Positions 1 to 64,000 of a stretch of DNA of 64,000 bases are shown here, piece by piece. The first letter of the stretch is position 1. Each line of letters starts with the position of its first letter. The notes under the pieces were generated by a model that did no database searches, was not told the DNA's origin, and saw only the letters and a program-made list of their open reading frames with translations. The DNA lies in contig NZ_VCEK01000002.1 in NCBI RefSeq assembly GCF_005862235.1, positions 186,001-250,000 on the forward strand. Direction: 5' to 3'. This stretch comes from Saccharomonospora piscinae (GTDB taxonomy: Bacteria > Actinomycetota > Actinomycetes > Mycobacteriales > Pseudonocardiaceae). A program made the translations under genes and the position numbers.

Positions 1-63
1 GGTTGCGGTACCCGGCTCCAGCCTAGCCTTTGCCGCGCGCGCCACCACGCGAGCCGTCCGCGC

Positions 64-729
64 TCACGCCTGCCCGGGTTCGAGCAGGCCCGCGTGCAAC
101 GCACGCAGCACCGCGCGGGTGCGATCCCGGGTGCCCAGCTTGAGCAGCACGCTCGACACGTGGTTCTTGACGGTGCCCTCCGCCAGGGAGAGCACCTCCG
201 CGATCTCCCGGTTCGCCCAACCGCCCGCCAGCAGCCCCAGCACCTCCCGCTCCCGCTCGGTGAGCGGCTGGATCGGCCCTGCGTCGTCCTCCACCGGGTC
301 CGGCACCCGCCCCTCCCGCACGGCCCTGAGCAGCCGTTCGGTCACCGCCGGTTGCAGGAGGGTGCCGCCCGCAGCCAGGCGACGCACCGCGCCGACGAGC
401 TGGTCGAGCGTCACGTCCTTGAGCAGGTAGCCCCGCGCACCACCCCGCAGCGCACGCAACACCAACTCGTCGTCGTCGAACGTGGTGAGCACGAGCGCCG
501 GCACCGTGCTGCCGCGCTCGCGCAGGGCGTGCAGCGTCCAGATCCCGTCCCGGTGCGGCATCCGCAGGTCCAGCAGGACCACGTCGGGCTCGCTCGCCTC
601 GATCACCCGCAACGCCGCCGCGCCGTCGTCGGCCTCGCCCACTACCTCGATGTCGTCGGCGAGTCCGAGCAGGCCGCGGATGCCCTGCCGCACGAGCGTC
701 TGGTCGTCGACGACGCACACCCTGATCAT
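64..729 (-). CDS. NarL/FixJ-family response regulator
   Basis: This 221-residue two-component regulator has a receiver domain at about residues 1-120, with acidic pocket D8/D9, phospho-acceptor D54 in VLLDLRMP, T82/T83 and K104. A LuxR-type helix-turn-helix follows at about residues 155-215 (LTEREREVL, then GTVKNHVSSV). The frame stays open further upstream, but the ATG at 729 starts exactly at the conserved MIRVCVVDD. It also gives a four-base ATGA overlap with the stop of the upstream kinase gene, so the two are translationally coupled. It is probably phosphorylated by that kinase and controls the divergent ABC exporter through the dyad at 1882-1928. The family is certain; the target is inferred. 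Confidence 0.95.
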   Translation of the reverse strand: MIRVCVVDDQTLVRQGIRGLLGLADDIEVVGEADDGAAALRVIEASEPDVVLLDLRMPHRDGIWTLHALRERGSTVPALVLTTFDDDELVLRALRGGARGYLLKDVTLDQLVGAVRRLAAGGTLLQPAVTERLLRAVREGRVPDPVEDDAGPIQPLTEREREVLGLLAGGWANREIAEVLSLAEGTVKNHVSSVLLKLGTRDRTRAVLRALHAGLLEPGQA

Positions 730-1850
730 CGGAGCGGCACCTCGGCGGTCACCCGGAAACCACGCTCCCCCGCGAACGCCACCCGCCCGCCGAGCGCCGT
801 GACGCGCTCCTGGATGCCCCGCAGGCCGTGGCCGGGCCGCACGGGGTCCGCACCGGGCCCGTCGTCGACGGCCGAGAGCGTCAGCCCGCCCTGCTCGGTC
901 ATCGCGACGTCGATCCACAGGTTGCGCGCGGTCGTGTGCCGGATGGTGTTGGTGACGATCTCCTGTACGCAGCGCACGAGCACCGTCGTGCCCTCCTCGT
1001 CGGCACGCACGTCGTCGTGGACGACGAGGTGAACGGCGGGACGCGGCAACTCGCCCGTGATGCGTTCGAGCGTCGTGCGCAGATCGGGAGCCCGCTCCCG
1101 CAACTCGCCCACCGTGGTGCGGACGTCGCCCAGCAGCTCCCTGGCGATGTGGCGTGCCCGCAGCACGTGGTGGCGCCCGGGCTCGGTGCTGTGGTGGGCG
1201 GCCACCTCCAACTCCAGCGTGAGCGCGGTGAGCTGGTGACCGATGAGGTCGTGCAGCTCCCGCGAGATCCGCAGTCGCTCGTCGCTGCGACTCGACTCGG
1301 CCAGCAGCGCGCTCGTGGCCCCCAACTCGGTGTGGGCCTCGGCGAGTTCCCGCTGCGCCCTGGAGTCACGCTGCTGACTCATGACCGCGAAGACACTCGC
1401 GCCCTGCAGCAGCAGGTACAGCAGCCCGCTCAGCAGCGTCTCCACCACATCGGCGGTGCTGAGCGCGGCGGCCACCAGCACCACGGCCGTGTTCCCCACG
1501 ATGATCGCCGCCGTGGCCCGGCGCGGAACCACGTAGCCGCTCAGCGCCGCCGTGAACACCAGCAGGATCGACGTCCAGCCCGCCCCCGGCGCCAGCAACA
1601 CCACTGCCGCGCCGAGCACGACCTGCGCGGCGAACGCGGTCACCACCACCCGGCGCGCGAGCACGTCCTGCAACCAGGTGCTGACGAACAACGCGACCAG
1701 GAAACCGGCGTAGGCGCACCACCACAGCCACCACGGACCGAAGGCGACGTCCCGGCCCGACAGTTCGAGTACCAGCACCGGCACGCCAAGGGCGGCGCAG
1801 ATGACGATCACGAGCACGCCCGACCACAGCTCGGGATCGAAGCGCCTCAT
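726..1850 (-). CDS. DesK-type sensor histidine kinase
   Basis: This 374-residue membrane kinase has about four to five hydrophobic segments in the first 160 residues and almost no extracytoplasmic loop, as in intramembrane-sensing kinases. A HisKA_3 dimerisation domain follows, with the phospho-acceptor His in RISRELHDLIGHQ near residue 200. The HATPase_c domain has an N-box (VTNTIRHT) and a G-box (DDGPGADPVRPGHGLRGIQER). It is co-transcribed with the response regulator (four-base overlap) and divergent from an ABC exporter. That arrangement is typical of systems that sense membrane stress or antibiotics and induce their own efflux pump. The signal is not visible in the sequence. Confidence 0.93.
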   Translation of the reverse strand: MRRFDPELWSGVLVIVICAALGVPVLVLELSGRDVAFGPWWLWWCAYAGFLVALFVSTWLQDVLARRVVVTAFAAQVVLGAAVVLLAPGAGWTSILLVFTAALSGYVVPRRATAAIIVGNTAVVLVAAALSTADVVETLLSGLLYLLLQGASVFAVMSQQRDSRAQRELAEAHTELGATSALLAESSRSDERLRISRELHDLIGHQLTALTLELEVAAHHSTEPGRHHVLRARHIARELLGDVRTTVGELRERAPDLRTTLERITGELPRPAVHLVVHDDVRADEEGTTVLVRCVQEIVTNTIRHTTARNLWIDVAMTEQGGLTLSAVDDGPGADPVRPGHGLRGIQERVTALGGRVAFAGERGFRVTAEVPLR

Positions 1851-1881
1851 CCGGCCAGCCTAGAGCGGGCGGCACCGCACG

Positions 1882-1928
1882 GGCAGTGCCGGAAGTCATG
1901 GGTCACGACCATGACCGTCGGCACTGCC
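1882..1928. promoter_or_regulatory. 47-bp interrupted dyad, probable operator for the two-component system
   Basis: Two nested pairs of inverted arms share one centre. The outer arms are GGCAGTGCCG (1882-1891) and CGGCACTGCC (1919-1928); the inner arms are GTCATGG (1895-1901) and CCATGAC (1909-1915). Each side has a 3-nt unpaired step and the centre is 7 nt. The dyad lies between the divergent kinase and ABC-transporter genes. A possible -10 (TAGCGT, 1949-1954) and a purine-rich ribosome site lie between it and the transporter start. Dimeric NarL-family regulators bind such dyads; assignment to this regulator is inferred from position. Confidence 0.7.
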
Positions 1929-1983
1929 GCCCGAACCGATCGCGGCCCTAGCGTCGGCGCCACCAAGAGAAAGGGGGGCGCGC

Positions 1984-2931
1984 ATGAGCGCAATCGACGT
2001 GGTGGGCCTGCACAAACGCTACCGCGACACGGTCGCCGTCGATGACGTCACGCTGTCGGTGGGGCGCGGCGAGATCGTCGGCCTGCTCGGGCGCAACGGG
2101 GCGGGCAAGAGCACCACCGTCGCGTGTCTCGCCGGGCTGCGGCGGCCCGACCGCGGCACCGTGCGGGTACTCGGGCTCGACCCACGGCGCGACAGGACCA
2201 GAATCCGGCAGGTACTCGGCGTGCAGTTGCAGGAAAGCTACCTGCACCACGCACTCACCGTGCGCGAACTCGTCCGGCTCTACCGCTCGTTCTACCGCGA
2301 CGGCATCGAACCAGACCGGATCATCGAGGCGGTCGGGCTCAGCGAGCAACGCGGGACCCGCTTCGAACAGCTCTCCGGCGGACAGCAGCAACGCCTGTCC
2401 ATCGCGCTCGCCCTCGTCGGCAAGCCGCGAGTGGCCCTGCTCGACGAACTGACCACGGGCCTCGATCCCGAGGCACGTCGCCACCTGTGGGAACACGTGG
2501 CCACGTTGCGTGCCGACGGGGTCGCCGTGTTGCTGGTCAGTCACCACATGGACGAGGTGCGGCGGCTCTGCGACCGGGTGGTGCTGCTCGACCGGGGCCG
2601 GGTCGTGGCGGAGGACACCCCGGAGGGCCTCATCCGCCAGGCCGGGCTGGGACAACGGGTCCGGTTCCGCGTCACCGACCCGGCCCGTAGCGCCGCGCTG
2701 GACGCGGTGCTCACGCCACTCACCGACGTCGACGACATCGAGGTCGCGGGAACGCAGGTCACCGTGACCGGACGCGGCGAGCTGCTGGAGAGCGTCAGCA
2801 CCGCGCTGGCTGCAGCCGGGATCGCCGCGACGGAGACCCGGCTGGAACAGGCCACGCTCGACGACGCCTTCCTCGCGCTGACCGGCCGCCCCCTCGACGA
2901 CTCACACACCGGAAGCGAGCCTCGACCATGA
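1984..2931 (+). CDS. ABC transporter ATP-binding protein (drug/peptide exporter type)
   Basis: This 315-residue nucleotide-binding subunit has Walker A GRNGAGKSTT near residue 37, signature LSGGQQQRLSIAL near residue 130, Walker B VALLDELTT and the switch His in LLVSHHMDE. The Walker B sequence reads DE-LTTGLD rather than the usual DEPT. A C-terminal extension of about 90 residues is typical of DrrA/CcmA-type exporter ATPases. The start lies just after a purine-rich tract (AAGAGAAAGGGGGG). It overlaps the downstream permease by four bases (ATGA), so the two should be made in equal amounts. It probably exports a hydrophobic drug or lipid-like compound; the substrate is unknown. Confidence 0.93.
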   Translation: MSAIDVVGLHKRYRDTVAVDDVTLSVGRGEIVGLLGRNGAGKSTTVACLAGLRRPDRGTVRVLGLDPRRDRTRIRQVLGVQLQESYLHHALTVRELVRLYRSFYRDGIEPDRIIEAVGLSEQRGTRFEQLSGGQQQRLSIALALVGKPRVALLDELTTGLDPEARRHLWEHVATLRADGVAVLLVSHHMDEVRRLCDRVVLLDRGRVVAEDTPEGLIRQAGLGQRVRFRVTDPARSAALDAVLTPLTDVDDIEVAGTQVTVTGRGELLESVSTALAAAGIAATETRLEQATLDDAFLALTGRPLDDSHTGSEPRP

Positions 2932-3734
2932 CCGGCACCCACCACGACAGCACGGCGGCCGAAGCTGGGAACCTCAGCGCCCGGGGCCCCGGTCCACGTG
3001 CCTGGCTGGAACTGGTCCGCGCCGAGAGCCGCATGGTGGTGCGGGACACGGCGGGCCTGCTCATCCCGCTCGGGCTGCCCCTGCTGATCCTGGTGATGAA
3101 CGGCATGGGCGCGGCCGGAGAAGCGATGCCGGAACTGTCCGGTCTGACCCCGCTCGACGTCTACGTTCTGCCGCTCGTGCTCACGATCGTCATGTCGACG
3201 ATCGGGGTCATCAACATGCCGAGCTTTCTCGCCTACTACCGCAAGTCGGGCATCCTGCGCAGGTTGTCGGTCACCCCGGCGCACCCGGTGATGGTGCTCG
3301 TGGCCCAGCTCGTCATCAGCGTCGCGCAGACCGCCCTGGGCATCACCCTGTGCCTGCTCGCCGGGATGCTGTGGTTCGACCTCAGCCTCCCGCGCGACGT
3401 GCTGGGCGCGCTGGGCGTGCTCGCCCTGACCGCCGCGGCGATGTACGCGGTGGGGATGCTGATCGCCGCCCTCTCCCCGACACCCAACTCTTCGGTGGCG
3501 ATCGGGCTCGTGACGTTCTTCGCACTGGGCGCCACGGGTGGCCTGTTCGGCGGCACGTCGACCCTGCCCGAGCCGGTGGCGCAGGTCGGCGAGGTGCTGC
3601 CCTTCGGCGCGGCCGTGCAGGCCATGGGTGGCGCCTGGGCCGGCGCGGGCCCCGAATCAGCGCACCTGCTGTCGCTGGTCGTGACCGTGCTGGTGTGCGG
3701 GGTGCTCAGCGCACGGCTGTTCCGCTGGCAGTGA
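2928..3734 (+). CDS. ABC-2 type transporter permease
   Basis: This 268-residue integral membrane protein has about six predicted transmembrane helices and an ABC-2 layout. The cytoplasmic N-terminus is followed by TAGLLIPLGLPLLILVMNG, and paired helices follow a YYRKSGILRRLSVTP cytoplasmic loop. A late segment matches the ABC-2 family signature region (FFALGATGGLFGG, then LPEPVAQVGEVLPFG). It starts inside the last codons of the ATPase gene. With that ATPase it forms an exporter probably controlled by the divergent two-component system. A perfect inverted repeat lies directly after the stop codon. Confidence 0.92.
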   Translation: MTGTHHDSTAAEAGNLSARGPGPRAWLELVRAESRMVVRDTAGLLIPLGLPLLILVMNGMGAAGEAMPELSGLTPLDVYVLPLVLTIVMSTIGVINMPSFLAYYRKSGILRRLSVTPAHPVMVLVAQLVISVAQTALGITLCLLAGMLWFDLSLPRDVLGALGVLALTAAAMYAVGMLIAALSPTPNSSVAIGLVTFFALGATGGLFGGTSTLPEPVAQVGEVLPFGAAVQAMGGAWAGAGPESAHLLSLVVTVLVCGVLSARLFRWQ

Positions 3735-3736
3735 CG

Positions 3737-3776
3737 CTCGGTGCGCGCCGCCTCAACCCAGGCGGCGCGCACCGAG
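3737..3776. terminator. bidirectional hairpin between permease and dnaX
   Basis: Perfect 17-bp arms, CTCGGTGCGCGCCGCCT (3737-3753) and AGGCGGCGCGCACCGAG (3760-3776), are separated by six bases. The repeat begins three bases after the permease stop. Its right arm encodes the last codons of the convergent dnaX gene. There is no T-tract on either side, so it is a GC-rich terminator of the type common in actinomycetes. Confidence 0.75.
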
Positions 3777-5798
3777 GTGTTCGGACAACAGTTGCTGTGC
3801 CCGGCTCTCGGCGTCCACCGGCCCCGTGCCGGGCGGCGCGTCGGACATCACGGCTCCCGGATCGGCCCGCACGTCGGGCTCGTCGGGGTCCGGCTCGGGC
3901 GGCAGCGGGATGTCGGGCTCACCCGTGGCCACGGCGCGGCTCGGCGCGTCGCCGCCCTGCCGGGTCGGGCGCTGGAAAGTCCGCGCGGGGGGCTCCTGGC
4001 GTCCCCGCCCGTTCTGCTGCGGCGCGGACGGCGGCCCCGAACCCGGGGAGTTCCCGGTGTTCCCAGTGTTTCCGGCGTTTTCCGCCGCCTGCACCGCGCT
4101 GGGATGCACGCACCGGACGGTCCACTCGCCCGAGACGACCTCGCCCAGCGCCGCCGCGATGCACTCGACGTTGCGCTTCTCCGACAGCCGCCGCACCAGT
4201 GGTTCAGCAGGATGCGTCAACACCACCGTGGCACCGCTGACGCTGTGTACCGTGGCGCCCGTCAGCAACGCCTCGGTGCTGCGGCTCCTGGTACGCACCG
4301 CCGCGAGGACCTGCGGCCAGTACTGCCGCAGGCCCGCCGCGTCCACCTGCGAGGGCTCGGCTCCCGCCTGCGGTGGCGCGGCCTGCTCGGTGGGCTCGGC
4401 GGGTTCGGCGCTCGACGGCGCGGGCGTGGCGGGCGCGGTGGGCGGAGTCGCGGGCGTCTCGGCCCGGGTCTCGCGAGGCGCTGCCCGCTGCGGCTCGGAC
4501 TCCGGAACCGGGCGTTGCGGCGCCGCTCGCTGGGACGGCCGTTCGTACACCCGCTCCGGTGCCGGAGCCTGCGCGGCCGGCGCGGCCTGCGGTGAGCTCT
4601 CCTGTGTCGACGGTGCCGACGGCGCCGACGGCGCGCCCGCGGTCACCCGGCGTTCGAGTCGTTCGAGCCGTTGCAGCGTCGCGCCCTCGTCGTCGGCGAC
4701 CTCCGGCAGCAGCATCCGCGAGCACAGCAACTCCAGGACCAGCCGGGGCGAGGTCGTTCCCCGCATCTCCAGCAGCCCGTTGTGCAGGATTTCGGCGTAG
4801 CGCGTCAGCGTGCCGGGGGCCAGGCGTTGCGCCTGCCCCACCATGCGCTCGACCTGCTCCTCCGGCGCGGCCACCATGCCCCGGTCCGCCGCGTCGGGTA
4901 CCGCCCGCAGCAGGATCAGATCGCGCAGCCGGTCGAGCAGGTCCGTGGCGAACCGGCGCGGGTCGTGCCCGGCCTCGGCCAGGTGGTCGACCGTGCCGTA
5001 CACCGTGGCGGAGTCGTCGGTGGCGAGCGCGTCGACCATCGCGTCGAGCAGCGCCACGTCGGTGACCCCGAGCAGCGCCGCCGCCCGGTCGTAGGTCACG
5101 CCGTCGGGCCCGGCGCCCGCGAGCAGCTGGTCCAGCACCGACTGGGTGTCCCTGGCCGAACCGCCGCCCGCCCGGATCACCAGCGGGTAGACCGCCTGCT
5201 CGACGGCGATTCCCTCGGCCGCCACGTTGCGCTCCAGCAGCTCACGCATGGCGCTCGGCGGGATGAGCCGGAACGGGTAGTGATGCGTGCGCGAGCGGAT
5301 GGTGGTGAGCACCTTGTCCGGCTCGGTGGTCGCGAAGATGAAGATGAGATGGTCCGGGGGCTCCTCCACGATCTTGAGCAGGGCGTTGAAACCCTGCGGC
5401 GTGACCATGTGGGCCTCGTCGATGATGAACACCCGGTAGCGCGACTCCGCCGGGGCGTAGAACGCGCGGTCGCGCAGCTCTCTCGCGTCATCGACGCCGC
5501 CGTGGCTCGCCGCGTCGAGTTCGGTGACGTCGACGCTGCCCGGCCCCTCCGGCGCCAGCGCCCGGCACGGCCCGCACTCGCCGCACGGGTCCGGGGTCGG
5601 CCCCTGGACGCAGTTGAGGGAGCGCGCCATGATCCGCGCACTCGACGTCTTGCCACAGCCTCGGGGGCCCGAGAACAGGTAGGCGTGGTTGATGCGGCCG
5701 GAGGCGAGCGTGGTGCGCAGCGGCTCGGTGACGTGCTCCTGTCCCACGACCTCGGCGAAGGTCGCAGGCCGGTACTTGCGGTACAGCGCGAGAGCCAC
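3753..5798 (-). CDS. dnaX: DNA polymerase III gamma/tau subunit
   Basis: This 681-residue clamp-loader ATPase loads the beta sliding clamp during replication. It opens with the conserved LYRKYRPATFAEVVGQ. Walker A (GPRGCGKTS) lies near residue 48, a four-cysteine zinc site (C, then CGECGPC) follows, then the DEAH-type Walker B (IIDEAHM) and the sensor arginine region. The C-terminal third (about residues 380-560) is a Pro/Ala/Glu-rich linker, followed by a tau-like domain. The frame is open upstream, but the GTG at 5798 starts at the conserved VALALYRKYRP, so an earlier start is unlikely. The SRP RNA gene lies immediately upstream, as in many actinobacteria. Confidence 0.96.
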   Translation of the reverse strand: MALALYRKYRPATFAEVVGQEHVTEPLRTTLASGRINHAYLFSGPRGCGKTSSARIMARSLNCVQGPTPDPCGECGPCRALAPEGPGSVDVTELDAASHGGVDDARELRDRAFYAPAESRYRVFIIDEAHMVTPQGFNALLKIVEEPPDHLIFIFATTEPDKVLTTIRSRTHHYPFRLIPPSAMRELLERNVAAEGIAVEQAVYPLVIRAGGGSARDTQSVLDQLLAGAGPDGVTYDRAAALLGVTDVALLDAMVDALATDDSATVYGTVDHLAEAGHDPRRFATDLLDRLRDLILLRAVPDAADRGMVAAPEEQVERMVGQAQRLAPGTLTRYAEILHNGLLEMRGTTSPRLVLELLCSRMLLPEVADDEGATLQRLERLERRVTAGAPSAPSAPSTQESSPQAAPAAQAPAPERVYERPSQRAAPQRPVPESEPQRAAPRETRAETPATPPTAPATPAPSSAEPAEPTEQAAPPQAGAEPSQVDAAGLRQYWPQVLAAVRTRSRSTEALLTGATVHSVSGATVVLTHPAEPLVRRLSEKRNVECIAAALGEVVSGEWTVRCVHPSAVQAAENAGNTGNTGNSPGSGPPSAPQQNGRGRQEPPARTFQRPTRQGGDAPSRAVATGEPDIPLPPEPDPDEPDVRADPGAVMSDAPPGTGPVDAESRAQQLLSEHLGARRLG

Positions 5799-5868
5799 GC
5801 GAGCGAGCGTACCGGCTGGTCCCGACGATCCGCCCGCTGCCCGCGCCGGGCACGACCCTCGACATGAA

Positions 5869-5954
5869 GGGGACCCCCGCACCCGTCAGAGCCTGCTTAT
5901 CCTTGCTGCCTTCCGGCCCTGGGGAGGTTCACAGGATGGACGCCGCGGGGGTCC
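5869..5954 (-). ncRNA. ffs: signal recognition particle RNA (4.5S, small bacterial type)
   Basis: Read on the minus strand, the sequence has the universal SRP domain IV apex: the CAGGGCCGGAAGGCAGCAAG segment with its GGAAG-type tetraloop and flanking internal loop. This is closed by a long helix in which GGACCCCCGC at the 5' end pairs with GCGGGGGTCC at the 3' end. The length, about 86 nt, suits the small Alu-less bacterial SRP RNA that binds Ffh. It lies 71 bp upstream of dnaX on the same strand, a known actinobacterial arrangement. Exact ends are inferred from the closing helix. Confidence 0.92.
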
Positions 5955-6040
5955 GCCGCACAGTCTAGGGCAGACCGTGCCGGGGCATCGACACGGGTCA
6001 CCTCGCTCGGTGTTCCGCCCGCGTCGCACCGCCGGCCCGG

Positions 6041-6292
6041 TCATCGCGGTAGGTCGAACTGTCCGGCCTTCACCGCCCTGACGAACGCGTCCCACTCCGA
6101 AGCGCGGAACACGAAGACCGGGCTGTCGCTCAGCTTCGTGTCCCTGACCCCGATCCTGTCCCCGGCGACGTTGACCTCCACGCAGTTGCCCCCATTGGGC
6201 TCACTCGCATAGGACTTGCGCCAGTTGCCGGGGTCGAACAACCCCACCGCCGTGGCCGGGTCATACTCCGCGTTCCCGGCATAATCGCCCAT
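6041..6292 (-). CDS. DUF397 domain protein
   Basis: This 83-residue protein shows the DUF397 pattern: WRKSYASEPNGGNCVEVN, then RDTKLSDSPVFVF, then the EWDAFVRAVKAGQFD tail. The ATG at 6292 is chosen because GGAGG lies 6 nt upstream, while the frame further upstream has no such site. In actinomycetes DUF397 proteins accompany XRE regulators with a DUF5753 domain (the WhiJ type) and are thought to act as their partners or antagonists. Such a regulator is found here at 6744-7598. The biochemical role is unproven. Confidence 0.9.
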   Translation of the reverse strand: MGDYAGNAEYDPATAVGLFDPGNWRKSYASEPNGGNCVEVNVAGDRIGVRDTKLSDSPVFVFRASEWDAFVRAVKAGQFDLPR

Positions 6293-6415
6293 CGCTGACC
6301 TCCGCGCCTGTCGTGCGGGCAACCCGCACTCGTTCTCGTCCTCGTGATCATCCTGCCGTGGAGCCCGGCCCCCTCTTAAGGATGCGTCCATCCGTGCGAC
6401 ATTCGAGCACGAGGG

Positions 6416-6510
6416 TCGACAACGCGATTATTCACCAACTAAGATTATTACTAGTTGGTAGGGATCAACACACACGAGCGGGGCCGGTCTTGTTGAGAGA
6501 TCGACAACAA
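6416..6510 (+). promoter_or_regulatory. AT-rich control region with two inverted repeats
   Basis: This short region is much richer in A/T than its surroundings. It holds an 8-bp inverted repeat (ACCAACTA 6434-6441, TAGTTGGT 6452-6459) that straddles a possible -10 hexamer, TAAGAT (6440-6445). A -35-like TCGACA lies 18 bp upstream of that hexamer. A second repeat, TTGTTG (6490-6495) and CAACAA (6505-6510), follows. The direct repeat TCGACAAC occurs at 6416-6423 and 6501-6508. The region sits between the divergent DUF397 and 63-residue genes, so it is a good candidate operator for the nearby XRE regulator. Binding is inferred. Confidence 0.55.
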
Positions 6511-6531
6511 CCACGGGGGACGGAGCACGAC

Positions 6532-6723
6532 ATGGCAGTACGACTCGACGTCGAGCCGTTGAAGAATCAACAACCAGAGCCGGAGGCCGAATTCGACACC
6601 CCGGCACCACCTCGCCGCGCGAGGCTGAACCTGAACTTCGTCAAACTCTCACACCGCACCCGGGCCACGTCGCTCCTCCACCTCGACGACCCGCTGACGC
6701 TGCGCTACCTCTCCCGCGCCTGA
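6532..6723 (+). CDS. unrecognised 63-residue small protein in an XRE/DUF397 island
   Basis: I do not recognise this protein. It starts at an ATG preceded by GGGGGACGGAGC. It has an acidic, proline-containing first half (PLKNQQPEPEAEFDTPAP) and a basic, leucine-rich second half (RRARLNLNFVKLSHRTRATS, then a DDPLTLRYL tail). It has no signal peptide, membrane segment or cysteine. It lies between a DUF397 gene and an XRE regulator and ends 20 bp from the convergent regulator stop. The acidic-leader/basic-core layout loosely resembles a modified-peptide precursor, but no maturation enzyme is nearby. A small regulatory partner of the XRE protein is at least as likely. Confidence 0.6.
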   Translation: MAVRLDVEPLKNQQPEPEAEFDTPAPPRRARLNLNFVKLSHRTRATSLLHLDDPLTLRYLSRA

Positions 6724-6743
6724 CCGGACGCGGACCACCGAGA

Positions 6744-7598
6744 TCAGTCCAGCTCCTCGCGGTACTCCTGCGCGAGCTGCTTCAGAAACTGCCGGGTCTC
6801 CTGCCGTTCGAGCGCGGCCCCGCGCAGCCGGTCCCAGGAGTCGACGAAGATCTGGAAGTCCTTGACATCGTCGAGGTAGATACCACCGGCCGAATGCTCG
6901 ATGTACACGAAATCCCTGGTGCGGTCGGGAAACCGCATGATGGTGAAGTCGTTGGGTACGGCGGCCAGCCGGGCCGAGAACGGCAGCACGTGGACGTACA
7001 CCCGCTCCCGGCGGTCGAGTTCCAGCATGTGCTCCAACTGGTCGAGCATCACCGCCGGAGCGTTGCCACCGGGCGCTCTGCGCAGCGACGCCTCGCTGAC
7101 GATGAACCGGTAGTACGGCGGTTGCGGCTGATCGAACACCGCCTTGCGGTCGAGCCGGTTGCGGACCATCGCCGTGACGTCGCTGGCGCCGAACTCCGTG
7201 AACTGCTTGAGCATGTAGTGCTCGGACTGCAACGGGCCCGGCACCCGTTCGCCGTGCCACGTCATGATCTCGGCGGCCGCGGGTTCGAGGTCGGTGAACG
7301 TGCGGAACCAGTGCGGCACGACCGACCGGTAGCCGGACCAGTGTCCGCGCTGCCCCGCGGCGGCCCTGGCCATCCCGATCAGGGTCTCGGACTCCTCGCC
7401 GGTGACGCCGTACGCCTCCAGCATGCGGCGGACGTCTCCGAGCTTCGCGCCGACCGACCCCGACTCGATCTTGTTGACCTTGCCCTGGGTGCAGCCGAGG
7501 ATCTCGGCGACCTGTTGCTGGGTGTACCCGGAGGACATGCGCGCGTGCCGCAGCTCGTTGCCGAGCTGCTTCCGGCGAGAGGTCACGGTGCTGGCCAT
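6744..7598 (-). CDS. XRE-family regulator with DUF5753 domain
   Basis: This 284-residue regulator has a Cro/C1-type helix-turn-helix at residues 12-65 (LGNELRHARMSSGYTQQQVA, then GCTQGKVNKIESG). A DUF5753 domain follows from about residue 100 to the end, with the typical YRSVVPHWFRTFTDLEPAA and VYVHVLPFSARL stretches. Such proteins are widespread in sporulating actinomycetes and pair with DUF397 proteins; one lies about 450 bp away. Its probable operator is the dyad region at 6416-6510. What triggers it is unknown. Confidence 0.92.
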   Translation of the reverse strand: MASTVTSRRKQLGNELRHARMSSGYTQQQVAEILGCTQGKVNKIESGSVGAKLGDVRRMLEAYGVTGEESETLIGMARAAAGQRGHWSGYRSVVPHWFRTFTDLEPAAAEIMTWHGERVPGPLQSEHYMLKQFTEFGASDVTAMVRNRLDRKAVFDQPQPPYYRFIVSEASLRRAPGGNAPAVMLDQLEHMLELDRRERVYVHVLPFSARLAAVPNDFTIMRFPDRTRDFVYIEHSAGGIYLDDVKDFQIFVDSWDRLRGAALERQETRQFLKQLAQEYREELD

Positions 7599-7720
7599 GG
7601 CGGGATGACGTTACCGTGTTCGACCCATCAGGTGAAATCACCTCTCCGGCTGGACACGAGGACGATTTCGGCCACGCAGCGCGACGGCCGGCGGCCGTTC
7701 GGACCGCGTAGGGTTCGACT

Positions 7721-9184
7721 ATGACCACTCACGCGGCGAAATCCCCCGCCTCACGAGCGAGCATCGGCGTCACCGGACTCGCGGTCATGGGCCGCAACCT
7801 CGCCCGCAACCTCGCCCGGCATGGGCACACCGTGGCCCTGCACAACCGGTCGCCGCAGCGCACCCGCGACCTCGTCGACCAGTTCGGCTCCGAGGGCGAC
7901 TTCGTACCCACCCACACCGCCGAGGAGTTCGTCCGGGCCCTCGAACGACCCCGCAAGCTGGTCGTCATGGTGAAGGCGGGTGCCCCCACCGACGCGGTCA
8001 TCGACGAGTTCGCGCCGCTGCTGGAGCCGGGCGACATCATCATCGACGCGGGCAACGCCCACTTCGCCGACACCCGCCGCAGGGAGGCGGCCCTGCGCGA
8101 ACGCGGGCTGCACTTCGTGGGCACGGGCGTGTCCGGCGGTGAGGAGGGTGCCCTGCACGGGCCCAGCATCATGCCGGGCGGCTCCGCGTCCTCCTACGAC
8201 TCCCTCGGCCCGCTGTTCGAGGACATCGCGGCGAAGGTGGACGGCGCACCCTGCTGCACCCACATCGGCCCCGACGGCGCGGGCCACTTCGTGAAGATGG
8301 TGCACAACGGCATCGAGTACTCCGACATGCAGCTCATCGCGGAGTCCTTCGACCTGCTGCGCGGCGCGCTCGGCTACGAACCCGCGCAGATCGCCGACGT
8401 GTTCCGCACGTGGAACACCGGCCGTCTCGACTCGTACCTCATCGAGATCACGGCCGAGGTGCTCGCCCACACCGACCCCGCCACCGGCGCACCGTTCGTC
8501 GACGTGGTCGCCGACGAGGCCGAGCAGAAGGGCACGGGCCGCTGGACCGTGCAGAACGGCCTGGAACTGGGTGTGCCCATCACGGGCATCGCCGAGGCGA
8601 CCTTCGCCCGCTCCCTGTCCGGGCACACGGAACTGCGCCGTGCCGCGCGGGGGCTGGCCGGGCCCACGCGCTCCGCCGCGCGCGGCGGCGTGTCCGAACG
8701 CTTCGCCGACGACGTGGAGCAGGCGCTGTACGCCTCGAAGGTCGTGGCCTACGCGCAGGGGTTCAACCAGATCCAGGCAGGCAGCGCCGAGTACGGCTGG
8801 AATGTCGACCTCGGCGCGGTGGCCGCCGTCTGGCGCGGCGGCTGCATCATCCGGGCCAAGTTCCTCGACGACATCCGCGGCGCCTACCGCGCCGAGGCCG
8901 GGCTGCCGACGCTGCTGGCCAGCGGCGAGTTCCGCTCCGCCGTGGAGGACGCCCAGGACGCGTGGCGCTCGGTGGTGTCCACCGCCGTGCGGCTGGGCAT
9001 CCCGACGCCCGGGTTCTCGACCGCGCTGGCGTACTACGACGCTCTGCGCGCCGAGCGGCTGCCCGCCGCGCTCGTCCAGGGACAGCGCGACTACTTCGGT
9101 GCGCACACCTACCGCAGGGTGGACCGCGACGGCAGCTTCCACACGACGTGGGCGGCCGACCCGCGTGCCGAACACGAAGCCTGA
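7721..9184 (+). CDS. gnd: 6-phosphogluconate dehydrogenase, NADP+-dependent, decarboxylating
   Basis: This 487-residue pentose-phosphate enzyme oxidises 6-phosphogluconate to ribulose 5-phosphate, CO2 and NADPH. The N-terminal Rossmann motif GLAVMGRNLARNLARHGH is followed by HNRS, which fits NADP specificity. Substrate-site motifs VSGGEEGALHGPSIMPGG and HFVKMVHNGIEY carry the catalytic lysine. The helical C-terminal domain includes DEAEQKGTGRWTVQ and ends in an HTTW tail. The length matches the long bacterial form. The upstream XRE gene is divergent, so gnd appears to have its own promoter in 7599-7720. The transketolase of the same pathway is 6.8 kb downstream. Confidence 0.96.
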   Translation: MTTHAAKSPASRASIGVTGLAVMGRNLARNLARHGHTVALHNRSPQRTRDLVDQFGSEGDFVPTHTAEEFVRALERPRKLVVMVKAGAPTDAVIDEFAPLLEPGDIIIDAGNAHFADTRRREAALRERGLHFVGTGVSGGEEGALHGPSIMPGGSASSYDSLGPLFEDIAAKVDGAPCCTHIGPDGAGHFVKMVHNGIEYSDMQLIAESFDLLRGALGYEPAQIADVFRTWNTGRLDSYLIEITAEVLAHTDPATGAPFVDVVADEAEQKGTGRWTVQNGLELGVPITGIAEATFARSLSGHTELRRAARGLAGPTRSAARGGVSERFADDVEQALYASKVVAYAQGFNQIQAGSAEYGWNVDLGAVAAVWRGGCIIRAKFLDDIRGAYRAEAGLPTLLASGEFRSAVEDAQDAWRSVVSTAVRLGIPTPGFSTALAYYDALRAERLPAALVQGQRDYFGAHTYRRVDRDGSFHTTWAADPRAEHEA

Positions 9185-9190
9185 CCCACC

Positions 9191-9283
9191 GTGTCCGCAG
9201 CCTGCGTAGCCGTGTCCGCAGCCTGCGTAGCCGTGCCCGCATCGTGCGGTGCGGACACGGCTACGGGAACTGCGGACACGATG
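9191..9283. repeat. 21-bp GCGGACACGGCTACG-type repeat cluster, copy 1
   Basis: Two exact tandem 21-bp units, GTGTCCGCAGCCTGCGTAGCC, occupy 9191-9232. They are followed in the opposite orientation by GCGGACACGGCTACG at 9251-9265 and GCGGACACGATG at 9272-9283. The two orientations can pair as a hairpin. The segment 9251-9283 is identical over 33 bp to 11331-11363 on the other side of the ktr genes. The last bases contain the GTG start of ktrB. Confidence 0.85.
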
Positions 9284-10626
9284 TGACTTCCACCTTCAGT
9301 GGACTGCGGCACCCGGCCCGGGTCGTGGTCGCCGCCTTCGCTTCGGCCGTGGCGGTGGGCACGGTGCTGTTGATGCTCCCGCTGTCCGCCGAGTCGGGTG
9401 AGCCGACCGATCTGGTGACCGCGCTGTTCACCTCGACCTCCGCGGTCTGTGTCACCGGCCTCGTGGTCGTGGACACGCCGGGTCACTGGTCCACGTTCGG
9501 CGAGATCGTGATCGCGGGACTCATTCAGGTCGGCGGGCTCGGGATCATGACACTCGCCTCACTGCTGGGACTTCTGATCACGCGGCGTATCGGTCTGCGG
9601 ATGCGGCTGACCGCACAGGCGGAGACCAAGGCACTCGAACTGGGAGACGTACGCAGAGTCGTCAAAGGCGTCGCGCTCGTCAGCGTGTCGTTCGAGACCG
9701 TGATCGCCGCAGCGCTCACCGTCCGCTTCCTGACGGGGTACGACTACGCCTTCGGTACGGCGCTGTACCACGGCGTCTTCCACGCGATCTCCGCCTTCAA
9801 CAACGCGGGCTTCGCGCTGTATCCGGACAGCCTGACGCGGTTCGCCACCGACGGGTGGATCTGCCTCCCGATCGTCGTCGCGGTCATCGCTGGCGGGCTC
9901 GGCTTTCCGGTGTGGATCGAGTTGTGGCGCCACGCCCGCCATGTCCTGCGCCGCTAGTCACTGCACGTGAAGCTGACCCTGTTGACCACGGCCGCGCTGT
10001 TTGTGGTGGGCACGGTGGCGATCACAACGGCGGAGTGGAACAACCCCGCGACGCTCGGCCAGTTCGGAGTGGCGGGCCGCCTGCTCACCGGGTTCTTCCA
10101 CGCCGTCATGCCGAGGACCGCCGGTTTCAACTCCGTTGATGTCGGTGAGTTCGAGTCGGGCACACTGCTGGTCAACGACATCCTGATGTTCGTGGGAGGC
10201 GGGAGCGCGGGCACCGCGGGCGGCATCAAGGTCACCACCTTCGCCCTGCTGGCCTTCGTGATCATCGCTGAGGTGAAGGCACAGCCGACCGTGCACGTAC
10301 TGGGTCGCAAGGTCCCCTCCACCGCGCAACGGCAGGCACTCGCCGTGGTGCTGCTCAGCGTCGGCGCGGTGGTCACCGCGACACTGGCGCTTCTCGCGCT
10401 CACGCCGTTCTCACTCGACGAAGTGCTGTTCGAGTCGGTGTCGGCGTTCGCCACGGTGGGCCTATCGACCGGGATCACCACCGCGCTGCCGGTGTCGGGG
10501 GAGCTGCTTCTGACGGTACTGATGTTCCTCGGCCGCATCGGGCCCATCACGCTCGCCTCGGCGCTCGCCCTCCGCGAGCGGACCAGGCGATACGAACTCC
10601 CGGAGGAAAGGCCGATCATTGGGTAG
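9283..10626 (+). pseudogene. ktrB: KtrB/TrkH potassium uptake channel split by an in-frame amber codon
   Basis: Translation from the GTG at 9283 gives a TrkH/KtrB-type channel. It is interrupted by TAG at 9955-9957 and continues in the same frame from GTG 9967 to 10626. The full reading is 447 codons, the normal KtrB length. All four pore-loop segments are present: SAVCVTGL and SAFNNAGF before the stop, PRTAGFN and FATVGLSTG after it. The stop replaces the residue before SLHVKLTLL, where homologues as I recall them often have Trp, so TGG to TAG is the simplest change. It falls between the second and third membrane-pore-membrane units, so two half-channels could be made. The ktrA gene overlaps the 3' end by 8 nt and is intact. 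A sequencing error must be excluded. Confidence 0.8.
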
Positions 10627-11284
10627 CAAAAAGCTGGCACAGCGCGTGGTGGTCGTGGGACTCGGCCGGTTCGGCGGATCACTCGCGACCGAACTCATCA
10701 GACTGGGCAGCGAGGTACTCGGGCTCGACCGGAGCGCGAAGCGGGTGCAGCGTTTCGCCGACGAACTCACCCACAGCGCGGTGGTGGACAGCACGGACGC
10801 CGATGCGCTGGCCCAGCTCGACGTGCCCGCCTTCGACCGCGCCGTGGTGGGCATCGGCAGCGACATCGAGGCGAGCATCCTCACCACATCGCTGCTGTCG
10901 GAATTCGGGGTGCGCCAGATCTGGGCGAAGGCCGTGAGCAGACAGCACGGGCGCATTCTGGAACGCGTCGGCGCGCAGCGTGTCGTCCTGCCCGAGTACG
11001 AGATGGGCGAACGGGTCGCACACCTGGTGACGGGCCGCATGCTCGACTACATCGAGTTCGAGGACGACTACGCGATCGTGAAGACCACCCCTCCGTCGGA
11101 GGCCCTGGGCAAGCCGCTCGGCGAGACCCGGCTGCGGGTGCGTTACGGGGTCACCGTGGTGGGGATCAAACGCCCCGGCCTCGGCTTCACCTACGCCACA
11201 CCGGACAGCGTCATCCACGCCGAGGACGTCCTGGTGGTGGCGGGACGGCGGGACGACGTGGAGCGGTTCTCCGACGTCGTGTGA
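10619..11284 (+). CDS. ktrA: KtrA/TrkA-type regulatory subunit of potassium uptake
   Basis: This 221-residue cytoplasmic gating subunit has an RCK_N (TrkA-N) Rossmann domain at residues 8-130, with nucleotide-binding motif VVVGLGRFGGSLA and a ligating acid in VLGLDRS. An RCK_C domain of about 70 residues follows (LRVRYGVTVVGIKRPG). Its nucleotide and K+ status would gate the KtrB channel. The TTG start at 10619 lies inside the last codons of ktrB, giving tight translational coupling. The gene shows no damage even though ktrB carries an amber codon, which suggests either recent damage to ktrB or a working split channel. Confidence 0.93.
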   Translation: MGSKKLAQRVVVVGLGRFGGSLATELIRLGSEVLGLDRSAKRVQRFADELTHSAVVDSTDADALAQLDVPAFDRAVVGIGSDIEASILTTSLLSEFGVRQIWAKAVSRQHGRILERVGAQRVVLPEYEMGERVAHLVTGRMLDYIEFEDDYAIVKTTPPSEALGKPLGETRLRVRYGVTVVGIKRPGLGFTYATPDSVIHAEDVLVVAGRRDDVERFSDVV

Positions 11285-11308
11285 CCGCGCCAGGCCGCAA
11301 CGGGAACC

Positions 11309-11363
11309 GCGGACACGGCTACGCAGCCTGCGGACACGGCTACGGGAACTGCGGACACGATGG
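11309..11363. repeat. 21-bp GCGGACACGGCTACG-type repeat cluster, copy 2
   Basis: Two tandem 21-bp units start with GCGGACACGGCTACG at 11310 and 11331 and differ only in their last six bases (CAGCCT and GGAACT). A partial unit, GCGGACACGATGG, follows. The segment 11331-11363 is an exact 33-bp direct copy of 9251-9283. The cluster fills the gap between ktrA and the convergent methyltransferase gene. Confidence 0.85.
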
Positions 11364-11371
11364 CTGCGGGG

Positions 11372-12493
11372 TCAGCCCCACACCTTTTCGGCCGTCTCGA
11401 CGATGCGTTCGAGTTTGCGCCACTGTTCGTCGTGGGTGAGGTCGTTGCCCTCCTCCGTCGAGGAGAAACCGCACTGCGGCGAGAGGCACAGCTGGTCGAT
11501 GTCCACGTAGGACGCTGCCTGCTCGATGCGGCGTTGCAGCGACTCCACCGACTCCAGCTCGCCCCGCTTGGTGGTCACGAGTCCCAGCACGACCCGCTTG
11601 CCCTTCGGCACGAACCGCAACGGAGCGAACCCGCCGGAACGCTCGTCGTCGAACTCCAGGAAGTACCCGTCCACGTCGAGTTCGTTGAACAGCGCCTCGG
11701 CCACGAAGTCGTACCCGCCCTCCGCGGCCCAGGACGACCGGAAGTTTCCCCGGCACAGGTGCGTGGTCACGGCCATGCCCTCCGGCCTGCCCGCGAGCGC
11801 CGCGTTCATGGTGCGGATGTTGCGCAGGTGCAGCGTGTCGGCGTCGACGCCCATGCGGGACACCAGTTCGCGCTGCGCGGGATCGTTGAGGTAGGCGAGG
11901 CTGGTGTCGTCGAGTTGCAGGTACGTGCAGCCCAGCTCGCCCATGGCCGTGATCTGGTCGGCGTAGGCGGCGGCCAGGTCGGTGAAGAAGTCCTCCAGAT
12001 CCGGGTAGACGCGCTCGTCCACCGCCGTCCTGCCGCCCCGGTAGTACACCATGCTGGGTGACGGGATGGTCAGCTTCGGCGTGACGCCCTCCCCCGCGAC
12101 GGAGGCGAGGAACGCGAAGTGCTCGGCGAAGATGGGAGTGCCGAGCCCGACCCTGCCGTCCACCTGGAGCCCGGGCGGGCTGAACTCCAGATCACCCGCG
12201 GCGTTGTGGAACTTGACGTGCAGGCGCTCGTCACTCTGCGAGATGCCGTCGAGCTGGTAGATGAAGTCCATGTGCCAGGACGCGCGCCGGAACTCGCCGT
12301 CGGTGGCGCTGCGCAGTCCTGCGCGGCGCTGACGCGCGACGACCTCGCGGATCGCCTCGTCCTCGGCCGCTTTCAGTTCGGCCGCGCCGAGTTCGCCCCG
12401 AGCAGCCCTCGCTCGGGCCTCGTGCAGTCCGGCCGGGCGCAGCAGGCTGCCGACGTGGTCGGCGCGAAACGGTGGCATCGGGCGCTGACTCAT
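11372..12493 (-). CDS. MetE C-terminal-like methyltransferase (cobalamin-independent methionine synthase family)
   Basis: This 373-residue protein corresponds to the catalytic C-terminal half of MetE, like YxjG/YxjH of Bacillus. It opens with FRADHVGSLLRP and carries the zinc-ligand region TTHLCRGN plus the late cysteine in CLSPQCGFSS. The substrate acid is in QLDDTSLAYL. It lacks the N-terminal MetE duplication that binds folate, so the methyl donor may not be polyglutamyl methyl-folate. The ATG at 12493 is chosen because it starts directly before the conserved fold. Homocysteine or a related thiol is the likely acceptor. It stands alone, convergent with ktrA. Confidence 0.85.
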   Translation of the reverse strand: MSQRPMPPFRADHVGSLLRPAGLHEARARAARGELGAAELKAAEDEAIREVVARQRRAGLRSATDGEFRRASWHMDFIYQLDGISQSDERLHVKFHNAAGDLEFSPPGLQVDGRVGLGTPIFAEHFAFLASVAGEGVTPKLTIPSPSMVYYRGGRTAVDERVYPDLEDFFTDLAAAYADQITAMGELGCTYLQLDDTSLAYLNDPAQRELVSRMGVDADTLHLRNIRTMNAALAGRPEGMAVTTHLCRGNFRSSWAAEGGYDFVAEALFNELDVDGYFLEFDDERSGGFAPLRFVPKGKRVVLGLVTTKRGELESVESLQRRIEQAASYVDIDQLCLSPQCGFSSTEEGNDLTHDEQWRKLERIVETAEKVWG

Positions 12494-12547
12494 CGCCTGA
12501 TCTTCACACGTCCGCGCTACGGCCTTCAACATGTCGAGCGCGCGCGG

Positions 12548-13750
12548 TCACGGGCCGCTCCGCTGCGGGGGCGCGGCCGTCACCGACACGCTGGTGGCCG
12601 ACAGCAGCGTTCCCGGTTCCACTCCGGGCAGGCCGGTCTCGGTGGTGGCGATTACGCGGGCTCCCACGAAATCGCCGGTGGCCGGGTCGACGACGACCTC
12701 CCGCAGCGTGTGGCCGTCGTCGAGGCCCACGGCCACGCCCGTCCGGCCGTCCATGGTCACCTCGCGCTCGGTGACCCGCAGGCCCGGAAGCCCGGCCAGC
12801 TCCCGGTACACGGCAGCACGCAGGTCACCGGAGATCACGCCGGTGCGCAGCACCGACACGGCCGTCGACAGCGGGTCCGGCACCGCGTCCGGCGAGGATT
12901 CCACCGGGCCGTGGGACTCGGGCGTCCGGGTCGTCGACGTAGCCCTGGCCTCGGGAACGTCGCTCGGCCACGCGAGTCCGCTGGGCAGCGGCTCGCTCGT
13001 CGAAGCCAGGTTCTCCAGCACGGCGCGCTCGTCGGCCAGCCCGGCGTAGCGCGCGGGGTCGATGCTCTCGTCCAGGCACCGGTCGGTGTCCGAATCCGAG
13101 CAGAGGTGATCGTCGACGGCCGGGGCACTGTGCGGCCCCGGCACATGCTCCGCACCCAGCGGCACCGGATTCTCCTGCTGGCGAGAGACCTGCCACCGCC
13201 CGGGCTCGGCCGTCTCCGTGTCGATCTCGGTCCTCCGCCACTGCCCCCGCACGAGTTCGTCCGCACCGTTCGAGATCAGTCCCGAGACGAAGTCGCGCTG
13301 GACGATCCGGAAGCGCCGGTCCTCGAACGCGGGCGCGGCGGTGCCGTCGGCGGCTTTCGCCGCGCGGTGCAGGACCTCACGGGCATCGGCCCGGGTGACC
13401 CCGTTGAGCCGCGACGACTCCGCGGCCGGATTCGCCACGCCGGAGCCGCCGGACGTCACCGCGAGCGGGACCGCCACGGCCGCCACCGCCGCCGCGGCGG
13501 CGGTCAGCGTCGGCAGCCAGCGTTGCCGCAGCCATCGCTGCGCGGCGCGCCCCCGGGCGGGGCCGGTCGCCGTCGTCGCGCGCTCGCGCTCGGCCCTGGC
13601 GGCGGTCAGCACCCGGACGCGCACCTCGTCGAGTGCGGCGGGCGCGTCCCGCGCGTCCCGGTGTAGCTCCCGCAGCGCCCGGTCCAGCAGCAGGTCGTCC
13701 GGGTTCCGGTCGTCCCCCCGGACCCCGCCGAGCTCGTCGTCGCCGGTCAT
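12548..13750 (-). CDS. CU044_5270-family membrane protein, probable anti-sigma partner
   Basis: This 400-residue protein has a cytoplasmic N-terminus of about 80 residues and a single transmembrane segment (LTAAAAAVAAVAVPLAV) near residue 95. The large extracytoplasmic domain shows the CU044_5270-type layout: LNGVTRADAREVLHRAA and a late TGVAVGLDDGHTLREVVVDPATG. The ATG at 13750 overlaps the stop of the sigma-factor gene by four bases. By position and topology it probably sequesters or senses for that sigma factor. No classical zinc anti-sigma motif (HxxxCxxC) is present, so the mechanism is unclear. Confidence 0.8.
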   Translation of the reverse strand: MTGDDELGGVRGDDRNPDDLLLDRALRELHRDARDAPAALDEVRVRVLTAARAERERATTATGPARGRAAQRWLRQRWLPTLTAAAAAVAAVAVPLAVTSGGSGVANPAAESSRLNGVTRADAREVLHRAAKAADGTAAPAFEDRRFRIVQRDFVSGLISNGADELVRGQWRRTEIDTETAEPGRWQVSRQQENPVPLGAEHVPGPHSAPAVDDHLCSDSDTDRCLDESIDPARYAGLADERAVLENLASTSEPLPSGLAWPSDVPEARATSTTRTPESHGPVESSPDAVPDPLSTAVSVLRTGVISGDLRAAVYRELAGLPGLRVTEREVTMDGRTGVAVGLDDGHTLREVVVDPATGDFVGARVIATTETGLPGVEPGTLLSATSVSVTAAPPQRSGP

Positions 13751-14373
13751 GCCACACCTTCCTGAGTCGCCTCCGCGTCGAGCACGGCCGCGCGCAATCG
13801 GCTGCGTAGCCGGTGCAGGCGGGACCGCACGGTGCTCGCGGGCATGTCGAGTGCCTGGCCGATCTCGGTGGGCGTGAGGTCCGCCCACGAGGACAGCAGC
13901 AGGATGTCGCGGTCGGCGCGGGCCAGCCCGGCGAGGGCCGTGGCGAGCCTGCGCGTGCGGCGCTGGGCGTCGATGCGTTCGGCCACGCGGACATCGGGGC
14001 GTTCGGGGACCGCGCCCGGGTCCTCCCGCGCGGCCCGCACCGTGGCGCGCAGAGCCCTGACCTCCTGCCGGACATGGGAGCGCACCAGGTTGGTGGCGAT
14101 GCCGAACAGCCACGCGCGTACCGGCCCCCGCCCGGGGTCGTACGCCGCACGCCTGCGCAGGGCGAGCAGGAATGTCTCGGCCACGAGATCGTCGGCGACC
14201 TGCGCCCCCACCCGCCCCGCGAGATACGACCGCAGGGCACCGGCATGCGCGTCGAACAGCCGGGCGAAGACCACTTCCGGATCACCACCCGCGAGGTCGG
14301 GACGATCGTCGTCCCCGGCCTCGGTGTCGCGCGCACGCAGGCGCTCGATTCGTTGCCGCACCGAAGCATGCAC
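13747..14373 (-). CDS. ECF-family RNA polymerase sigma factor
   Basis: This protein of about 208 residues has a sigma region 2 (FARLFDAHAGALRSYLAGRV to the GPVRAWLFGIATNLVRSHVR DNA-melting helix). Region 4 follows (ALAGLARADRDILLLSSWAD, then PTEIGQALDMPASTVRSRLHRLR). An in-frame ATG at 14433 would add 20 residues. Those codons (AAT, AGG, TCA, AGA) are unlike the rest of the gene, so the GTG at 14373 is preferred. The start remains uncertain because neither choice has a good ribosome site. It is coupled to the membrane protein downstream, which is the likely anti-sigma factor. Confidence 0.88.
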   Translation of the reverse strand: MHASVRQRIERLRARDTEAGDDDRPDLAGGDPEVVFARLFDAHAGALRSYLAGRVGAQVADDLVAETFLLALRRRAAYDPGRGPVRAWLFGIATNLVRSHVRQEVRALRATVRAAREDPGAVPERPDVRVAERIDAQRRTRRLATALAGLARADRDILLLSSWADLTPTEIGQALDMPASTVRSRLHRLRSRLRAAVLDAEATQEGVA

Positions 14374-14489
14374 GCCGGTTCTTGACCGCGCGGTCCTCCC
14401 GCGTCCCCACCACGAACGGGTATTGTGGTTCATGTCACAGCAACGGCTCGGCGTCGCAGCGCCGGAGCCCGAAGCGACCAACTCCCGGC

Positions 14490-15398
14490 ATGGCACGCAC
14501 GAAACCACGCGCACTGCGGTGGTGGTTCACCGGACTGGCGGCAGTGCTGTCGGCGCTCGTCGTCGCGGTCGCCGTGACCGCGGCGGACAGCGTTACGGAG
14601 CACCGCGGCGTGACCGCGTACGCGGAAGCCGAGAGACCACCGCCCATCTCCGCCCCATCCGAGTCCGCGGCTCCGGCACCCGCGCCGCGTTCCGCGGGAA
14701 GCACACCCGCCGACGCGCCGAGATTCCCGGACGCCGGCCTCGAGCACGACTTCACCGCACTCGGTGTGGCGGTCCACGACCGGCACGCGGGCGAGACGGT
14801 GCTGCGGGACGGAGCCGACCGGCAGTTCACCTCGGCGTCGCTGGTGAAGCTGCTCGTCGCCTTCGAAGCGCTCGAACACCACGCGCGGACCGTCGACATC
14901 CACACGATGCTCGCGCGCAGCGACGACGACATCGCCGGACTGCTGTGGGTGCGCCACGGCGGCCCCGAGATCGTGACGACCTGGGCGCAGCGACTGGACC
15001 TGCCGGGCACCGCACCACCGGCGCAGGCGAACCGCTGGGGCGACACGCTCACCACCGCCGACGACGTCGTCGCCGTGTACCGGTACCTGCTCACCGACGC
15101 GCCAGCCGACGTGCGCGAGGTCGTCCTCGGCGGCCTGCGCGCCGTCACTCCACTGGGCGCCGACGGGTTCGACCAGTCCTTCGGCATCCCGGACGCGACG
15201 GGCGAGGCAGGGGCGGTGAAGCAGGGCTGGGCCTGCTGCCTGCCCGACCGCGTCCTGCACAGCACCGGCGTGGTCGGCGCCCACGACCGCTACGTCGTGG
15301 TGGTGCTGACGAGGAGCCCGAGCACGGTCGGGTGGGAGACCGCCTCCGCCGACGTCACCGACGTCGTCACCCAGGTGCTGAACGCGCTGCCCGAGTGA
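14490..15398 (+). CDS. membrane-anchored serine hydrolase (beta-lactamase/PBP-like fold)
   Basis: This 302-residue protein has an N-terminal membrane anchor or uncleaved signal (residues 11-32), a Pro/Ala/Ser-rich linker to about residue 80, and a beta-lactamase-like domain. The SxxK active-site motif is SLVK at residues 117-120. An SDD (SxN-like) motif follows near residue 148, and a late KQG replaces the usual KTG. Two adjacent cysteines (WACCLP) follow that motif. It is probably an extracytoplasmic hydrolase or transpeptidase of cell-wall peptides. Real beta-lactamase activity cannot be claimed with the altered third motif. It is divergent from the ECF sigma factor and could be one of its targets. 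Confidence 0.75.
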   Translation: MARTKPRALRWWFTGLAAVLSALVVAVAVTAADSVTEHRGVTAYAEAERPPPISAPSESAAPAPAPRSAGSTPADAPRFPDAGLEHDFTALGVAVHDRHAGETVLRDGADRQFTSASLVKLLVAFEALEHHARTVDIHTMLARSDDDIAGLLWVRHGGPEIVTTWAQRLDLPGTAPPAQANRWGDTLTTADDVVAVYRYLLTDAPADVREVVLGGLRAVTPLGADGFDQSFGIPDATGEAGAVKQGWACCLPDRVLHSTGVVGAHDRYVVVVLTRSPSTVGWETASADVTDVVTQVLNALPE

Positions 15399-15425
15399 CC
15401 GCCCCGCACGCGGGTATCCGGGGGC

Positions 15426-15953
15426 ATGCTGACTTCCATCGCGCGCGGCGCCGCCGCGGGAGCCGCGGGGACCACCGCCCTGCACGCCGCCACCTATCTC
15501 GACATGACACTGCGGGGCCGCCCGTCGAGCAGCACGCCGCAGCAGACGATCGACAAGCTCAGCGAGGCCGCGGGCACGCACATCCCCGGAGACGCCGAGA
15601 AGCAGGAGAGCCGCAAGTCCGGGCTCGGTGCGCTGCTCGGCATGGTCACCGGGACCACGGTGGGCGTGGGATACGGCGCGCTGCACGGCCTCGGCTGGCG
15701 GCCTCCGATGCTGGTGGGCGCCGCGGTGGCGACGGTGGCCGCGATGGTCGGGTCCAGTGCGCCCATGACGGTCCTGGGAGTGACCGACCCGCGCACGTGG
15801 AGCGCGTCCGACTGGGTCAGCGACGTGCTACCGCACGCTGCCTACGGCCTCGTCACGGCGGCCACCTACCGTCTGACCGAGCACGGCCGGTCCTCGCGCC
15901 GGTGCCGTCGCAGGACGCAGCGAAGGCCACCTTTGCTGCGTCTGGTGCAGTGA
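15426..15953 (+). CDS. small hypothetical membrane protein with a repeat-derived tail
   Basis: This 175-residue protein has three to four hydrophobic stretches: an Ala/Gly-rich N-terminal segment, LGALLGMVTGTTVGVGYGAL, MLVGAAVATVAAMVGSSAP and a late SDVLPHAAYGLVTAATY. It has a hydrophilic loop (RPSSSTPQQTIDKLSEAAGT). It resembles the small conserved actinobacterial membrane proteins often found near stress genes, but I cannot name it. The last dozen residues are Arg-rich and are encoded by the intergenic repeat at 15917-15971, so the natural C-terminus probably once ended earlier. Confidence 0.65.
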   Translation: MLTSIARGAAAGAAGTTALHAATYLDMTLRGRPSSSTPQQTIDKLSEAAGTHIPGDAEKQESRKSGLGALLGMVTGTTVGVGYGALHGLGWRPPMLVGAAVATVAAMVGSSAPMTVLGVTDPRTWSASDWVSDVLPHAAYGLVTAATYRLTEHGRSSRRCRRRTQRRPPLLRLVQ

Positions 15954-15971
15954 GGGTGGCCTTCGCGGCAC
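15917..15971. repeat. GAAGGCCACC-type inverted repeat, copy 1
   Basis: Two ~23-bp arms, GCAGCGAAGGCCACC followed by TTTGCTGC, and GCAGTGAGGGTGGCC followed by TTCGCGGC, are separated by GTCTGGT and can form an imperfect hairpin. The same unit, same spacer and same orientation recur at 30641-30725. This copy overlaps the end of the membrane-protein gene and lies between two convergent genes. Confidence 0.8.
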
Positions 15972-15992
15972 CCTGGCCAGGCCCGCACGGGC

Positions 15993-17846
15993 TCAGCCGG
16001 ACAGCAGTTCCCGGGCCGCCTCCACCACCGAGTCGGCGTCGATACCGGCGTGCCGGAGCTGCTCGGCCGGCGTGGCGGAACCCGGCAGTGCGAGCACGCC
16101 GAGCTTGAGCACCGACGGCATCGCGAGCGCGCCCGTGAGCGCGTCCAGCACGGCGTCGCCCAGCCCGCCCTGAGGCCAGTGGTCCTCCACAGTGACGACC
16201 CGCCCGGTGTCGGCCGCCGCCCGCCGCAGCGTGGCCGCGTCACACGGCTTGACCGAGTACAGGTCGATCACCCTGGCGTTGACACCGGAGTCGGCGAGCA
16301 CGTCGGCCGCGCGCAACGCCTCGGGCACCGTGATACCGGCTGCCACGATCGTGACCTCGTCCGTCGCGGACGAGCGCAGCACCTTGCTGCCGCCCACGGG
16401 GAACGTCTCCTCCGGCCCGTACAGCACCGGCATCTCCCCACGGGTCGTGCGCAGGTACCGGATGCCGGAGTGCTCCGTCATGGCGGCGACCAGGTGCGCC
16501 GTCTGGTTCGCGTCACACGGGTAGAGCACGGTGCTGCGCCACAGCGCGCGGAACAGGGCCAGGTCTTCCAGGCCCATCTGCGACGGCCCGTCCTCGCCGA
16601 TGGAGACCCCGGCGTGCGAACCCGCGAGACACAGGTCGACGCCACTGATGGAGGCCATCCGGACGAAGTCGTACGCACGACTCCAGAACGCCGCGAACGT
16701 CGCCGCGAACGGCAGCCAACCCCGCACCGCCAGGCCGACTGCAGTGGCCGTGAGCTGCTGCTCCGCGATGTGGCACTCGACGAAGCGCTCGGGATGCTCG
16801 GCCTCGAAGTAGCCGGTGCGGGTGGAGTCGGCGACCTCGGCGTCGAGCACCACGAGATCGGAGCGCGCGTGTCCCAGTGCCGCCAGCGCCTGCCCGAACG
16901 CGGTGCGCGGGGCGACCTGATCGCCACGCTCGTAGACCGGGATGGCCAGCGACCGCAGATCGGGCCGGGAGGGCTGCTCGTACTCGGGTGCCTCCACCTG
17001 GACCCGGATGGCGCGGCGGCCACCCAGTTCGGCCACCGCCTCGGCGGCGTCGGGAAGCGGCTTGCCGTGGGCGCCCTCGGCGTCCTCCACCGCGCGCACC
17101 CCGCTGCCCTTGCGGGTGCGGGCGAGCACGGCGGTGGGCCCGCCGGTGTGGGCGGCGGCCTCGGTGTACGCGGCGTCGATCGCGTCGGTGTCGTGGCCGT
17201 CCACCTCGATCGTGTGCCAGCCGAACGCGCCCAGCCTGCGCGCGTAGGCGCCGGTGTCCCAGCCGTGGCGCGTGGGACCGCGCTGCCCGAGGCGGTTCAC
17301 GTCGATCACGGCGGTGAGGTTGCGCAACCGTTCGTGCGCGGCGAACTCGACCGCCTCCCACACCGAGCCCTCGGCCAGCTCGCCGTCGCCGCACAGCACC
17401 CACACCCGGAAGTCGCGCTTGTCCAGCCGCAGCCCCGACCAGGCGATGCCCGCACCGATACCCAGCCCCTGCCCGAGCGAGCCGGTGGCCACGTCCACCC
17501 ACGGCAGCGCGGGCGTCGGATGGCCCTGGAGGCGGCTGCCCGACGAGCGGTACCACCGCAGTTCCTCCGGCGAGATCGCGCCTGCCGCGACGTACATCGC
17601 GTACAGCAGCGGGGACGCGTGCCCCTTCGAGAAGATCAGGTGATCGTTCGCGGGGTTCTGGGACGCCTCGAAGTCGTAACGCAGGTGCCGGGCCAGCAGC
17701 ACCGCCATCAGATCCGCCGCAGACAGCGACGACGTCGGGTGTCCGGAGGACGCGGCGTCGGCGGCGAGGATCGCGTCCACCCGAAGCTGCCTGCCCAGAG
17801 CGGTGAGCAGATCGTGGTCCGACGCGGTGACCGGCGAGTGCGGCAT
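15993..17846 (-). CDS. tkt: transketolase
   Basis: This 617-residue thiamine-diphosphate enzyme transfers two-carbon units in the non-oxidative pentose-phosphate pathway. The N-terminal part has GHPTSSLSAADLMAVL and the ThDP motif GDGELAEGSVWEA through VIDVNRLGQRG. The pyrimidine domain has a catalytic Glu in HIAEQQLTATAVGLA, and the C-terminal domain has TVEDHWPQGGLGDAV. It is slightly shorter than the usual 660-700 residues. That matches the class of one-chain transketolases equal to fused N and C subunits. The ATG at 17846 was chosen over a longer frame that runs into the tRNA gene. Only the general family is certain; sugar preference is not. Confidence 0.92.
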   Translation of the reverse strand: MPHSPVTASDHDLLTALGRQLRVDAILAADAASSGHPTSSLSAADLMAVLLARHLRYDFEASQNPANDHLIFSKGHASPLLYAMYVAAGAISPEELRWYRSSGSRLQGHPTPALPWVDVATGSLGQGLGIGAGIAWSGLRLDKRDFRVWVLCGDGELAEGSVWEAVEFAAHERLRNLTAVIDVNRLGQRGPTRHGWDTGAYARRLGAFGWHTIEVDGHDTDAIDAAYTEAAAHTGGPTAVLARTRKGSGVRAVEDAEGAHGKPLPDAAEAVAELGGRRAIRVQVEAPEYEQPSRPDLRSLAIPVYERGDQVAPRTAFGQALAALGHARSDLVVLDAEVADSTRTGYFEAEHPERFVECHIAEQQLTATAVGLAVRGWLPFAATFAAFWSRAYDFVRMASISGVDLCLAGSHAGVSIGEDGPSQMGLEDLALFRALWRSTVLYPCDANQTAHLVAAMTEHSGIRYLRTTRGEMPVLYGPEETFPVGGSKVLRSSATDEVTIVAAGITVPEALRAADVLADSGVNARVIDLYSVKPCDAATLRRAAADTGRVVTVEDHWPQGGLGDAVLDALTGALAMPSVLKLGVLALPGSATPAEQLRHAGIDADSVVEAARELLSG

Positions 17847-17921
17847 GCCCCTGAATACCCGCCTTCGGAGAGGCCCTAACCGGGCGCGGGGAGCGGCGGT
17901 GCGCCTGGTAGCCTTCTCGGC

Positions 17922-18007
17922 GGAGGATTGGCCGAGCGGCCTAAGGCGCACGATTGGAAATCGTGTTGGGTTAACAGCCCTCACGGGTTCGAATCCCGTA
18001 TCCTCCG
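17922..18007 (+). tRNA. tRNA-Ser (anticodon GGA)
   Basis: The cloverleaf is complete. The acceptor stem is GGAGGAT/ATCCTCC with discriminator G. The anticodon loop TTGGAAA carries GGA at 17956-17958 on a CACGA/TCGTG stem. A long variable arm typical of serine tRNAs is present, as is the T-loop GGTTCGAATCC. CCA is not encoded. A strong terminator hairpin follows. Confidence 0.97.
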
Positions 18008-18015
18008 CTCACGCG

Positions 18016-18050
18016 ACGCCGGGCACCCGCAACACGGGTGTCCGGCGTTT
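18016..18050 (+). terminator. Rho-independent terminator after tRNA-Ser(GGA)
   Basis: Arms ACGCCGGGCACCCG (18016-18029) and CGGGTGTCCGGCGT (18035-18048) form a 14-bp stem with one mismatch and a five-base loop. A short T-rich end (TTTCGCT) follows. It starts nine bases after the tRNA 3' end. Confidence 0.88.
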
Positions 18051-18102
18051 CGCTGTCAGGGGCGCGGCGTATCTTTCGTGGACCCGACGCGAGGAGGCGC
18101 GG

Positions 18103-18723
18103 ATGAGCGTGCTGGCCGAGGCACGGCGGGAACGCCGCGAGCTGGCGGACTTCCTTGAGCAGTTGGAGCCACACCAGTGGGAGGCGCCGACGCTGTGTTC
18201 ACGGTGGACGGTCCGCGAGGTCGTGGCCCACATGATCAGCTACGAGGAACACACATCCCGCGACCTTCTCAACCGCCTGGCGAAGGCGCGCTTCCGGTTC
18301 GGTGAGATCAACCAGGTCGGGCTGGCCGAGTACGCCCACCTCGGCCCGGCCGAACTCGTCGCGTTCCTGCGCGCCCACCTCGATCCGCGGGGCGGCACCC
18401 GCGGGTTCGGCGGCCGGATCGCCCTCGTGGACGCCCTGATCCACCACCAGGACATCCGCAGGCCACTCAACCTGCCCCGCACCGTCCCGGTGCAGCGGCT
18501 GCGGTACGCGCTGCCGTTCGCGGTCGTCGGCCCGCCGCTGCGCGGCTTCTGGCACGCGCGGGGAGTGCGGCTGGTCGCGACCGACCTCGGCTGGTCCTAC
18601 GGCCGGGGCCCCGAAGCCCGGGGCCCCGGCGAGGCGGTCCTGATGGCGCTGACCGGCCGTGCGGGAGTCGCGCGGGAACTGACCGGCCCCGGCGCGGAGA
18701 TCCTCCGGCGCAGGCTCGGCTGA
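18103..18723 (+). CDS. maleylpyruvate isomerase/mycothiol-dependent (DinB-like) family protein
   Basis: This 206-residue protein has a four-helix DinB/MDMPI-type N-terminal domain. Its signature is LCSRWTVREVVAHMISYEEH, with the first metal His. A later LVDALIHHQDIRRPL supplies further His ligands, and a C-terminal MALTGRAG stretch is typical of the family. Members are metal-dependent enzymes that use mycothiol as a cofactor for isomerisation or thiol transfer; the specific substrate cannot be told. The ATG at 18103 is preceded by GAGGAGG. It follows the tRNA terminator, so it has its own promoter. Confidence 0.82.
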   Translation: MSVLAEARRERRELADFLEQLEPHQWEAPTLCSRWTVREVVAHMISYEEHTSRDLLNRLAKARFRFGEINQVGLAEYAHLGPAELVAFLRAHLDPRGGTRGFGGRIALVDALIHHQDIRRPLNLPRTVPVQRLRYALPFAVVGPPLRGFWHARGVRLVATDLGWSYGRGPEARGPGEAVLMALTGRAGVARELTGPGAEILRRRLG

Positions 18724-18739
18724 CCACCACGCCTTCTCC

Positions 18740-21001
18740 TCACCGCGCCTCTTCCGTCACCGCGCCACGGAAGCGCTTGAGCCGCAGGCTGTTGCTCACC
18801 ACGAACACGGAGCTGAACGCCATCGCCGCTCCCGCGATCATCGGGTTGAGCAGCCCGGCTGCCGCCAGCGGCAGCGCCGCCACGTTGTAGGCGAAGGCCC
18901 AGAACAGGTTGCCCTTGATGGTGGCGAGCGTGCGCCGGGACAACCGGATGGCGTCGGCGGCGACCCGCAGGTCACCCCGCACCAGGGTCAGATCGCCCGC
19001 CTCGATCGCCACGTCGGTGCCCGTGCCCATCGCCAGCCCGAGGTCGGCCTGTGCCAGCGCGGCGGCGTCGTTGACGCCGTCCCCGACCATCGCGACGACG
19101 GCGCCGTCGTTCTGCAGCCGCTGCACGACGTCGACCTTGTCCTGCGGCAGCACCTCGGCGATGACCCGCTCGATACCGACCTCGGCCGCGACCGATTTTG
19201 CGACGGCCTCGTTGTCGCCGGTCAGCAGCACGGGCGTCAGGCCGAGTTCCCGCAGCCGGGTGACCGCCTCGGGCGAGGTCGGCTTCACGGTGTCGGCCAC
19301 CACGAGCACGCCCCTGGCCCTGCCGTCCCAGCCGACCGCGACCGCGGTCCCGCCGTGCCGTTCGGCCTCGGCCTTGGCCTCGGCCAGCTCGGGCGGCAGG
19401 TGCTGACCCCAGTCCGCCAGCAACGCCGTGCGGCCGACCAGCACGGCCCGCCCCGCCACGACACCCTGCACCCCGAGTCCCTCGACGTTGTCGAAGCTCT
19501 CCGGGGTGTCGAGGTCCCCGACCCGCTCGGCGGCGCCGGCGGCGATCGCCTGCGCGATGGGGTGCTCCGAGGCGTTCTCCACCGCACCGGCCAGGCGCAG
19601 CACCTCGTCGGCGTCCTCGCCCTCGGCGACGTGGATACCCGACAGAGCCATCCGGCCGGTGGTCACGGTGCCCGTCTTGTCGAGCACGACCGTGTCGACC
19701 CGGCGTGTGGACTCCAGGACCTCGGGCCCCTTGATGAGGATGCCGAGCTGCGCTCCGCGTCCCGTGCCGACCAGCAGTGCGGTCGGCGTGGCCAGCCCCA
19801 GCGCGCACGGGCACGCAATGATCAGCACCGCGACGGCGGCGGTGAACGCGGCCGAGGTCGCCGCGCCCGTGCCGAGCCAGAACACGAGCGTGCCCAGCGC
19901 GAGCGCGATGACGATCGGCACGAAGACACCGGAGACGCGGTCGGCGAGCCGCTGCACGGCCGCCTTACCCGACTGGGCGTCCTCGACGAGCTTCGCCATC
20001 TGCGCGAGCTGGGTGTCCGCCCCCACCCGCGTCGCCCGCACCAGCAGGCGCCCGCCGGAGTTGACCGTGGCGCCCACCACGGTGTCGCCGGGCCGCACCT
20101 CGACCGGCACGGATTCGCCGGTGAGCATGCTGGCGTCGACCGCCGAGCTGCCCTCCTCCACCACGCCGTCCGTGGCGACCTTCTCGCCGGGCCGGACGAC
20201 GAAGCGGTCACCGACCGCCAGCTCGGCCAGGGCGATGCGCCGTTCCCGGCCGTCCCGCAGCACGGCGACGTCCTTCACCCCGAGCTCAAGCAGCGCGCGC
20301 AGGGCGGCACCCGCACGCCGCTTCGACCGCGCCTCGAAGTAGCGGCCCGCGAGGATGAACGTCGTCACCCCCGCCGCGACCTCCAGGTAGATGTTGGCGT
20401 CGCCGCTCACCCGCTCGATGGTCAGCTCGAACGGGTGGGTCATTCCCGGCATCCCCGCGCTGCCGAACAGCAGCGCGTAGAGCGACCACGCGAAGGCCGC
20501 CAGCGTGCCCATCGACACCAGCGTGTCCATCGTGGCCGCCCCGTGCCGCAGATTGGTCCACGCCGCGCGGTGGAACGGCCACGCCGCCCAGGTCACGACC
20601 GGCGCGGCCAGGGTGAGCGAAATCCACTGCCAGTAGTCGAACTGGAGTGCCGGAACCATCGCCAGCAGGATCACCGGCACGGACAGCACGGCCGCGCCGA
20701 CCAGCCGTTGCCGCAGCGACCGCGTGGCCTCGTCGTCGGGCTCGGATTCGGGTTCCGCCTCGTCGTCCTCGCGGGGCAGCTCCGCCGAGTAGCCCGCGTC
20801 CTCCACGGTGGTGACCAGCCGCGCGGGGTCCAGCTCACCGGGGAAGCTGACCCGGGCCTTCTCCGTCGCGTAGTTGACGGTGGCCGTGACGCCGTCGAGC
20901 TTGTTGAGCTTGCGCTCGACGCGGTTGGCGCAGGAGGCGCAGGTCATCCCGCCGATCGAGAGCTCGATGTCGCGCTGGGCGAGAGTTGCCTCGGATGTCA
21001 T
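18740..21001 (-). CDS. copA: copper-translocating P1B-type ATPase
   Basis: This 753-residue efflux pump for Cu(I) starts with a heavy-metal-binding domain ([11 protein letters not shown] near residue 20). Membrane helices follow, with the intramembrane CPC metal site ([14 protein letters not shown]), the TGES phosphatase motif, the phosphorylation motif DKTGT and the ATP-binding [13 protein letters not shown]. The CPC plus CxxC pattern fits copper or silver. It lies downstream of copZ and csoR on the same strand (12 bp from copZ), and CsoR-type operators precede that group. The cluster should be induced by excess Cu(I), which CsoR senses. Confidence 0.96.
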
Positions 21002-21013
21002 CGCGTCCCCTGG

Positions 21014-21220
21014 TCAGGCGGTCAGGGTGTAGCCGGCCTCGGTGACGGCGCCACGGACCTCGTCGTCGGTGAGCGCCCGCTCACTGGTGACGGTGACCGC
21101 GCCCGTGGGGAGGTCGACGGCCACACTCGTGACTCCGGCCAGCTCGCCGACCTCCTCGGTCACCGAACGCACGCAGTGCTCGCAGGTCATGCCGGTCACG
21201 GTGTAGGTCTGCTCGGCCAT
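21014..21220 (-). CDS. copZ: copper chaperone, heavy-metal-associated domain protein
   Basis: This 68-residue protein is a single ferredoxin-like metal-binding domain with TGMTCEHCVRSV at residues 8-19. The two Cys bind Cu(I). It ends in the usual DEVRGAVTEAGYTL helix-strand. It probably delivers Cu(I) to the adjacent CopA. It lies between csoR and copA on the same strand and is probably in one transcript with them. Confidence 0.93.
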   Translation of the reverse strand: MAEQTYTVTGMTCEHCVRSVTEEVGELAGVTSVAVDLPTGAVTVTSERALTDDEVRGAVTEAGYTLTA

Positions 21221-21269
21221 CTCGCTCGTCCTCTCGTCGGGTGTTTCTCGGCAGGGATGGTGCTCGTGA

Positions 21270-21551
21270 TCAGGAGCGCACCAGGCGGGCGATGGCGTCG
21301 CTGGCTTCCCGAACCTTCTCGTCGGCCGCGGCGCCGCCCTCGGCGATCGCCTCGGCGACGCAGTGCCGCAGGTGTTCGTCCATCAGCCCGAGGGACACCG
21401 CCTGCAGGGCCTTCGTGGCCGCCGAGATCTGCGTGAGCACGTCGATGCAGTACTCGTCGTTCTCGACCATCCGCTGAAGCCCTCGGATCTGTCCCTCGAC
21501 CCGGCGCAACCGCTTGAGGTACGCCTCCTTGTCACCCGTGTATCCCCGCAT
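21270..21551 (-). CDS. csoR: CsoR-family copper-sensing repressor
   Basis: This 93-residue all-helical repressor has the Cu(I)-binding pattern Cys (NDEYCIDVL), then His and Cys three residues apart (DEHLRHCV). DNA-contact residues are in LKRLRRVEGQIRGLQRM. In the apo form such proteins bind GC-rich pseudo-palindromes and release them on Cu(I) binding. Two such palindromes lie in the 330-bp region upstream (21639-21653 and 21734-21750). First of the csoR-copZ-copA group, it should repress itself along with the pump. Confidence 0.92.
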   Translation of the reverse strand: MRGYTGDKEAYLKRLRRVEGQIRGLQRMVENDEYCIDVLTQISAATKALQAVSLGLMDEHLRHCVAEAIAEGGAAADEKVREASDAIARLVRS

Positions 21552-21636
21552 GTCCGCTCCTCTTCTCGTCGGTGCCTCCCACGCTACCCCGTACCCGTAT
21601 CCCCGAAGCAGCGTCGGTGACGCCCGACCCGGCTTT

Positions 21637-21655
21637 TATACCCTAGGGGGGTAGA
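21637..21655. promoter_or_regulatory. CsoR-type operator 1
   Basis: The sequence TATACCCTAGGGGGGTAGA holds the pseudo-palindrome TACCC-N5-GGGTA, close to known CsoR sites with TACCC/GGGTA half-sites. It lies 86 bp upstream of the csoR start, inside a short A/T-rich patch (CTTTTATA) that may also hold the -10. Confidence 0.7.
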
Positions 21656-21733
21656 GCATTGTCAAGCTGGTGCGCACGATCGAGTAACCCGAGTTGAGCA
21701 GCCCTCCGCACCGGAACCGTGACTCACGGACCC

Positions 21734-21750
21734 ATACCCCCTACGTGTAT
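21734..21750. promoter_or_regulatory. possible second CsoR-type operator
   Basis: ATACCCCCTACGTGTAT is an imperfect inverted repeat (ATAC at one end, GTAT at the other, C-rich interior). It sits about 100 bp upstream of operator 1 and 130 bp before the divergent small-protein gene, so it could link copper to either direction. It is weaker than operator 1. The rest of 21552-21881 shows no gene; a possible -10 (TAAGTT, 21833-21838) serves the cassette that begins at 21882. Confidence 0.45.
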
Positions 21751-21881
21751 CTCTCCCGGAGGGCGCGGACTGCGACGGACAGCGCAGGGCCGTTACCCCA
21801 CCTACCTGCTGTGCGACGTCGATCAGTCACGCTAAGTTGGTAGCGCGCGACAGCACCCGACGTCTGCAAGGAGCTCGCCCC

Positions 21882-22142
21882 ATGCCCGGTGTGGAAGAGA
21901 TTCGCGCGGGGATCGCCCTCGCGAACGAGAAGGCTTCCGCGAGCATCGCCGCCCTCCAGCAGGCCGCCCAGTCACTCGAGGAAGCGCAGCAGTCGCTCGC
22001 CCAGGCCACGACCGGGAGCACGCAGGAGGAGGTCAACCAGGCCCACGGCCTGCTCGCCGAGGCCCTCCAGGCGGTGACCGGCACCCAGAGCACCATCATG
22101 GCGTGCATCTCCTCCGCCGAGAGCTACTCGGCCCGGCTGTGA
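21882..22142 (+). CDS. small helical protein, first gene of FtsK-like cassette
   Basis: I cannot assign a family. The 86-residue protein is almost entirely predicted helix, with heptad-like spacing (IAALQQAAQSLEEAQQSLAQ) and a break at TTGS. A second helix (EEVNQAHGLLAEALQAVTG) follows, then a short tail with one Cys. A two-helix hairpin of this size recalls WXG100/ESX substrates, but there is no WxG turn. The ATG at 21882 has AAGGAG 11 nt upstream. It is followed after 16 bp by another small helical gene and then a large FtsK-type ATPase. That suggests the small proteins are cargo or partners of the ATPase. Confidence 0.75.
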   Translation: MPGVEEIRAGIALANEKASASIAALQQAAQSLEEAQQSLAQATTGSTQEEVNQAHGLLAEALQAVTGTQSTIMACISSAESYSARL

Positions 22143-22158
22143 CGGCGCGACCGCGACG

Positions 22159-22404
22159 ATGTCACTGGAGCAGTTGCGACACCTGCTGAGCGGCGTGCTC
22201 GACGCCGTCGCGGACACGGGCGCGCACAACGCCGAGGCACGGCGGCTGCTCGACGATTACCGCAGGGTGGTCGTCGACGCGCAGGCGCAGGCGCAGCCGT
22301 GGCTACCTGCCGAACTGGGCAGGGCCGTAGAGCAGCTCGACGCCAACCAGGCGCGCCTCGACACCGTGCGCGACCTGCTCACCAGCTACCAGTCGAGGTT
22401 GTGA
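22159..22404 (+). CDS. small helical protein, second gene of FtsK-like cassette
   Basis: This 81-residue protein has no family I can name. Two long helices are predicted (EQLRHLLSGVLDAVADTGAH and ELGRAVEQLDANQARLDTVR), joined by a helical segment containing PWLP. It ends in SYQSRL, similar to the AESYSARL end of the preceding small protein. That suggests the two are diverged copies or fold alike. It starts 16 bp after gene 1 and ends 4 bp before the FtsK-like gene, consistent with a single operon. Confidence 0.72.
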   Translation: MSLEQLRHLLSGVLDAVADTGAHNAEARRLLDDYRRVVVDAQAQAQPWLPAELGRAVEQLDANQARLDTVRDLLTSYQSRL

Positions 22405-22408
22405 CAGC

Positions 22409-25177
22409 GTGCCGATGGGACGCAAGGCCGCGCAGCAGCGCACCCGCGTGACGAACGCGCTGGACGCGCTGCGCCAGCAGATCGGGCTCACCCTCGGCGC
22501 CGCACGCAACGCCCACCAGGCCGCCGAGGACGAGCTGCTGCGGCTGCGGCTGGAACAGCTCGTGGTGTCGGTGGGGCTGGAGCGCGCCGCCGACGATTCC
22601 CGCGTGGCCGAGTACCGCGCCGATCCCGGTATGCAGGCCGTGCTGGCGTGGCTGGACAGCGTGCGCAGCCGCTTCTACGCCGACTGGGCCGACGGCCCGC
22701 AGCGGTTGCGGCAACTCGTGGCGTCGGCAGCGCCCGGTCCGGCGGGGCGTCCCGCCGGGGAGTGGCTGGGCCGGCTCGGCGCGCTCGACGCCGGCGATCC
22801 TCCGGAGCTGTGGCGGATCGGCTCGGCCACGGTGGACGGCACCAGCGTCGGCAAACCGGCGGGCACCACACTGACCTTCGACGTGGCGGTGCCGCTGCTG
22901 GAGGAGTCGCACCTGTCGATCACGTCGGTGCCCCGGAGCAGGCCGACGGTGGACGCGCTGGTGGAGGCCCTGCTCATGCGGGTGCTCAGCACGTTCGCCC
23001 CCGGCGCGGTGAAGGTGCACCTGTGGGACGTCGGCCAGCTCACGGCGGTACTGCCCAACTTCTACGCCCTGAGCCGCACCAGCGCCGTGACCGTCCACGA
23101 CCCGACGCGCCTGGTGGACCTGCTCGACGAACTCGCCGGGCACATCCGCCGCATCCACTCGCACACGCTGCAGTCCGGTCACCCCTCGCTGCGCGCCATG
23201 CGGGCGGCCACCGGCAAGCGCGGCGAGCCGTGGCGCGTGGCCGTGCTGTACGGCAACGGCGAGGACCTGGCCCCCGAACACCTGCGCGACCTGCGCCGGG
23301 TCGCCAGCGGCGCGCTCGCGGCGGGGATCTCGCTGATCCTCGTCGACGTCCCCACCGTGCTCGGCGGCTCGGTGGAGACCATCAGCCTGCTCGACGACCG
23401 CCGCGCGGTCACGTCGATGACCGGGTCGGAGGTCGTGGTGGACCTCGACCCGCCACTGCCCGCGGGCCAGGTCGCCGGAGCGGCGGCCCGCCTGGCCGAG
23501 GCCATCGTGACCCGGCAGGGCGGACCCCGCTCGTTCCACGACCTGCTGCCGACGGAGTTCGGGCGAGAACACTCGGCGCGGGAGCTGCGCGCCCCGATCG
23601 GCTTCCACGAGGGCGAGCCGGTGGAGATCGTGATCGGCGACGCCACGCCGCACGCCCTCATCGGCGGGCCGAGTGGTTCGGGCAAGACGAACCTGCTCTA
23701 CGCGCTGCTCGGCAGCCTCGCGGCCCGTTACACCCCCGACGAGCTCGCGCTGTACCTGCTGGACTTCAAGGAAGGGGTGTCGTTCGCGGGGCTCGCGCCC
23801 GGCAAGAAGGACGAGAGCTGGCTGCCGCACGCCCGGCTCGTGGGCGTCAACGTCAACACCGACCGCGAGTTCGGACTGGCGCTGCTGCGGTTCCTCTCCG
23901 ACGAGATGCGGCGCCGCTCGGCCGTGGCCAAGGAGTTCGAGGTCACCAACATCGCGGAGCTGCGCGAGCAGGACCCGCACGGGCACTGGCCCCGCATCGT
24001 CGCCGTGATCGACGAGTTCCAGTACCTGTTCGCCGAGCGCGACTCGGTGACGGCCATGGCGACCGCGCTGCTGGAGGATCTGGCCCGCCGGGGCCGTTCG
24101 CAGGGCATCCATCTCGTCCTCGCCAGCCAGGACATCGCGGGCATCGAGGCGTTCTGGGGCAAACCGGCCGTGTTCGAGCAGTGCACGTTGCGCGTGGCGA
24201 TGCCGAAGGCGAGGCGGGTGCTGGCCGAGGCCAACCAGGCCGCCGTCGCGGCGCCCCGCTGGCACGCCGTCGTGAACCACGAGTCCGGGGTAGCGCACGG
24301 CAACCAGCTCGCGCACATCCCGGACGCCAGCGGCAGAGACACGTTCCCCTCGTTGCAGCGCGAGCTGTGGCAGCGCTACGCCAACCACGGTCACCCCCGG
24401 CTGTTCGACGGCGCCGTCGCGCCCCGACTCGACCGCTCCACCGCGTTCGCCTCCCTCGGCCCCGAGCCCGACCGGCCGCGGGCGCTGGTCGGCCAGGCGA
24501 TCGAGGTCGCCGACAACGCGCACAGCGTGGAGCTGTCGGCCGCCCCGGGCCGCAACCTCGCGGTGCTGGGGACCAACCGGCCGGAGGCGCTGTCCGTACT
24601 CGACGCGGCGGCGCGCTCGCTGGCCCTGCAGTGTGAGGCCGGTGCCGTGGAGTTCGTCCTCGGCTGCGCCGTGGAGTCGTGCCTGCCCGAGGTCCGCGCG
24701 CTGTCGGAGCGGCTGGCCACGGCAGGGCACAAGGTGACGACCGCGACCGGCGACGAGATCCCCGCGCTGGTGGCCGACTTGGCCGACCGCCTGCCTGGCT
24801 CGACCACGGCGACGTTCGTGCTGCTCTACGGGGTGGACGCGGCCCTGCCCGCGCTCGAGAAGAAGGAACCCGCCCGCGCCAGCGGGCTCGACCACCTGCG
24901 GGCCGTGCTCAAACAGGGCCCGGTACGCGGTCTCCACGTGCTGGGCTGGTGGCGCGGTGTCGCGCGGCTCAAGGACACGCTGGGCTTCGGCGGCACCGAG
25001 GACATCGGCGCCTGGGTGGCGTTGGACGTGCAGGGCAACGAACTCGCCCCGTTCTGCGCGGGCCAGGTGGTCCACTGGTCGCCCCGGCCGGGGCGCGCGC
25101 TGTTCTTCGACCGGAGCACGCACGCGAGCCCCGAGGTCACCATCCCGTTCCACCCACCGGAGGCCGCCGATGCCTGA
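22409..25177 (+). CDS. large FtsK/SpoIIIE-type ATPase without membrane anchor
   Basis: This 922-residue protein has a complete FtsK-type motor. Walker A (GGPSGSGKTN) lies near residue 420 and Walker B (IVAVIDEFQYLF) near 530. The sensor-like LVLASQDIAG and a conserved HAVVNHESG follow. A C-terminal domain (from about residue 700) has a second, degenerate nucleotide-fold look: NLAVLGTNRPEALSVL lacks the lysine. The N-terminal 400 residues contain no transmembrane helix, unlike FtsK, EccC or SpoIIIE, so it is probably cytosolic. GTG 22409 is favoured over ATG 22415 because a GAGG lies about 11 nt upstream. Flanked by three small coiled-coil genes. DNA pumping, protein export and defence are all open possibilities. 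Confidence 0.85.
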   Translation: MPMGRKAAQQRTRVTNALDALRQQIGLTLGAARNAHQAAEDELLRLRLEQLVVSVGLERAADDSRVAEYRADPGMQAVLAWLDSVRSRFYADWADGPQRLRQLVASAAPGPAGRPAGEWLGRLGALDAGDPPELWRIGSATVDGTSVGKPAGTTLTFDVAVPLLEESHLSITSVPRSRPTVDALVEALLMRVLSTFAPGAVKVHLWDVGQLTAVLPNFYALSRTSAVTVHDPTRLVDLLDELAGHIRRIHSHTLQSGHPSLRAMRAATGKRGEPWRVAVLYGNGEDLAPEHLRDLRRVASGALAAGISLILVDVPTVLGGSVETISLLDDRRAVTSMTGSEVVVDLDPPLPAGQVAGAAARLAEAIVTRQGGPRSFHDLLPTEFGREHSARELRAPIGFHEGEPVEIVIGDATPHALIGGPSGSGKTNLLYALLGSLAARYTPDELALYLLDFKEGVSFAGLAPGKKDESWLPHARLVGVNVNTDREFGLALLRFLSDEMRRRSAVAKEFEVTNIAELREQDPHGHWPRIVAVIDEFQYLFAERDSVTAMATALLEDLARRGRSQGIHLVLASQDIAGIEAFWGKPAVFEQCTLRVAMPKARRVLAEANQAAVAAPRWHAVVNHESGVAHGNQLAHIPDASGRDTFPSLQRELWQRYANHGHPRLFDGAVAPRLDRSTAFASLGPEPDRPRALVGQAIEVADNAHSVELSAAPGRNLAVLGTNRPEALSVLDAAARSLALQCEAGAVEFVLGCAVESCLPEVRALSERLATAGHKVTTATGDEIPALVADLADRLPGSTTATFVLLYGVDAALPALEKKEPARASGLDHLRAVLKQGPVRGLHVLGWWRGVARLKDTLGFGGTEDIGAWVALDVQGNELAPFCAGQVVHWSPRPGRALFFDRSTHASPEVTIPFHPPEAADA

Positions 25178-25538
25178 CGAGCCCACCGCGGCCGTGCGGT
25201 ACAAGGAGATCATGGGACTGGCCCGCAGGGCCGCCGACGAGCTCCGCGAGTGGGAACGCAGGCGGGCCGCCGAGCTGGAGTCCCGCATCGCCGAAGCACA
25301 GGCGCGGCTCGACGCGCTGGCCGAGCAGGAGACGGCCGCACAGGAACGGGCGCATCGCTGGTGGCGGATGGCGTGCGACAACGTCGACCGCCTGCCGTGG
25401 CTGGAACCGGGGCAGCAGCCCGCCGTCGTCACCTCCGCACGGGGAGAGTGGGCCGACCGCTACGCCGAGGACATCCGGATCACCTACCGGGAACTGACCA
25501 ACGCCATCAACGACCTGGGCTGGCGGGCACGCCGCTGA
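25170..25538 (+). CDS. coiled-coil protein, last gene of FtsK-like cassette
   Basis: This 122-residue protein has no recognisable family. A long charged helix (RAADELREWERRRAAELES through ARLDALAEQETAAQERAHRW) covers residues 15-70. A short segment with WLEPGQQP follows, then a C-terminal helix (YRELTNAINDLGWRARR). The ATG overlaps the end of the FtsK-like gene by eight bases, so translation is coupled. It is likely a structural or adaptor partner of the ATPase. Its stop codon sits at the edge of the terminal-inverted-repeat element at 25538-25737. Confidence 0.78.
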   Translation: MPDEPTAAVRYKEIMGLARRAADELREWERRRAAELESRIAEAQARLDALAEQETAAQERAHRWWRMACDNVDRLPWLEPGQQPAVVTSARGEWADRYAEDIRITYRELTNAINDLGWRARR

Positions 25539-25737
25539 GAGCCTCTAACACATTGGCGTTCGATCAGGGAGCGGCGGCCAGGCGGTCCCCTACCGGGGTC
25601 GCGAGCGTCCCCGGCGGGGGCCCAGGCTCGCAAGGCGGAGGGGCGTCCGCGTACTGGAAGTACGTGGGCGATCCTCCAACGCAGCGAGGCGCCGCCTGGC
25701 CGCAGCGAGCCGAACAGACCAATGTGTTAGGGGCTCT
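25538..25737. repeat. 200-bp element with 19-bp terminal inverted repeats
   Basis: The ends, AGAGCCTCTAACACATTGG (25538-25556) and its near-perfect inverse (25719-25737, one mismatch), bound a GC-rich interior. The interior contains further paired arms: GCGGCCAGGCGG (25574-25585) with CCGCCTGGCCGC (25692-25703), and GTACT-GGA-AGTAC (25651-25663). The whole segment can fold into one long branched hairpin. It lies between two convergent genes, and no open frame in it looks coding. It could be a miniature inverted-repeat element, a structured RNA or a complex terminator. No clear target-site duplication is seen. Confidence 0.7.
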
Positions 25738-25761
25738 GAGGGCGCGCCCGCCGGGGTGTCG

Positions 25762-27600
25762 CTACCGGGGCAAAAACCGCACGATCTGCGGATCGTGGTC
25801 GCTGGCCTGGTCGGCGAACTCGGCGTTGACGTGGACGACGTCGTAGTCCACGCGATGCGGCGCCGCCGACACGAGAATGTGGTCGAGCACCTGCGAGTTG
25901 CCCTCGAACACGTAGCTGTAGCGCTCGTCCGGAGGCAGTGTGTCCACCAGGGACCCCAGCGCGCCGCCCTCGGTCAGCGTCGCCAGCGTCGGCGAGAACG
26001 GGAAGTCGTTGAGATCGCCCGCCACGACGACGTTCGCGCGCCGGTCCACCGCCAGCAGCTCGCCAACGAAGTCCCGCACCACCTCGGCCTGACGCACGCG
26101 CTGCGGCTCGGTCGTGCGCTCGGGCGGCTGGAAGCGGCCGTGCGTGGGCTGGTCACCGCCCTTCGAGGCGAAGTGGTTGGCCACCACGAACACCGTCCTG
26201 CCCCGGAACACGAACTCGCCTGCCAGGGGCTTGCGGCTCTCGTGCCACGCCGGGTCGGCGGGCTCGATGCGGCCGGGCGAGACCGACAGCCGCGCGCCGC
26301 CCGGCGCGCGCCGCGCCCGCACCGGCGTCGTGGCGTCGCCGCCCTCGCGGTCGACGAACGACACGCGCTCCGGGTCGAACAGGAACCCGACCCGGATGTT
26401 GCCGCCGGGCTGCCCGCCGTCGGCGCCCTCCACCGGATCGATCTGCCGCCACTCGTAACGCGGGCCGTCGGCCTCCACGATCGCGTCGGTGAAGCGCCGC
26501 AGCGTCTCGTCGGCCGACACGACACCGTCACCGATGCCCTCGGGCCCGTTGTCGTCCTGGATCTCCTCCAGCGTGAGGATGTCCGGGGACCGCAGGTTCG
26601 TTACCACGCCCTCGGCCAGCTCGGCGAACTTCTCCCCGCCGTCCACGGCGGACAGGTTCTCGACGTTGTAGGTCGCCACGGACAGCTCACCGGGGCGCTG
26701 GGGCCGCGTGACCTCGCGTTCCAGGCCGCCTCGCTTGACCTCGCCGAGCGTGTTCGCCATGAGCGTGTACCCGCCGTAGGAGTCGTAGGCCACCGGCCCC
26801 GACGTGACACCCGCGAGCGTGTCGCCCGTGTCGGCCTCGGGGAACGGGCGCTCGGAGAACGGGATCAATGACTCGATCTTGAGAACGCCCGTGTTCGGCC
26901 GGTCGTAGCCCGAGTAGACCGTGCCGCCACGCTCGCTGGGATTCTGTTCGGGCTTCGTCGTCACGTACAGCTCGTTGTAGTCGGTGCTGCGACTGACGAG
27001 CCTGGAGTCGACCACGGAGACCAGCTCACCCTCGTGCGCCTCCCAGAAGTCGAGCGCGTAGGTGTCCGGGCGCAGCGTGAGCCCCTCGATGCTGCCGCCG
27101 GGCCGCGCGCTGAGCCGCTCGGGCACCGTGTCCGGGCCGACGGGAAGTGCCTCTGGAACGTCCGCGCCCCGTGCGGTGACCGTCCACTCGGCGTCGACGA
27201 GTTCCGTCGTGGACTGCGCGGCGGTCGTGGCGGGATCACCCGGGTAGTACTCGGCGACGGTCCCGGTCGCCGCGAACACGTCGCCCGGTGCGACGCTCGG
27301 AGTCCGGTCGCCGGTGAACACGAACAACCCCTCGCTGGTGCGCGGGTCCCCGTCGCCGTGCGCGTCCTGGATCCAGAACCCCCGGCTCGCCCCGAACGTG
27401 CGCGTGGCGGTGACCACGCCGGGAACCGTCACGCGGTCGCCCTCCAGCGGCGACAGCCGCGTGGTGCCCTGGACGTCGTGGATGCGGGTCGCGGTCGGCG
27501 CCGGAGCCCCTTCGGCGACCGCCCCCGGAGTCACGACCACACCGAGTGCCGCCACCAGTGCCGCGCCACCGGCCATCGTCGCTCTGCGTTGGGAAGACAT
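25762..27600 (-). CDS. secreted endonuclease/exonuclease/phosphatase-family nuclease
   Basis: This 612-residue protein starts with an export signal (RRATMAGGAALVAALGVVVTPGAVAEG). An OB-fold-like region follows (GVVTATRTFGASRGFWIQDA). The C-terminal EEP domain from about residue 300 has VATYNVENLSA, LQEIQD-like LTLEEIQDDNG, VVAGDLNDF (catalytic D and N) and the final SDHDPQIVRF with the catalytic DH. The order matches the ExeM/NucH group of extracellular DNases. It probably degrades extracellular DNA for nutrients or biofilm control. The start at 27600 gives the cleaner signal peptide. It is monocistronic, divergent from abiEi. Confidence 0.9.
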   Translation of the reverse strand: MSSQRRATMAGGAALVAALGVVVTPGAVAEGAPAPTATRIHDVQGTTRLSPLEGDRVTVPGVVTATRTFGASRGFWIQDAHGDGDPRTSEGLFVFTGDRTPSVAPGDVFAATGTVAEYYPGDPATTAAQSTTELVDAEWTVTARGADVPEALPVGPDTVPERLSARPGGSIEGLTLRPDTYALDFWEAHEGELVSVVDSRLVSRSTDYNELYVTTKPEQNPSERGGTVYSGYDRPNTGVLKIESLIPFSERPFPEADTGDTLAGVTSGPVAYDSYGGYTLMANTLGEVKRGGLEREVTRPQRPGELSVATYNVENLSAVDGGEKFAELAEGVVTNLRSPDILTLEEIQDDNGPEGIGDGVVSADETLRRFTDAIVEADGPRYEWRQIDPVEGADGGQPGGNIRVGFLFDPERVSFVDREGGDATTPVRARRAPGGARLSVSPGRIEPADPAWHESRKPLAGEFVFRGRTVFVVANHFASKGGDQPTHGRFQPPERTTEPQRVRQAEVVRDFVGELLAVDRRANVVVAGDLNDFPFSPTLATLTEGGALGSLVDTLPPDERYSYVFEGNSQVLDHILVSAAPHRVDYDVVHVNAEFADQASDHDPQIVRFLPR

Positions 27601-27687
27601 CACCGGGGCATACTGGCCCACCCAGGCGAACGAAGAGAAGCCACCGATCGTCTGACGACGGTCGAGCAGCGGATATTACATCGCTCT

Positions 27688-27738
27688 GCAGCGTTTGTTA
27701 CGCCTAGGTGTAACAAACGCTGCGCCACGGTGTAGTAT
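27688..27738 (+). promoter_or_regulatory. abiE promoter with 36-bp palindromic operator
   Basis: Arms GCAGCGTTTGTTAC (27688-27701) and GTAACAAACGCTGC (27710-27723) flank an eight-base centre. The dyad is continuous except for one mismatched pair, G27702/T27709. A -10-like TAGTAT (27733-27738) lies 10 bp beyond it and 7 bp before the abiEi ATG at 27746, so the transcript may be leaderless. The right arm would cover the -35. AbiEi antitoxins are known to repress their own promoters by binding inverted repeats. Confidence 0.82.
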
Positions 27739-27745
27739 TTGCCGC

Positions 27746-28417
27746 ATGGAGCAAGGGGTGGCATTGAGCGCACTGGGCGAGTACACCTCGCAGCAATGGG
27801 GCTTGGTCACCGCCGCTCAGGCCGTGCGAGCGGGCGTGGACCGGGTTACTCTCGCTCGATTGGCGGACGCCGGTCATCTCCAACCGGTCCGCCGCGGCGT
27901 ATACGCACTGGACGCCGCGCCAGAGCCCCGTCTTCGCGAGCAACAAGCCGTATGGCTGTCTCTCAACCCAACCGTCCCCTCCTGGGAACGCCCGAAGCTG
28001 GACCCGGGAGGCGGGGTCGTCTCACATACCTCAGCGACGATCGCGCACGGCGTCGGCGATCTGGTCGCGGACGCCGTCGAGTTGACCACACCTCGGCGTC
28101 GCACCTCCCGTGATCCGGCTGTGAGACTGCGCGTCGGGCAGTTGACGGAAGACGAAGTCGTACTCCTTGACGGGCTTCCCGTGACGAGCCTTGAACGCAC
28201 GATCCTCGACCTGCTCGACCGCCGCACGGACGCCAGTCACGTCGCACAGGTCGTGCGCGACAGCATCGACGAACACCGTCTTGACCTACCGGCGCTGACA
28301 TCGCGCATGGGCCCTCACGCCCGTGCGTACGGCCTGAAGACCAGGGACGGCAATCGACTACTCGACCACCTTCTCGCCGACACGCACGCGGGATCGCGCC
28401 CGGTTTGGAGTGCCTGA
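27746..28417 (+). CDS. abiEi: AbiEi-type antitoxin/autorepressor
   Basis: This 223-residue protein is the antitoxin of a type IV toxin-antitoxin pair. An N-terminal winged helix-turn-helix (YTSQQWGLVTAAQAVRAGVDRVTLARLADAGHLQPVRRGVYAL) is the family hallmark. The C-terminal domain has VVSHTSATIAHGVGDL and the late LPVTSLERTILDLLDRR pattern. AbiEi neutralises the effect of AbiEii without a stable complex and represses the operon. The palindrome at 27688-27723 fits that role. The stop TGA directly abuts the ATG of the toxin gene. Base composition (more A/T third positions than neighbours) hints at horizontal transfer. Confidence 0.93.
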   Translation: MEQGVALSALGEYTSQQWGLVTAAQAVRAGVDRVTLARLADAGHLQPVRRGVYALDAAPEPRLREQQAVWLSLNPTVPSWERPKLDPGGGVVSHTSATIAHGVGDLVADAVELTTPRRRTSRDPAVRLRVGQLTEDEVVLLDGLPVTSLERTILDLLDRRTDASHVAQVVRDSIDEHRLDLPALTSRMGPHARAYGLKTRDGNRLLDHLLADTHAGSRPVWSA

Positions 28418-29326
28418 ATGCCCTATTCCAGCCCCAAGGCCCTGCAGAATGCGCTGAACGCCCGCTCGCGCGTCGCCGCGCGCGAGCGCGGAACTCCGCC
28501 GGAACAGTTGATGAACAGGTTCTACCTCAGCCGTCTCATGGCTCGGGTATTCGTCCACGACCCGACGGGCTGGATACTCAAGGGCGGCCAGGCACTACTG
28601 GCTCGCTGGCCCGACGCTCGGTACTCACGAGACGTCGATCTCTACCGAGAACACACCAGCGCACTCGGAGAAGCCGTGGGCGCCCTCCGCGACGCCGCCG
28701 TCATCGATCTCGGTGACTTCTTTCGTTACGAGTTCCGCGATGTAGAGCAGCAGTGGGAGGAGGGCGTCACCTGCCGGGTCCGATTCGAAACCTACTTCGG
28801 CAGCAAGAACTGCGGCGTGGTCGCCGTCGACGTGGTGGCCAATCTTCGACCGCAGGGCTGCCCGTACAGGGGACCGCTCGACCAGCCTTTCGACATCGAT
28901 CTCGGTGAAGGCATGGTTCCAGAAGTCCGAATGTGGCCGCTAGAAGATCATGTCGCCGACAAGATCGCGGCGATGTACGAACGTCATTCCGGTAGGCCAT
29001 CCAGTCGCTACAAAGACCTCGTCGATCTCGTACTGATGGCCTCGCGCGCCGAACTGGACGGCACCGGCACACATGCGGCTCTGCACACGGAGGTCGAGCG
29101 GCGCAGTGCTGCAGGCGTTGAAATCACGCTGCCGCAGCAGTTCGAGATTCCCGAACGTACAAGCTGGTCCCGCGGTTACCGGACAGTTGCACGCATTACC
29201 CCGGCACTGACCACAGCTTTCCACACCCTCGACGGATGCGAGCCGTTGATGCACGAATTCGTGACACCGTTACTCGGGATGCGACCGCCAGGCTGGTGGG
29301 TACCTGCGCGCGGACGCTGGACGTAG
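28418..29326 (+). CDS. abiEii: AbiEii-type nucleotidyltransferase toxin
   Basis: This 302-residue protein has the four conserved motifs of DUF1814/AbiEii. These are KGGQALLARW near residue 56 (GS-like turn), SRDVDLYR near residue 72 (the two catalytic Asp), EDHVADKIAAM near residue 183 (Lys) and RYKDLVDLVL near residue 202 (Asp). Related toxins transfer NTPs or nucleotides to targets such as tRNA 3' ends and stop growth. Phage abortive infection is one known role. It starts at the base after the antitoxin stop, so expression is coupled. All motif residues are present, so it should be active. Confidence 0.93.
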   Translation: MPYSSPKALQNALNARSRVAARERGTPPEQLMNRFYLSRLMARVFVHDPTGWILKGGQALLARWPDARYSRDVDLYREHTSALGEAVGALRDAAVIDLGDFFRYEFRDVEQQWEEGVTCRVRFETYFGSKNCGVVAVDVVANLRPQGCPYRGPLDQPFDIDLGEGMVPEVRMWPLEDHVADKIAAMYERHSGRPSSRYKDLVDLVLMASRAELDGTGTHAALHTEVERRSAAGVEITLPQQFEIPERTSWSRGYRTVARITPALTTAFHTLDGCEPLMHEFVTPLLGMRPPGWWVPARGRWT

Positions 29327-29376
29327 CTGTGCTTGCCGGTGTGGAGCCCGAACAGCGACAGGAAGCACGGTCGCGT

Positions 29377-30621
29377 TCACCTGCTGTGGGCCCTCTTCGC
29401 TGACCGGGCGCGCTCGATCGCCGCGTTGTCGAGCACTCGCACGAAAGCGAGCGCGACCACGAGCAACAGCGCCCCGGCGACCCAGAACGGGGCGGTCAGG
29501 CCGAACTCGGGGGCCAGCAGGCCCCCGATGGGCGCCCCGCACGTCAGGCCGATCAGGCCGATCGTCTTGTGTGCCCCGTTGACCCGCCCGCGCAAGTCGT
29601 CGGGAATCAGCTCCTGGCGCAACGACGTGACCGAGACGCTCCACACGACGGCATGGAAGATGTACAGCGCCAGCATGGCTCCGACCAGCACCACGTTGGT
29701 CGTCGTGGCGATCACGAGATACGCGAGACCGCCGAGTGCGACCGCGGCCAGCGTGGTCGTGCCGCGCCCCAGGCGTCGCCGCGCCCGCTCGGCCACAGCC
29801 GTGCCGAGCAGTCCGCCGAGGGCCGAGGCCGCCAGCAGGAAGCCGTAGCCGACTTCGCGCAGCCCCAGCCGGTCCTGCGCGAACAGCACCAGCACGGAGA
29901 ACGGAATCATGTAGGCGATGCTGACCAGGCCGAACATCACGGTCAGCCACTTCAGCAGCGGATGGCGGCGCAACAACCGCACGCCAGAAGCCATGTCCCG
30001 CCAGACTGTCGTCCTCGACGTCCTGCGCTCGGTGTGCTCGCGAAAGCGTCCTCGCAGCAGAAGGACACAGATCGCGGCCCCGGCGAACGTGGCCGCGTCG
30101 AACAGGATCGGCAGTGCCGCCGCCACCCCAAACAGGAATCCCCCCAATGGCGGTCCGACGAACTCGTCGGCGACCAGCTGGGCGGAGACGATCCGGGCGT
30201 TGGCCCGGTCGAGCTGCTCGTCGGCGACCACCGAGGGCAGCAGCGCGAACGCCGAGTTGTCGGCGGCCGTCTCCAGGACACCCAGCCCCACGAACACCGC
30301 GTACAGGAACCAGAGACTCGCGAAGCCGAACAGCACGCCGCACCCGAGCAGGGCGGTGAGCACGGCTCTGGCGGCGTTCACCGAGACCATGAGCATCCTG
30401 CGATCGGCCCGGTCGACGAGGACGCCGGTCACCATCGAGGTGAAGATCCTCGGCAGCGTGTAGGCGACCGAAACACCGGCCACCAGCAGCGGGTTCTCGG
30501 TCAGCATCGAGGCGAGCAGGGGAGCCGCGACGAACATGACCCCGTCGCCGAGGTTCGAGGTCGCGTTGCCGAGCCAGAGCTTGGTGTAGTCCCGACCGAG
30601 TTCCCGGCCTCCGGCGCTCAC
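29377..30621 (-). CDS. MFS transporter (multidrug-efflux type)
   Basis: This 414-residue protein has 12 predicted membrane helices. It has an MFS loop-2/3 motif (GVLVDRADRRMLM) and the PRIFTSM segment. A central hydrophilic loop (RFREHTERRTSRTTVW) and a late DLRGRVNGAHKTIG complete the pattern. It resembles the MFS_3 (enterobactin exporter-like/tetracycline-type) group common in actinomycetes. The GTG start at 30621 is chosen; a longer frame would run into the repeat array at 30641. The ribosome site (AGGAAG) is rather far upstream, so the start is not firm. Substrate unknown; convergent with abiEii. Confidence 0.87.
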   Translation of the reverse strand: MSAGGRELGRDYTKLWLGNATSNLGDGVMFVAAPLLASMLTENPLLVAGVSVAYTLPRIFTSMVTGVLVDRADRRMLMVSVNAARAVLTALLGCGVLFGFASLWFLYAVFVGLGVLETAADNSAFALLPSVVADEQLDRANARIVSAQLVADEFVGPPLGGFLFGVAAALPILFDAATFAGAAICVLLLRGRFREHTERRTSRTTVWRDMASGVRLLRRHPLLKWLTVMFGLVSIAYMIPFSVLVLFAQDRLGLREVGYGFLLAASALGGLLGTAVAERARRRLGRGTTTLAAVALGGLAYLVIATTTNVVLVGAMLALYIFHAVVWSVSVTSLRQELIPDDLRGRVNGAHKTIGLIGLTCGAPIGGLLAPEFGLTAPFWVAGALLLVVALAFVRVLDNAAIERARSAKRAHSR

Positions 30622-30640
30622 CGGTGCGGGGCACTTCCTG

Positions 30641-30725
30641 TGCAGTGAAGGCCACCCTCGCTGCGTCTGGTGCAGTGAAAGTGGCCTTCGCTGCGCCACA
30701 CGCAGTGAAGGTGGCCTTCACGGCA
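30641..30725. repeat. GAAGGCCACC-type inverted repeat, copy 2 (three units)
   Basis: Three units, GCAGTGAAGGCCACC, GCAGTGAAAGTGGCC and GCAGTGAAGGTGGCC, occur in mixed orientation with TCTGGT and CCACAC spacers. The first two units match the array at 15917-15971 at most positions, including the spacer. The array lies between the MFS gene start and the end of the iniC-like gene, so it could form an attenuator-like hairpin. Confidence 0.8.
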
Positions 30726-30736
30726 CCACGCGCGGG

Positions 30737-31999
30737 TCACAGCGGCTCGGTCACCAGCGCTTCGCAGGTGCGGACCACCGTGGAGGCGGCGAGGCGCTCC
30801 GCCGAGCTGAACACGGGGTTCTCGGCGTACCCGCGCCACCGCCGCAGCGTGCCCGCGGCGGCCTGCCGCAGGGCGGGCTCCGGGGCGTCGACGGCGAGTC
30901 TGGCCTGCGGTGCCTCACCGTAGCCGCCGACGAGCCGCGCGGCCTCCTCGCCCAGTTCCTCGGGCAGGCTCACCCTGCCGGTCCGCAGGGTGGAGAACAA
31001 CCGCAACTCCGCCAGCTCGTGTGCTCCGGTCAGCGTGCGTTCCAGCTCGGTCACCAGTGGTGCCGCCGAGGGCCGTGGTTCCCTGCGCAGCACCACGTCC
31101 AGCCCCAGCAGCGCCGAACGTGCCTTCAGCACCGGCGCGCGGCGGGCGACGTAGGTCGACACCGCCTCCCCCAGCGCGTCGAGCCCGCTGCGCCTGCCCA
31201 GTTCGGCGGACAGCGCCCGCGGGGTGTCGCGGCCACCGCGGATCAGCGTGGTCGCGAGCCGGATGCCGTACAGCCCGAACCGGCCGAGCAGCTCCGCGCG
31301 GTCGGGGTCGGCGCCGAACCGGTCGGCCGACAGCAGCAGCGGGTCCAGTTCGGACTTCGGCGCGGCGGCGAGCGCGGCCAGCAGCTCGAACTCACCGGGG
31401 CGCATCGTCCGCGCCGCCAGGGCTGCCAGACCCGCGACGGCCACCACGTCCTGACACAGTTCCGCCAGCGGAGCCTCGGCGGCCCATCTCCGGGCGACCC
31501 GCCTCGCCGAGATCAGCGCGTCCACGCGACCGCCACCCAGCTCGTCGGCGCGGGCCAGCACGGCGAGGACGTTCACGGGCGCGAGCCGGATCGCGGGATG
31601 GTCGTGTGCCGCCCGGAGCAGGGCCAGGTCGGCCTCATGCGGATGGGGTGCCAGGTAGAGCACCGCGTCCGCCTCCATGCGCAGTGCGTCGGCGACGCGG
31701 GGACCGGCCTCCTGGGCCGAGGCCGAGGCGTCGAGCACCAGCAGCTCAGGCCACCCCGCGTCGGCGGGCAGGTGCTGCCACGACATCGGCGCGGCCTGCC
31801 GCCTGCCGTCGGCCGCCTCGCCCAGCAGCGCGGCGACGAGCGTGGAGCTGCCCGCGCCCTGCGGCCCCGCCACGGCCACCCTCGGTGGCTCCCCGAACCG
31901 CGCGGCGTGGCGGCGCAGCCAGTGGGTGGCGGCCGGGCTGTCCGCGTAGACCTCCTGGGCGCGGGTGAGCAGCGACCAGGCGCGCTCCGCCAGGTTCAT
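30737..31999 (-). CDS. iniC: IniC-like P-loop (dynamin-family partner) protein
   Basis: This 420-residue protein has a GTPase-like P-loop (GPQGAGSSTLVAALLG, residues 45-60) with a Ser-Ser-Thr variant of the GKS/T core. An Asp (LLVLDASA) sits at the G3 position, and Ala-rich helices form most of the rest. The usual Lys of the P-loop is missing (GAGSST), so nucleotide hydrolysis may be weak or absent. It starts in the last codons of the IniA-like gene (ATGA overlap) and is the third gene of an iniB-iniA-iniC order. M. tuberculosis IniC is longer (493 residues). It probably acts with IniA on membranes under cell-wall stress. Confidence 0.75.
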   Translation of the reverse strand: MNLAERAWSLLTRAQEVYADSPAATHWLRRHAARFGEPPRVAVAGPQGAGSSTLVAALLGEAADGRRQAAPMSWQHLPADAGWPELLVLDASASAQEAGPRVADALRMEADAVLYLAPHPHEADLALLRAAHDHPAIRLAPVNVLAVLARADELGGGRVDALISARRVARRWAAEAPLAELCQDVVAVAGLAALAARTMRPGEFELLAALAAAPKSELDPLLLSADRFGADPDRAELLGRFGLYGIRLATTLIRGGRDTPRALSAELGRRSGLDALGEAVSTYVARRAPVLKARSALLGLDVVLRREPRPSAAPLVTELERTLTGAHELAELRLFSTLRTGRVSLPEELGEEAARLVGGYGEAPQARLAVDAPEPALRQAAAGTLRRWRGYAENPVFSSAERLAASTVVRTCEALVTEPL

Positions 32000-33861
32000 G
32001 CGGTGAGTCCTCGCACGACGGTGCGGGGTGCCAGCGCCTCCGCCCTCCGCCGCAGCAGGTCCAGCTCGTCGATGCGCCGGGCCACCTCGCGCATCGCCGT
32101 GCCGCGTTCGGCCGTCTCGGCGTCGATGACCTGCTTCACCCGTTGCGCACCGTCGCTGATCTCGGTGCGCAACTCGTGCGCCACCGCCGTGCAGCGGTCC
32201 CGCAGCTCCCGGTGGATGAGGCGCACGGTGTCCTTGCTCTCCTTGCCGTAGGCGAGGAAGAAGTCGTCCACATAGCGGTGTGCTGCCGTCCTCGCCGTGG
32301 CCTGGCGGCGTTTGAGGCGGGTGCCGCGTTCCTCGAACACGCTCTTCGCCCCGAACGCCACACCGGCGCCGAGGGAGATCGGGTTGATCAGATCCATGCC
32401 GGCCAGCGTCGTGGCGAGCCCGAACATCAGCAGGCCGCTGTAGGACCCGCGCATCCCGACGAACAGCTTCTGGCCGAGGGTGAACTTCTCCACGTTCGGC
32501 ATCCGCAGCTCGTCGAGCTCGTCCCTGGTGAGACCGTGCAGGACCGAATCCGGCTCGAACAGCTCGGAACGCGGCGGCTCGATGACGGCGGCGAGCTTGC
32601 GGGTGATCCACTCGAACCGGTCGAGCAGCCAGCCCGAGTTCGCCTCGGCCGCGCTGCGCAGGTTGTCCCGCAACCACTCCTCGAACTCCGGCCAGTCCTT
32701 CACCGGATCGGCGGTCTCGAAGTACTCGTCGGCCTCACGCAGGATGCGGCGCGTGCGATCGCGCAGGTCGTAGTCGAGATCGGCGGTGAGGTCGGCGACC
32801 TCGTCGGACAGGATGGTCTGCCAGCGCGCGGACTCCCGCTGCAGGCGATCGAGCTTGCGGCTGGCGGCGCGGTAGCGGGCGGTCAGCTCACCGTCCCCAC
32901 CCTGCTGCAACTCGGCCAGCCGCTCCCGCAGCGGCGGCACCACCCGTTCCACGGCGAGCCGGGTCAAAGCTCCGGCGCTGCGCCTGCGCAGCACGTCCAC
33001 ATTGCCCATCAGCTCGTGGTGCAGGTACGAGATCAGCGCGGGGTAGCCGGACTCGTCGTTCAGCGCGGTGTCGTTGGTCTTCGCCGCCAGCATGCGCAGC
33101 GTCGACGAGACGGGGAACAGCGCCACCGGCAGCCCGTGGTGCTCCAGCCGCGCGCGGTTGCGCTCGGCCACCCGCTGCCAGCCGGGGACGAGGTCGGTCT
33201 TGGTCAGAACCACCGCCGCGGTGGGGCAGACGGTCAGCACACGCTCCATGACGGCCAGCTCGTCCGGCGAGAGGTCGCGAGTCACGTCGCTGGCCAGCAA
33301 CACCGCGTCCGCCTGCGGCAGCGTGGCCAGCGCGGCACGGGCGTGCTCACCGCCGTCGCCGCCACAGGGCGGGGTGTCGATCAGCCGCAGCCCGGTTTCG
33401 AGCAGTTTGCGGGGCAGGCCCACCTCGACCCGCGCCACCCCGCTCCTGCGGTTCGCGTCGGCGGTCGCGTGCTCGACCGGGACCGGGATCTGGTCACCGC
33501 TGGTGAGTGCGGGAACCGCGGGGGCGGGGCCTTCGAGGACCAGGCTGTCCGCGGGCTCTGATCCGATCATCGGTGCCGGGTCGCCGGGCACCAGCATCGC
33601 GGAAGGGGATGCCGAGTACTTCACGACGGCGGGCACGGTGGTGGTGAGGTCGTCCCCCACCGCGCAGACGGCGGAGCCCAGCAGGCCGTTGAGCAGTTGA
33701 CTCTTGCCCTGCCCCGCCGCGCCGAGTACCACGACCCGGACGGCGGGCTGCGCCAGTTCCGCACGGCGGGCACGCAACCGCCCGGCGAGGTCGGCTCGGT
33801 CGTGCGCGGCGCACGACCGGATGGCCTCGTCGAGCACGTCGAGCCACGGAGTTGCCTTCAT
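31996..33861 (-). CDS. iniA: IniA-like bacterial dynamin-family GTPase
   Basis: This 621-residue dynamin-like GTPase has a full P-loop (LGAAGQGKSQLLNGL, residues 46-60), a switch region TTTVPAVV, G3 (LIDTPPCGG near residue 160) and G4 (VVLTKTDLV near residue 202). A long helical stalk follows, then a membrane-insertion hydrophobic hairpin (GLLMFGLATTLAGM, NPISLGAGVAFG) near residue 490. Size and position match M. tuberculosis IniA, 640 residues. In mycobacteria iniBAC is induced by cell-wall inhibitors such as isoniazid, and IniA is a membrane-fission dynamin. It sits between an IniB-like and an IniC-like gene, with a hairpin just before its start. Confidence 0.85.
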   Translation of the reverse strand: MKATPWLDVLDEAIRSCAAHDRADLAGRLRARRAELAQPAVRVVVLGAAGQGKSQLLNGLLGSAVCAVGDDLTTTVPAVVKYSASPSAMLVPGDPAPMIGSEPADSLVLEGPAPAVPALTSGDQIPVPVEHATADANRRSGVARVEVGLPRKLLETGLRLIDTPPCGGDGGEHARAALATLPQADAVLLASDVTRDLSPDELAVMERVLTVCPTAAVVLTKTDLVPGWQRVAERNRARLEHHGLPVALFPVSSTLRMLAAKTNDTALNDESGYPALISYLHHELMGNVDVLRRRSAGALTRLAVERVVPPLRERLAELQQGGDGELTARYRAASRKLDRLQRESARWQTILSDEVADLTADLDYDLRDRTRRILREADEYFETADPVKDWPEFEEWLRDNLRSAAEANSGWLLDRFEWITRKLAAVIEPPRSELFEPDSVLHGLTRDELDELRMPNVEKFTLGQKLFVGMRGSYSGLLMFGLATTLAGMDLINPISLGAGVAFGAKSVFEERGTRLKRRQATARTAAHRYVDDFFLAYGKESKDTVRLIHRELRDRCTAVAHELRTEISDGAQRVKQVIDAETAERGTAMREVARRIDELDLLRRRAEALAPRTVVRGLTA

Positions 33862-33897
33862 ACGATCGGACAGTGTGCCTCGTTCACGCAACGCAGT

Positions 33898-33934
33898 ACA
33901 GGCCGGGCTCGTGATATCACCGAGCCCGGCCTGT
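33898..33934 (-). terminator. perfect hairpin between iniB and iniA
   Basis: Arms of 14 bp (33898-33911 and 33921-33934, core CAGGCCGGGCTCG/CGAGCCCGGCCTG) flank a nine-base centre that is itself nearly palindromic (GTGATATCAC). On the minus strand it lies 24 bp after the iniB stop and 36 bp before the iniA start. With no T-tract it is a candidate partial terminator or processing site that would make IniB more abundant than IniA/IniC. Confidence 0.7.
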
Positions 33935-33957
33935 TATGCGCCTGATATGACTGAGAG

Positions 33958-35496
33958 TCAGCTACCGAGGCCCAGATCGCCGACGACGGGCGCGTCAGAC
34001 AGCACGTCTTCACCCTTTTCAGTGACGGTGCCCAGCGGGCTGTCACTGACCGTGTCGGTGACGTTCGAGACGCCCGGAACCTGCTCCGTCGCCTCCGTGA
34101 TGTCGCTCTTGGCCTCGCCCGCCGACTCCGGCAGCGGGTTGACCACCGGCAGCTCCGGCATCTCCGGCGTCTCGTTCGGCACCGCGAAGCCGAGGTCGCC
34201 GGGCACCGAGGTCAGGCTGGAGTGCACTTCGGACGCCAGGTCGTACACCGAGCCGCCCACGTTCGGCAGGTTCGAGTCGATGTCGGCCACCTGCAGCGGC
34301 TCGTTGATGTCCGGCACCACGTCGCGCGGCTCGGACAGTACGGCGTCGTCCACACCGGGCGCGGACGCCGCGTCCACCGGAACGGCGGGCACGTCGACGG
34401 GCACGTCGACGGGCAGGTCGGCGGCGGGCACACCGGCGGGAACGTCCACCGGCAGCTCGTCCGTGGCCGAGCGCGCCACCCCGTGCAGAGCGGCACCGCC
34501 GGAGGCCACGTAGGTGACGACCGTGCTGGCGGCGGCCTCGCTGCCCCGGGTGATCGTGTCCGTGTCGAGGGTGTCGGCGAGGTCCCCGGTGGTGTCGAGC
34601 TCGGGCACGCTCAGCGTCGGCTCACCCGTCAGGTCGACCCCGTAGGAGCCGAACGGGGTCTCCAGCGACCCGTTCACGTCGAGGCGCTCGGCGGAGACGT
34701 CCGCGACGCCCTCGGCGGTGACCGCGTCGGTCCGCAGTCCGGCACCGCCCTCCGCGCCCTGCGTGTCGGCCTGGCCGAACACGGCGGCGTCGAGGTGGTC
34801 GGTGTCCACCCCGCCGTTGCCGGTGACGCCGTCGAGGCCCGCGTCCACCATGCCGCTGCCGCTGCCCGCGAGGGTGTCGGCGTTGACCATGCCGCCGGAG
34901 CTCTCGAGGCCGACTCCGCCCATGCCGGCCGCCCGGCCCGCGACGGTGTCGGTGACGGCGCCGAGGCTCAGGCCCTCCTCGCTGAGCCGTCCCGTCGCCT
35001 CACCCGACGCCACGTCGGTGGCCCAGCGCGCGGCACCGGTCACTCCGTCGAGGCCGGCCGCGCCGCCCGCGAGCACACCACCGGCGTCGGAGGTCAGGTC
35101 CGCGGTGCCTGCCAGCTCGTCACGCTCGCCCACCGCGGCGTCCGCCACGCTACGCAGCTGCTCGATGGCACCGTCCAGGCCGCTCACGGCACCCGCCGGC
35201 TCCGTGATCGCGTCCGTGCCCGGCAGCTCGGTGTAGTCCATGACCAGCGGGACGACGTCCTGCACGTCCTCGGCCGTGATGTCGTCCAGACCGGCCATCC
35301 CCAGCGCCTTGGCGGGGTCGTGCGCGAAGGCGTCGCGCGCCGCCGCGTCGTTCAGCAGGTTCGTGACGAAGTCGTGCAGCGTCTGCTCCTGCGGGACGGC
35401 GGTCACGGGGTTCACCGGGTTTTCCACGGTGGCCGCGTGCTCGGTCTCGGTCTCCCCCTGTGCGTGGATCAAGGGATTCTCCTTCGGGTCGGACAT
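33958..35496 (-). CDS. iniB: IniB-like protein with long Val/Asp/Pro-rich tail
   Basis: The first 90 residues match the IniB N-terminal domain pattern: TLHDFVTNLLNDAAARDAFAHDP, then KALGMAGLDDITAEDVQDVVPLVMDY. The remaining 420 residues are of low complexity, rich in Gly, Ala, Val, Asp and Thr (for example VDVPAGVPAADLPVDVPVDV), with repeated GLDGVTG-like units. There is no signal peptide or membrane helix. Its length (512) suits the mycobacterial IniB (479). It precedes the two dynamin-like genes on the same strand and is divergent from an Hsp70-like gene. It is probably induced by envelope stress; its biochemical role is unknown even in mycobacteria. Confidence 0.82.
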   Translation of the reverse strand: MSDPKENPLIHAQGETETEHAATVENPVNPVTAVPQEQTLHDFVTNLLNDAAARDAFAHDPAKALGMAGLDDITAEDVQDVVPLVMDYTELPGTDAITEPAGAVSGLDGAIEQLRSVADAAVGERDELAGTADLTSDAGGVLAGGAAGLDGVTGAARWATDVASGEATGRLSEEGLSLGAVTDTVAGRAAGMGGVGLESSGGMVNADTLAGSGSGMVDAGLDGVTGNGGVDTDHLDAAVFGQADTQGAEGGAGLRTDAVTAEGVADVSAERLDVNGSLETPFGSYGVDLTGEPTLSVPELDTTGDLADTLDTDTITRGSEAAASTVVTYVASGGAALHGVARSATDELPVDVPAGVPAADLPVDVPVDVPAVPVDAASAPGVDDAVLSEPRDVVPDINEPLQVADIDSNLPNVGGSVYDLASEVHSSLTSVPGDLGFAVPNETPEMPELPVVNPLPESAGEAKSDITEATEQVPGVSNVTDTVSDSPLGTVTEKGEDVLSDAPVVGDLGLGS

Positions 35497-35763
35497 ACGT
35501 CTGTTGCCGCCGCGCGACGGCCCGGCCGACGTTATGGCCCACCCGGCCGGCCGGGCATCGGGGAAGGCACCGGGTCCTCACCGCCGCCCGCACCCCGCCC
35601 CGTTAGGGGCATTAGGGGATCGGCGGAGTGGGCGCACCGGGGATGCCGATCGGCGGCCCGGCTTTGGTACGAAAGGAGCACCGTTTCCGGGCCGTCGTCG
35701 TCGAGCCGGTCCCCCCCACAGTCACAGCCACACAGCCCACCAGCCGTGAAGGAACCGCAGCGT
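35497..35763. promoter_or_regulatory. divergent control region between iniB and the Hsp70-like gene
   Basis: This 267-bp stretch has no convincing gene. It contains a direct repeat GATCGGCGG (about 35618 and 35649), twin TTAGGGG motifs around 35604-35616, and a CCGGCCGGCCGG palindrome near 35543. On the minus strand a CATAAC (-10-like) lies near 35535. On the plus strand AAGGA precedes the ATG at 35764. These are plausible sites for the LuxR-type regulator encoded downstream; none is proven. Confidence 0.4.
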
Positions 35764-37125
35764 ATGCGCTATGTCCTGGGGATACACCTCGGCGCGACCC
35801 GCGTGAGCGCGGCGGTCTGCCGCCACCGGGGCGGGCGGTGGTGGCCCGCGGAGGTGAGCCCCGTCGGGGCGAGCACCGCGTGGGCGGAGTCCATCCTCCA
35901 CGTCTCCGAGCAGGGGGACCTGCTGGTCGGCCAGGCCGCGCTCCAGCGGGCCGCCGCGGAACCCGATCGGGTGGCCCGCGCGCCGCTGCACCGGACCGGT
36001 GACCCGGTGCCGTTCGTGCTCGGCGAACTGTCCTACCCCGCCGAGACGCTCGCGGCCGGGATGATCGGGTGGGTGGCCGACCGCGTCGCCGAGGCCGAGG
36101 CCGCGCACGCCGAGCGCATCGTCGTCACGCACCCGCCGGGCTGGTCGGCGTACCGCAGGGGGCTGCTGCACGAGGCACTCGACGCCGCCGAGCTGCCCGG
36201 GGTGCTCGCGCTTCCCAGCCCGGTCGCGGCGGCCGAGTGTCACCTCGCGCGCGAGGACGTGCCGGAGATCCCACCGGGACAGCTGCTGGCCGTGTGCGCT
36301 GTCGGGGGCGTCCACGTGGAGACCGCCCTGCTGCGCCGGACGCCGGTCGGAGTCGAACTGCTGGCTCACAGCGAGTCCGGCGAGCACGGGGCGGGGTGCA
36401 GGCTCGACGACCTGGTGGTCCGGCACGTCCTCGACCGCACGGGGATCGACCCCGGTGATCCGTTCGCGATGAGCAGGCTGCGCATGGCCTGCATCGCCGC
36501 CAAGGAGCGGCTGGCCACGACCACGGACGCGCAGGTCACCGACAGCGTCTCGCTGACGCGGCAGGAGTTCGAGGGACTGGCGCGACCCGTGCTCACCGGC
36601 GCGTTGGAGAAGCTGCGGCGGCTGGCCTCCCGCGTACCGCCCGACCAGCTCGGGGCCGCGCTGCTGGTCGGGGGCACCGCGCGTGTCCCGCTGGCGGCGA
36701 GTCTCGCCCGCACTATGCTGTCGTGCCCGGTCGTGGTCGACGACGATCCGGGGACGGCGACCAGCCGGGGTGCCGCGCTCGCGGCCCGGCCCCGGCCCCG
36801 CCCCGGGCCGGGCGCCGACGCGCGGGCCGAGGCGGGGCAGGCGATCGAGGCACCGGCGACCGACCGCGCCGGCGGCTCGGCCACGGACACGGGCTCGGGC
36901 AGCGCACGCGGTGTGGACGGGGTGGACAGGGTGGGCAGTGTGGACACCGCGCTCGTGCCGGATGTCGGCGCCGGCGCCGCGCTGGCCACGTCGAACACGG
37001 CCGGGGACGTGGAACCACCGCCGGGACGGCCGCCGGTGGAGATCACTCCGCTGGAGCCGCCCCGTCGCCGGTTCTCCCTGCCGCGCCGCGGCGGCACGAC
37101 CGACGACCGGAACGAGGAACGCTGA
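35764..37125 (+). CDS. Hsp70/actin-fold ATPase without substrate-binding domain
   Basis: This 453-residue protein has an Hsp70-type nucleotide-binding fold. Phosphate-1 GIHLGATRVSAAVC is at the N-terminus, with VVTHPPGW and LPSPVAAAECHLA (as in DnaK's EPTAAALAYG). A degenerate phosphate-2 (LLAVCAVGGVHVET) and the adenosine motif LLVGGTARVPLAASLA follow. The DnaK substrate-binding domain is absent. Instead there is a ~110-residue Ala/Arg/Gly/Asp-rich tail ending in RRFSLPRRGG. The first phosphate loop has His at a place usually held by Asp. It overlaps the LuxR-type gene by one base, so the two are coupled. It may act as a sensor or switch for that regulator. Confidence 0.83.
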   Translation: MRYVLGIHLGATRVSAAVCRHRGGRWWPAEVSPVGASTAWAESILHVSEQGDLLVGQAALQRAAAEPDRVARAPLHRTGDPVPFVLGELSYPAETLAAGMIGWVADRVAEAEAAHAERIVVTHPPGWSAYRRGLLHEALDAAELPGVLALPSPVAAAECHLAREDVPEIPPGQLLAVCAVGGVHVETALLRRTPVGVELLAHSESGEHGAGCRLDDLVVRHVLDRTGIDPGDPFAMSRLRMACIAAKERLATTTDAQVTDSVSLTRQEFEGLARPVLTGALEKLRRLASRVPPDQLGAALLVGGTARVPLAASLARTMLSCPVVVDDDPGTATSRGAALAARPRPRPGPGADARAEAGQAIEAPATDRAGGSATDTGSGSARGVDGVDRVGSVDTALVPDVGAGAALATSNTAGDVEPPPGRPPVEITPLEPPRRRFSLPRRGGTTDDRNEER

Positions 37126-39614
37126 TGCCGAGCACGGGAGCCGACGCCACGGCGCCGCCGGTCGACGAGCCGTTGCTCGACGAGCCGACCCGCGCACTGT
37201 GTACGTCGGTGGCACAGGGGTCGCTGGCTCCCGCCCGGCTCGCTGTGGTGGCGCCCGGCGGCCACGGCAAGACCGCCGTGCTCGGGCATCTCGCGCGCCG
37301 GTGCGAGGCCCACGGCGTCACCGTGGCGTGGTTCGGCGCGCCCGGCGGAGTTGACCCAGTCGACCCACGGACGGCGGAGCTCGTGCTCGTCGACGACGCG
37401 CACGAACTGTCCGACACCGCACTGGACACGCTGCGGCAGCTCGCCGAGCGCGACGGCGCGGGCCTGGTGATCGCCGCACGACCGTGGCCTCGACCGGCCG
37501 CGCTGGGCGCCGTGCTGGCACGGCTTCGCGGCCAGGTGGCACTGCGTCCGCTCGACGCGAGCCGGGTCGCCGCGCTGCTGGGGCGCGACCGGGCAGGCCT
37601 CGTGGAGACGGTGTGCACCCAGACCCTCGGTGTGCCGGGATTCGTCACCCGTCTCGCGGCGGCCCTGCGAGGGCAGAAGGCCGATGCGGAGGCCGCGCGA
37701 GGCGAGCTCGGCGCCGCCGTGCTGGACGAGTTCCGTCCCGATCTCGACCGCCTCCCGCCCGAGACGCTGTCGCTGCTGCTCGCGGCCACCTCGGGGGCGG
37801 GAATCGACGTCGACCTCCTGGCGGGGCTGCTGGACACCGACCACGACGGAGTCACCCGCGCGCTCGATGCGGCACGGGCCTGCGGGCTGCTCACCCACGA
37901 CGGCACGCCGCTGCCCCTGGTGGCCGCCGCGGTCACGGCGCTGGTACCGGAGGAGCGGCGGCTCGCCGTGTCGCAGCGGCTCGTCCGCCTGCAACTCGAT
38001 CGCGAAGGGCCCGTGCTTGAGCTGGTCCGGCCGCTGCTCGGCAGCGGACTGAGCGGCGCAGAGCCCGCCGAGGCCTTCGAAGCCGCCGCCGACGAGGCCG
38101 CCGCCGACGATCCCGTTCTGGCCGCCCGGCTGTACGCGGCGGCGGCGGAAGCCGGGCGCCCTGTCAGCGTCCTGGGCTGCCGCTGGGCCGACGCCGCCGC
38201 ACGTGCGGGCGACGTCGACACCACGCTTCGGCTGGCCGACCAGGTGATCGCGGAACCGGACGCGGCGGGTCGCGCCGACGCCGCCCGCACCGCCGCCACC
38301 GCGTGCGTCCACAAGGGACAGCTGGATCGCGCGCGCGAGCTGTACGCCTGGTCGGACACCCGGCTCGCCCGGGTCCAGGCCGCACTCGTGGCCGTCCAGC
38401 AGGGCAACGCCGGGGAGGCGGAACGCCTGCTGGCCGCGCCCGCACCGGGCGAACCACCCACTCTGCTCGCCGGTGCCCTGTCGGCGCTCGCGCGCGGGGC
38501 GATCGAGTCGGTCACCGAGGGGCCCACCCTCGCACTGTCCACTCTGGTCGATGCGGCCGAGACGCTGGAACCGGTGGGGCGTACGACCTTCCTGCCCGAC
38601 ACCCCGGCCGCGCTCGGCGCGCTGGTCGGGATGCACTGCGGCGAGTTCGCGGTGGCGAGCACGCTGCTGGAACGTGCCGTGGCCGCCGAGTCGGGGGGCA
38701 GACCCGCGCGGACCCGCCACCTGCTGCTGACCGGGTGGATCGCCCTGTTGCGCGGTGACCTCGACTCCGCGGCGCGCACCCTCCGCACGGCCGGAACCGT
38801 GGAGTCACCGAGAGACTGGCTGTTCGCGGTCGGCCTGCGGGCGGGAGTGGCCCGCCGGTCCAGCGACCTCACCACACTCCGCGCGCTCTGGGCCGACGTG
38901 CGCGAGAGCGTCATCCGGGTCCGCGTGGACGTCTTCACGATCCTGCCGTTCGGCGAACTCGCCGTGGCCGCTGCCCGGCTGGGGGAACGCGACCGGCTAG
39001 TCCACCACCTCGCCCGAGCCCGCCGCCTGCTGGCCGCGCTGGGAGACCCACCGCTCTGGTCGGCGGCACTGCACTGGAGCGGCCTGCACGCCGCGATCAC
39101 CGCCGACCGGACCGCCGAGGCCGCCGACCACGCGGGCGCGCTCGCCCACATCGCTGGGCACAGTCACCACCACAAGGCACTCGCCGAAGCCGCCGCGTGC
39201 TGGCTCGACACCCTGAGCGGCACCGTGGAGGCCGCCAGGGTGGAGTCGGCGGCCAGGGCCCTGCACGCCACCGGCCTGTGCTGGGACGCGGCGCGGCTGG
39301 CCGGGCAGGCGGCGATCCGGACCACCGACCGGAAGGCCATGGTGAGCCTGCTGGAGTGCGCACGCTCGCTGGGTGGCGCGGCGCAGGGCGGGGCACCGGC
39401 CACGACCCCACCCGACGTGCCCGCCCTCAGCGAGCGCGAACGTCAGGTGGCCGAACTGGTCGTGTCCGGCATGACCTACCGCCAGGTGGGCGACCGGCTG
39501 TTCATCTCGGCGAAGACGGTCGAGCACCACATGGCCCGGATGCGGCAACGCCTCGGGGCCACCAGCCGGGCCGACCTGCTGGCTCAGCTGCGCGGGCTGG
39601 TCACGACGCGCTGA
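37125..39614 (+). CDS. large LuxR-family ATPase regulator, IniR-like by size and position
   Basis: This 829-residue protein has an N-terminal P-loop ATPase (VAPGGHGKTA, residues 42-51; Walker B LVLVDDAHEL near 88). A long helical, TPR-like middle follows. The C-terminal helix-turn-helix (LSERERQVAELVVSGMTYRQ, then SAKTVEHHMARMRQRL) is typical of LAL/MalT-type STAND regulators. M. tuberculosis IniR (Rv0339c), beside iniBAC, has about 832 residues, so this is a likely counterpart. IniR is reported to respond to a trehalose-related signal. Whether it senses the same thing here is unknown. It is co-transcribed with the Hsp70-like gene, and its 3' end overlaps the convergent dehydrogenase gene by 14 bp. 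Confidence 0.82.
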   Translation: MPSTGADATAPPVDEPLLDEPTRALCTSVAQGSLAPARLAVVAPGGHGKTAVLGHLARRCEAHGVTVAWFGAPGGVDPVDPRTAELVLVDDAHELSDTALDTLRQLAERDGAGLVIAARPWPRPAALGAVLARLRGQVALRPLDASRVAALLGRDRAGLVETVCTQTLGVPGFVTRLAAALRGQKADAEAARGELGAAVLDEFRPDLDRLPPETLSLLLAATSGAGIDVDLLAGLLDTDHDGVTRALDAARACGLLTHDGTPLPLVAAAVTALVPEERRLAVSQRLVRLQLDREGPVLELVRPLLGSGLSGAEPAEAFEAAADEAAADDPVLAARLYAAAAEAGRPVSVLGCRWADAAARAGDVDTTLRLADQVIAEPDAAGRADAARTAATACVHKGQLDRARELYAWSDTRLARVQAALVAVQQGNAGEAERLLAAPAPGEPPTLLAGALSALARGAIESVTEGPTLALSTLVDAAETLEPVGRTTFLPDTPAALGALVGMHCGEFAVASTLLERAVAAESGGRPARTRHLLLTGWIALLRGDLDSAARTLRTAGTVESPRDWLFAVGLRAGVARRSSDLTTLRALWADVRESVIRVRVDVFTILPFGELAVAAARLGERDRLVHHLARARRLLAALGDPPLWSAALHWSGLHAAITADRTAEAADHAGALAHIAGHSHHHKALAEAAACWLDTLSGTVEAARVESAARALHATGLCWDAARLAGQAAIRTTDRKAMVSLLECARSLGGAAQGGAPATTPPDVPALSERERQVAELVVSGMTYRQVGDRLFISAKTVEHHMARMRQRLGATSRADLLAQLRGLVTTR

Positions 39615-42333
39615 GGCGGCCGTCGACCACCGTGTCACCCGCGGCCCGCCATTCCAGGTACCCACCCTGGAAGTCGTTCCGCCTGCCACCCCGCACCGAG
39701 TACTCGCTGGTCACCGGATAGCCGAGGTACGAACGCTCCCAGCCGAGTTCCCGCCAGCGGCCCCGGATGGCGCCGTAGACGGCGTGCGCCCCGGTGCGCG
39801 GCGTCCAGTACACCGAACCGCCCTTCGAGAAGTGGTTGTACCGGCCCACTCCGTCGGGCGTACGGCTCTCGTCGGTGGCCGGATAGCCGAGAGGCCCGCG
39901 TTCCCAGCCCATCGAGGCCCAGCGCTTGCGCACCTCGCCCCAGACGGCGTGGGCGCCGGTGTCCGGCGTCCAGTAGACCGAGGCCGTCCGCGAGTAAGAG
40001 GTGCCCTGGAAGTGGTTGTACCGGCCCTGCCCGTCCGGTGTCACCCGCTGGTCGGTGGTGGGCGGCCCGAACCGTTCGTGCCCACCCAGCTCCACGTACT
40101 TCTCCGCGAGCGGACCGTGGACCTCCCGCGTCCCCGTTCCGGCCGACCAGTACAGGCGGCCGTTGTCGTGTTCGCGGTAGTAGACCTCGCCGTCGATGCG
40201 CACCGGTCCCGCCGGCTCACCCAGTGTCTCCCTCAGCTCGGGGTCCTGCTCGTACCGTTGCTCCACAGGGGTCGCGTAGACCGCGGTCAGGGTGAAGTCT
40301 TCGTCCGGCATGGACAGTGACCGGGTCCGCTGCGAGACCCCGTCGTCCCAGCCGGAGAACCGCGACTCGCCGTCGGTGGCCGTGTCCGCGGCGGCGATCC
40401 CCACGGTCGCGCCCGCCGTGACCATCGCGCTGCCCGCGCCGGACGGCGAGGTGTCGCCGTCGCCCTCGCTCGCGATCTCCACGGCGGCGGGTACCGTGCT
40501 CGACAACGTCAGCCGGTGCTCCCTCGGCAGTGCCTCGTAGGTGTGGGTGGTGCTGACGCCCTGGCTGTCGGTCGCCGTGGCCGTCAGCTCCATGTGGGAG
40601 TCGGGGTGGTCGGTGAACGGGATGGAGAACACCATGCCCTCACCCGACTCGGTCGGGTGCGCGTGGCAGGTGGCGTCCTCGGGACAGTGCATCACCGTGG
40701 CCTGCCAGTGAACGTCGAGCAGGCCGTCCTCGCGGTCGGTGGCCATCGCGCTCGCCGACACCGTTTCGCCGACGGCGTACGTGTGCCCTTCCCGTGCCTC
40801 CACCCGCAGTTCGGGCGTGTGGTTGCCGGGGACGACGGTGACCTGCTCGGAGCCCTGCGCCCCCGCCGGGTCGGTGACCGTCAGCGTGGCGGTGTAGGAG
40901 TCCGTTCTCCGGTCACCGTAGGTGTGCTCGATCCGCTCGCCCGTGCCGGAACTCCCGTCGCCAAAATCCCAGTGGTAGGTGAGGCGGTCGCCGTCGAAGT
41001 CGAAGGATTCGCCCGCGTCGAACGCCACCGTCCGGGTGTCGGGATCGGTCTCCATCGAGATCCGCGCGACGGGCGTCTGGTTGCCGTCCGCGTACGTCAG
41101 CCGCTTGAGCGTGCCGGACGCGATGTCGGCGAACACGATGTCGCCGTTGGCCGCGGTGTCGAACTTGACCGGCCTGCCGACGTGGGTGCCCAGCGGCGGG
41201 CTCTGCGGAGCCTGGGTCAGCCTGCCCTGGTGGTCGTAGCGCAGCGACCAGAGCTTCTGGTGGGTGTAGTCGCCGAAGAAGTACGCGCCCCGGTACTGCT
41301 CGGGATAGCTCGTGCCGGTGTAGACCACGCCGCCCGTCAGGCTGTTGGCGCTGTCGGTCTGCTTGCCGTGCCGCAACTGCACCAGCGGCGCGGTGTTGGG
41401 CGCGTCCTCGCACTCCGGCATCTCCCGGTATCCCGGCGTGCGGTCGGTGCCCTCCCAGCAGGGCCAGCCGTAGTCGCGGCCCGGCTGCACGAGGTTGATC
41501 TCCTCCCAGCGGTTCCAGCCGACCTCGCCGAGGATCGGCAGGCCGGTTCGCGGGTCGAGCGAGAGCCGGAAGGGGCTGCGGAACCCGCTCGCGAAGATCT
41601 TGCTGCGCACGGAGTCCGGAGCGGCGGAATCGTAGAACGGGTTGCCGGGCACGCCGCGCCCCTCGGCCGTGAGGTGCAGCACCTTGCCCTGGAGGGCGTG
41701 CGGCTTCTGGGCTCGCAACGCGAGCGGATCGACCTCGGTGTAGCTCGCGACGTCGCCGACCGACACCCAGAGCGTGCCGTCGTCGGCGGCGACGATGCCG
41801 GTGATGCCGTGGACGTTGGCGTCGCCGGGCAGCCGCAGCAGCTCCGTCTCGCCCGCGAGCCCCGTCGGTTCTGGCGAGCCGGTCACCTCCCAGCGCGCGA
41901 GTGTCAGGTCGTAGTCGCCACCGCCCGTAGGAACCGAGCGGGCGAGGTAGATGTGGCGCGAGGTCTCGAAGTCCGGCGCGACGGCGAGCCCCACGAGTCC
42001 CATGTCCTGCTGCGCCTCGACCGCCAGGCTGCGGAGGGTACGGCGCTCGCCCCCGGTGGACACCCAGGCCACCGTTCCCGCCTTGCCGGTGCTCAGCACA
42101 CTGCCGTCGGGCAGGTAGGCGAAGTCGGTCAGCGTGCCCGGTGACTGGCCGCTCGGCAGCTCGCGCAGCGCGAAGCCCTTGGGCAGCGTTGGCGCGGGCG
42201 AGGCCGATGCGGCGCCGACACCGCCGCCGACCGGGCCCGCGACGGTGAGAAGGCCGGCCGCGAGCACCGTAGCGGTGACGGTGGCGATGCCGGCGGCCAG
42301 ACGTGCGAACAGACGGTTCCCCTGGGACCACAT
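39601..42333 (-). CDS. secreted PQQ-type sugar dehydrogenase with PKD domain and LGFP repeats
   Basis: This 910-residue surface protein begins with a signal peptide (residues 1-45). A six-bladed propeller of the glucose/sorbosone dehydrogenase (GSDH) family follows (residues 45-420; GLVGLAVAPDF, NVHGITGI, NRWEEINLVQPGRDYGWP). Next are a PKD domain (FDAGESFDFDGDRLTYHWDF) and two Ig-like segments. The C-terminus carries LGFP repeats (WASMGWERGPLGYPATDE, WRELGWERSYLGYPVTSE). LGFP repeats in related actinomycetes attach proteins to the cell wall. This joins carbohydrate oxidation with wall anchoring. The true substrate is unknown. Its stop overlaps that of the LuxR-type gene. Confidence 0.88.
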   Translation of the reverse strand: MWSQGNRLFARLAAGIATVTATVLAAGLLTVAGPVGGGVGAASASPAPTLPKGFALRELPSGQSPGTLTDFAYLPDGSVLSTGKAGTVAWVSTGGERRTLRSLAVEAQQDMGLVGLAVAPDFETSRHIYLARSVPTGGGDYDLTLARWEVTGSPEPTGLAGETELLRLPGDANVHGITGIVAADDGTLWVSVGDVASYTEVDPLALRAQKPHALQGKVLHLTAEGRGVPGNPFYDSAAPDSVRSKIFASGFRSPFRLSLDPRTGLPILGEVGWNRWEEINLVQPGRDYGWPCWEGTDRTPGYREMPECEDAPNTAPLVQLRHGKQTDSANSLTGGVVYTGTSYPEQYRGAYFFGDYTHQKLWSLRYDHQGRLTQAPQSPPLGTHVGRPVKFDTAANGDIVFADIASGTLKRLTYADGNQTPVARISMETDPDTRTVAFDAGESFDFDGDRLTYHWDFGDGSSGTGERIEHTYGDRRTDSYTATLTVTDPAGAQGSEQVTVVPGNHTPELRVEAREGHTYAVGETVSASAMATDREDGLLDVHWQATVMHCPEDATCHAHPTESGEGMVFSIPFTDHPDSHMELTATATDSQGVSTTHTYEALPREHRLTLSSTVPAAVEIASEGDGDTSPSGAGSAMVTAGATVGIAAADTATDGESRFSGWDDGVSQRTRSLSMPDEDFTLTAVYATPVEQRYEQDPELRETLGEPAGPVRIDGEVYYREHDNGRLYWSAGTGTREVHGPLAEKYVELGGHERFGPPTTDQRVTPDGQGRYNHFQGTSYSRTASVYWTPDTGAHAVWGEVRKRWASMGWERGPLGYPATDESRTPDGVGRYNHFSKGGSVYWTPRTGAHAVYGAIRGRWRELGWERSYLGYPVTSEYSVRGGRRNDFQGGYLEWRAAGDTVVDGRLSAS

Positions 42334-42460
42334 ACCGTCACTTTCGGCGTCGGCGGCGGCGACGTTTCAGGTGACACGCCGATCGTGTTACTTCCGGCCC
42401 TGTTCGAGTGAAGGCGGCCACTCGACCGAGTGGAAGTCCGTGACAGACCGACGCCGGAAC

Positions 42461-42501
42461 GGCAAAACGCCGGGCGACCCTGTGGGCCACCCGGCGTTGC
42501 C
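42461..42501 (-). terminator. terminator downstream of tRNA-Ser(CGA)
   Basis: Read on the minus strand, the nine-base arms AACGCCGGG and CCCGGCGTT (42490-42498 with 42466-42474) form a stem with a 15-base loop. It is extended by GGCA/TGCC on the outside and ends in TTTT. It begins five bases after the tRNA 3' end. Confidence 0.8.
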
Positions 42502-42505
42502 GTTG

Positions 42506-42590
42506 CGGTAGCGGTGGGATTTGAACCCACGGACGGTTGCCCGTCACACGATTTCGAGTCGTGCTCCTTCGGCCGCTCGGACACGCTACC
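42506..42590 (-). tRNA. tRNA-Ser (anticodon CGA)
   Basis: On the minus strand the acceptor stem is GGTAGCG/CGCTACC with discriminator G. The anticodon loop CTCGAAA carries CGA (complement of 42554-42556) on a CACGA/TCGTG stem. A long variable arm marks it as a serine tRNA. The T-loop is GGTTCAAATCC. CCA is not encoded. This reads UCG, common in such GC-rich genomes. Confidence 0.97.
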
Positions 42591-42648
42591 GACGGATACG
42601 ATACTGCATTGGCGAACCGGCTCGACGGCGGGTCACCCTGTGGCACGG

Positions 42649-43116
42649 TCAACCGCGCTGACCGGCGAAGAAGTCGTCGAGCAGCGCCGCGCACTCGGCG
42701 GCGAGCACACCGCCGACGACCTCCGGCCGATGGTTCAACCTCCGGTCGCGCACGACGTCCCACAGCGAACCGACCGCACCGGTACGCGGCTCCCACGCAC
42801 CGAACACCACCCGCGACACCCGCGCCAGCACGAGCGCACCCGCGCACATCGTGCAGGGCTCGACCGTCACCGCGAGGGTGCATCCCGCCAGCCGCCAGCC
42901 GTCGCCGTGGACCCGCGCGGCCTGCCGCAGCGCGAGAACCTCGGCGTGCGCGGTGGGGTCGCCCAGCGCCTCCCTGGCGTTGTGGGCCCCGGCCAGCCGC
43001 GTGCCGTCCGGAGCCAGCACCACTGCGCCAATGGGGACGTCGGCGGTGCCGATCGCCCGCCGCGCGTAGCCGAGGGCGGCGCGAACGGCACCCTCGTCAC
43101 CGACCCTGGCCTTCAC
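42649..43116 (-). CDS. tadA: tRNA-specific adenosine deaminase (A34 to inosine)
   Basis: This 155-residue zinc deaminase has the HAE motif (PTAHAEVLALR, catalytic Glu and the first zinc ligand) and PCTMC (the other two zinc ligands), with the ADAT-like FGAWEPRTGAVGS stretch. It converts adenosine to inosine at the wobble position of tRNA-Arg(ACG). The GTG at 43116 is chosen because it overlaps the stop of the upstream gene (GTGA), giving coupling. The upstream gene encodes the family's usual companion protein. tyrA is next to this pair, as in many actinomycetes. Confidence 0.93.
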   Translation of the reverse strand: MKARVGDEGAVRAALGYARRAIGTADVPIGAVVLAPDGTRLAGAHNAREALGDPTAHAEVLALRQAARVHGDGWRLAGCTLAVTVEPCTMCAGALVLARVSRVVFGAWEPRTGAVGSLWDVVRDRRLNHRPEVVGGVLAAECAALLDDFFAGQRG

Positions 43117-43595
43117 AACTCGTCGAGTACCGCCGCGTACTCGTCGGCGAAGCCGCACCGCTGGGCGATCATCTGCAACTGCTCGTCGGGGTAGAGCTCG
43201 ATCTCGTTGACGATGACCTCCAGCTCGGGCTCCGGCATACCGACGTCGGCCAGGATCTCCAGGTCGCCGACCGGCCAGACGACGTCGTCGTCGTCATCCG
43301 GAGCCTCGGCCCTGAGCAGATCGAGCACGTCGGCGGCGATGTCGTAGTCCAGGGCCGCCGCCGCGTCGGAGAGGAACAGCGCCGCGCCGCCCGGCGACGG
43401 CCGGATGATGACGAAGAACTCGTCGTCCACCGCCAGCAGCCCGAAGACGGCCCCCGTGGAGCGCAGCTTGCGCAGCTCGGTGATGGCGGTGTCCAGTTCC
43501 GTCAACGTCGTGTCGTCGAGGCGCCCGCAACGCCACCGGCCGTCCTCACGCACGACGGCCACCGCGAACCCCGTGACCGTCTCCTGCACCGCCAT
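43113..43595 (-). CDS. tRNA adenosine deaminase-associated protein
   Basis: This 160-residue protein of a family known by its constant position beside tadA has no enzyme motif I can name. It has an N-terminal beta-rich region (TGFAVAVVREDGRWRCGRLDD), then FVIIRPSPGGAALFLSD and a C-terminal acidic segment (EAPDDDDDVVWPVGDLEILAD). It ends in PDEQLQMIAQRCGFADEYAAV. It overlaps tadA by four bases, so the two are translated together. It may stabilise or regulate TadA; there is no direct evidence in the sequence. Confidence 0.85.
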   Translation of the reverse strand: MAVQETVTGFAVAVVREDGRWRCGRLDDTTLTELDTAITELRKLRSTGAVFGLLAVDDEFFVIIRPSPGGAALFLSDAAAALDYDIAADVLDLLRAEAPDDDDDVVWPVGDLEILADVGMPEPELEVIVNEIELYPDEQLQMIAQRCGFADEYAAVLDEL

Positions 43596-43666
43596 GCGTC
43601 CACCGTATACCGAGCGGGCCCCCTGGACCGACCAAATGCGGTGCCCGCTCGTGCCACCATCGAGCC

Positions 43667-44905
43667 ATGACCGGACCGACCGACCTGCCCTCCCTGCCCG
43701 ACGCCCGGTTCGCCGGACTTCTCGACGAGGCGAAGGGGCTGCAACCGACCACCGTGGCACTGCGGCGCGCCCTCCACCGCCACCCCGAGGTGGGGCTCCA
43801 GCTTCCGGCCACCCAGCGGGCCGTGCTCGACGCCCTCGACGGCCTTCCCGTCGAGACCACACTCGGCACCGGCACCACCTCGGTGACGGCGGTGCTGCGG
43901 GGTGCGGAGCCCGGCCCCGCCGTCCTGCTGCGGGCCGACATGGACGCGCTGCCGATGCCCGAGGACTCCGGGCTGGAGTTCGCCTCCGAGACCGACGGCG
44001 TCATGCACGCCTGCGGCCACGACACCCACGTGGCGATGCTCGCGGGTGCGGCCCGCCTGCTGGCCCAGCACGCCGACGAACTCGCCGGGTCGGTCGTGCT
44101 GATGTTCCAGCCCGGCGAGGAGGGCTACCACGGCGCGCGCCACATGATCCACGAAGGCGTGCTGGACGCGGCGGGCACGCGGGTGCGCAACGCGTTCGCC
44201 CTTCACACGTTCGCCAACCTGCCCACCGGCACGATCGCGACGAAGCCCGGTCCGGTGCTCGCCTCGGCGGACAGCTTCACGGTGCGGGTGATCGGCAAGG
44301 GCGGGCACGGCTCCATGCCGCACACGGCGATCGACCCGATCCCGGCGGCGGCCGAGATGGTGACCGCGTTGCAGAGCAGGCTCACCCGCATTGTGGACGT
44401 GTTCGACCCCGCCGTCGTGACGGTGACCCGCATCGCGGGCGGAACCACCGACAACGTCATTCCGGAGTCCGCCGAGCTGGAGGGGACCATCCGGACGCTG
44501 TCGGAATCGACCCGTGCCCTGCTGCGCACGGAGGTGGCGGCCGTCTGCGAGAAGATCGGCGAGGCCCACGGCTGCCGGGTCGTGGCCGACGTGACTCCGG
44601 GCTTTCCCGTCACCGCCACCGACGAGACCGAGTCCATCCGGGTGCTCGACCTCGCCGCCGAGGTGCTGGGCGGGCAGTACGTGCAGCCGATGGCCCACCC
44701 GCTGATGGGTGCTGAGGACTTCTCGTACGTGCTGCAGCGGGTGCCGGGCGCGTTCGCGTTCCTCGGTGCCTGCCCGCCGGGTGAGGACCCCGCCGACGCG
44801 GCGCCCAACCACTCCAACCGGGTCCGCTACGACGAGGACGCGCTCGCGTACGGCGTGGCCCTGTACGCGGCCTACGCGCTCGACACGCTGCGTCAGCACT
44901 CCTGA
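43667..44905 (+). CDS. M20-family amidohydrolase (N-acyl/hippurate hydrolase type)
   Basis: This 412-residue metallopeptidase-fold amidohydrolase starts with ALRRALHRHPEVGLQ, a typical opening for M20D amidohydrolases. The metal site has LRADMDALPM (Asp), MHACGHDTHV (His and Asp), FQPGEEGYHGA (catalytic Glu) and the late MAHPLMGAEDFSY. A dimerisation domain (residues 190-300) has GKGGHGSMPHTAIDPI. Such enzymes release amino acids from N-acylated forms, such as hippurate or indole-acetyl conjugates. It precedes tyrA on the same strand by 22 bp; whether the two share a job is not clear. Confidence 0.9.
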   Translation: MTGPTDLPSLPDARFAGLLDEAKGLQPTTVALRRALHRHPEVGLQLPATQRAVLDALDGLPVETTLGTGTTSVTAVLRGAEPGPAVLLRADMDALPMPEDSGLEFASETDGVMHACGHDTHVAMLAGAARLLAQHADELAGSVVLMFQPGEEGYHGARHMIHEGVLDAAGTRVRNAFALHTFANLPTGTIATKPGPVLASADSFTVRVIGKGGHGSMPHTAIDPIPAAAEMVTALQSRLTRIVDVFDPAVVTVTRIAGGTTDNVIPESAELEGTIRTLSESTRALLRTEVAAVCEKIGEAHGCRVVADVTPGFPVTATDETESIRVLDLAAEVLGGQYVQPMAHPLMGAEDFSYVLQRVPGAFAFLGACPPGEDPADAAPNHSNRVRYDEDALAYGVALYAAYALDTLRQHS

Positions 44906-44927
44906 CACGGTGGTGGAGTACGGCAGG

Positions 44928-45905
44928 ATGAACGCCGTGCGCGACGTGTGTGTGATCGGACTCGGGCTGATCGGCGGTTCGGTGTTGCGGGCCGCCGACG
45001 CGGCGGGCAGGACGGTGTGGGGCGCTACGAAGTCCACGTCGGACGCGGCGTCGGCGGTCGGCGACGGCTACGACGTGACGACGGATGTCGCCGCGGCCCT
45101 GCGCAGGGCCGCGGCCGCCGACGCGATGGTGGTGCTGGCCGTGCCGCTGCCCGCGGTGCGGACCGTGCTGCACGACGTTGCGGAGCACGCACCGCATTGC
45201 CTGCTCACCGACGTCACCAGTGTCAAGGTGCCCGTGCGGGACGCGGTGCGTGACGTGACGCCGGACGCCACCTACGTCGGGGGACACCCGATGGCGGGAC
45301 GCAGTGTCTCCGGCTGGCCCGCCGCCGAGGCGGGCCTTTTCGAGGACGCGGCCTGGGTGGTGGCGGTCGAGCCCGGCACCGACCTCGGCGCCTGGCGGGA
45401 GGTCGCGATGCTGGCGCTCGACGTGGGCGCGCGGGTCGTCCCGCTCGGACCGGGGGAGCACGACGAGTCGGTGGCCCGGATCTCGCACCTTCCGCATCTG
45501 CTGGCGGCCGTGCTGGCGTCGGTGGGCGACACGGGCGGTCCCGTGGCCTCGGCATTGATGGCCGGATCGTTCGCCGACGGCACGCGGGTGGCGGGCTCGC
45601 CGCCCGGGCTGGTGCGCGCGATGACCGAGGGCAACCGGGCCGCGCTGCTGCCCGTGCTGGACGAGGCGCTGGGCGCGCTCGGGGCGGCCCGGGGCTCGCT
45701 CGCGTCGACCGGTGGGCTGGCGGCCACGATCGAGGCCGGCCACGACGCGACCCGGCGCATCGCGCGGCGGCGGGCCACGGAGGGAACGACCGTGTCCGTG
45801 ACCCTGTCCGCCCCGCAGGCACGCGAGGCGCTACTCGGGGTGGGCGCGCGGGGTGGCCGGATCACGGCGTTCGACGGCGACGTCGCTGTCGCCGTCGTGC
45901 CCTGA
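44928..45905 (+). CDS. tyrA: prephenate dehydrogenase (tyrosine biosynthesis)
   Basis: This 325-residue dehydrogenase oxidises prephenate to 4-hydroxyphenylpyruvate using NAD+. The N-terminal Rossmann motif VIGLGLIGGSVLRAA is followed by the catalytic-His region YVGGHPMAGRSVSGW. A helical domain follows, with VARISHLPHLLAAVLAS and the late VLDEALGALGAARGSLA. It has no ACT domain of the usual length, so end-product control may differ from that of ACT-containing TyrA. The ATG at 44928 has GGAG about ten bases upstream. It is next to the amidohydrolase and divergent from the tadA pair. Confidence 0.93.
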   Translation: MNAVRDVCVIGLGLIGGSVLRAADAAGRTVWGATKSTSDAASAVGDGYDVTTDVAAALRRAAAADAMVVLAVPLPAVRTVLHDVAEHAPHCLLTDVTSVKVPVRDAVRDVTPDATYVGGHPMAGRSVSGWPAAEAGLFEDAAWVVAVEPGTDLGAWREVAMLALDVGARVVPLGPGEHDESVARISHLPHLLAAVLASVGDTGGPVASALMAGSFADGTRVAGSPPGLVRAMTEGNRAALLPVLDEALGALGAARGSLASTGGLAATIEAGHDATRRIARRRATEGTTVSVTLSAPQAREALLGVGARGGRITAFDGDVAVAVVP

Positions 45906-45917
45906 GGCGGCGCGGTG

Positions 45918-46160
45918 TCAGGGGCCGGGCGGTGGCTGCGGGGGTCGCTGCCCCGGCTGGCCGCCCGAGTCGCCGCCTCCCGAGTTCTTGTGCAGGAACT
46001 TCCTGGCCTTCTCCGTCGCTGTGTCGATCTTGCCCGACTGCTTGCCGAACCGCGATTTGGCCATGCCGCTCGCCTTGTCGAGGCCCTGCTCGATCTTGCC
46101 GCTGTTCTTGCTCAGTGCGTCCTGCGCCTTGTGCCTGAGCTCGTTGAAGTTGATACCCAT
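45918..46160 (-). CDS. small MT0933-like antitoxin-family protein
   Basis: This 80-residue basic helical protein has the pattern of the MT0933-type antitoxin family (PF14013): MGINFNELRHKAQDALSKNS, GKIEQGLDKASGMAKSRFGK, then a Gly/Pro/Gln-rich end. Such proteins often have no clear toxin partner, and none is recognisable here. The neighbours are a convergent tyrA and an FUSC-type membrane protein. It could equally be a small stress-associated protein. The family call is fairly secure, but an antitoxin role is not. Confidence 0.75.
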   Translation of the reverse strand: MGINFNELRHKAQDALSKNSGKIEQGLDKASGMAKSRFGKQSGKIDTATEKARKFLHKNSGGGDSGGQPGQRPPQPPPGP

Positions 46161-46225
46161 GTGTCCAATGCACCAGCATCGGCGCGATCCCGCAACGTGA
46201 ACACCGCACCGGGCCCGCGGCGCTC

Positions 46226-48214
46226 TCACCGAACGTGCCGAAACGTCCGCAGATCGGGCCCGTCGACGGCCTCCAGTGCGCTCGCGAGCTGCGCGCGCAC
46301 GCTCGACAGCAGCTCTTCGCCGGGCAGGTCGACGGTGTGCGGCTCGGACCCGGTCCGCACGCACAACGAGAACTCGGCCAGCCCCGCCCTGACGCGCCGG
46401 ACCCCGGCGTCCTCGGGTGCCTCGGCCGCGTGCTGGTCGAGCGCGACGGCCACGGCCGTGATCGCGTCGGTCAGCTGTTCGAGCGCCACGATGGCGGGCC
46501 ACCACGCCACGGCCTGCCGTCCCGCCGCCGACGGTTCGACCACCAGTTGCTGGAACGCCGTCCTGACGTCCGACAAGCCCCGGTAGGCCCTGCGCCGGGC
46601 CCGGGAACGCTCGGTGCGGGCCGCAGGGTCCTCGGCGGGACGCAGTGCGTACTCGGCGTAGCGGGAGATCGACTCGGCGACGTCGGCCAGCCTGCCGCCC
46701 AGCACCGGCGTGCGGCTGCCGGGCCACAGGAGGTAGCCGAAGACGAGCACCAGTGCGCAGCCGATCACGGTGTCCTCCAGCCGCACCAGCGCGACCTCGT
46801 CGTCACCGGCCGAGAGCACCATCTGCACGAGGATCAGCGGCGTGACGAACGCGCTCATTACCCCGAAGTGCCTGCCCTTGCCGTACGCGACTCCCGCCCC
46901 GAACACGGCCACGAGCAGGGCCAGCGGCAGGCCGTGGGGCACCACCGCCAGTGCGAGCACCCCGATACCGACGCCGGCCACCGTGCCGAGCCCGCGCAGG
47001 ATCGCCCGGCCGAAGACCGATCCGAAGTCGGGTTTCAGCACGAGCCCGACCGTCAGCGTGATCCAGTACGAGCGGTCGGTGGGGATGAGCACGCGCGTCA
47101 GCTCGGCCAGCGCGACACACACCGTGAGGCGAGCGGCGGCCAGCCAGGTCAGCGGACCCGAGGCGAGCGTTCCGGCCCAGTCGCGCACGCGCCGCCGGAC
47201 CGGGACGCGGTCGCGTGGCAACCGCTCGCGTTCGGGGCTGATGCCGCCCAGTGCGGTGACCAGCGCCGTGACGGCGGGCGAGGTCTCCACGCCGGCACGG
47301 CCGGGCTCGGGCAGTGCCGGCACCTCCGGCAGCGGCGTGTCCGACAGCACCGCCGCCGCGAGGTCGGTGAAGTACGCGATCACCGCGTCCGGTGGCCGCA
47401 CCCCCTGGTCGACGGCAGCCACGCTGGCCTCAACGGCCGGAGTGCCCGCCGCGAGCAGGTTGAGCAGCCTGCGATAGGTGCTGTCGCGGCCCGAGAGCCA
47501 CGAGCGCGCCACCAGCAGGCGGTCGTAGGCGACGTTCAGGGCACGGGTGAGCTGCTGCCGCGCGGCGAGCGTGGTCTCCTCGTCCCCCGCCGACACGGCC
47601 GACAACATCGCCGCCAGCTCCAGATACACCTGGGCGACGGCACGCCGCTCGGGAGTGGTCGGTCGCACGGGCCAGCCCACGAGCGCGACGAACCAGCCCC
47701 ACACCGAACCGACGGCGAAGCAGGCGAGCCCAAGACCGATCGGGGTGCCCTCCGCCGCGAGGCCGGTGCCGAGGACCGTGAACACGAACAGCTGGAGCGC
47801 CGCGATCGAGGCGTTGCTGCCCGCGTCGCTGATCAACGCCGACGCCGCGGCCACGAGGATGACGAGCCCGACCGACAGCGGAGCCTGCCCTCCGGTGGCC
47901 AGCCCCAGCCCGAACCCGAGCACCGCCGCGCCCAGTGCTCCGGCCAGCCGCTGCGCCCGCGAACGGTAGGCGCCCACCACGTCGCCCGTGACCGACGGCA
48001 ACGCACCCGTGGAGGCCAGCGCGCCCCACTCGATCTCGCCCAGCAGGGCTCCGACGGCCACGGGGATCGAGAGGGCGACGGCCGCGCGGGCGAGCTGTGA
48101 CCAGCCGATCGGGGCGGGCGTGCTGCGCAACAGGCGCACCAGCCAGCGCGGAGCCGCGCCGCGCGCGCGTTGCGCGCCGCCGGGCCCTTCGCTGTCCACA
48201 CCCACGTGGCCCAT
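46226..48214 (-). CDS. FUSC-family membrane protein
   Basis: This 662-residue integral membrane protein is built as two hydrophobic blocks (residues 35-180 and 355-490), each with about five or six helices, separated and followed by long soluble helices. The second block has the FUSC feature SYWITLTVGLVLKPDFGSVFGRAILRGLGT, which is characteristic of the aromatic-acid exporter and YccS-like group. It could export aromatic acids or similar small molecules, or act in envelope stress. ATG 48214 or 48226 are equally possible; the first is used. It follows the CHAT gene on the same strand after 41 bp, but a shared function is not evident. Confidence 0.85.
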   Translation of the reverse strand: MGHVGVDSEGPGGAQRARGAAPRWLVRLLRSTPAPIGWSQLARAAVALSIPVAVGALLGEIEWGALASTGALPSVTGDVVGAYRSRAQRLAGALGAAVLGFGLGLATGGQAPLSVGLVILVAAASALISDAGSNASIAALQLFVFTVLGTGLAAEGTPIGLGLACFAVGSVWGWFVALVGWPVRPTTPERRAVAQVYLELAAMLSAVSAGDEETTLAARQQLTRALNVAYDRLLVARSWLSGRDSTYRRLLNLLAAGTPAVEASVAAVDQGVRPPDAVIAYFTDLAAAVLSDTPLPEVPALPEPGRAGVETSPAVTALVTALGGISPERERLPRDRVPVRRRVRDWAGTLASGPLTWLAAARLTVCVALAELTRVLIPTDRSYWITLTVGLVLKPDFGSVFGRAILRGLGTVAGVGIGVLALAVVPHGLPLALLVAVFGAGVAYGKGRHFGVMSAFVTPLILVQMVLSAGDDEVALVRLEDTVIGCALVLVFGYLLWPGSRTPVLGGRLADVAESISRYAEYALRPAEDPAARTERSRARRRAYRGLSDVRTAFQQLVVEPSAAGRQAVAWWPAIVALEQLTDAITAVAVALDQHAAEAPEDAGVRRVRAGLAEFSLCVRTGSEPHTVDLPGEELLSSVRAQLASALEAVDGPDLRTFRHVR

Positions 48215-48255
48215 CCTGACGCACACATCGGGCCCGCGGCGTCGTCACGGGTCGC

Positions 48256-50835
48256 TCAGCCCGCCCCGAGGCAGAGGAACGGCCGGCGGAACGGGTCCAC
48301 CGCCGTCGCCTCGGCCAGAGACACCGCGGGCGACATCCCGGCGGCGAGGCGCTTGTGCAGATCGGCCATGGCCTCCGCCGAGGCGTGATCGCCCACTCTG
48401 GCCACCGCACCCACGACCGTGTGGCAGCCGCTGGCCAGCAGCGCACCCGCGAAGCCGAGCGCCTCCTCGCCCGGCCGGATGTGGCTCAGTGCCAGCTCGC
48501 ACGCGGCCAGAACCACCCGCTCGGGCGGGTTTGCCAGCCGGGCGGCCTCGTGCGCGAACAGGGGGCCGTCCACGAGTTCGAGCCGCGAGAACAGCGCGTT
48601 CGCGGGCTCGTGCGCCCCGTGTGCCACCAGGTGCGCGAGCCCGGAGCCGTCCAGGGCCGACAACACCGCGTCGCTGGTCGCCGTGTCGCCGTCCACGAGG
48701 GTCGCCGCCGGGTACACCGACGTCAGGCTGCGCACCTCGCCCACCGACCCCGGCACGCCGGGGCCGCCGACGAGCACCACCGGGTCCGGGCTGGCGGCGC
48801 TGGCGGCGCCGAGCCACGCCGTCGCCGACGGGGCCACCGACAGCGGCCTGCCCCGCAGGCTCGGCAGTGCGCCCCACGGCAGGGCGTGCAGCGACCCGGT
48901 CGGGATGATCACCAGCTCGCGGTCACCGAGGTGACGGCGCAACGGCCGCAGCAGCACCTCGTCGAGTCGCTCAGCGCGCCGCCACGCCGACGACAGCACG
49001 GCCGAGGCCAGCGGCGCCGGAAGGTGGTCGGGCGCGAGCGCGTCGAGATCCGCGCGCAGCTGGCGGGTGGTCTCCACCGTGTCGTCCAGCGGTCCCAGCC
49101 GCACGAGGTGGAACCGGCCGTCGCGCACCACCACCGCGGCGAGGGCGTCACCGTGGCCCACGAACGTCACCATCACGCGCTCGCCCAGCTCCGCCGCCAC
49201 CTGGTCGGGAGTGGCCACGGGCCGGGGCCTGCCCCACTGGCTCGTGTACCAGCCCAACCGGCTCGCCTCCCGCTGCAGCCAGGCGTAGCGGTTCTCCAGC
49301 GCGCTGACCGGCTTGCCGGCCAGCCGGTTCTGCTGGACCGTGCGCTGGATGTGCCGCATCTCGGCCAGGTACTTGGCCAGCACCGGGTCGTCGATCGCGG
49401 GCAGTGGCTCGTACCGGTAGACCTGCGCGCGGGTGCGTTCCTGCCACGCGAACAGCCTGCGCGCACCGTCCTGGCCGCGCACGCCGCACAGCACCAGCCC
49501 CACGGCGAGCCTGCCGAGTTCCTGGCCGTGTACCGCCGTGCCGCACAGCAGATCGAGGCCGCCCATGCGATCCCGCGCCCAGCCGAGTTCCTCCAGTCCG
49601 GCACGGGCCTGCGCGAGCGCCGACCTCCGGTTCCCGGTCGCCACGGCCAGCTCGGCGCGGCACAGGCGCAGCAGCATCCGGTGGTCGACCGGGCTGGTCC
49701 GGCGCGGGGTGGGCACGGTGCCGAGCAGGTCCGCCGCCACCTGCCGCTCGCCACGCCGCAACCGCAACCGCACGGCGAGCAGGCGCGCGGCGGCGGTCTC
49801 GTCGCGCAGGCCGAGTTCGGCCAGCCGGTCCGAGACGGCACCGAGCGCCAGCGGGAGCCGTGCCGGCGGCCGGTTCCCGCGTTCCAGCACCTCCGTGGCG
49901 TCCGCCCGCAGCCGGGCCAGCGCGGCGACCTCCGCCCAGGGCAGGTTGCCTCGGCGCAGGAACCGCCGCCGGGCCGCCACCGCGAGGCGGCGGGCCGCCA
50001 CGTACTCGCCGTCGAGCAGCGCCGCCGCCGCGCGCGCGACCTCGGCCTCGGCCAGGTCCTGGATCACGCGGTTGCGCCGCAGGTCGGGTAGCGCCTCGTC
50101 GAGATGGCGAGCGGCCTCCGTGGCCAGCCCCGCCACCAGCAGGGCTCGCGCCTGGTCGAGCCGGACCCTGGCGACCCACCCCGGCGCGGCGTCCTCCAGG
50201 ATGCGCGCCGCCTCGTCGTAGTGCCGCAGGGCGCCCGGGATGTCGCCGGTGAGCTGCGCGAGGTCGCCGAGTCCGTGCCGGGCCTTGCCCTCGATACGGG
50301 TCAGCCGGTATTCGGACGCGAGGCGGATCGCCGAGTCGAAGTCGGCGGCGGCCGCGTCGAGCCGCCCCGTCTCGGCGTGGATCTGCGCCCGGTTGGTCAG
50401 GGTGCGCGCGAGCAACAACCCACCACCGGTGTTCAGCTCCGCCAGTTCCGGGATGATCGAGTCGAACAGGGCGACCGACTCCGACGCCCGACCGACCCGG
50501 AACAGCAGCAGAGCCCGCTGCCCGGTGATGACCGCGTTCAGCTCACGCCGCAGCACCCCGTCCGGCAGCTCGTCGAGCTCGGCCCCCGCGCGCTTGAGAC
50601 CGCGGAAGCCGTCCGCCGTGGACCCGACCTCGGAGGTCGCGAGCGCGAGACTGATGCGGACCCGGATGCGGGCGGCCACCCAATCGGCGGTGTGGTCACC
50701 CGAGTTCTCGATCAGGCGCAGCGCGCGCCGCAACAACCTGATCGCCTCGACATTGTGTGCGCTCGCCGCCGCCTCGTTGGCTCTGCGATGCAGGGCCAGC
50801 ACAGCGGGCAGGCGAGCGCTGCGCGACGCCGCCAC
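48256..50835 (-). CDS. TPR-CHAT protein (caspase-like cysteine protease)
   Basis: This 859-residue protein has a long N-terminal helical part (about residues 10-480) made of TPR-like repeats (GLAHLYRE-style pairs such as TLTNRAQIHAETGRLDAAAA). The C-terminal CHAT domain has catalytic His (HLVAHGAHEP, near residue 737) and Cys (VVLAACELALS, near residue 777). CHAT proteins are separase/caspase relatives; in Craspase a TPR-CHAT is activated by a CRISPR effector. Here it follows a sigma factor and a small protein, with the small gene ending 6 bp upstream. It is probably an activated protease; its target is unknown but could be a neighbour-encoded protein. Confidence 0.9.
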   Translation of the reverse strand: MAASRSARLPAVLALHRRANEAAASAHNVEAIRLLRRALRLIENSGDHTADWVAARIRVRISLALATSEVGSTADGFRGLKRAGAELDELPDGVLRRELNAVITGQRALLLFRVGRASESVALFDSIIPELAELNTGGGLLLARTLTNRAQIHAETGRLDAAAADFDSAIRLASEYRLTRIEGKARHGLGDLAQLTGDIPGALRHYDEAARILEDAAPGWVARVRLDQARALLVAGLATEAARHLDEALPDLRRNRVIQDLAEAEVARAAAALLDGEYVAARRLAVAARRRFLRRGNLPWAEVAALARLRADATEVLERGNRPPARLPLALGAVSDRLAELGLRDETAAARLLAVRLRLRRGERQVAADLLGTVPTPRRTSPVDHRMLLRLCRAELAVATGNRRSALAQARAGLEELGWARDRMGGLDLLCGTAVHGQELGRLAVGLVLCGVRGQDGARRLFAWQERTRAQVYRYEPLPAIDDPVLAKYLAEMRHIQRTVQQNRLAGKPVSALENRYAWLQREASRLGWYTSQWGRPRPVATPDQVAAELGERVMVTFVGHGDALAAVVVRDGRFHLVRLGPLDDTVETTRQLRADLDALAPDHLPAPLASAVLSSAWRRAERLDEVLLRPLRRHLGDRELVIIPTGSLHALPWGALPSLRGRPLSVAPSATAWLGAASAASPDPVVLVGGPGVPGSVGEVRSLTSVYPAATLVDGDTATSDAVLSALDGSGLAHLVAHGAHEPANALFSRLELVDGPLFAHEAARLANPPERVVLAACELALSHIRPGEEALGFAGALLASGCHTVVGAVARVGDHASAEAMADLHKRLAAGMSPAVSLAEATAVDPFRRPFLCLGAG

Positions 50836-50841
50836 CAGCCG

Positions 50842-51303
50842 TCAGAGGACGACCGCCGGGGTCACCACGGTTCGCCGCCCCGGCTCGCCACCGACGTAGA
50901 CCACGATCTGCGTGGTGCCACTCGGCACGTCGTGCAGCACGAACCGGCCGCCGTCGTCAGCCACGGTGCAACACGTGTCGTGCCCTGCCACCCGCACCTC
51001 CACGGCGTGCTCGCCCTCGGGCACCAGCCAGCCGTCGATGCGGTGGCGCTGGCCCGTCTTCGTCAGGTTGATCATGACGGTGAGGTCGCTGACCGTGAAG
51101 GTGATCGTGCCCTGCGCCACGCTGCGCACCCCGGCCGTGGCGTCGGCGCGTTCCCACTGCGCCACCTCGACGTCGAGATCCTCCAGCGCCAGCGCGAACT
51201 GGACGCGCTCGACCAGGTCGGAGGGCGGCGGGTCGAACTCGTCGATCAGCCGGTCGAGATCCAGCAGCAGCGTGTCGTCGTCCGGATAAGCCCCGTCATT
51301 CAT
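50842..51303 (-). CDS. unassigned 153-residue protein between sigma factor and CHAT protein
   Basis: This protein has an N-terminal acidic helical half (LLLDLDRLIDEFDPPPSDLVERVQFAL). The C-terminal half, about 90 residues of beta strands, resembles a carboxypeptidase-regulatory-like or transthyretin-like fold (GWLVPEGEHAVEVRVAGHD through GGRFVLHDVPSGTTQIVVYV). The ATG overlaps the sigma-factor stop by eight bases. There is no membrane helix. Acidic/helical N-terminal parts like this could bind the sigma factor, as an anti-sigma or adaptor. It is linked to the CHAT gene after 6 bp. The fold call is tentative. Confidence 0.72.
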   Translation of the reverse strand: MNDGAYPDDDTLLLDLDRLIDEFDPPPSDLVERVQFALALEDLDVEVAQWERADATAGVRSVAQGTITFTVSDLTVMINLTKTGQRHRIDGWLVPEGEHAVEVRVAGHDTCCTVADDGGRFVLHDVPSGTTQIVVYVGGEPGRRTVVTPAVVL

Positions 51304-52009
51304 CCGCTGCCCCCTCCTGAGCATCCAACGTCTCCCGCAGGCGAGCGAGGCAACGTCCCCTCGTCGGCCCGATACTGCCGCGCGGAATGCGCAGGACATC
51401 GGCGACCAGACCGTACTCGGCCCTGCCGGCCAGCACCGTCAGCCGCAGTAGCTCCCGGCAGCGCTCCGGCAACCGGTTGAACGCCTCCCAGATGCGCCGG
51501 TCCCGATCGGCACGCAGCGCCACCGCGTCCGGCGGGGGTTGCGTGCTCGGCATCGTCTCGGCGAGTTCCTCGGTCAACGGCACGGGGCGGCGGGCCCGTT
51601 CGGCGACGTCGCGGGACTCCCGCCGCGTCGTGGTGATCAGCCACTTCGCCAGCGCCTTCGGGTCCTCGATGCGGTCGAGGTTGCGGAACAGGGCCAGCCA
51701 GACCGTCTGCACCACGTCCTCGGCCGTGTGCCGGTCGAGGCCGTTGCCGCGCGCGACCTGCCACACCAGCGGTGTCAGCTCCCGGACCAGCCGGTTCAGG
51801 GCACCGCGGTCGCCGAGCTTCGCGGCGTGCATGCAGGCCGCGTACAGCTCGTGACCGCGCAGACCGTCCCACGACGGATCGGCCTCGGCCGTTCTGGCGT
51901 CGGTCACCGCGTCCGCCTTCCCGAATCTCGAAGTTGATATTCGCGGAAGAAGTATCTCTAGCTCGTCGCTGTCACACAGCGTTCTGGTCGAAACCAATCC
52001 CATACTCAC
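51296..52009 (-). CDS. RNA polymerase sigma factor (ECF-like, sigma-70 family)
   Basis: This 237-residue protein has region 2 (ALNRLVRELTPLVWQVARGN through ALAKWLITTTRRESRDVAERA) and region 4 (FNRLPERCRELLRLTVLAG, then IPRGSIGPTRGRCLARLRETL). An additional N-terminal stretch of about 45 residues contains one Cys. GTG at 52009 is chosen because it overlaps the stop of the upstream protease-inhibitor frame (GTGA). The gene lies in the same run as a papain-like peptidase, a chagasin-like inhibitor and a CHAT protein. It probably controls that group or a wider set of genes; there is no promoter match to test. Confidence 0.88.
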   Translation of the reverse strand: MSMGLVSTRTLCDSDELEILLPRISTSRFGKADAVTDARTAEADPSWDGLRGHELYAACMHAAKLGDRGALNRLVRELTPLVWQVARGNGLDRHTAEDVVQTVWLALFRNLDRIEDPKALAKWLITTTRRESRDVAERARRPVPLTEELAETMPSTQPPPDAVALRADRDRRIWEAFNRLPERCRELLRLTVLAGRAEYGLVADVLRIPRGSIGPTRGRCLARLRETLDAQEGAADE

Positions 52010-52355
52010 TCGGTCGGACTAGCGGACAGGACGAAACGAACCGAGCGGCGCGGCGTCGCCTCCCACGGCCGCGCCAGCTCGGTGTCGATGAGGTGCCGGC
52101 CGGTGCCGACGACGTCGAACACCAGCCTGCGCACCCACCTCCCCCCGGGACCCCGCCCCCAACGGGACCCGCTTCCGGTTGGCCGCCACCCCCACCGACG
52201 TACTCGTCGGCGACCAGCCGGACCCCCTCGGGGACATGCGGTGACCACCGGTAACCCGACGTCCGGCGTTCCCGGAGCCGGAGCTCCACGGAGTCGCCGA
52301 CACGCAACCGCACCACGCGGCCCGCGTCGTCCTCCGTGAGGCCGACCGGTGTCAC
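52006..52355 (-). pseudogene. chagasin-family (I42) cysteine protease inhibitor, frameshifted
   Basis: The 5' frame from GTG 52355 (ribosome site GGGGAGG) encodes LTEDDAGRVVRLRVGDSVEL, then RERRTSGYRWSP (the chagasin NPTTGY-loop position) and EGVRLVADEYVGG. A second frame then gives RWVRRLVFDVVGTGRHLIDT and ELARPWEATP (the conserved RPWE loop). The two join if one G is added to a G-tract (around 52141-52160 on the plus strand, all C-runs). The corrected protein is about 116 residues with no signal peptide. Its stop TGA overlaps the sigma-factor GTG. It could be a sequencing slip, a real pseudogene or a programmed -1 shift; I cannot tell which. Confidence 0.7.
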
Positions 52356-52481
52356 CACACCTCCCCTCGCTGTACCGCCGAACGCCCCCATCGCCCGGCG
52401 GCCACCCCCGCCCCTGCGGTTGAGCGGTGGCCGGCGGCCCCCTCGACTGCCGGCCACCTGCCTGCCACGCGGGTCACGCGA

Positions 52482-53066
52482 TCAGACCAGCAGCTGATCG
52501 ATGTGCCCACGTGCGTCCTCGTGATAGGCCACGGCAAGCCGGTAGTTCCGCGCCAGCACAGCCAGCAGAGTCAGCTGGCTCGACCCGGAGTCCGACGCCG
52601 CCAGCGGCTTCCAGCCGAGACCGGCCACCGCGACCCACACGCCGGGCGCGTCGGCCGCCGACCACAGGTGCGTGATCGCGGCCCCTCGCACCCAGCCCCC
52701 GGCCGGTGCGGCCTGGTCGCCTGCCGGGCCGGGCACCGGCGCTGGCGGTACCGGCATGCCCTGGGCGGTGGCCGTGTGCGGCGGCGCGGGCGGCGCGGAA
52801 CGCACCGGCGGCGTGTACGGGTCCCAGCCCGCCGGTGCCACCGGGGCCGACCGCACCGGCGGCGCGTACGGATCCCACCCCGCGGGCGCGACCGGTGACG
52901 GCGGCGCTGTCGGCGCTGACGGTGTTGATGGTGTTGACGGAGCCGGCGGTGCGTACGGGTCCCACCCGGTCGGCGGCAGCGGCGGCTGCTTCTCCGTCTC
53001 GGGCGCCGCCGTGCGCTCGGCGGGCTCCTCACCGTTCTGGTGTTCGGTAACCGTGTCCTGTGACAT
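52482..53066 (-). CDS. Pro-rich GWDPY-repeat protein beside the papain-like peptidase
   Basis: This 194-residue protein has an acidic N-terminus. A low-complexity Pro/Ala-rich middle contains three near-identical GWDPYAPP motifs (PTGWDPYAPP, PAGWDPYAPP, PAGWDPYTPP). A C-terminal folded part (residues 115-194) reads GGWVRGAAITHLW, then LLAVLARNYRLAVAY. I do not recognise the C-terminal domain. It starts 17 bp after the papain-like gene. The tandem motifs could be docking or cleavage segments for a protease; there is no direct proof. It is followed after about 125 bp by the inhibitor gene. Confidence 0.7.
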   Translation of the reverse strand: MSQDTVTEHQNGEEPAERTAAPETEKQPPLPPTGWDPYAPPAPSTPSTPSAPTAPPSPVAPAGWDPYAPPVRSAPVAPAGWDPYTPPVRSAPPAPPHTATAQGMPVPPAPVPGPAGDQAAPAGGWVRGAAITHLWSAADAPGVWVAVAGLGWKPLAASDSGSSQLTLLAVLARNYRLAVAYHEDARGHIDQLLV

Positions 53067-53083
53067 GTGACTTCTCTTCTCTC

Positions 53084-54235
53084 TCACCCGGCAAGTTCGA
53101 CAGCGCCGAGTTCGTCGCCCACGACGAACGGCGCGCACGCCAGCCCTCTCGCTCTGGCCGCCCCCAGTACGGCGAGCGAGACGGTGGCCAGGTTCCGCTC
53201 GCGCGTCACCCTGGTCCAGCCCAGTTGCTCCAGATAGGCCCAGGCGTTGCCCTCGTGGGTCGAGGTGAACAGCCCGAGCGCGCGCTGGGCGGGTAGCCAC
53301 GCGCGCAACTCCACACCGGTGCAGCCGAAGGTGGTCGGCCGCGGGTCCGGATAGTCCTCGATGTAGGCCTCGCCGTACGCGATGCGCAGGTAGCCGTCCT
53401 CTCCCCAGTCCCGGCCCCAGGAGTTCTTCGCGATCCAGCAGCCCGCGTCGTCGTCCCACCCGACCAGCGCGACACAGTGACCGCCGCTGGTCTCCTCCGT
53501 GGTGTGCCGGTAGACACCCCCGGTGTAGTGGTACAGGTCGTCGTACACCACGAGGCACGCCGTGACGGGCCCGTGGGCGTAGAGGTGTCGCTTGATGGCG
53601 GCCGGGTCGCGGCTGAGGTCGACCACGTCGTGTGCCCTGGCGAGCCGGTCGCGCCAGCCGGGGTTGAGCGCACCCGTGCCGTCGTCGCGGTACGGGTAGT
53701 AGTCCTCGAACGTGACACCCAGGTCGCGGCAGTCGACGAGCAGCTCGTCCGGCCACGTCCCGTCGGGCAGGATGGCCTCTCTCGCGGCCGCGTGCCCGAA
53801 GAACAGGTGCGCCTCGGACAGATCGAGCGCCAGGCCGGGCGCGCTCCGCGAGTAGGCGGCGGTGGACTCCAGCGTCGCGAGCACCCCGAACGCGCTGCAC
53901 GACCCGCAGTCGCCCTGGTCCTTCACCGGCGTGACGTAGGACCTTCCCCCGACGTCCCGCAGATCGAACGCGCGGGGCAGGTGAGGGGTCGGCGCGTGCG
54001 GCGCCGACACCGGCGCGCCATCGAGTTCGAGCGCCGAGGCCGCCATCCGGGCCGGAAGATCGGCCCTGCTCTCGACCTCCTCCGCCCGGGGAGCGGGAAC
54101 GCCGAGGCGGCGGCGCCGACGTGGCCGGTCGAGAGCACTCACCCGCGTGCGGCCGCATCGCCACGGATCGCCCAGCGCGGCCAGGGAGTCGCGGAGTGCC
54201 GCGATCTCCGAGGCGCAGCCGTCGTCGGGGCTCAT
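53084..54235 (-). CDS. papain-family (C1) cysteine peptidase without signal peptide
   Basis: This 383-residue enzyme has the full papain triad. Gln-Cys is in VKDQGDCGSCSAFGVLATLE (Cys near residue 112), His in SGGHCVALVGWDDD (near 252) and Asn in AKNSWGRDWGEDG (near 270). The N-terminal 85 residues form a short helical/basic region, possibly a prodomain, and the C-terminal 80 residues are extra. No signal peptide or membrane helix is seen, so it probably acts in the cytosol, which is unusual for this family. ATG 54235 has GGAGG four bases upstream. Next to it on the same strand are a repeat protein, a chagasin-like inhibitor, a sigma factor and a CHAT protein. Confidence 0.9.
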   Translation of the reverse strand: MSPDDGCASEIAALRDSLAALGDPWRCGRTRVSALDRPRRRRRLGVPAPRAEEVESRADLPARMAASALELDGAPVSAPHAPTPHLPRAFDLRDVGGRSYVTPVKDQGDCGSCSAFGVLATLESTAAYSRSAPGLALDLSEAHLFFGHAAAREAILPDGTWPDELLVDCRDLGVTFEDYYPYRDDGTGALNPGWRDRLARAHDVVDLSRDPAAIKRHLYAHGPVTACLVVYDDLYHYTGGVYRHTTEETSGGHCVALVGWDDDAGCWIAKNSWGRDWGEDGYLRIAYGEAYIEDYPDPRPTTFGCTGVELRAWLPAQRALGLFTSTHEGNAWAYLEQLGWTRVTRERNLATVSLAVLGAARARGLACAPFVVGDELGAVELAG

Positions 54236-54326
54236 CCGTCCTCCAGCAGTGATCGGACCTTCTTTCACTCCACAGGAGGGCAGGGGCCGCGCTCAGATAC
54301 ATCGGAGGACGGGAATTTTTCGATCG

Positions 54327-54839
54327 TCACGTTTGCGCACGTCGGGCGCGTTGCTCGTGCCACCGATCGAAGAGGACGGGGATCTCCTCGGTGAGGAAGG
54401 CGAGGAAGTCGGCCATGTCGGCGAGGCGCCTGCCCGCCGGTGTGTCGGCCCCGACCGCGTCGATGCCGGCCACCGTCGTCTCGTGCCACATCCGGAGCAG
54501 GCGGTCGCGTTTGAGGAACGACGCGAACCAGAGGTCGTCGTAGAGGCGGTAGTGGTCGCGGCGCTCACCCGGCCTGCGTTCCTTGGCCACCATGCCGACC
54601 TGCTCCAGATACCGGACGGCCCCGGAGACGGCGGCGGGACTGATCGACAGCGTGTGAGCGAGCTCGGCCGCGGTCAGTGCGCCGCTGTCGGCCACCGTCA
54701 GCGCGGCGAAGACCCGCGCCGCCGTGCGCTGGAGCCCGATCTCGGTCAACGTCAGCGCGAGTTGCTCGACGAACGCTTTCCTGGGGTCGACCTCGGCGTC
54801 GCCGTTCGGGTCGCGCTGGGACTGCGGCCTGCGGGACAT
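54327..54839 (-). CDS. GbsR/MarR-type transcriptional regulator
   Basis: This 170-residue regulator has a winged helix-turn-helix. Helix 3 is in SISPAAVSGAVRYLEQVGMV and the wing in ERRPGERRDHYRL. A C-terminal dimer helix (FLAFLTEEIPVLFDRWHEQR) follows. It resembles the GbsR subgroup that often regulates a divergent ABC-2 exporter. Here that is an exporter starting at 54938. Inverted repeats in the short intergenic region (54892-54933) are the likely operators. Ligand unknown; in related systems it is the exported polyketide. Confidence 0.9.
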   Translation of the reverse strand: MSRRPQSQRDPNGDAEVDPRKAFVEQLALTLTEIGLQRTAARVFAALTVADSGALTAAELAHTLSISPAAVSGAVRYLEQVGMVAKERRPGERRDHYRLYDDLWFASFLKRDRLLRMWHETTVAGIDAVGADTPAGRRLADMADFLAFLTEEIPVLFDRWHEQRARRAQT

Positions 54840-54891
54840 CGCTTCTCACCTTTCGCCCGGCGTGACGGTACCCACGCCCTACGTTCACCAG

Positions 54892-54937
54892 TTCATGAGT
54901 ATTCACAACATTATGAAACAAGTGTACGTTGTGCTGC
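54892..54937 (+). promoter_or_regulatory. exporter promoter with nested inverted repeats, possibly leaderless
   Basis: TTCAT (54892-54896)/ATGAA (54913-54917) and CACAAC (54904-54909)/GTTGTG (54928-54933) are two overlapping inverted repeats in an A/T-rich patch. A -35-like TTCACA (54902-54907) and -10-like TACGTT (54925-54930), 17 bp apart, would start RNA at about the ATG (54938). The site is a fit operator for the divergent GbsR/MarR regulator. Confidence 0.6.
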
Positions 54938-55861
54938 ATGGGCAACTGCATCTCCGTCTCCGGGCTTCGCAAGACGTTCGGCCCCACCGTCGCCCTCGAC
55001 GGCCTCGATCTCACCGTGGCCACCGGCGAGGTCCACGGTTTCCTCGGCCCGAACGGCTCGGGCAAGTCCACGACGATCCGGGTGCTGCTGGGCCTGCTGC
55101 GCGCCGACGGTGGCACCGCCTCGCTGCTCGGGGGACATCCCTGGCGCGACGCCACCCGGCTGCACCGCCGCCTCGCCTACGTGCCCGGCGACGTGAACCT
55201 GTGGCCCACGCTCAGCGGCGGTGAGGTGATCGACCTGCTCGGACGTCTCAGGGGCGGGCTCGAAGGGCGGCGCAGGGCCGAGCTGGTCGACCGGTTCGAC
55301 CTCGACACCACCAAGAAGGGCCGCGCCTACTCGAAGGGCAACCGGCAGAAGGTCGCGCTCATCGCGGCGCTGGCCTCCGACGTGGAACTACTGATCCTCG
55401 ACGAACCCACCTCGGGGCTCGACCCGCTCATGGAGGCCGAGTTCCGCGCCGTGATCAGGGAGGAACGGGAGCGGGGTCGCACGGTGCTGCTGTCGAGTCA
55501 CATCCTCGCCGAGGTCGAGGACCTCTGCGACCGCGTCAGCATCATCAGGGCTGGCAGGACGGTGGAGTCGGGCACGCTGGCCCAGCTACGCCATCTGACC
55601 CGCACCACCATCTCGGCCGAGCTGGCAGGGCCGCCCGACGGTCTCACGCGCCTCGGCACCGTCCACGACCTGCGGGTCGAAGGCGACCGCGTGCGCTTCG
55701 CCGTGGAGGCCGAGGGGCTGGACCAGGCGTTGCGCACGCTGACCGGCATCGGGGTACGCAGCCTCACCAGCCAGCCTCCGACGCTGGAGGAACTGTTCCT
55801 GCGGCACTACACCGACGACACCGACGGCACCGACGGCACCGCTGAGGCGAGGTCGGCATGA
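54938..55861 (+). CDS. ABC transporter ATP-binding protein (polyketide antibiotic exporter type)
   Basis: This 307-residue ATPase has Walker [11 protein letters not shown] near residue 40, an atypical signature [15 protein letters not shown], Walker [14 protein letters not shown] and switch His LLSSHILAE. The C-terminal extension of about 95 residues fits the DrrA group, and in particular the tetronasin-type polyketide exporters. ATG 54938 rather than an upstream TTG is chosen because the promoter ends next to it. It overlaps the permease start by four bases. A divergent GbsR/MarR gene probably controls it. Confidence 0.92.
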
Positions 55862-57492
55862 CCGCCGCCACCGCCACGCCGACGCGCACCGGGACGTCCG
55901 GCGTCCTGACGGGAACCGGGCACCTCGTGCGGCTCGGGGTGCGCCGCGACCGCCTGGCGCTGCCACTGTGGGGTCTCGTGCTGGCCGTACTTCCCGCCAC
56001 CAGCGCGGGTGCCTACGAACAGCTCTACCCGTCGGCGGCACAGCGGGCCGCGCTCACCACGAGCATGGGCGACAACCCGTCCATCACGCTGCTCTACGGC
56101 CCCGCCTTCGACCTGTCCACGGCAGGCGGTTTCACGGCGTGGCGGTTCGGCACCCTGCTGTCGCTGCTGCTGGCGCTGGTGTGCGTGTTCACGATGACCC
56201 GGCACACCCGGCAGGAGGAGGACACCGGCCGCCAGGAGCTCCTGGCGGCCGCCGTGCTCGGCAGGCACGCCTCGCTGACGGCCTCACTGTTGGTGTGTAC
56301 CGGGTTCTCGCTGGTCACCGGCGCCCTCTCGGCACTCGCGATGATCAGCACCGGGATGGCGGCCACGGGCGCGATCGCGTTCGGCCTGGGACTCGCGTCG
56401 GTGGCCTGGGTGTTCACCGGCGTCGCGGCCGTCACGGCGCAACTGGCCGAGTACGCCAGAACGGCCAACGGACTCGCGGGAGCGGTGCTGGGGACGGCGT
56501 TCGCCCTGCGGGCGGTGGGGGACTCGTCGTCGGAGCTGAGCTGGCTGTCGTGGACCTCGCCGATCGGCTGGGCCACCCGGGTGCGGCCCTTCGCGGGCGA
56601 CCACCTCGAACTGCTGGCCCTGCCCCTGGTCGCCACCGCCGTGTTGATCGCTCTCGCCTACGGGCTCGAACGCCGCCGGGACGTGGGGCTGGGCCTGCTG
56701 CCGACCTCGCTCGGGCCCGCGGAGGCGAGCCCGCTGCTGCGCAGCCCGCTAGCACTCGCCGCACGCCTGCACCGGGGCTCGCTCACGGGCTGGCTCGTCG
56801 GTCTGGCGATGCTGAGTGTGTTGTTCGGAGCCCTGGCCTCGGACTTCGGCGACATCGTCGGTGACAACCAGCAGATGCGCGAGATCCTGGCGCGGATGGG
56901 CGGCAGCCAGGGCGTCATCGACGCCTACCTGGCGTCGGTCGCGAACATGCTCGGCATGGTGGTGGCCCTGTTCGCTGTTCAGGCGGCCCTGCGGATGCGC
57001 GCGGAGGAGATCGCGGTGCGAGCGGAGCCGCTGCTGACGGTCGGGGTGTCGCGGCTGCGCTGGCTGGCGGGGCATCTGGTGTTCGTGTTCGGCGGCGCCG
57101 CGGCGATGTCACTCGCCACCGGGCTCGGCATGGGACTGGCGCACGGCATCCGCTCGGGCGACGTGGCGGGCCAGACCGGTGAGGTGCTGCTGGCCTGCCT
57201 GGTGCAGCTTCCCGCCGTGTTCGTCGTGGCGGGTGTGGCGGTCGCCCTGGTCGGCTTCCTGCCTGCCCAGGCGACTTTCGCGTGGGCGGTGGCCGCCGCG
57301 TCTCTGTTGCTGAGCATGTTCGGTGCCGTGCTCGACCTGCCGCAGGCGGTGCTCGACGTGTCGCCGTTCCAGCACGTGCCCAAGCTGCCGAGCGTGGAGT
57401 TCACGGCCACGCCGATGCTGTGGCTGAGCCTGGTGGCGGCCGCGCTGACCACGGCGGGGATCGCCGGGTTCCGCCGCCGCGACATCGGGTGA
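55858..57492 (+). CDS. ABC-type polyketide/antibiotic exporter permease
   Basis: This 544-residue membrane protein has about 12 predicted helices, twice the usual ABC-2 size. This suggests a fused or duplicated permease, as in TnrB3-type (tetronasin) exporters. Markers are the [16 protein letters not shown] and [23 protein letters not shown] cytoplasmic segments, which look like two halves of the same motif. A late [13 protein letters not shown] follows. With the preceding ATPase it should pump out a hydrophobic antibiotic, giving self-resistance or general resistance. There is no biosynthetic gene nearby, so external drugs are more likely. Confidence 0.9.
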
Positions 57493-57514
57493 GTGCGGGT
57501 GAGGGCGGTGGGAC

Positions 57515-58006
57515 TCACCGGGGCACGGTCACGGACCCGTCGGCGGCGACGTGGAGCTTCAACTGCGGGCCCGCCGCGCCGCACTCGGGACCGTTGGGAA
57601 ACACCGGGTGCGGCGTGGCCTCGACGGTGTCCTGCGCGAGCCGGGCACCGTCGGGGCCGGTGACGGTCAGCGTCGCGCTCAGGTTCCGCTCCGGCAGGTC
57701 GGCGACCTGCGCGAAGCCGTAGGCGCCTCCGGTGGGACGCACCTGCGCCGAGCACACCTGGTCGGGCGCACCGGTGGGGCACTCCTCCGGCACGGCCGTG
57801 GTGGCCGGGCGCAGCGTGACGTCGTGGGAGCGGCACGAACCGCCCCAGCACAGCTCCAGCTCCGCCGCGTCGGCGGCGAGCCCGGGCGCGACGTCCACGT
57901 TCACCCCCGCGGGGGCTCCGATGGCGGTGCACTGCACGCCCTCCCCGGCGGGGAGGGCACCACACCCCGCGACCAGCAACACGGCCAGAACCGGCACAAA
58001 ACGCAT
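57515..58006 (-). CDS. small lipoprotein with eight cysteines
   Basis: This 163-residue secreted protein has a type II signal peptide (VLAVLLVAGCGAL, lipobox LVAGC), so it should be lipid-anchored outside the membrane. Beyond the anchor Cys there are further cysteines (QCTAIG, LCWGGSC, EECPTG, QVCSAQ, PECGAAG), suggesting two or three disulfides. No domain is recognisable, but the beta-rich pattern and NLSATLTVTGPDGAR look like an Ig-like sandwich. It lies convergent to the exporter permease gene. Function unknown. Confidence 0.75.
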   Translation of the reverse strand: MRFVPVLAVLLVAGCGALPAGEGVQCTAIGAPAGVNVDVAPGLAADAAELELCWGGSCRSHDVTLRPATTAVPEECPTGAPDQVCSAQVRPTGGAYGFAQVADLPERNLSATLTVTGPDGARLAQDTVEATPHPVFPNGPECGAAGPQLKLHVAADGSVTVPR

Positions 58007-58079
58007 ACCGGTAGGACGGAGACGAGCCCGCCGTCGGTTGCGTCCCGTCCCGGGTTGGTGCCGCGAACCGCACCCGGGC

Positions 58080-58769
58080 TCAGCGGGACAGGCGGGACAG
58101 GTCGCGCTCCGCCTCGTCGAGGGCGGCTCTGGCGGCCTCGGTACGGCGCCGTGCCTCGGCCTCCTCGCGCTCGGCGCGGCGCACCGCGTCGCGGGCCTCG
58201 TCCCGCGCGGCACGAGCCCGGCGTTCGGCCTCCCTGCGCGCCGCCTGCCCGCTCTTGCGCCGGGCGGGCGCCGATCGCGAGGGCAGCCACGCGGCGTCGA
58301 ACAGGTCCGGCGGTCGCAGGGCGGTGGTGAGATTGCCCTCGATCACCGCGCGGGCCGCTTCCTCGTCCCCGACGGCGGCCTCCAGTGTGGCCGCGATCTC
58401 CCTGCGCACCGGCTCACCCACGCGCCCGTCCGCGAGCCGCAGGGCGTGCTCGACCAGGGCGCCGACCCGCTCGTTGCGCTCGTGGGTCAGGTCCCGCAGC
58501 CGCCCGCCCGCGAGGTCACGGTGCGCCCCGCGCAACCGCTCACCCAGCTCGACCAGCGCGGCCACCTCGGCCTCCTGGTGGCGGGACAGCGCGTTCACCA
58601 GCGCCGCCGCCGTGGTCGGCTTGCGCAGGCGGTGGATCCGGTCGGCCAGCTCGGGCTCGCCCCGCCGTCTCGCCTCGCCGACGTGCCACTCCCGGAGGGC
58701 GACGAACTCGCCGGGGGCCGCACCGTAAAGTTCGCGGGACACGGCGTCGAACCGCGTGGTCGCACCCAT
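58080..58769 (-). CDS. conserved actinobacterial helical protein
   Basis: This 229-residue protein is unassigned. The N-terminal 140 residues are helical with a conserved look: RFDAVSRELYGAAPGEFVAL, then ADRIHRLRKPTTAAALVNAL. A long charged coiled-coil tail rich in Ala, Arg and Glu (residues 165-229) follows, as in RRAERRARAARDEARDAVRR. Proteins of this outline are common beside glutaredoxin-like genes in high-GC actinomycetes, though I can name no function. It is divergent from the mycoredoxin-like gene. Confidence 0.7.
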   Translation of the reverse strand: MGATTRFDAVSRELYGAAPGEFVALREWHVGEARRRGEPELADRIHRLRKPTTAAALVNALSRHQEAEVAALVELGERLRGAHRDLAGGRLRDLTHERNERVGALVEHALRLADGRVGEPVRREIAATLEAAVGDEEAARAVIEGNLTTALRPPDLFDAAWLPSRSAPARRKSGQAARREAERRARAARDEARDAVRRAEREEAEARRRTEAARAALDEAERDLSRLSR

Positions 58770-58846
58770 GAGACCAGCGTCCCGCAGGGCGGGCGGCCAG
58801 GCCAGGCTTCGCCACGGTTACGGTGTCGGGGGAGGGAGGACACACA

Positions 58847-59149
58847 GTGGGTATTGACGAGATCGAGTTCTACTGGCGCCCGGGGTGCCCGTTCTGCGCG
58901 ATCCTGCGGGGTCGGCTCCGCGAGAGCGGCCTGCCGGTGCGAGAGGTCAACATTTGGGAGGACTCCGACGCCGCCGCACGGGTGCGGGCGGCCACCGGTG
59001 GCGACGAGATCGTCCCGACCGTCTTCCTCGGCGAACGCGCGCTGGTGAACCCGAGCATGGCCGAGCTGACCGACGTGGTGCGGGAGGAGGCGCCCGGGTT
59101 GTTCGACCTGGCACAGCCCGCCACTCAGGGGCACGGTTCGCGGCACTGA
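58847..59149 (+). CDS. glutaredoxin/mycoredoxin-like protein
   Basis: This 100-residue thioredoxin-fold protein has the active-site motif CPFC (residues 14-17, WRPGCPFCAIL). A cis-Pro region (DEIVPTVFLGERALVNPS) completes the substrate site. Mycoredoxins reduce mixed disulfides using mycothiol as donor in actinomycetes. The GTG at 58847 is chosen because GGAGGGAGG lies just upstream. The gene is divergent from the helical protein gene. Confidence 0.87.
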   Translation: MGIDEIEFYWRPGCPFCAILRGRLRESGLPVREVNIWEDSDAAARVRAATGGDEIVPTVFLGERALVNPSMAELTDVVREEAPGLFDLAQPATQGHGSRH

Positions 59150-59162
59150 GGCTGGTTCCGGG

Positions 59163-59621
59163 TCACTGCCCGGTCGCGGGCGCGATCCGGAACACCGGGT
59201 GTCGTGGCGCCGCCTCGCGGAGCGTGTCGTCGGGGGCGTCCGCCTTGACGCCCTCGAAGAACGCGCCGACCTCCCAGCCCCACCGCCGCAGGTAGGCCCT
59301 GAGCACGGGCAGCTTGGCGTCGCCGTGCAGTTCGACTGCCTCGAACCGTTCGACCCTGCCACCCACGGCGAGGGTGCCCTCACCGGCCGCGCGCAGGTTG
59401 CGGGCCCACTGGGTGTTCCCCCGTGCGGACACGAGGTAGCGCTCACCGTCGAGGGTCAGCACGTTCACCGGTGTCGAGCGCCATTCACCGGACGTGCGCC
59501 CGCGAACCGACAGCACTCGGCTGCCCCACACGCTCAGTCCCCGCCTGGTGAGTGCGCTGACGACGCGGTTGAGAACCTTCGTGGGTCTCCCTGGCTCGCG
59601 GTAGTGCGGTGCTGTGGGCAT
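59163..59621 (-). CDS. deazaflavin (F420)-dependent nitroreductase-family protein
   Basis: This 152-residue protein is of the Ddn/FDOR-B-like split-barrel family. Its markers are GRTSGEWRSTPVNVL and LTLDGERYLVSARGNTQWARNLRAAGEG, which bind the cofactor in mycobacterial Ddn. The family reduces diverse compounds with F420H2 or related cofactors. It is not coupled to a neighbour and is convergent with the mycoredoxin-like gene. The real substrate and cofactor are unknown. Confidence 0.85.
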   Translation of the reverse strand: MPTAPHYREPGRPTKVLNRVVSALTRRGLSVWGSRVLSVRGRTSGEWRSTPVNVLTLDGERYLVSARGNTQWARNLRAAGEGTLAVGGRVERFEAVELHGDAKLPVLRAYLRRWGWEVGAFFEGVKADAPDDTLREAAPRHPVFRIAPATGQ

Positions 59622-59750
59622 CGGGCCGTTCCCTTCGTTGGCGTCAGAGCGGTGCGCTCGTCGTAAACCAGTGAACTCTCTCCGGACTCACTTCGCAAGA
59701 GCACCGCTCTCTTTTCGAATCGCCGTTCTCGCGTGTGTCACACTGTGCGC

Positions 59751-60470
59751 ATGTCCACAACACGTGCCCACCGCACCGCCAGGGAACGCGCCCGCGCCGA
59801 GATCACCTCGTCGATCACGGACGAGGCTCGCCGCCAGCTGGGAAAGGTGGGCCCGCAGGGGCTCTCACTGCGCGCCGTCGCCCGCGAGCTCGGCATGGTC
59901 TCCTCGGCGTTGTACCGCTACTTCCCGAGTCGCGACGACCTGCTCACAGCGCTGATCATCGACGCGTACGACGGTCTCGGCGAGGCCGCCGAAGCCGCGG
60001 ACAGCACCGGGACGAGCCCCCGACGCCGCTGGATCGCGGTCTGCCACGCCGTACGCGACTGGGCACGGCGCAATCCGCACGAGTACACCCTCGTCTACGG
60101 CACGCCGGTCCCCGGTTACCACGCCCCCCGCGACACCGTCTCCCCCGCCGCGCGCGTGCCCCAGGTGCTCGTCACCGTGCTGGCCGACGCCGTGCGGCGG
60201 GGAACCGTCGTGCCCGCCGACGAACCGGAGCCGACAGGGACGTTACGGGCCCAGCTCGCCCTCGTGGCCGAGATTGTCGACGAGGAGGTACCCGCCCCCC
60301 TGCTGGCACGGGGTCTCGCCGCGTGGACCCAGCTGTTCGGCATGGTCGGGTTCGAACTGACCGGGCAGTTCGCGAACACACTCGAACCCGCCGACCCGTT
60401 CTTCGCCCACACGATCGAGCGGATGGCGGACTTCGTGGGCCTCCGGGCGGACGACACCGGTGGCGGCTGA
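59751..60470 (+). CDS. TetR-family transcriptional regulator
   Basis: This 239-residue repressor has an N-terminal helix-turn-helix (residues 14-65: RARAEITSSITDEARRQLGK, then LSLRAVARELGMVSSALYRYF). The ligand domain is of the WHG type (ARRNPHEYTLVYGTPVPGYHAP). ATG at 59751 is the nearest start to the conserved fold. It lies 69 bp upstream of an OsmC-family gene on the same strand, so it probably regulates that gene. Ligand unknown. Confidence 0.9.
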   Translation: MSTTRAHRTARERARAEITSSITDEARRQLGKVGPQGLSLRAVARELGMVSSALYRYFPSRDDLLTALIIDAYDGLGEAAEAADSTGTSPRRRWIAVCHAVRDWARRNPHEYTLVYGTPVPGYHAPRDTVSPAARVPQVLVTVLADAVRRGTVVPADEPEPTGTLRAQLALVAEIVDEEVPAPLLARGLAAWTQLFGMVGFELTGQFANTLEPADPFFAHTIERMADFVGLRADDTGGG

Positions 60471-60539
60471 GGTGGCACGGCGGGACGATCGCCTCGGACA
60501 CAGCGAACACAGCCGGACACAGCGGTCGGAGGGAACGAC

Positions 60540-60971
60540 ATGGCCACACGCGAGGCGACCACGCACTGGACGGGCGGGCTCAACACCGGGACGGGCGCGC
60601 TGACGCTCGACACGTCGAACTCGGCGCGCTTCTCGGTGACCTTCCCGCGCCGCGTCGGTGAGCCGGAGGGCACCACGAGCCCGGAGGAGCTGATCGCGGC
60701 GGCCCAGGCGTCCTGCCTGGCGATGAACCTCGCGGGCACGCTGGAGAAGGCCGGGCTGACACCGGACACCATCGATGTGAGCGCCGCCGTCACGGTGAAC
60801 CCGGGCGACGGGGGGCTCAGTATCGACACGGTGGCCGTCACACTGCGGGCGGAGGTGGGCGGCGTCGACGAGGACCGGTTCGCCGAGCTCGCCCAGCAGG
60901 CGAAGGACACGTGCCCCGTCAGCAGGGCACTGGCCGGGACCACGATCACCCTGGACGCGGCGCTCGCCTAG
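60540..60971 (+). CDS. OsmC/Ohr-family peroxide-stress protein
   Basis: This 143-residue protein has the two conserved cysteines: AQASCLAMNL (helix) and KDTCPVSRAL. The EGTTSPEELIAAAQ segment supports the OsmC fold. It is a thiol peroxidase of organic hydroperoxides, or a close relative. OsmC-type rather than Ohr-type is suggested by the sequence between the Cys residues. It lies after the TetR gene, and an 11-bp gap separates it from the convergent ketosynthase gene. Confidence 0.93.
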   Translation: MATREATTHWTGGLNTGTGALTLDTSNSARFSVTFPRRVGEPEGTTSPEELIAAAQASCLAMNLAGTLEKAGLTPDTIDVSAAVTVNPGDGGLSIDTVAVTLRAEVGGVDEDRFAELAQQAKDTCPVSRALAGTTITLDAALA

Positions 60972-60981
60972 ACCGAGGGTG

Positions 60982-62169
60982 TCACGCGGGCGGCGCGAGG
61001 ACGACGGCCGAGTTGTGCCCGCCCATTCCGAGGGACGACTTGAGCGTCAGCCGGTCGCCGATGTCCACCACGCCGGTGCGCAGGCGGGGATGCGCCTGCG
61101 CCACCCTGGGCGGGGCCGGCACGAATCCTCGGTCGTAGCCCAGCGCCGCCACCGCGACCTCCACGGCCGCCGCGGCGGCCTGGCAGTGCCCCACCAGCGG
61201 CTTGACCGAGTAGAGGCCGGTGTCCTCGGTGAAGAACTCCTCGGTCAGCGCCGACTCGGTGGCATCGCACTGCCGCGTGCCCGGCCCGTGCGCGTTGACG
61301 TAGCCCACGGCGTCCGCCCCCGCGCCCGCGTCGTCGAGAGCCTCGGAGACACAGCGCCGTACCTGCGAGTACTCCGGGTCGATCGAGGTGGCGTGGTAGG
61401 CGTCGTGGCTCATCGCGCCCCCCAGCACCGTGGCGTAAGGGACGCGCGCCTTCCGTGAGAGCACGAACGACACCGCGGCCTCCCCCATCACGAACCCACG
61501 GCTGCCCTCCTGGAACGGCCGGCACGCGTCCAGCGGATCGGCGTCCACGACCGTCACCCCGAGGCGCACGAAGTGGCGCACGTTCTCGGGCGTGAGCGAC
61601 AGGTCGGTTGCCACGAACACGACGTCGTCGACCAGCCCCGCGTCCAGCCACAGTTTCGCGGTGAGCAGCCCCGCGTTGCCGGATGCGCACATCGCCGAGA
61701 CGTTCATGGCCGGGCCGTGGAAACCGTATTCCTGCATGAGCGTGGACATCGGGGTCGACGGCATCAGCGCCAGATAGTCCCTCGCCCGGATGTCGCCGCG
61801 CTCGACGAGGTAGAAGTCCTTCCACAGGTCGACCTCACCGAGCACGACAGCGTGCAGCAGGCCGACCCGGCGGCCACGCTGCCAGCCGCGGCGCAGCGCG
61901 TCGTCGACGGCTTCGCGGGCCGCGGCCCGCATGGCCCTGGAGAACCTGCCCCGGCCGTCCACCGGGTCACCCCCGTCGGGGACCCTGGCCACCCATCCGC
62001 AGTGTTCCGCCGCGTCGGCGGTGTCGCCGGAAGTGCTGCCGCCGTACCCTTGCGTCAGCGCCGCCGCGGGCTTCATGGACCGCAGGCCGTCCCACAGGGA
62101 CGGCAGGCCCCAGCCGTAACCGGTGACGGCGCCGACCCCGCAGATATCGATTCCACCTCGCACACTCAC
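60982..62169 (-). CDS. stand-alone beta-ketoacyl synthase (KAS-like)
   Basis: This 395-residue condensing enzyme has the nucleophile Cys (NVSAMCASGNAGL), the first His (YVNAHGPGTRQCDATE) and the second His (SVKPLVGHCQAAAAAVEVA). The thiolase-fold glycine-rich end is GMGGHNSAVVL. All three catalytic residues of an active KAS are present. There is no nearby acyl-carrier protein, malonyltransferase or fatty-acid gene, so it may serve a secondary-metabolite or membrane-lipid step encoded elsewhere. GTG 62169 has GGAG upstream. Confidence 0.88.
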   Translation of the reverse strand: MSVRGGIDICGVGAVTGYGWGLPSLWDGLRSMKPAAALTQGYGGSTSGDTADAAEHCGWVARVPDGGDPVDGRGRFSRAMRAAAREAVDDALRRGWQRGRRVGLLHAVVLGEVDLWKDFYLVERGDIRARDYLALMPSTPMSTLMQEYGFHGPAMNVSAMCASGNAGLLTAKLWLDAGLVDDVVFVATDLSLTPENVRHFVRLGVTVVDADPLDACRPFQEGSRGFVMGEAAVSFVLSRKARVPYATVLGGAMSHDAYHATSIDPEYSQVRRCVSEALDDAGAGADAVGYVNAHGPGTRQCDATESALTEEFFTEDTGLYSVKPLVGHCQAAAAAVEVAVAALGYDRGFVPAPPRVAQAHPRLRTGVVDIGDRLTLKSSLGMGGHNSAVVLAPPA

Positions 62170-62377
62170 GATGATCTCCTCACAGTTGTTCGCACTCCTG
62201 ACAATGACTCCAGGGCACCGACCGGCACCGACCGAAATGACCGCCTAGTCTGGTGACGGCGGGTTGAAACACTCGCGTTGCGGACTGAAGCGGATGGGGG
62301 TTCATTTCCTCCTATTCGCCCAACGGTGATTTCATGCTGTAATCGACTCCGGCAAACGATCGGCGGATGGACGGAGC

Positions 62378-64000
62378 ATGGAGGCTTCTACCCACGACGG
62401 GCTGTCCACCTGGTTCTCCCGGGACCACGAGGACGTCGTCGACCTCGCGCTCGCCGCGAGCGCCGCGGGTACCTTTTCGGTCGACCTTTCCGGTCACGAC
62501 GTTACGTGGAGTCCCGAGCTGCCCGAGGTGCTCGGCGTCGAAGGTCACCACCCGGAGCTGGTCAGGACGCGCCTGCTCGAATTGATCGAGCCGCTGACCG
62601 TCGCGGCGCGGAATTGCCCGATATGGCACAATTTCGATCTTGAACAGTGTCATACGACGCCCGGCGGTGAAACCAGATGGACCCGATTTCTCGCCCGCAC
62701 CCAGGGCAATGGCTCCGTTGGCTCCGTTGGCTCCGACCCGACCAACGGAGCCGCGAGCACCGTCGAGCGACTGGTGGGGATCGCGTCGGACGTGACTGAA
62801 CGGCACGGCAACGCGCAGACACTCGCCGACCTCGCGGACCGCTACCGCCTGTTGGTCGAGTTCAGCCCGGACGGGATCTGCGTGCACCAGGACGGCAGGC
62901 TGGTGTACGTCAACCCGGCCGTGGCGCGTTTCGTGGCCGCCGAGGAGCCCGCCGAGCTGCTCGGCCGCCCGATCATCGACTTCGTGCGCCCCGCCGCCGT
63001 CCCGGAGATGCTGCGGCGCATCTCCGAGCTGGAAGCCCCGGGAGCGGCCACCGAGCCCACCGAGGTTCGTCTGCGCACACTCGACGGCAACTCGATGCTC
63101 ATCGAGTCGGTGTCGGTGCGGACCACGTGGAAGGGCGAGCCCGCCTATCAGGTGATCATGCGCGACATCACCGCGCAGAAGGCCGCGGAGGCCGCGCTGC
63201 GTTACCAGGCCGCGCTGGTGGCCCACGTCAGCGACGCGATCATCGCCACCACCTCGGACGGCATGGTGAGCAGCTGGAACCCCGCCGCCGAGACCGTCTA
63301 CGGCTACGGCGAGGACGCGGCACTGGGCAGGCCCGTGGGTGAGCTGGTCGGGGCCACGCTCGACCCGGCGGAGGTCCTCGCCCAAGGCGGCGTCGTCGAG
63401 GCCGAGCACCGCAAGGCCGACGGCACCCCGCTCACGGTCCGGGTCTCCGCGTCGCCCATGGACGGGGGTTTCGTGCTCGTCTGCGCGGACGAGACCGCCC
63501 GGCGGGCGGCGGAACGCCGTTATCGCACGGTCGTGGCCGCGCTGGACGAGGGTGTCGTGGTGATCGACGGTCACGGTCTCGTCGGATCGGCGAACCCGGC
63601 GGCGGGACGCATCCTGGGGCTGCCCGTCGACGCCATCATCGGGTGCGCGACGACGTTGTTCCCGCTGTACGACGAGTCGGGCGCGCGCATCCCGCCCAGC
63701 GAGTACCCCTCCGCGCTGACGCGCACCACCGGCCGCGCCACCAACGGTCGCGTGGTGCGGGTGCGGCGTCCCGACGGGCGCTGGGTGTGGCTGTCGATGA
63801 GCTGCAGGCCGCTCGACACCAACGCGACGCCGCCACACCAGGTGGTGACGTCGTTCACCGACATCACCGAACGTCGAGCCATCGGCGAGCAGCTCGAACA
63901 CGACGCCACCCACGATCCGCTCACCAACCTCGCCAACCGCACACTCATCCTGCAACGACTGGAGGAGGCGCTGTGCAGGCCGCGCCGCAAGGGCACGGCC
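62378..64000 (+). CDS. PAS-domain sensor/GGDEF protein, cut by the window end
   Basis: This is an incomplete protein of at least 541 residues with no stop before the window end. It starts at an ATG preceded by GGATGGACGGAG. Several PAS domains follow (for example FSPDGICVHQDGRLVYVNPA, VSDAIIATTSDGMVSSWNPA, ALDEGVVVIDGHGLVGSANP), with PAC-like segments. The last visible part is the N-terminal edge of a GGDEF domain (HDATHDPLTNLANRTLILQR). It is likely a diguanylate cyclase, perhaps followed by EAL in the part not seen. No membrane helix is present, so it is cytosolic. It is divergent from the ketosynthase gene; 62170-62377 between them holds no gene. Confidence 0.85.
   Translation, partial: MEASTHDGLSTWFSRDHEDVVDLALAASAAGTFSVDLSGHDVTWSPELPEVLGVEGHHPELVRTRLLELIEPLTVAARNCPIWHNFDLEQCHTTPGGETRWTRFLARTQGNGSVGSVGSDPTNGAASTVERLVGIASDVTERHGNAQTLADLADRYRLLVEFSPDGICVHQDGRLVYVNPAVARFVAAEEPAELLGRPIIDFVRPAAVPEMLRRISELEAPGAATEPTEVRLRTLDGNSMLIESVSVRTTWKGEPAYQVIMRDITAQKAAEAALRYQAALVAHVSDAIIATTSDGMVSSWNPAAETVYGYGEDAALGRPVGELVGATLDPAEVLAQGGVVEAEHRKADGTPLTVRVSASPMDGGFVLVCADETARRAAERRYRTVVAALDEGVVVIDGHGLVGSANPAAGRILGLPVDAIIGCATTLFPLYDESGARIPPSEYPSALTRTTGRATNGRVVRVRRPDGRWVWLSMSCRPLDTNATPPHQVVTSFTDITERRAIGEQLEHDATHDPLTNLANRTLILQRLEEALCRPRRKGTA

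Follow-up and report, generated by a model that had tools for sequence, protein, structure and literature searches.

A papain-type peptidase and a motif-array protein in an ECF54-like sigma factor and TPR-CHAT locus of Saccharomonospora piscinae

Background

PMC8999054, citing Casas-Pastor 2021 and Huang 2015, places ECF54 sigma factors in a genomic context with a carboxypeptidase, a subtilase and CHAT proteins, and proteolysis has been proposed as the means of their control (PMC8999054). In type III-E CRISPR, the CASP set consists of Csx29 (TPR-CHAT), Csx30 and CASP-sigma, and the protease Csx29 cleaves Csx30 within a loop (PMC10028731). The EACC2-caspase/ECF sigma/DUF1822 systems combine a caspase-like protease, an ECF sigma factor and a TPR protein (PMC8195603). 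Among bacterial papain-type enzymes, PoyH is a C1A leader peptidase of RiPP clusters with the site LDQAAGG (PMC10885120).

Here we describe a locus in a window of 64,000 nucleotides of S. piscinae (assembly GCF_005862235.1, contig NZ_VCEK01000002.1, positions 186,001 to 250,000); coordinates are those of this window.

Comparison with described systems

The locus resembles ECF54 loci in having an ECF sigma factor, a small, possibly CarboxypepD_reg-like protein and a TPR-CHAT protein in one run, together with a second protease. In the ECF54 context the second protease is a subtilase, whereas here it is a C1 papain-type putative zymogen, accompanied by a separate partner protein that bears the array and by an I42 inhibitor that is optional; section 3.3 of PMC8999054, on ECF54, mentions neither arrays nor the common domain of the present locus. 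Of the ECF54-type features, the ECF sigma factor and the CHAT protein were found and the subtilase was not: at E 1e-40 the genome itself holds no subtilase of the locus type, and a C1 peptidase is present instead. The locus is therefore described as like ECF54 loci, not as one of them.

A TPR-CHAT protease, an ECF sigma factor and a third protein are also shared with the type III-E CASP set, but the present locus has a second protease and an array, its CHAT protein scored 17.3 bits against the Csx29 family model NF041237, far under the cut-off of 300, and among solved structures the best match to the profile of its small protein has an E of 0.34. The combination of a caspase-like protease with an ECF sigma factor and a TPR protein recalls the EACC2 systems; the domains of EACC2-caspase/DUF1822 systems are, however, absent from the Pfam matches of the scanned frames, with the proviso that Pfam may hold no EACC2 model. 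Like PoyH, the peptidase is a bacterial C1A enzyme without a transporter domain, but unlike that type it carries a propeptide-like N-terminus and the common C-terminal domain, and no RiPP-modifying enzyme was found by Pfam and NCBIfam among the scanned reading frames (the six genes, MarR and FUSC). No description of the papain branch, of motif arrays or of an adaptor protein was found in literature titles and abstract openings, a coverage outside which most subscription papers lie, and the available text of PMC13118837 and PMC8103513 yielded no mention of CHAT.

Gene organization

Six minus-strand genes encode, in this order, a C1 peptidase, a repeat protein, an I42 region, a sigma factor, a small protein and a TPR-CHAT protein, as the original prediction had described from the DNA; reading-frame positions and Pfam/NCBIfam matches agree with it. 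The tight spacing that it had noted from sigma factor to CHAT also holds, with an 8-base overlap between the sigma and small-protein genes followed by a 6-base gap. Intact catalytic residues had been claimed for both proteases, and peptidase Cys/His/Asn and CHAT His739/Cys779 are indeed all present in the window. No signal peptides were seen by eye in the peptidase, the repeat protein or the inhibitor.

The TPR-CHAT caspase-like protein (48256..50835, minus strand) matched PF12770 at E 3e-28 (99.5 bits, cut-off 24) and TPR_1 at E 9e-7. Of 50 aligned rows, 49 keep His739 and Cys779 and one has a gap there; among solved structures, the profile matched 8d9f, a "CHAT domain protein", with an E of 2.5e-4.

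FUSC, MarR and two metabolic genes are recurrent neighbours of the locus within the genus. As parts of the system they were rejected, for tblastn located none of them in the stretches of G012 (L085) and G019 (L084). Within the genus the locus is carried by 5 of 12 genomes and is wholly absent from the other 7.

Peptidase, repeat protein and inhibitor

The peptidase (53084..54235, minus strand, 383 aa) belongs to papain family C1A by its PF00112 match (E 7e-38), by its Cys/His/Asn residues in the alignment and by its fold: the AF2 model has a pLDDT of 91, and pro-cathepsins are its best PDB matches. About 85 N-terminal residues are propeptide-like. Among 42 aligned copies, His and Asn are kept in all and Cys in 35. 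The equivalent of papain Cys22 is missing in 21 of 42 aligned orthologues, which is consistent with a cytosolic enzyme.

The less expected element is the "GWDPY" repeat protein (52482..53066, minus strand, 194 aa), which has no Pfam or NCBIfam match. It has an array of 3 GWDPY copies (52815..52967, minus strand); the DNA pattern of the motif occurs in the genome at these 3 places only, against 1 match for a control pattern. A conserved C-terminal domain follows (52485..52706, minus strand; HMM match 2e-37, the window's copy being among the sequences of the model), and a similar region ends the peptidase (53087..53299, minus strand), matched by hhalign at E 3e-4 over 71 columns with a probability of only 18%. 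In related loci, the profiles of peptidase and partner also match one another, with E values from 8e-3 to 6e-8. Judged by these profile comparisons, the two C-terminal domains are homologous, and we read the repeat protein as a candidate adaptor bringing the papain enzyme to TPR-CHAT.

The I42 (chagasin-like) inhibitor had been taken for one open frame, but in the assembly the domain is split over two frames. The N-terminal half (52131..52349, minus strand) covers positions 2-48 of PF09394 at E 6e-7, and the C-terminal half (52009..52173, minus strand) covers positions 50-87 weakly, at E 0.039; with a model built on five relatives its E is 4e-20. The frame shift sits in a G-rich stretch around 52131-52173; copies in relatives are intact, and the shift may be a real mutation or an assembly error.

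Sigma factor, small protein and promoter

The ECF-type sigma factor (51296..52003, minus strand) matched TIGR02937 with 76.6 bits (cut-off 42.9) and Sigma70_r2. Its upstream extension holds an in-frame stop in L081 and L082, so that the start is possibly GTG 51907; the earlier reading that the inhibitor stop overlaps the sigma start hinges on the doubtful longer form.

The small protein (50842..51303, minus strand) was modelled by AF2 (pLDDT 77) as two N-terminal helices and a beta-sandwich. Its match to CarboxypepD_reg in Pfam has an E of 0.037, below cut-off, and the fold search returned nothing at E <= 0.001. Among Pfam, NCBIfam and structure profiles, no matched family or solved structure bears the name of Csx30 or of an anti-sigma factor. 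Relatives occur in 130 of 249 family genomes.

A putative ECF-type promoter of the operon (54270..54300, minus strand; GTATCT, 17 bases, TCCTGTGG) was recognized by the conservation of an upstream pattern. All 41 copies examined carry GTATC upstream of the peptidase match, at a distance of 64-115 nt. Across the 12 genus genomes, the exact pattern occurs at 3 places, each just upstream of this peptidase gene (3 of the 5 carriers), and the backward-read control gave 0 matches. With a fixed 15-base spacing, which is wrong for the genus, 2 matches fell elsewhere and the control matched more often than the pattern. In the window and four genus relatives, no GTATC was found within 300 nt upstream of sigma.

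Distribution of the locus and of the arrays

In 249 family genomes, the sigma/small-protein unit lies 1.1-2.4 kb downstream of the papain (C1) gene, on the same strand, at 38 of 43 places, a linkage that spans 11 genus codes and more than one chromosomal setting. The original prediction had asked for such a neighbourhood survey: both gene sets also occur alone, yet their juxtaposition is conserved, and chance neighbourhood is thereby ruled out. Within the stretches fetched, CHAT was seen in 28 of the 38 linked loci and was not nearby in 10; the C-terminal domain of the repeat protein was present in 35, the other 3 having no repeat protein.

The motif array of the repeat protein accompanies CHAT, being found in 26 of 28 copies beside it (the exceptions are L084 and L085) and in 0 of 18 elsewhere, comprising 0/7 beside a sigma/small-protein unit without CHAT and 0/11 with no sigma unit seen. 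A subtilase was detected in 0/28 genomes whose C1 locus has its own CHAT, against 9/10 of those whose locus lacks it, and the peptidase Cys is lost in 7/10 loci without CHAT and in 0/28 with it. The Fisher p values (7e-11, 6e-8, 1e-5) are inflated by kinship, because on the peptidase tree the array was gained once, CHAT state and Cys loss changed twice each, and the independent-pair comparison of array with CHAT gave 2 pairs and was uninformative.

Subtilases bear arrays as well, in the linker that joins N-domain and catalytic domain. Among 51 distinct genes, linker arrays have at least 3 copies in 25 and at least 2 in 40, while 11 show none by the detector. Array-negative subtilases include five with one PW[DE]-type copy (L259-L262, L274); the L099 enzyme has three longer copies missed by the detector, the L230 sequence is a fragment, that of L263 probably stems from a wrong reading frame, and L228, L231 and L249 have no array. 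In L101 the repeat is located elsewhere. In L096, L097 and L099-L101 the subtilase gene immediately precedes that of sigma. Arrays vary between species, yet are near-uniform inside each protein. Codon differences between copies were 723 synonymous against 53 non-synonymous, a count biased by the choice of arrays for amino-acid likeness; it disfavours slippage alone as their origin. Visual inspection of 18 CHAT or sigma/small-protein loci that contain neither protease showed a short peptide of similar motif in 6 and a different short or repetitive peptide in another 6, whereas no short peptide was seen in the remaining 6; some of these peptides stand behind the same promoter.

Proposed mechanism

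We suggest, with somewhat less than even confidence, that the locus forms a self-contained proteolytic circuit under sigma control, similar to that of ECF54 loci, with a papain-type zymogen in the place that the subtilase usually holds. Such a circuit, proposed earlier, fits the anatomy of the locus, the ECF54 context and the precedent of Csx29, Csx30 and sigma (PMC8999054, PMC10028731). Its other half, a protease-inhibitor pair at the heart of the circuit, did not survive, because I42 is broken here and 15 of the 38 linked loci gave no match to it; the inhibitor was thus rejected as a core part, and no sign of its action on sigma was found in the analysis.

The ECF sigma factor would drive its own operon from the conserved GTATCT promoter in a feedback loop. 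TPR-CHAT, with its domains and active site intact, would be the protease that sets the circuit off, with the TPR lobe as the sensor of a cue. Its partner would be the tandem short-motif array, which subtilase loci have inside the subtilase linker and this locus has in the repeat protein; the domain that this protein has in common with the papain enzyme, at its opposite end, would make it an adaptor tying the papain zymogen to CHAT. The array, which is found together with CHAT, would most likely dock several TPR-CHAT molecules or present them with cleavage sites. By analogy with Csx30 and CASP-sigma, the small protein may hold or deliver sigma until freed by proteolysis. An intact I42 would block premature papain activity, a dispensable function given its absences.

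More tentatively still, TPR-CHAT proteases in Actinomycetes may be partnered by fast-evolving tandem arrays of short motifs (Pro-aromatic or W-acidic) that serve as a docking or induced-proximity scaffold. Placed in a subtilase, on an adaptor clamping a papain zymogen via the common domain, or on a lone peptide, the array would create an interchangeable two-protease cascade with a sigma factor as output. The species-variable but internally uniform motif array, the bridging adaptor and the dedicated promoter are offered as candidates for how non-CRISPR TPR-CHAT proteases find substrates and how ECF54-like sigma factors switch. If true, bacteria would have a caspase-like cascade in which proteases of serine and cysteine type are exchangeable at the second position.

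Alternative explanations

The array might instead be a multi-site substrate or bait, its repeats cut by CHAT (or by the papain enzyme or subtilase), with the products or the titration of protease as signal and no adaptor role. The Pro-rich, disordered-looking repeats, the position of subtilase arrays where a cut would free the enzyme, and the cutting of a Csx30 loop by Csx29 (PMC10028731) agree with this; activation by cutting, however, needs one site rather than 3-13 near-identical copies, and the C-terminal domain common to repeat protein and peptidase stays unexplained. We hold this account to be rather unlikely. It may also be that the second protease cuts the array, which would then be no partner of CHAT. 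That the locus is an anti-phage or dormancy/suicide system with the papain enzyme as killing effector is very improbable: conflict systems do contain caspase-like proteases and ECF sigma factors (PMC8195603, PMC10028731) and presence in the genus is patchy, but no PADLOC-DB 2.0.0 family was matched by 7 reading frames at E 0.1, and FUSC, MarR and the two metabolic genes recur round the locus.

Two independent modules might also share one genomic site without direct protein contact, a papain/partner/I42 unit (perhaps for peptide maturation, as with PoyH) and a sigma/CHAT unit. In L199-L208, papain, partner and I42 occur where neither sigma nor CHAT was seen (the L199 and L205 contigs, of 5 and 4 kb, are too short to tell), as do peptidase and I42 in L210, L211 and L213, and GG stretches in some partners recall the PoyH site (PMC10885120). 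The conserved linkage across genus codes, the limitation of the array to CHAT-linked partners and the complementarity with subtilase speak against such independence, which appears improbable. The notion of the repeat protein as a RiPP precursor survives only inside this explanation by independent modules.

Association and separate occurrence of the two gene units

All six genes of the original prediction are present in the window. Of 249 family genomes, 42 matched a profile built from ten peptidases (E <= 1e-30), at 43 places in all, and a small-protein profile (E <= 1e-8) detected relatives in at least 130 of the same 249. The small gene lies 1.1-2.4 kb downstream of the peptidase, on the same strand, at 38 of the 43 places. 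Of the surveyed genomes with unlinked peptidases, G160 and G272 have theirs at contig ends, G255 and G161 gave weak matches, and G146 holds a strong copy. The 38 linked loci are spread across 11 of 13 peptidase-bearing genus codes and contain the C-terminal domain of the partner (the repeat protein) in 35 cases, CHAT within the fetched stretch in 28, and an I42 match in 23, a figure that includes the window's two-frame copy and the partial one of locus L080. Within the window's own genus, the locus is present in 5 of the 12 genomes and missing from 7. Chromosomal settings vary: one group has FUSC and amidohydrolase-type neighbours, and G012 has GroEL- and CutC-like genes (both named by eye).

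The I42 domain is spread across two frames in the window, and this copy is therefore broken or mis-assembled. Among the relatives' loci compared, I42 is intact in L077, L078, L081, L082 and L084, degenerate or partial in L079 and L080, and absent from L083 and L085. The described overlap of the inhibitor stop with the sigma start rests on a sigma start now judged doubtful. A tRNA-Val called by ARAGORN at 52889-52974 (+), within the repeat-protein gene on the opposite strand and overlapping its array, is most likely a false positive.

Two units, papain/partner/I42 and sigma-small-CHAT, are combined at the window locus. The latter is also found without the peptidase. Loci L199-L207 carry peptidase, partner and I42 with no sigma, small-protein or CHAT match, the contigs of L199 (5.1 kb) and L205 (4.2 kb) being too short to exclude such neighbours; in L208, I42 lies on the opposite strand from peptidase and partner. 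Hosts of L199-L208 are Micromonosporaceae, Solirubrobacter, Ilumatobacteraceae and Amycolatopsis. Peptidase and I42 stand alone in L210, L211 and L213, and peptidase-I42 pairs outside sigma-CHAT loci were seen in Caenispirillum and Desulfobacterales MAGs. Partners outside sigma-CHAT loci frequently have IYLW-like end residues, and some have GG leader-like stretches. CHAT genes form tandem pairs in L099 and L100, and CHAT occurs without sigma-small in the fetched stretches of L090, L094, L104 and L106.

The peptidase model (pLDDT 91) best matches pro-cathepsins, and the enzyme may accordingly be read as a zymogen. The small-protein model (pLDDT 77) has two helices and a beta-sandwich, for which the fold search gave no match at E <= 0.001.

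Subtilase or papain as the second protease

In other families, a subtilase (PF00082, E 1e-11 to 3e-24 in L096-L101) lies directly upstream of sigma in L096, L097 and L099-L101, and between small gene and CHAT in L098. Sigma-locus-type subtilases were found in 16 of 296 genomes of the class survey. Sigma, small gene, subtilase and CHAT occur together in 14 of 15 loci fetched with wide flanks, CHAT being cut by a contig end in L241 and 4 kb away in L242; L237 has subtilase and CHAT only. This arrangement matches the ECF54 context as described in section 3.3 of PMC8999054.

In the family survey, this type of subtilase (E <= 1e-40) was detected in 42 of 249 genomes, 11 of which also have the peptidase. 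Where the papain locus lacks CHAT, 9 of 10 genomes have the subtilase; where the papain locus bears CHAT, none of the 28 has one at this cut-off. The remaining two genomes with both proteases are G146 and G255. The papain Cys is replaced by Ser in 7 of the 10 CHAT-less loci (L149, L153, L154, L165, L166, L168, L169) and in 0 of the 28 CHAT-bearing ones. These orthologues, which adjoin sigma-small and keep the promoter site, are likely pseudo-proteases. On the peptidase tree, CHAT state and Cys state each change twice, so the p values for these associations (6e-8, 1e-5) overstate the evidence, given so few events.

Motif arrays beside CHAT

The repeat protein and the peptidase share a homologous C-terminal stretch of ~70 residues (hhalign E 3e-4, 71 columns, probability 18%), and cross-matches of the two profiles in related loci (E 8e-3 to 6e-8) strengthen this homology. 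The N-terminal part of the repeat protein is a proline-rich array of GWDPYxPP, GWEPYxPP, GAWDPNTPP, GVYDPNTPP, GAYDPNTPP or GNWSPNTPP, depending on the species. With an array defined as any 5-mer present at least three times, it is present in 26 of the 28 copies that have CHAT as a neighbour. None was found in the 7 copies next to sigma-small but lacking CHAT, nor in the 11 for which no sigma unit was seen, two of these being on short contigs (L199, L205). The count leaves out L157 and L163, which are truncated by contig ends, and three linked loci lacking the protein. The array appears on the tree as one gain. In L085 the repeat protein has no array but is adjoined by a separate repeat protein; in L084 neither was seen.

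Subtilases of sigma-CHAT loci have tandem repeats in the linker preceding the catalytic domain, such as NPYHSG (x4), APFTRG (x7-8), HPYDSS (x4), VPFGSG (x5), NPFMKT (x4) and GGPFMK (x4), among others; the PLTRGN and VGYGDG arrays have no Pro-aromatic pair. Among 51 distinct subtilases (52 entries, L101 and L248 being the same gene), 25 have at least three copies and 40 at least two; the repeat of L101 lies elsewhere in the protein. No array was detected in 11 of the 51: five (L259-L262, L274) have a single PW[DE]-type copy, L099 was so counted yet shows three longer copies by eye, L230 is a fragment, L263 is probably in a wrong reading frame, and L228, L231 and L249 have none. Between array copies, codons differ synonymously in 723 cases and non-synonymously in 53. 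For comparison, such arrays occur in 4 of 463 called genes (>= 80 codons; window and 32 loci), three of which encode proteins described here. The subtilase arrays are independent support for the array of the repeat protein.

Short peptides were sought in 18 sigma-small or CHAT loci without subtilase or papain. A comparable motif was recognized by eye in six: L086 (ending GGWEPNTPPPNA), L087 (GNWEPNGTNPPVN), L088, L090, L104 (GGPYKPL, four copies) and L105. A different short or repetitive peptide occurs in L089, L091, L092, L094, L106 and L174, and none was seen in L093, L095, L102, L172, L173 and L175. Short Cys/His-containing peptides, another type beside CHAT, lie upstream in CHAT loci L094, L106 and L174, that of L174 containing GHHEGN twice.

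The simplest account is that CHAT would work with a motif array, either built into the subtilase in cis or provided in trans by the repeat protein as an adaptor clamping the papain enzyme; enzymatic activities, triggering cue and function in the cell are inferred. W-acidic peptides are ligands of kinesin light chain TPRs. The TPR part of the CHAT profile matches kinesin light chain structures, among many TPR proteins.

Putative promoter

A GTATC site lies 64-115 nt before the peptidase match in all 41 upstream regions (expected 0.06 per 260-nt window), a set that omits two weak peptidases (matches under 900 nt) and includes L151, which is unlinked to sigma. Sigma, too, has the site upstream in 29 of the 38 linked loci; the window and its genus relatives L077-L080 lack it there. 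Short peptide genes of L086-L089, L091 and L174 likewise follow such a site. In 12 genus genomes, the exact pattern GTATCTN{15,18}TCNTRTGG has 0 occurrences when read backwards as a control and three in its proper order, always just upstream of the peptidase (G000, the window's own genome, G001 and G009); the upstream copies of G003 and G004 fit it inexactly.
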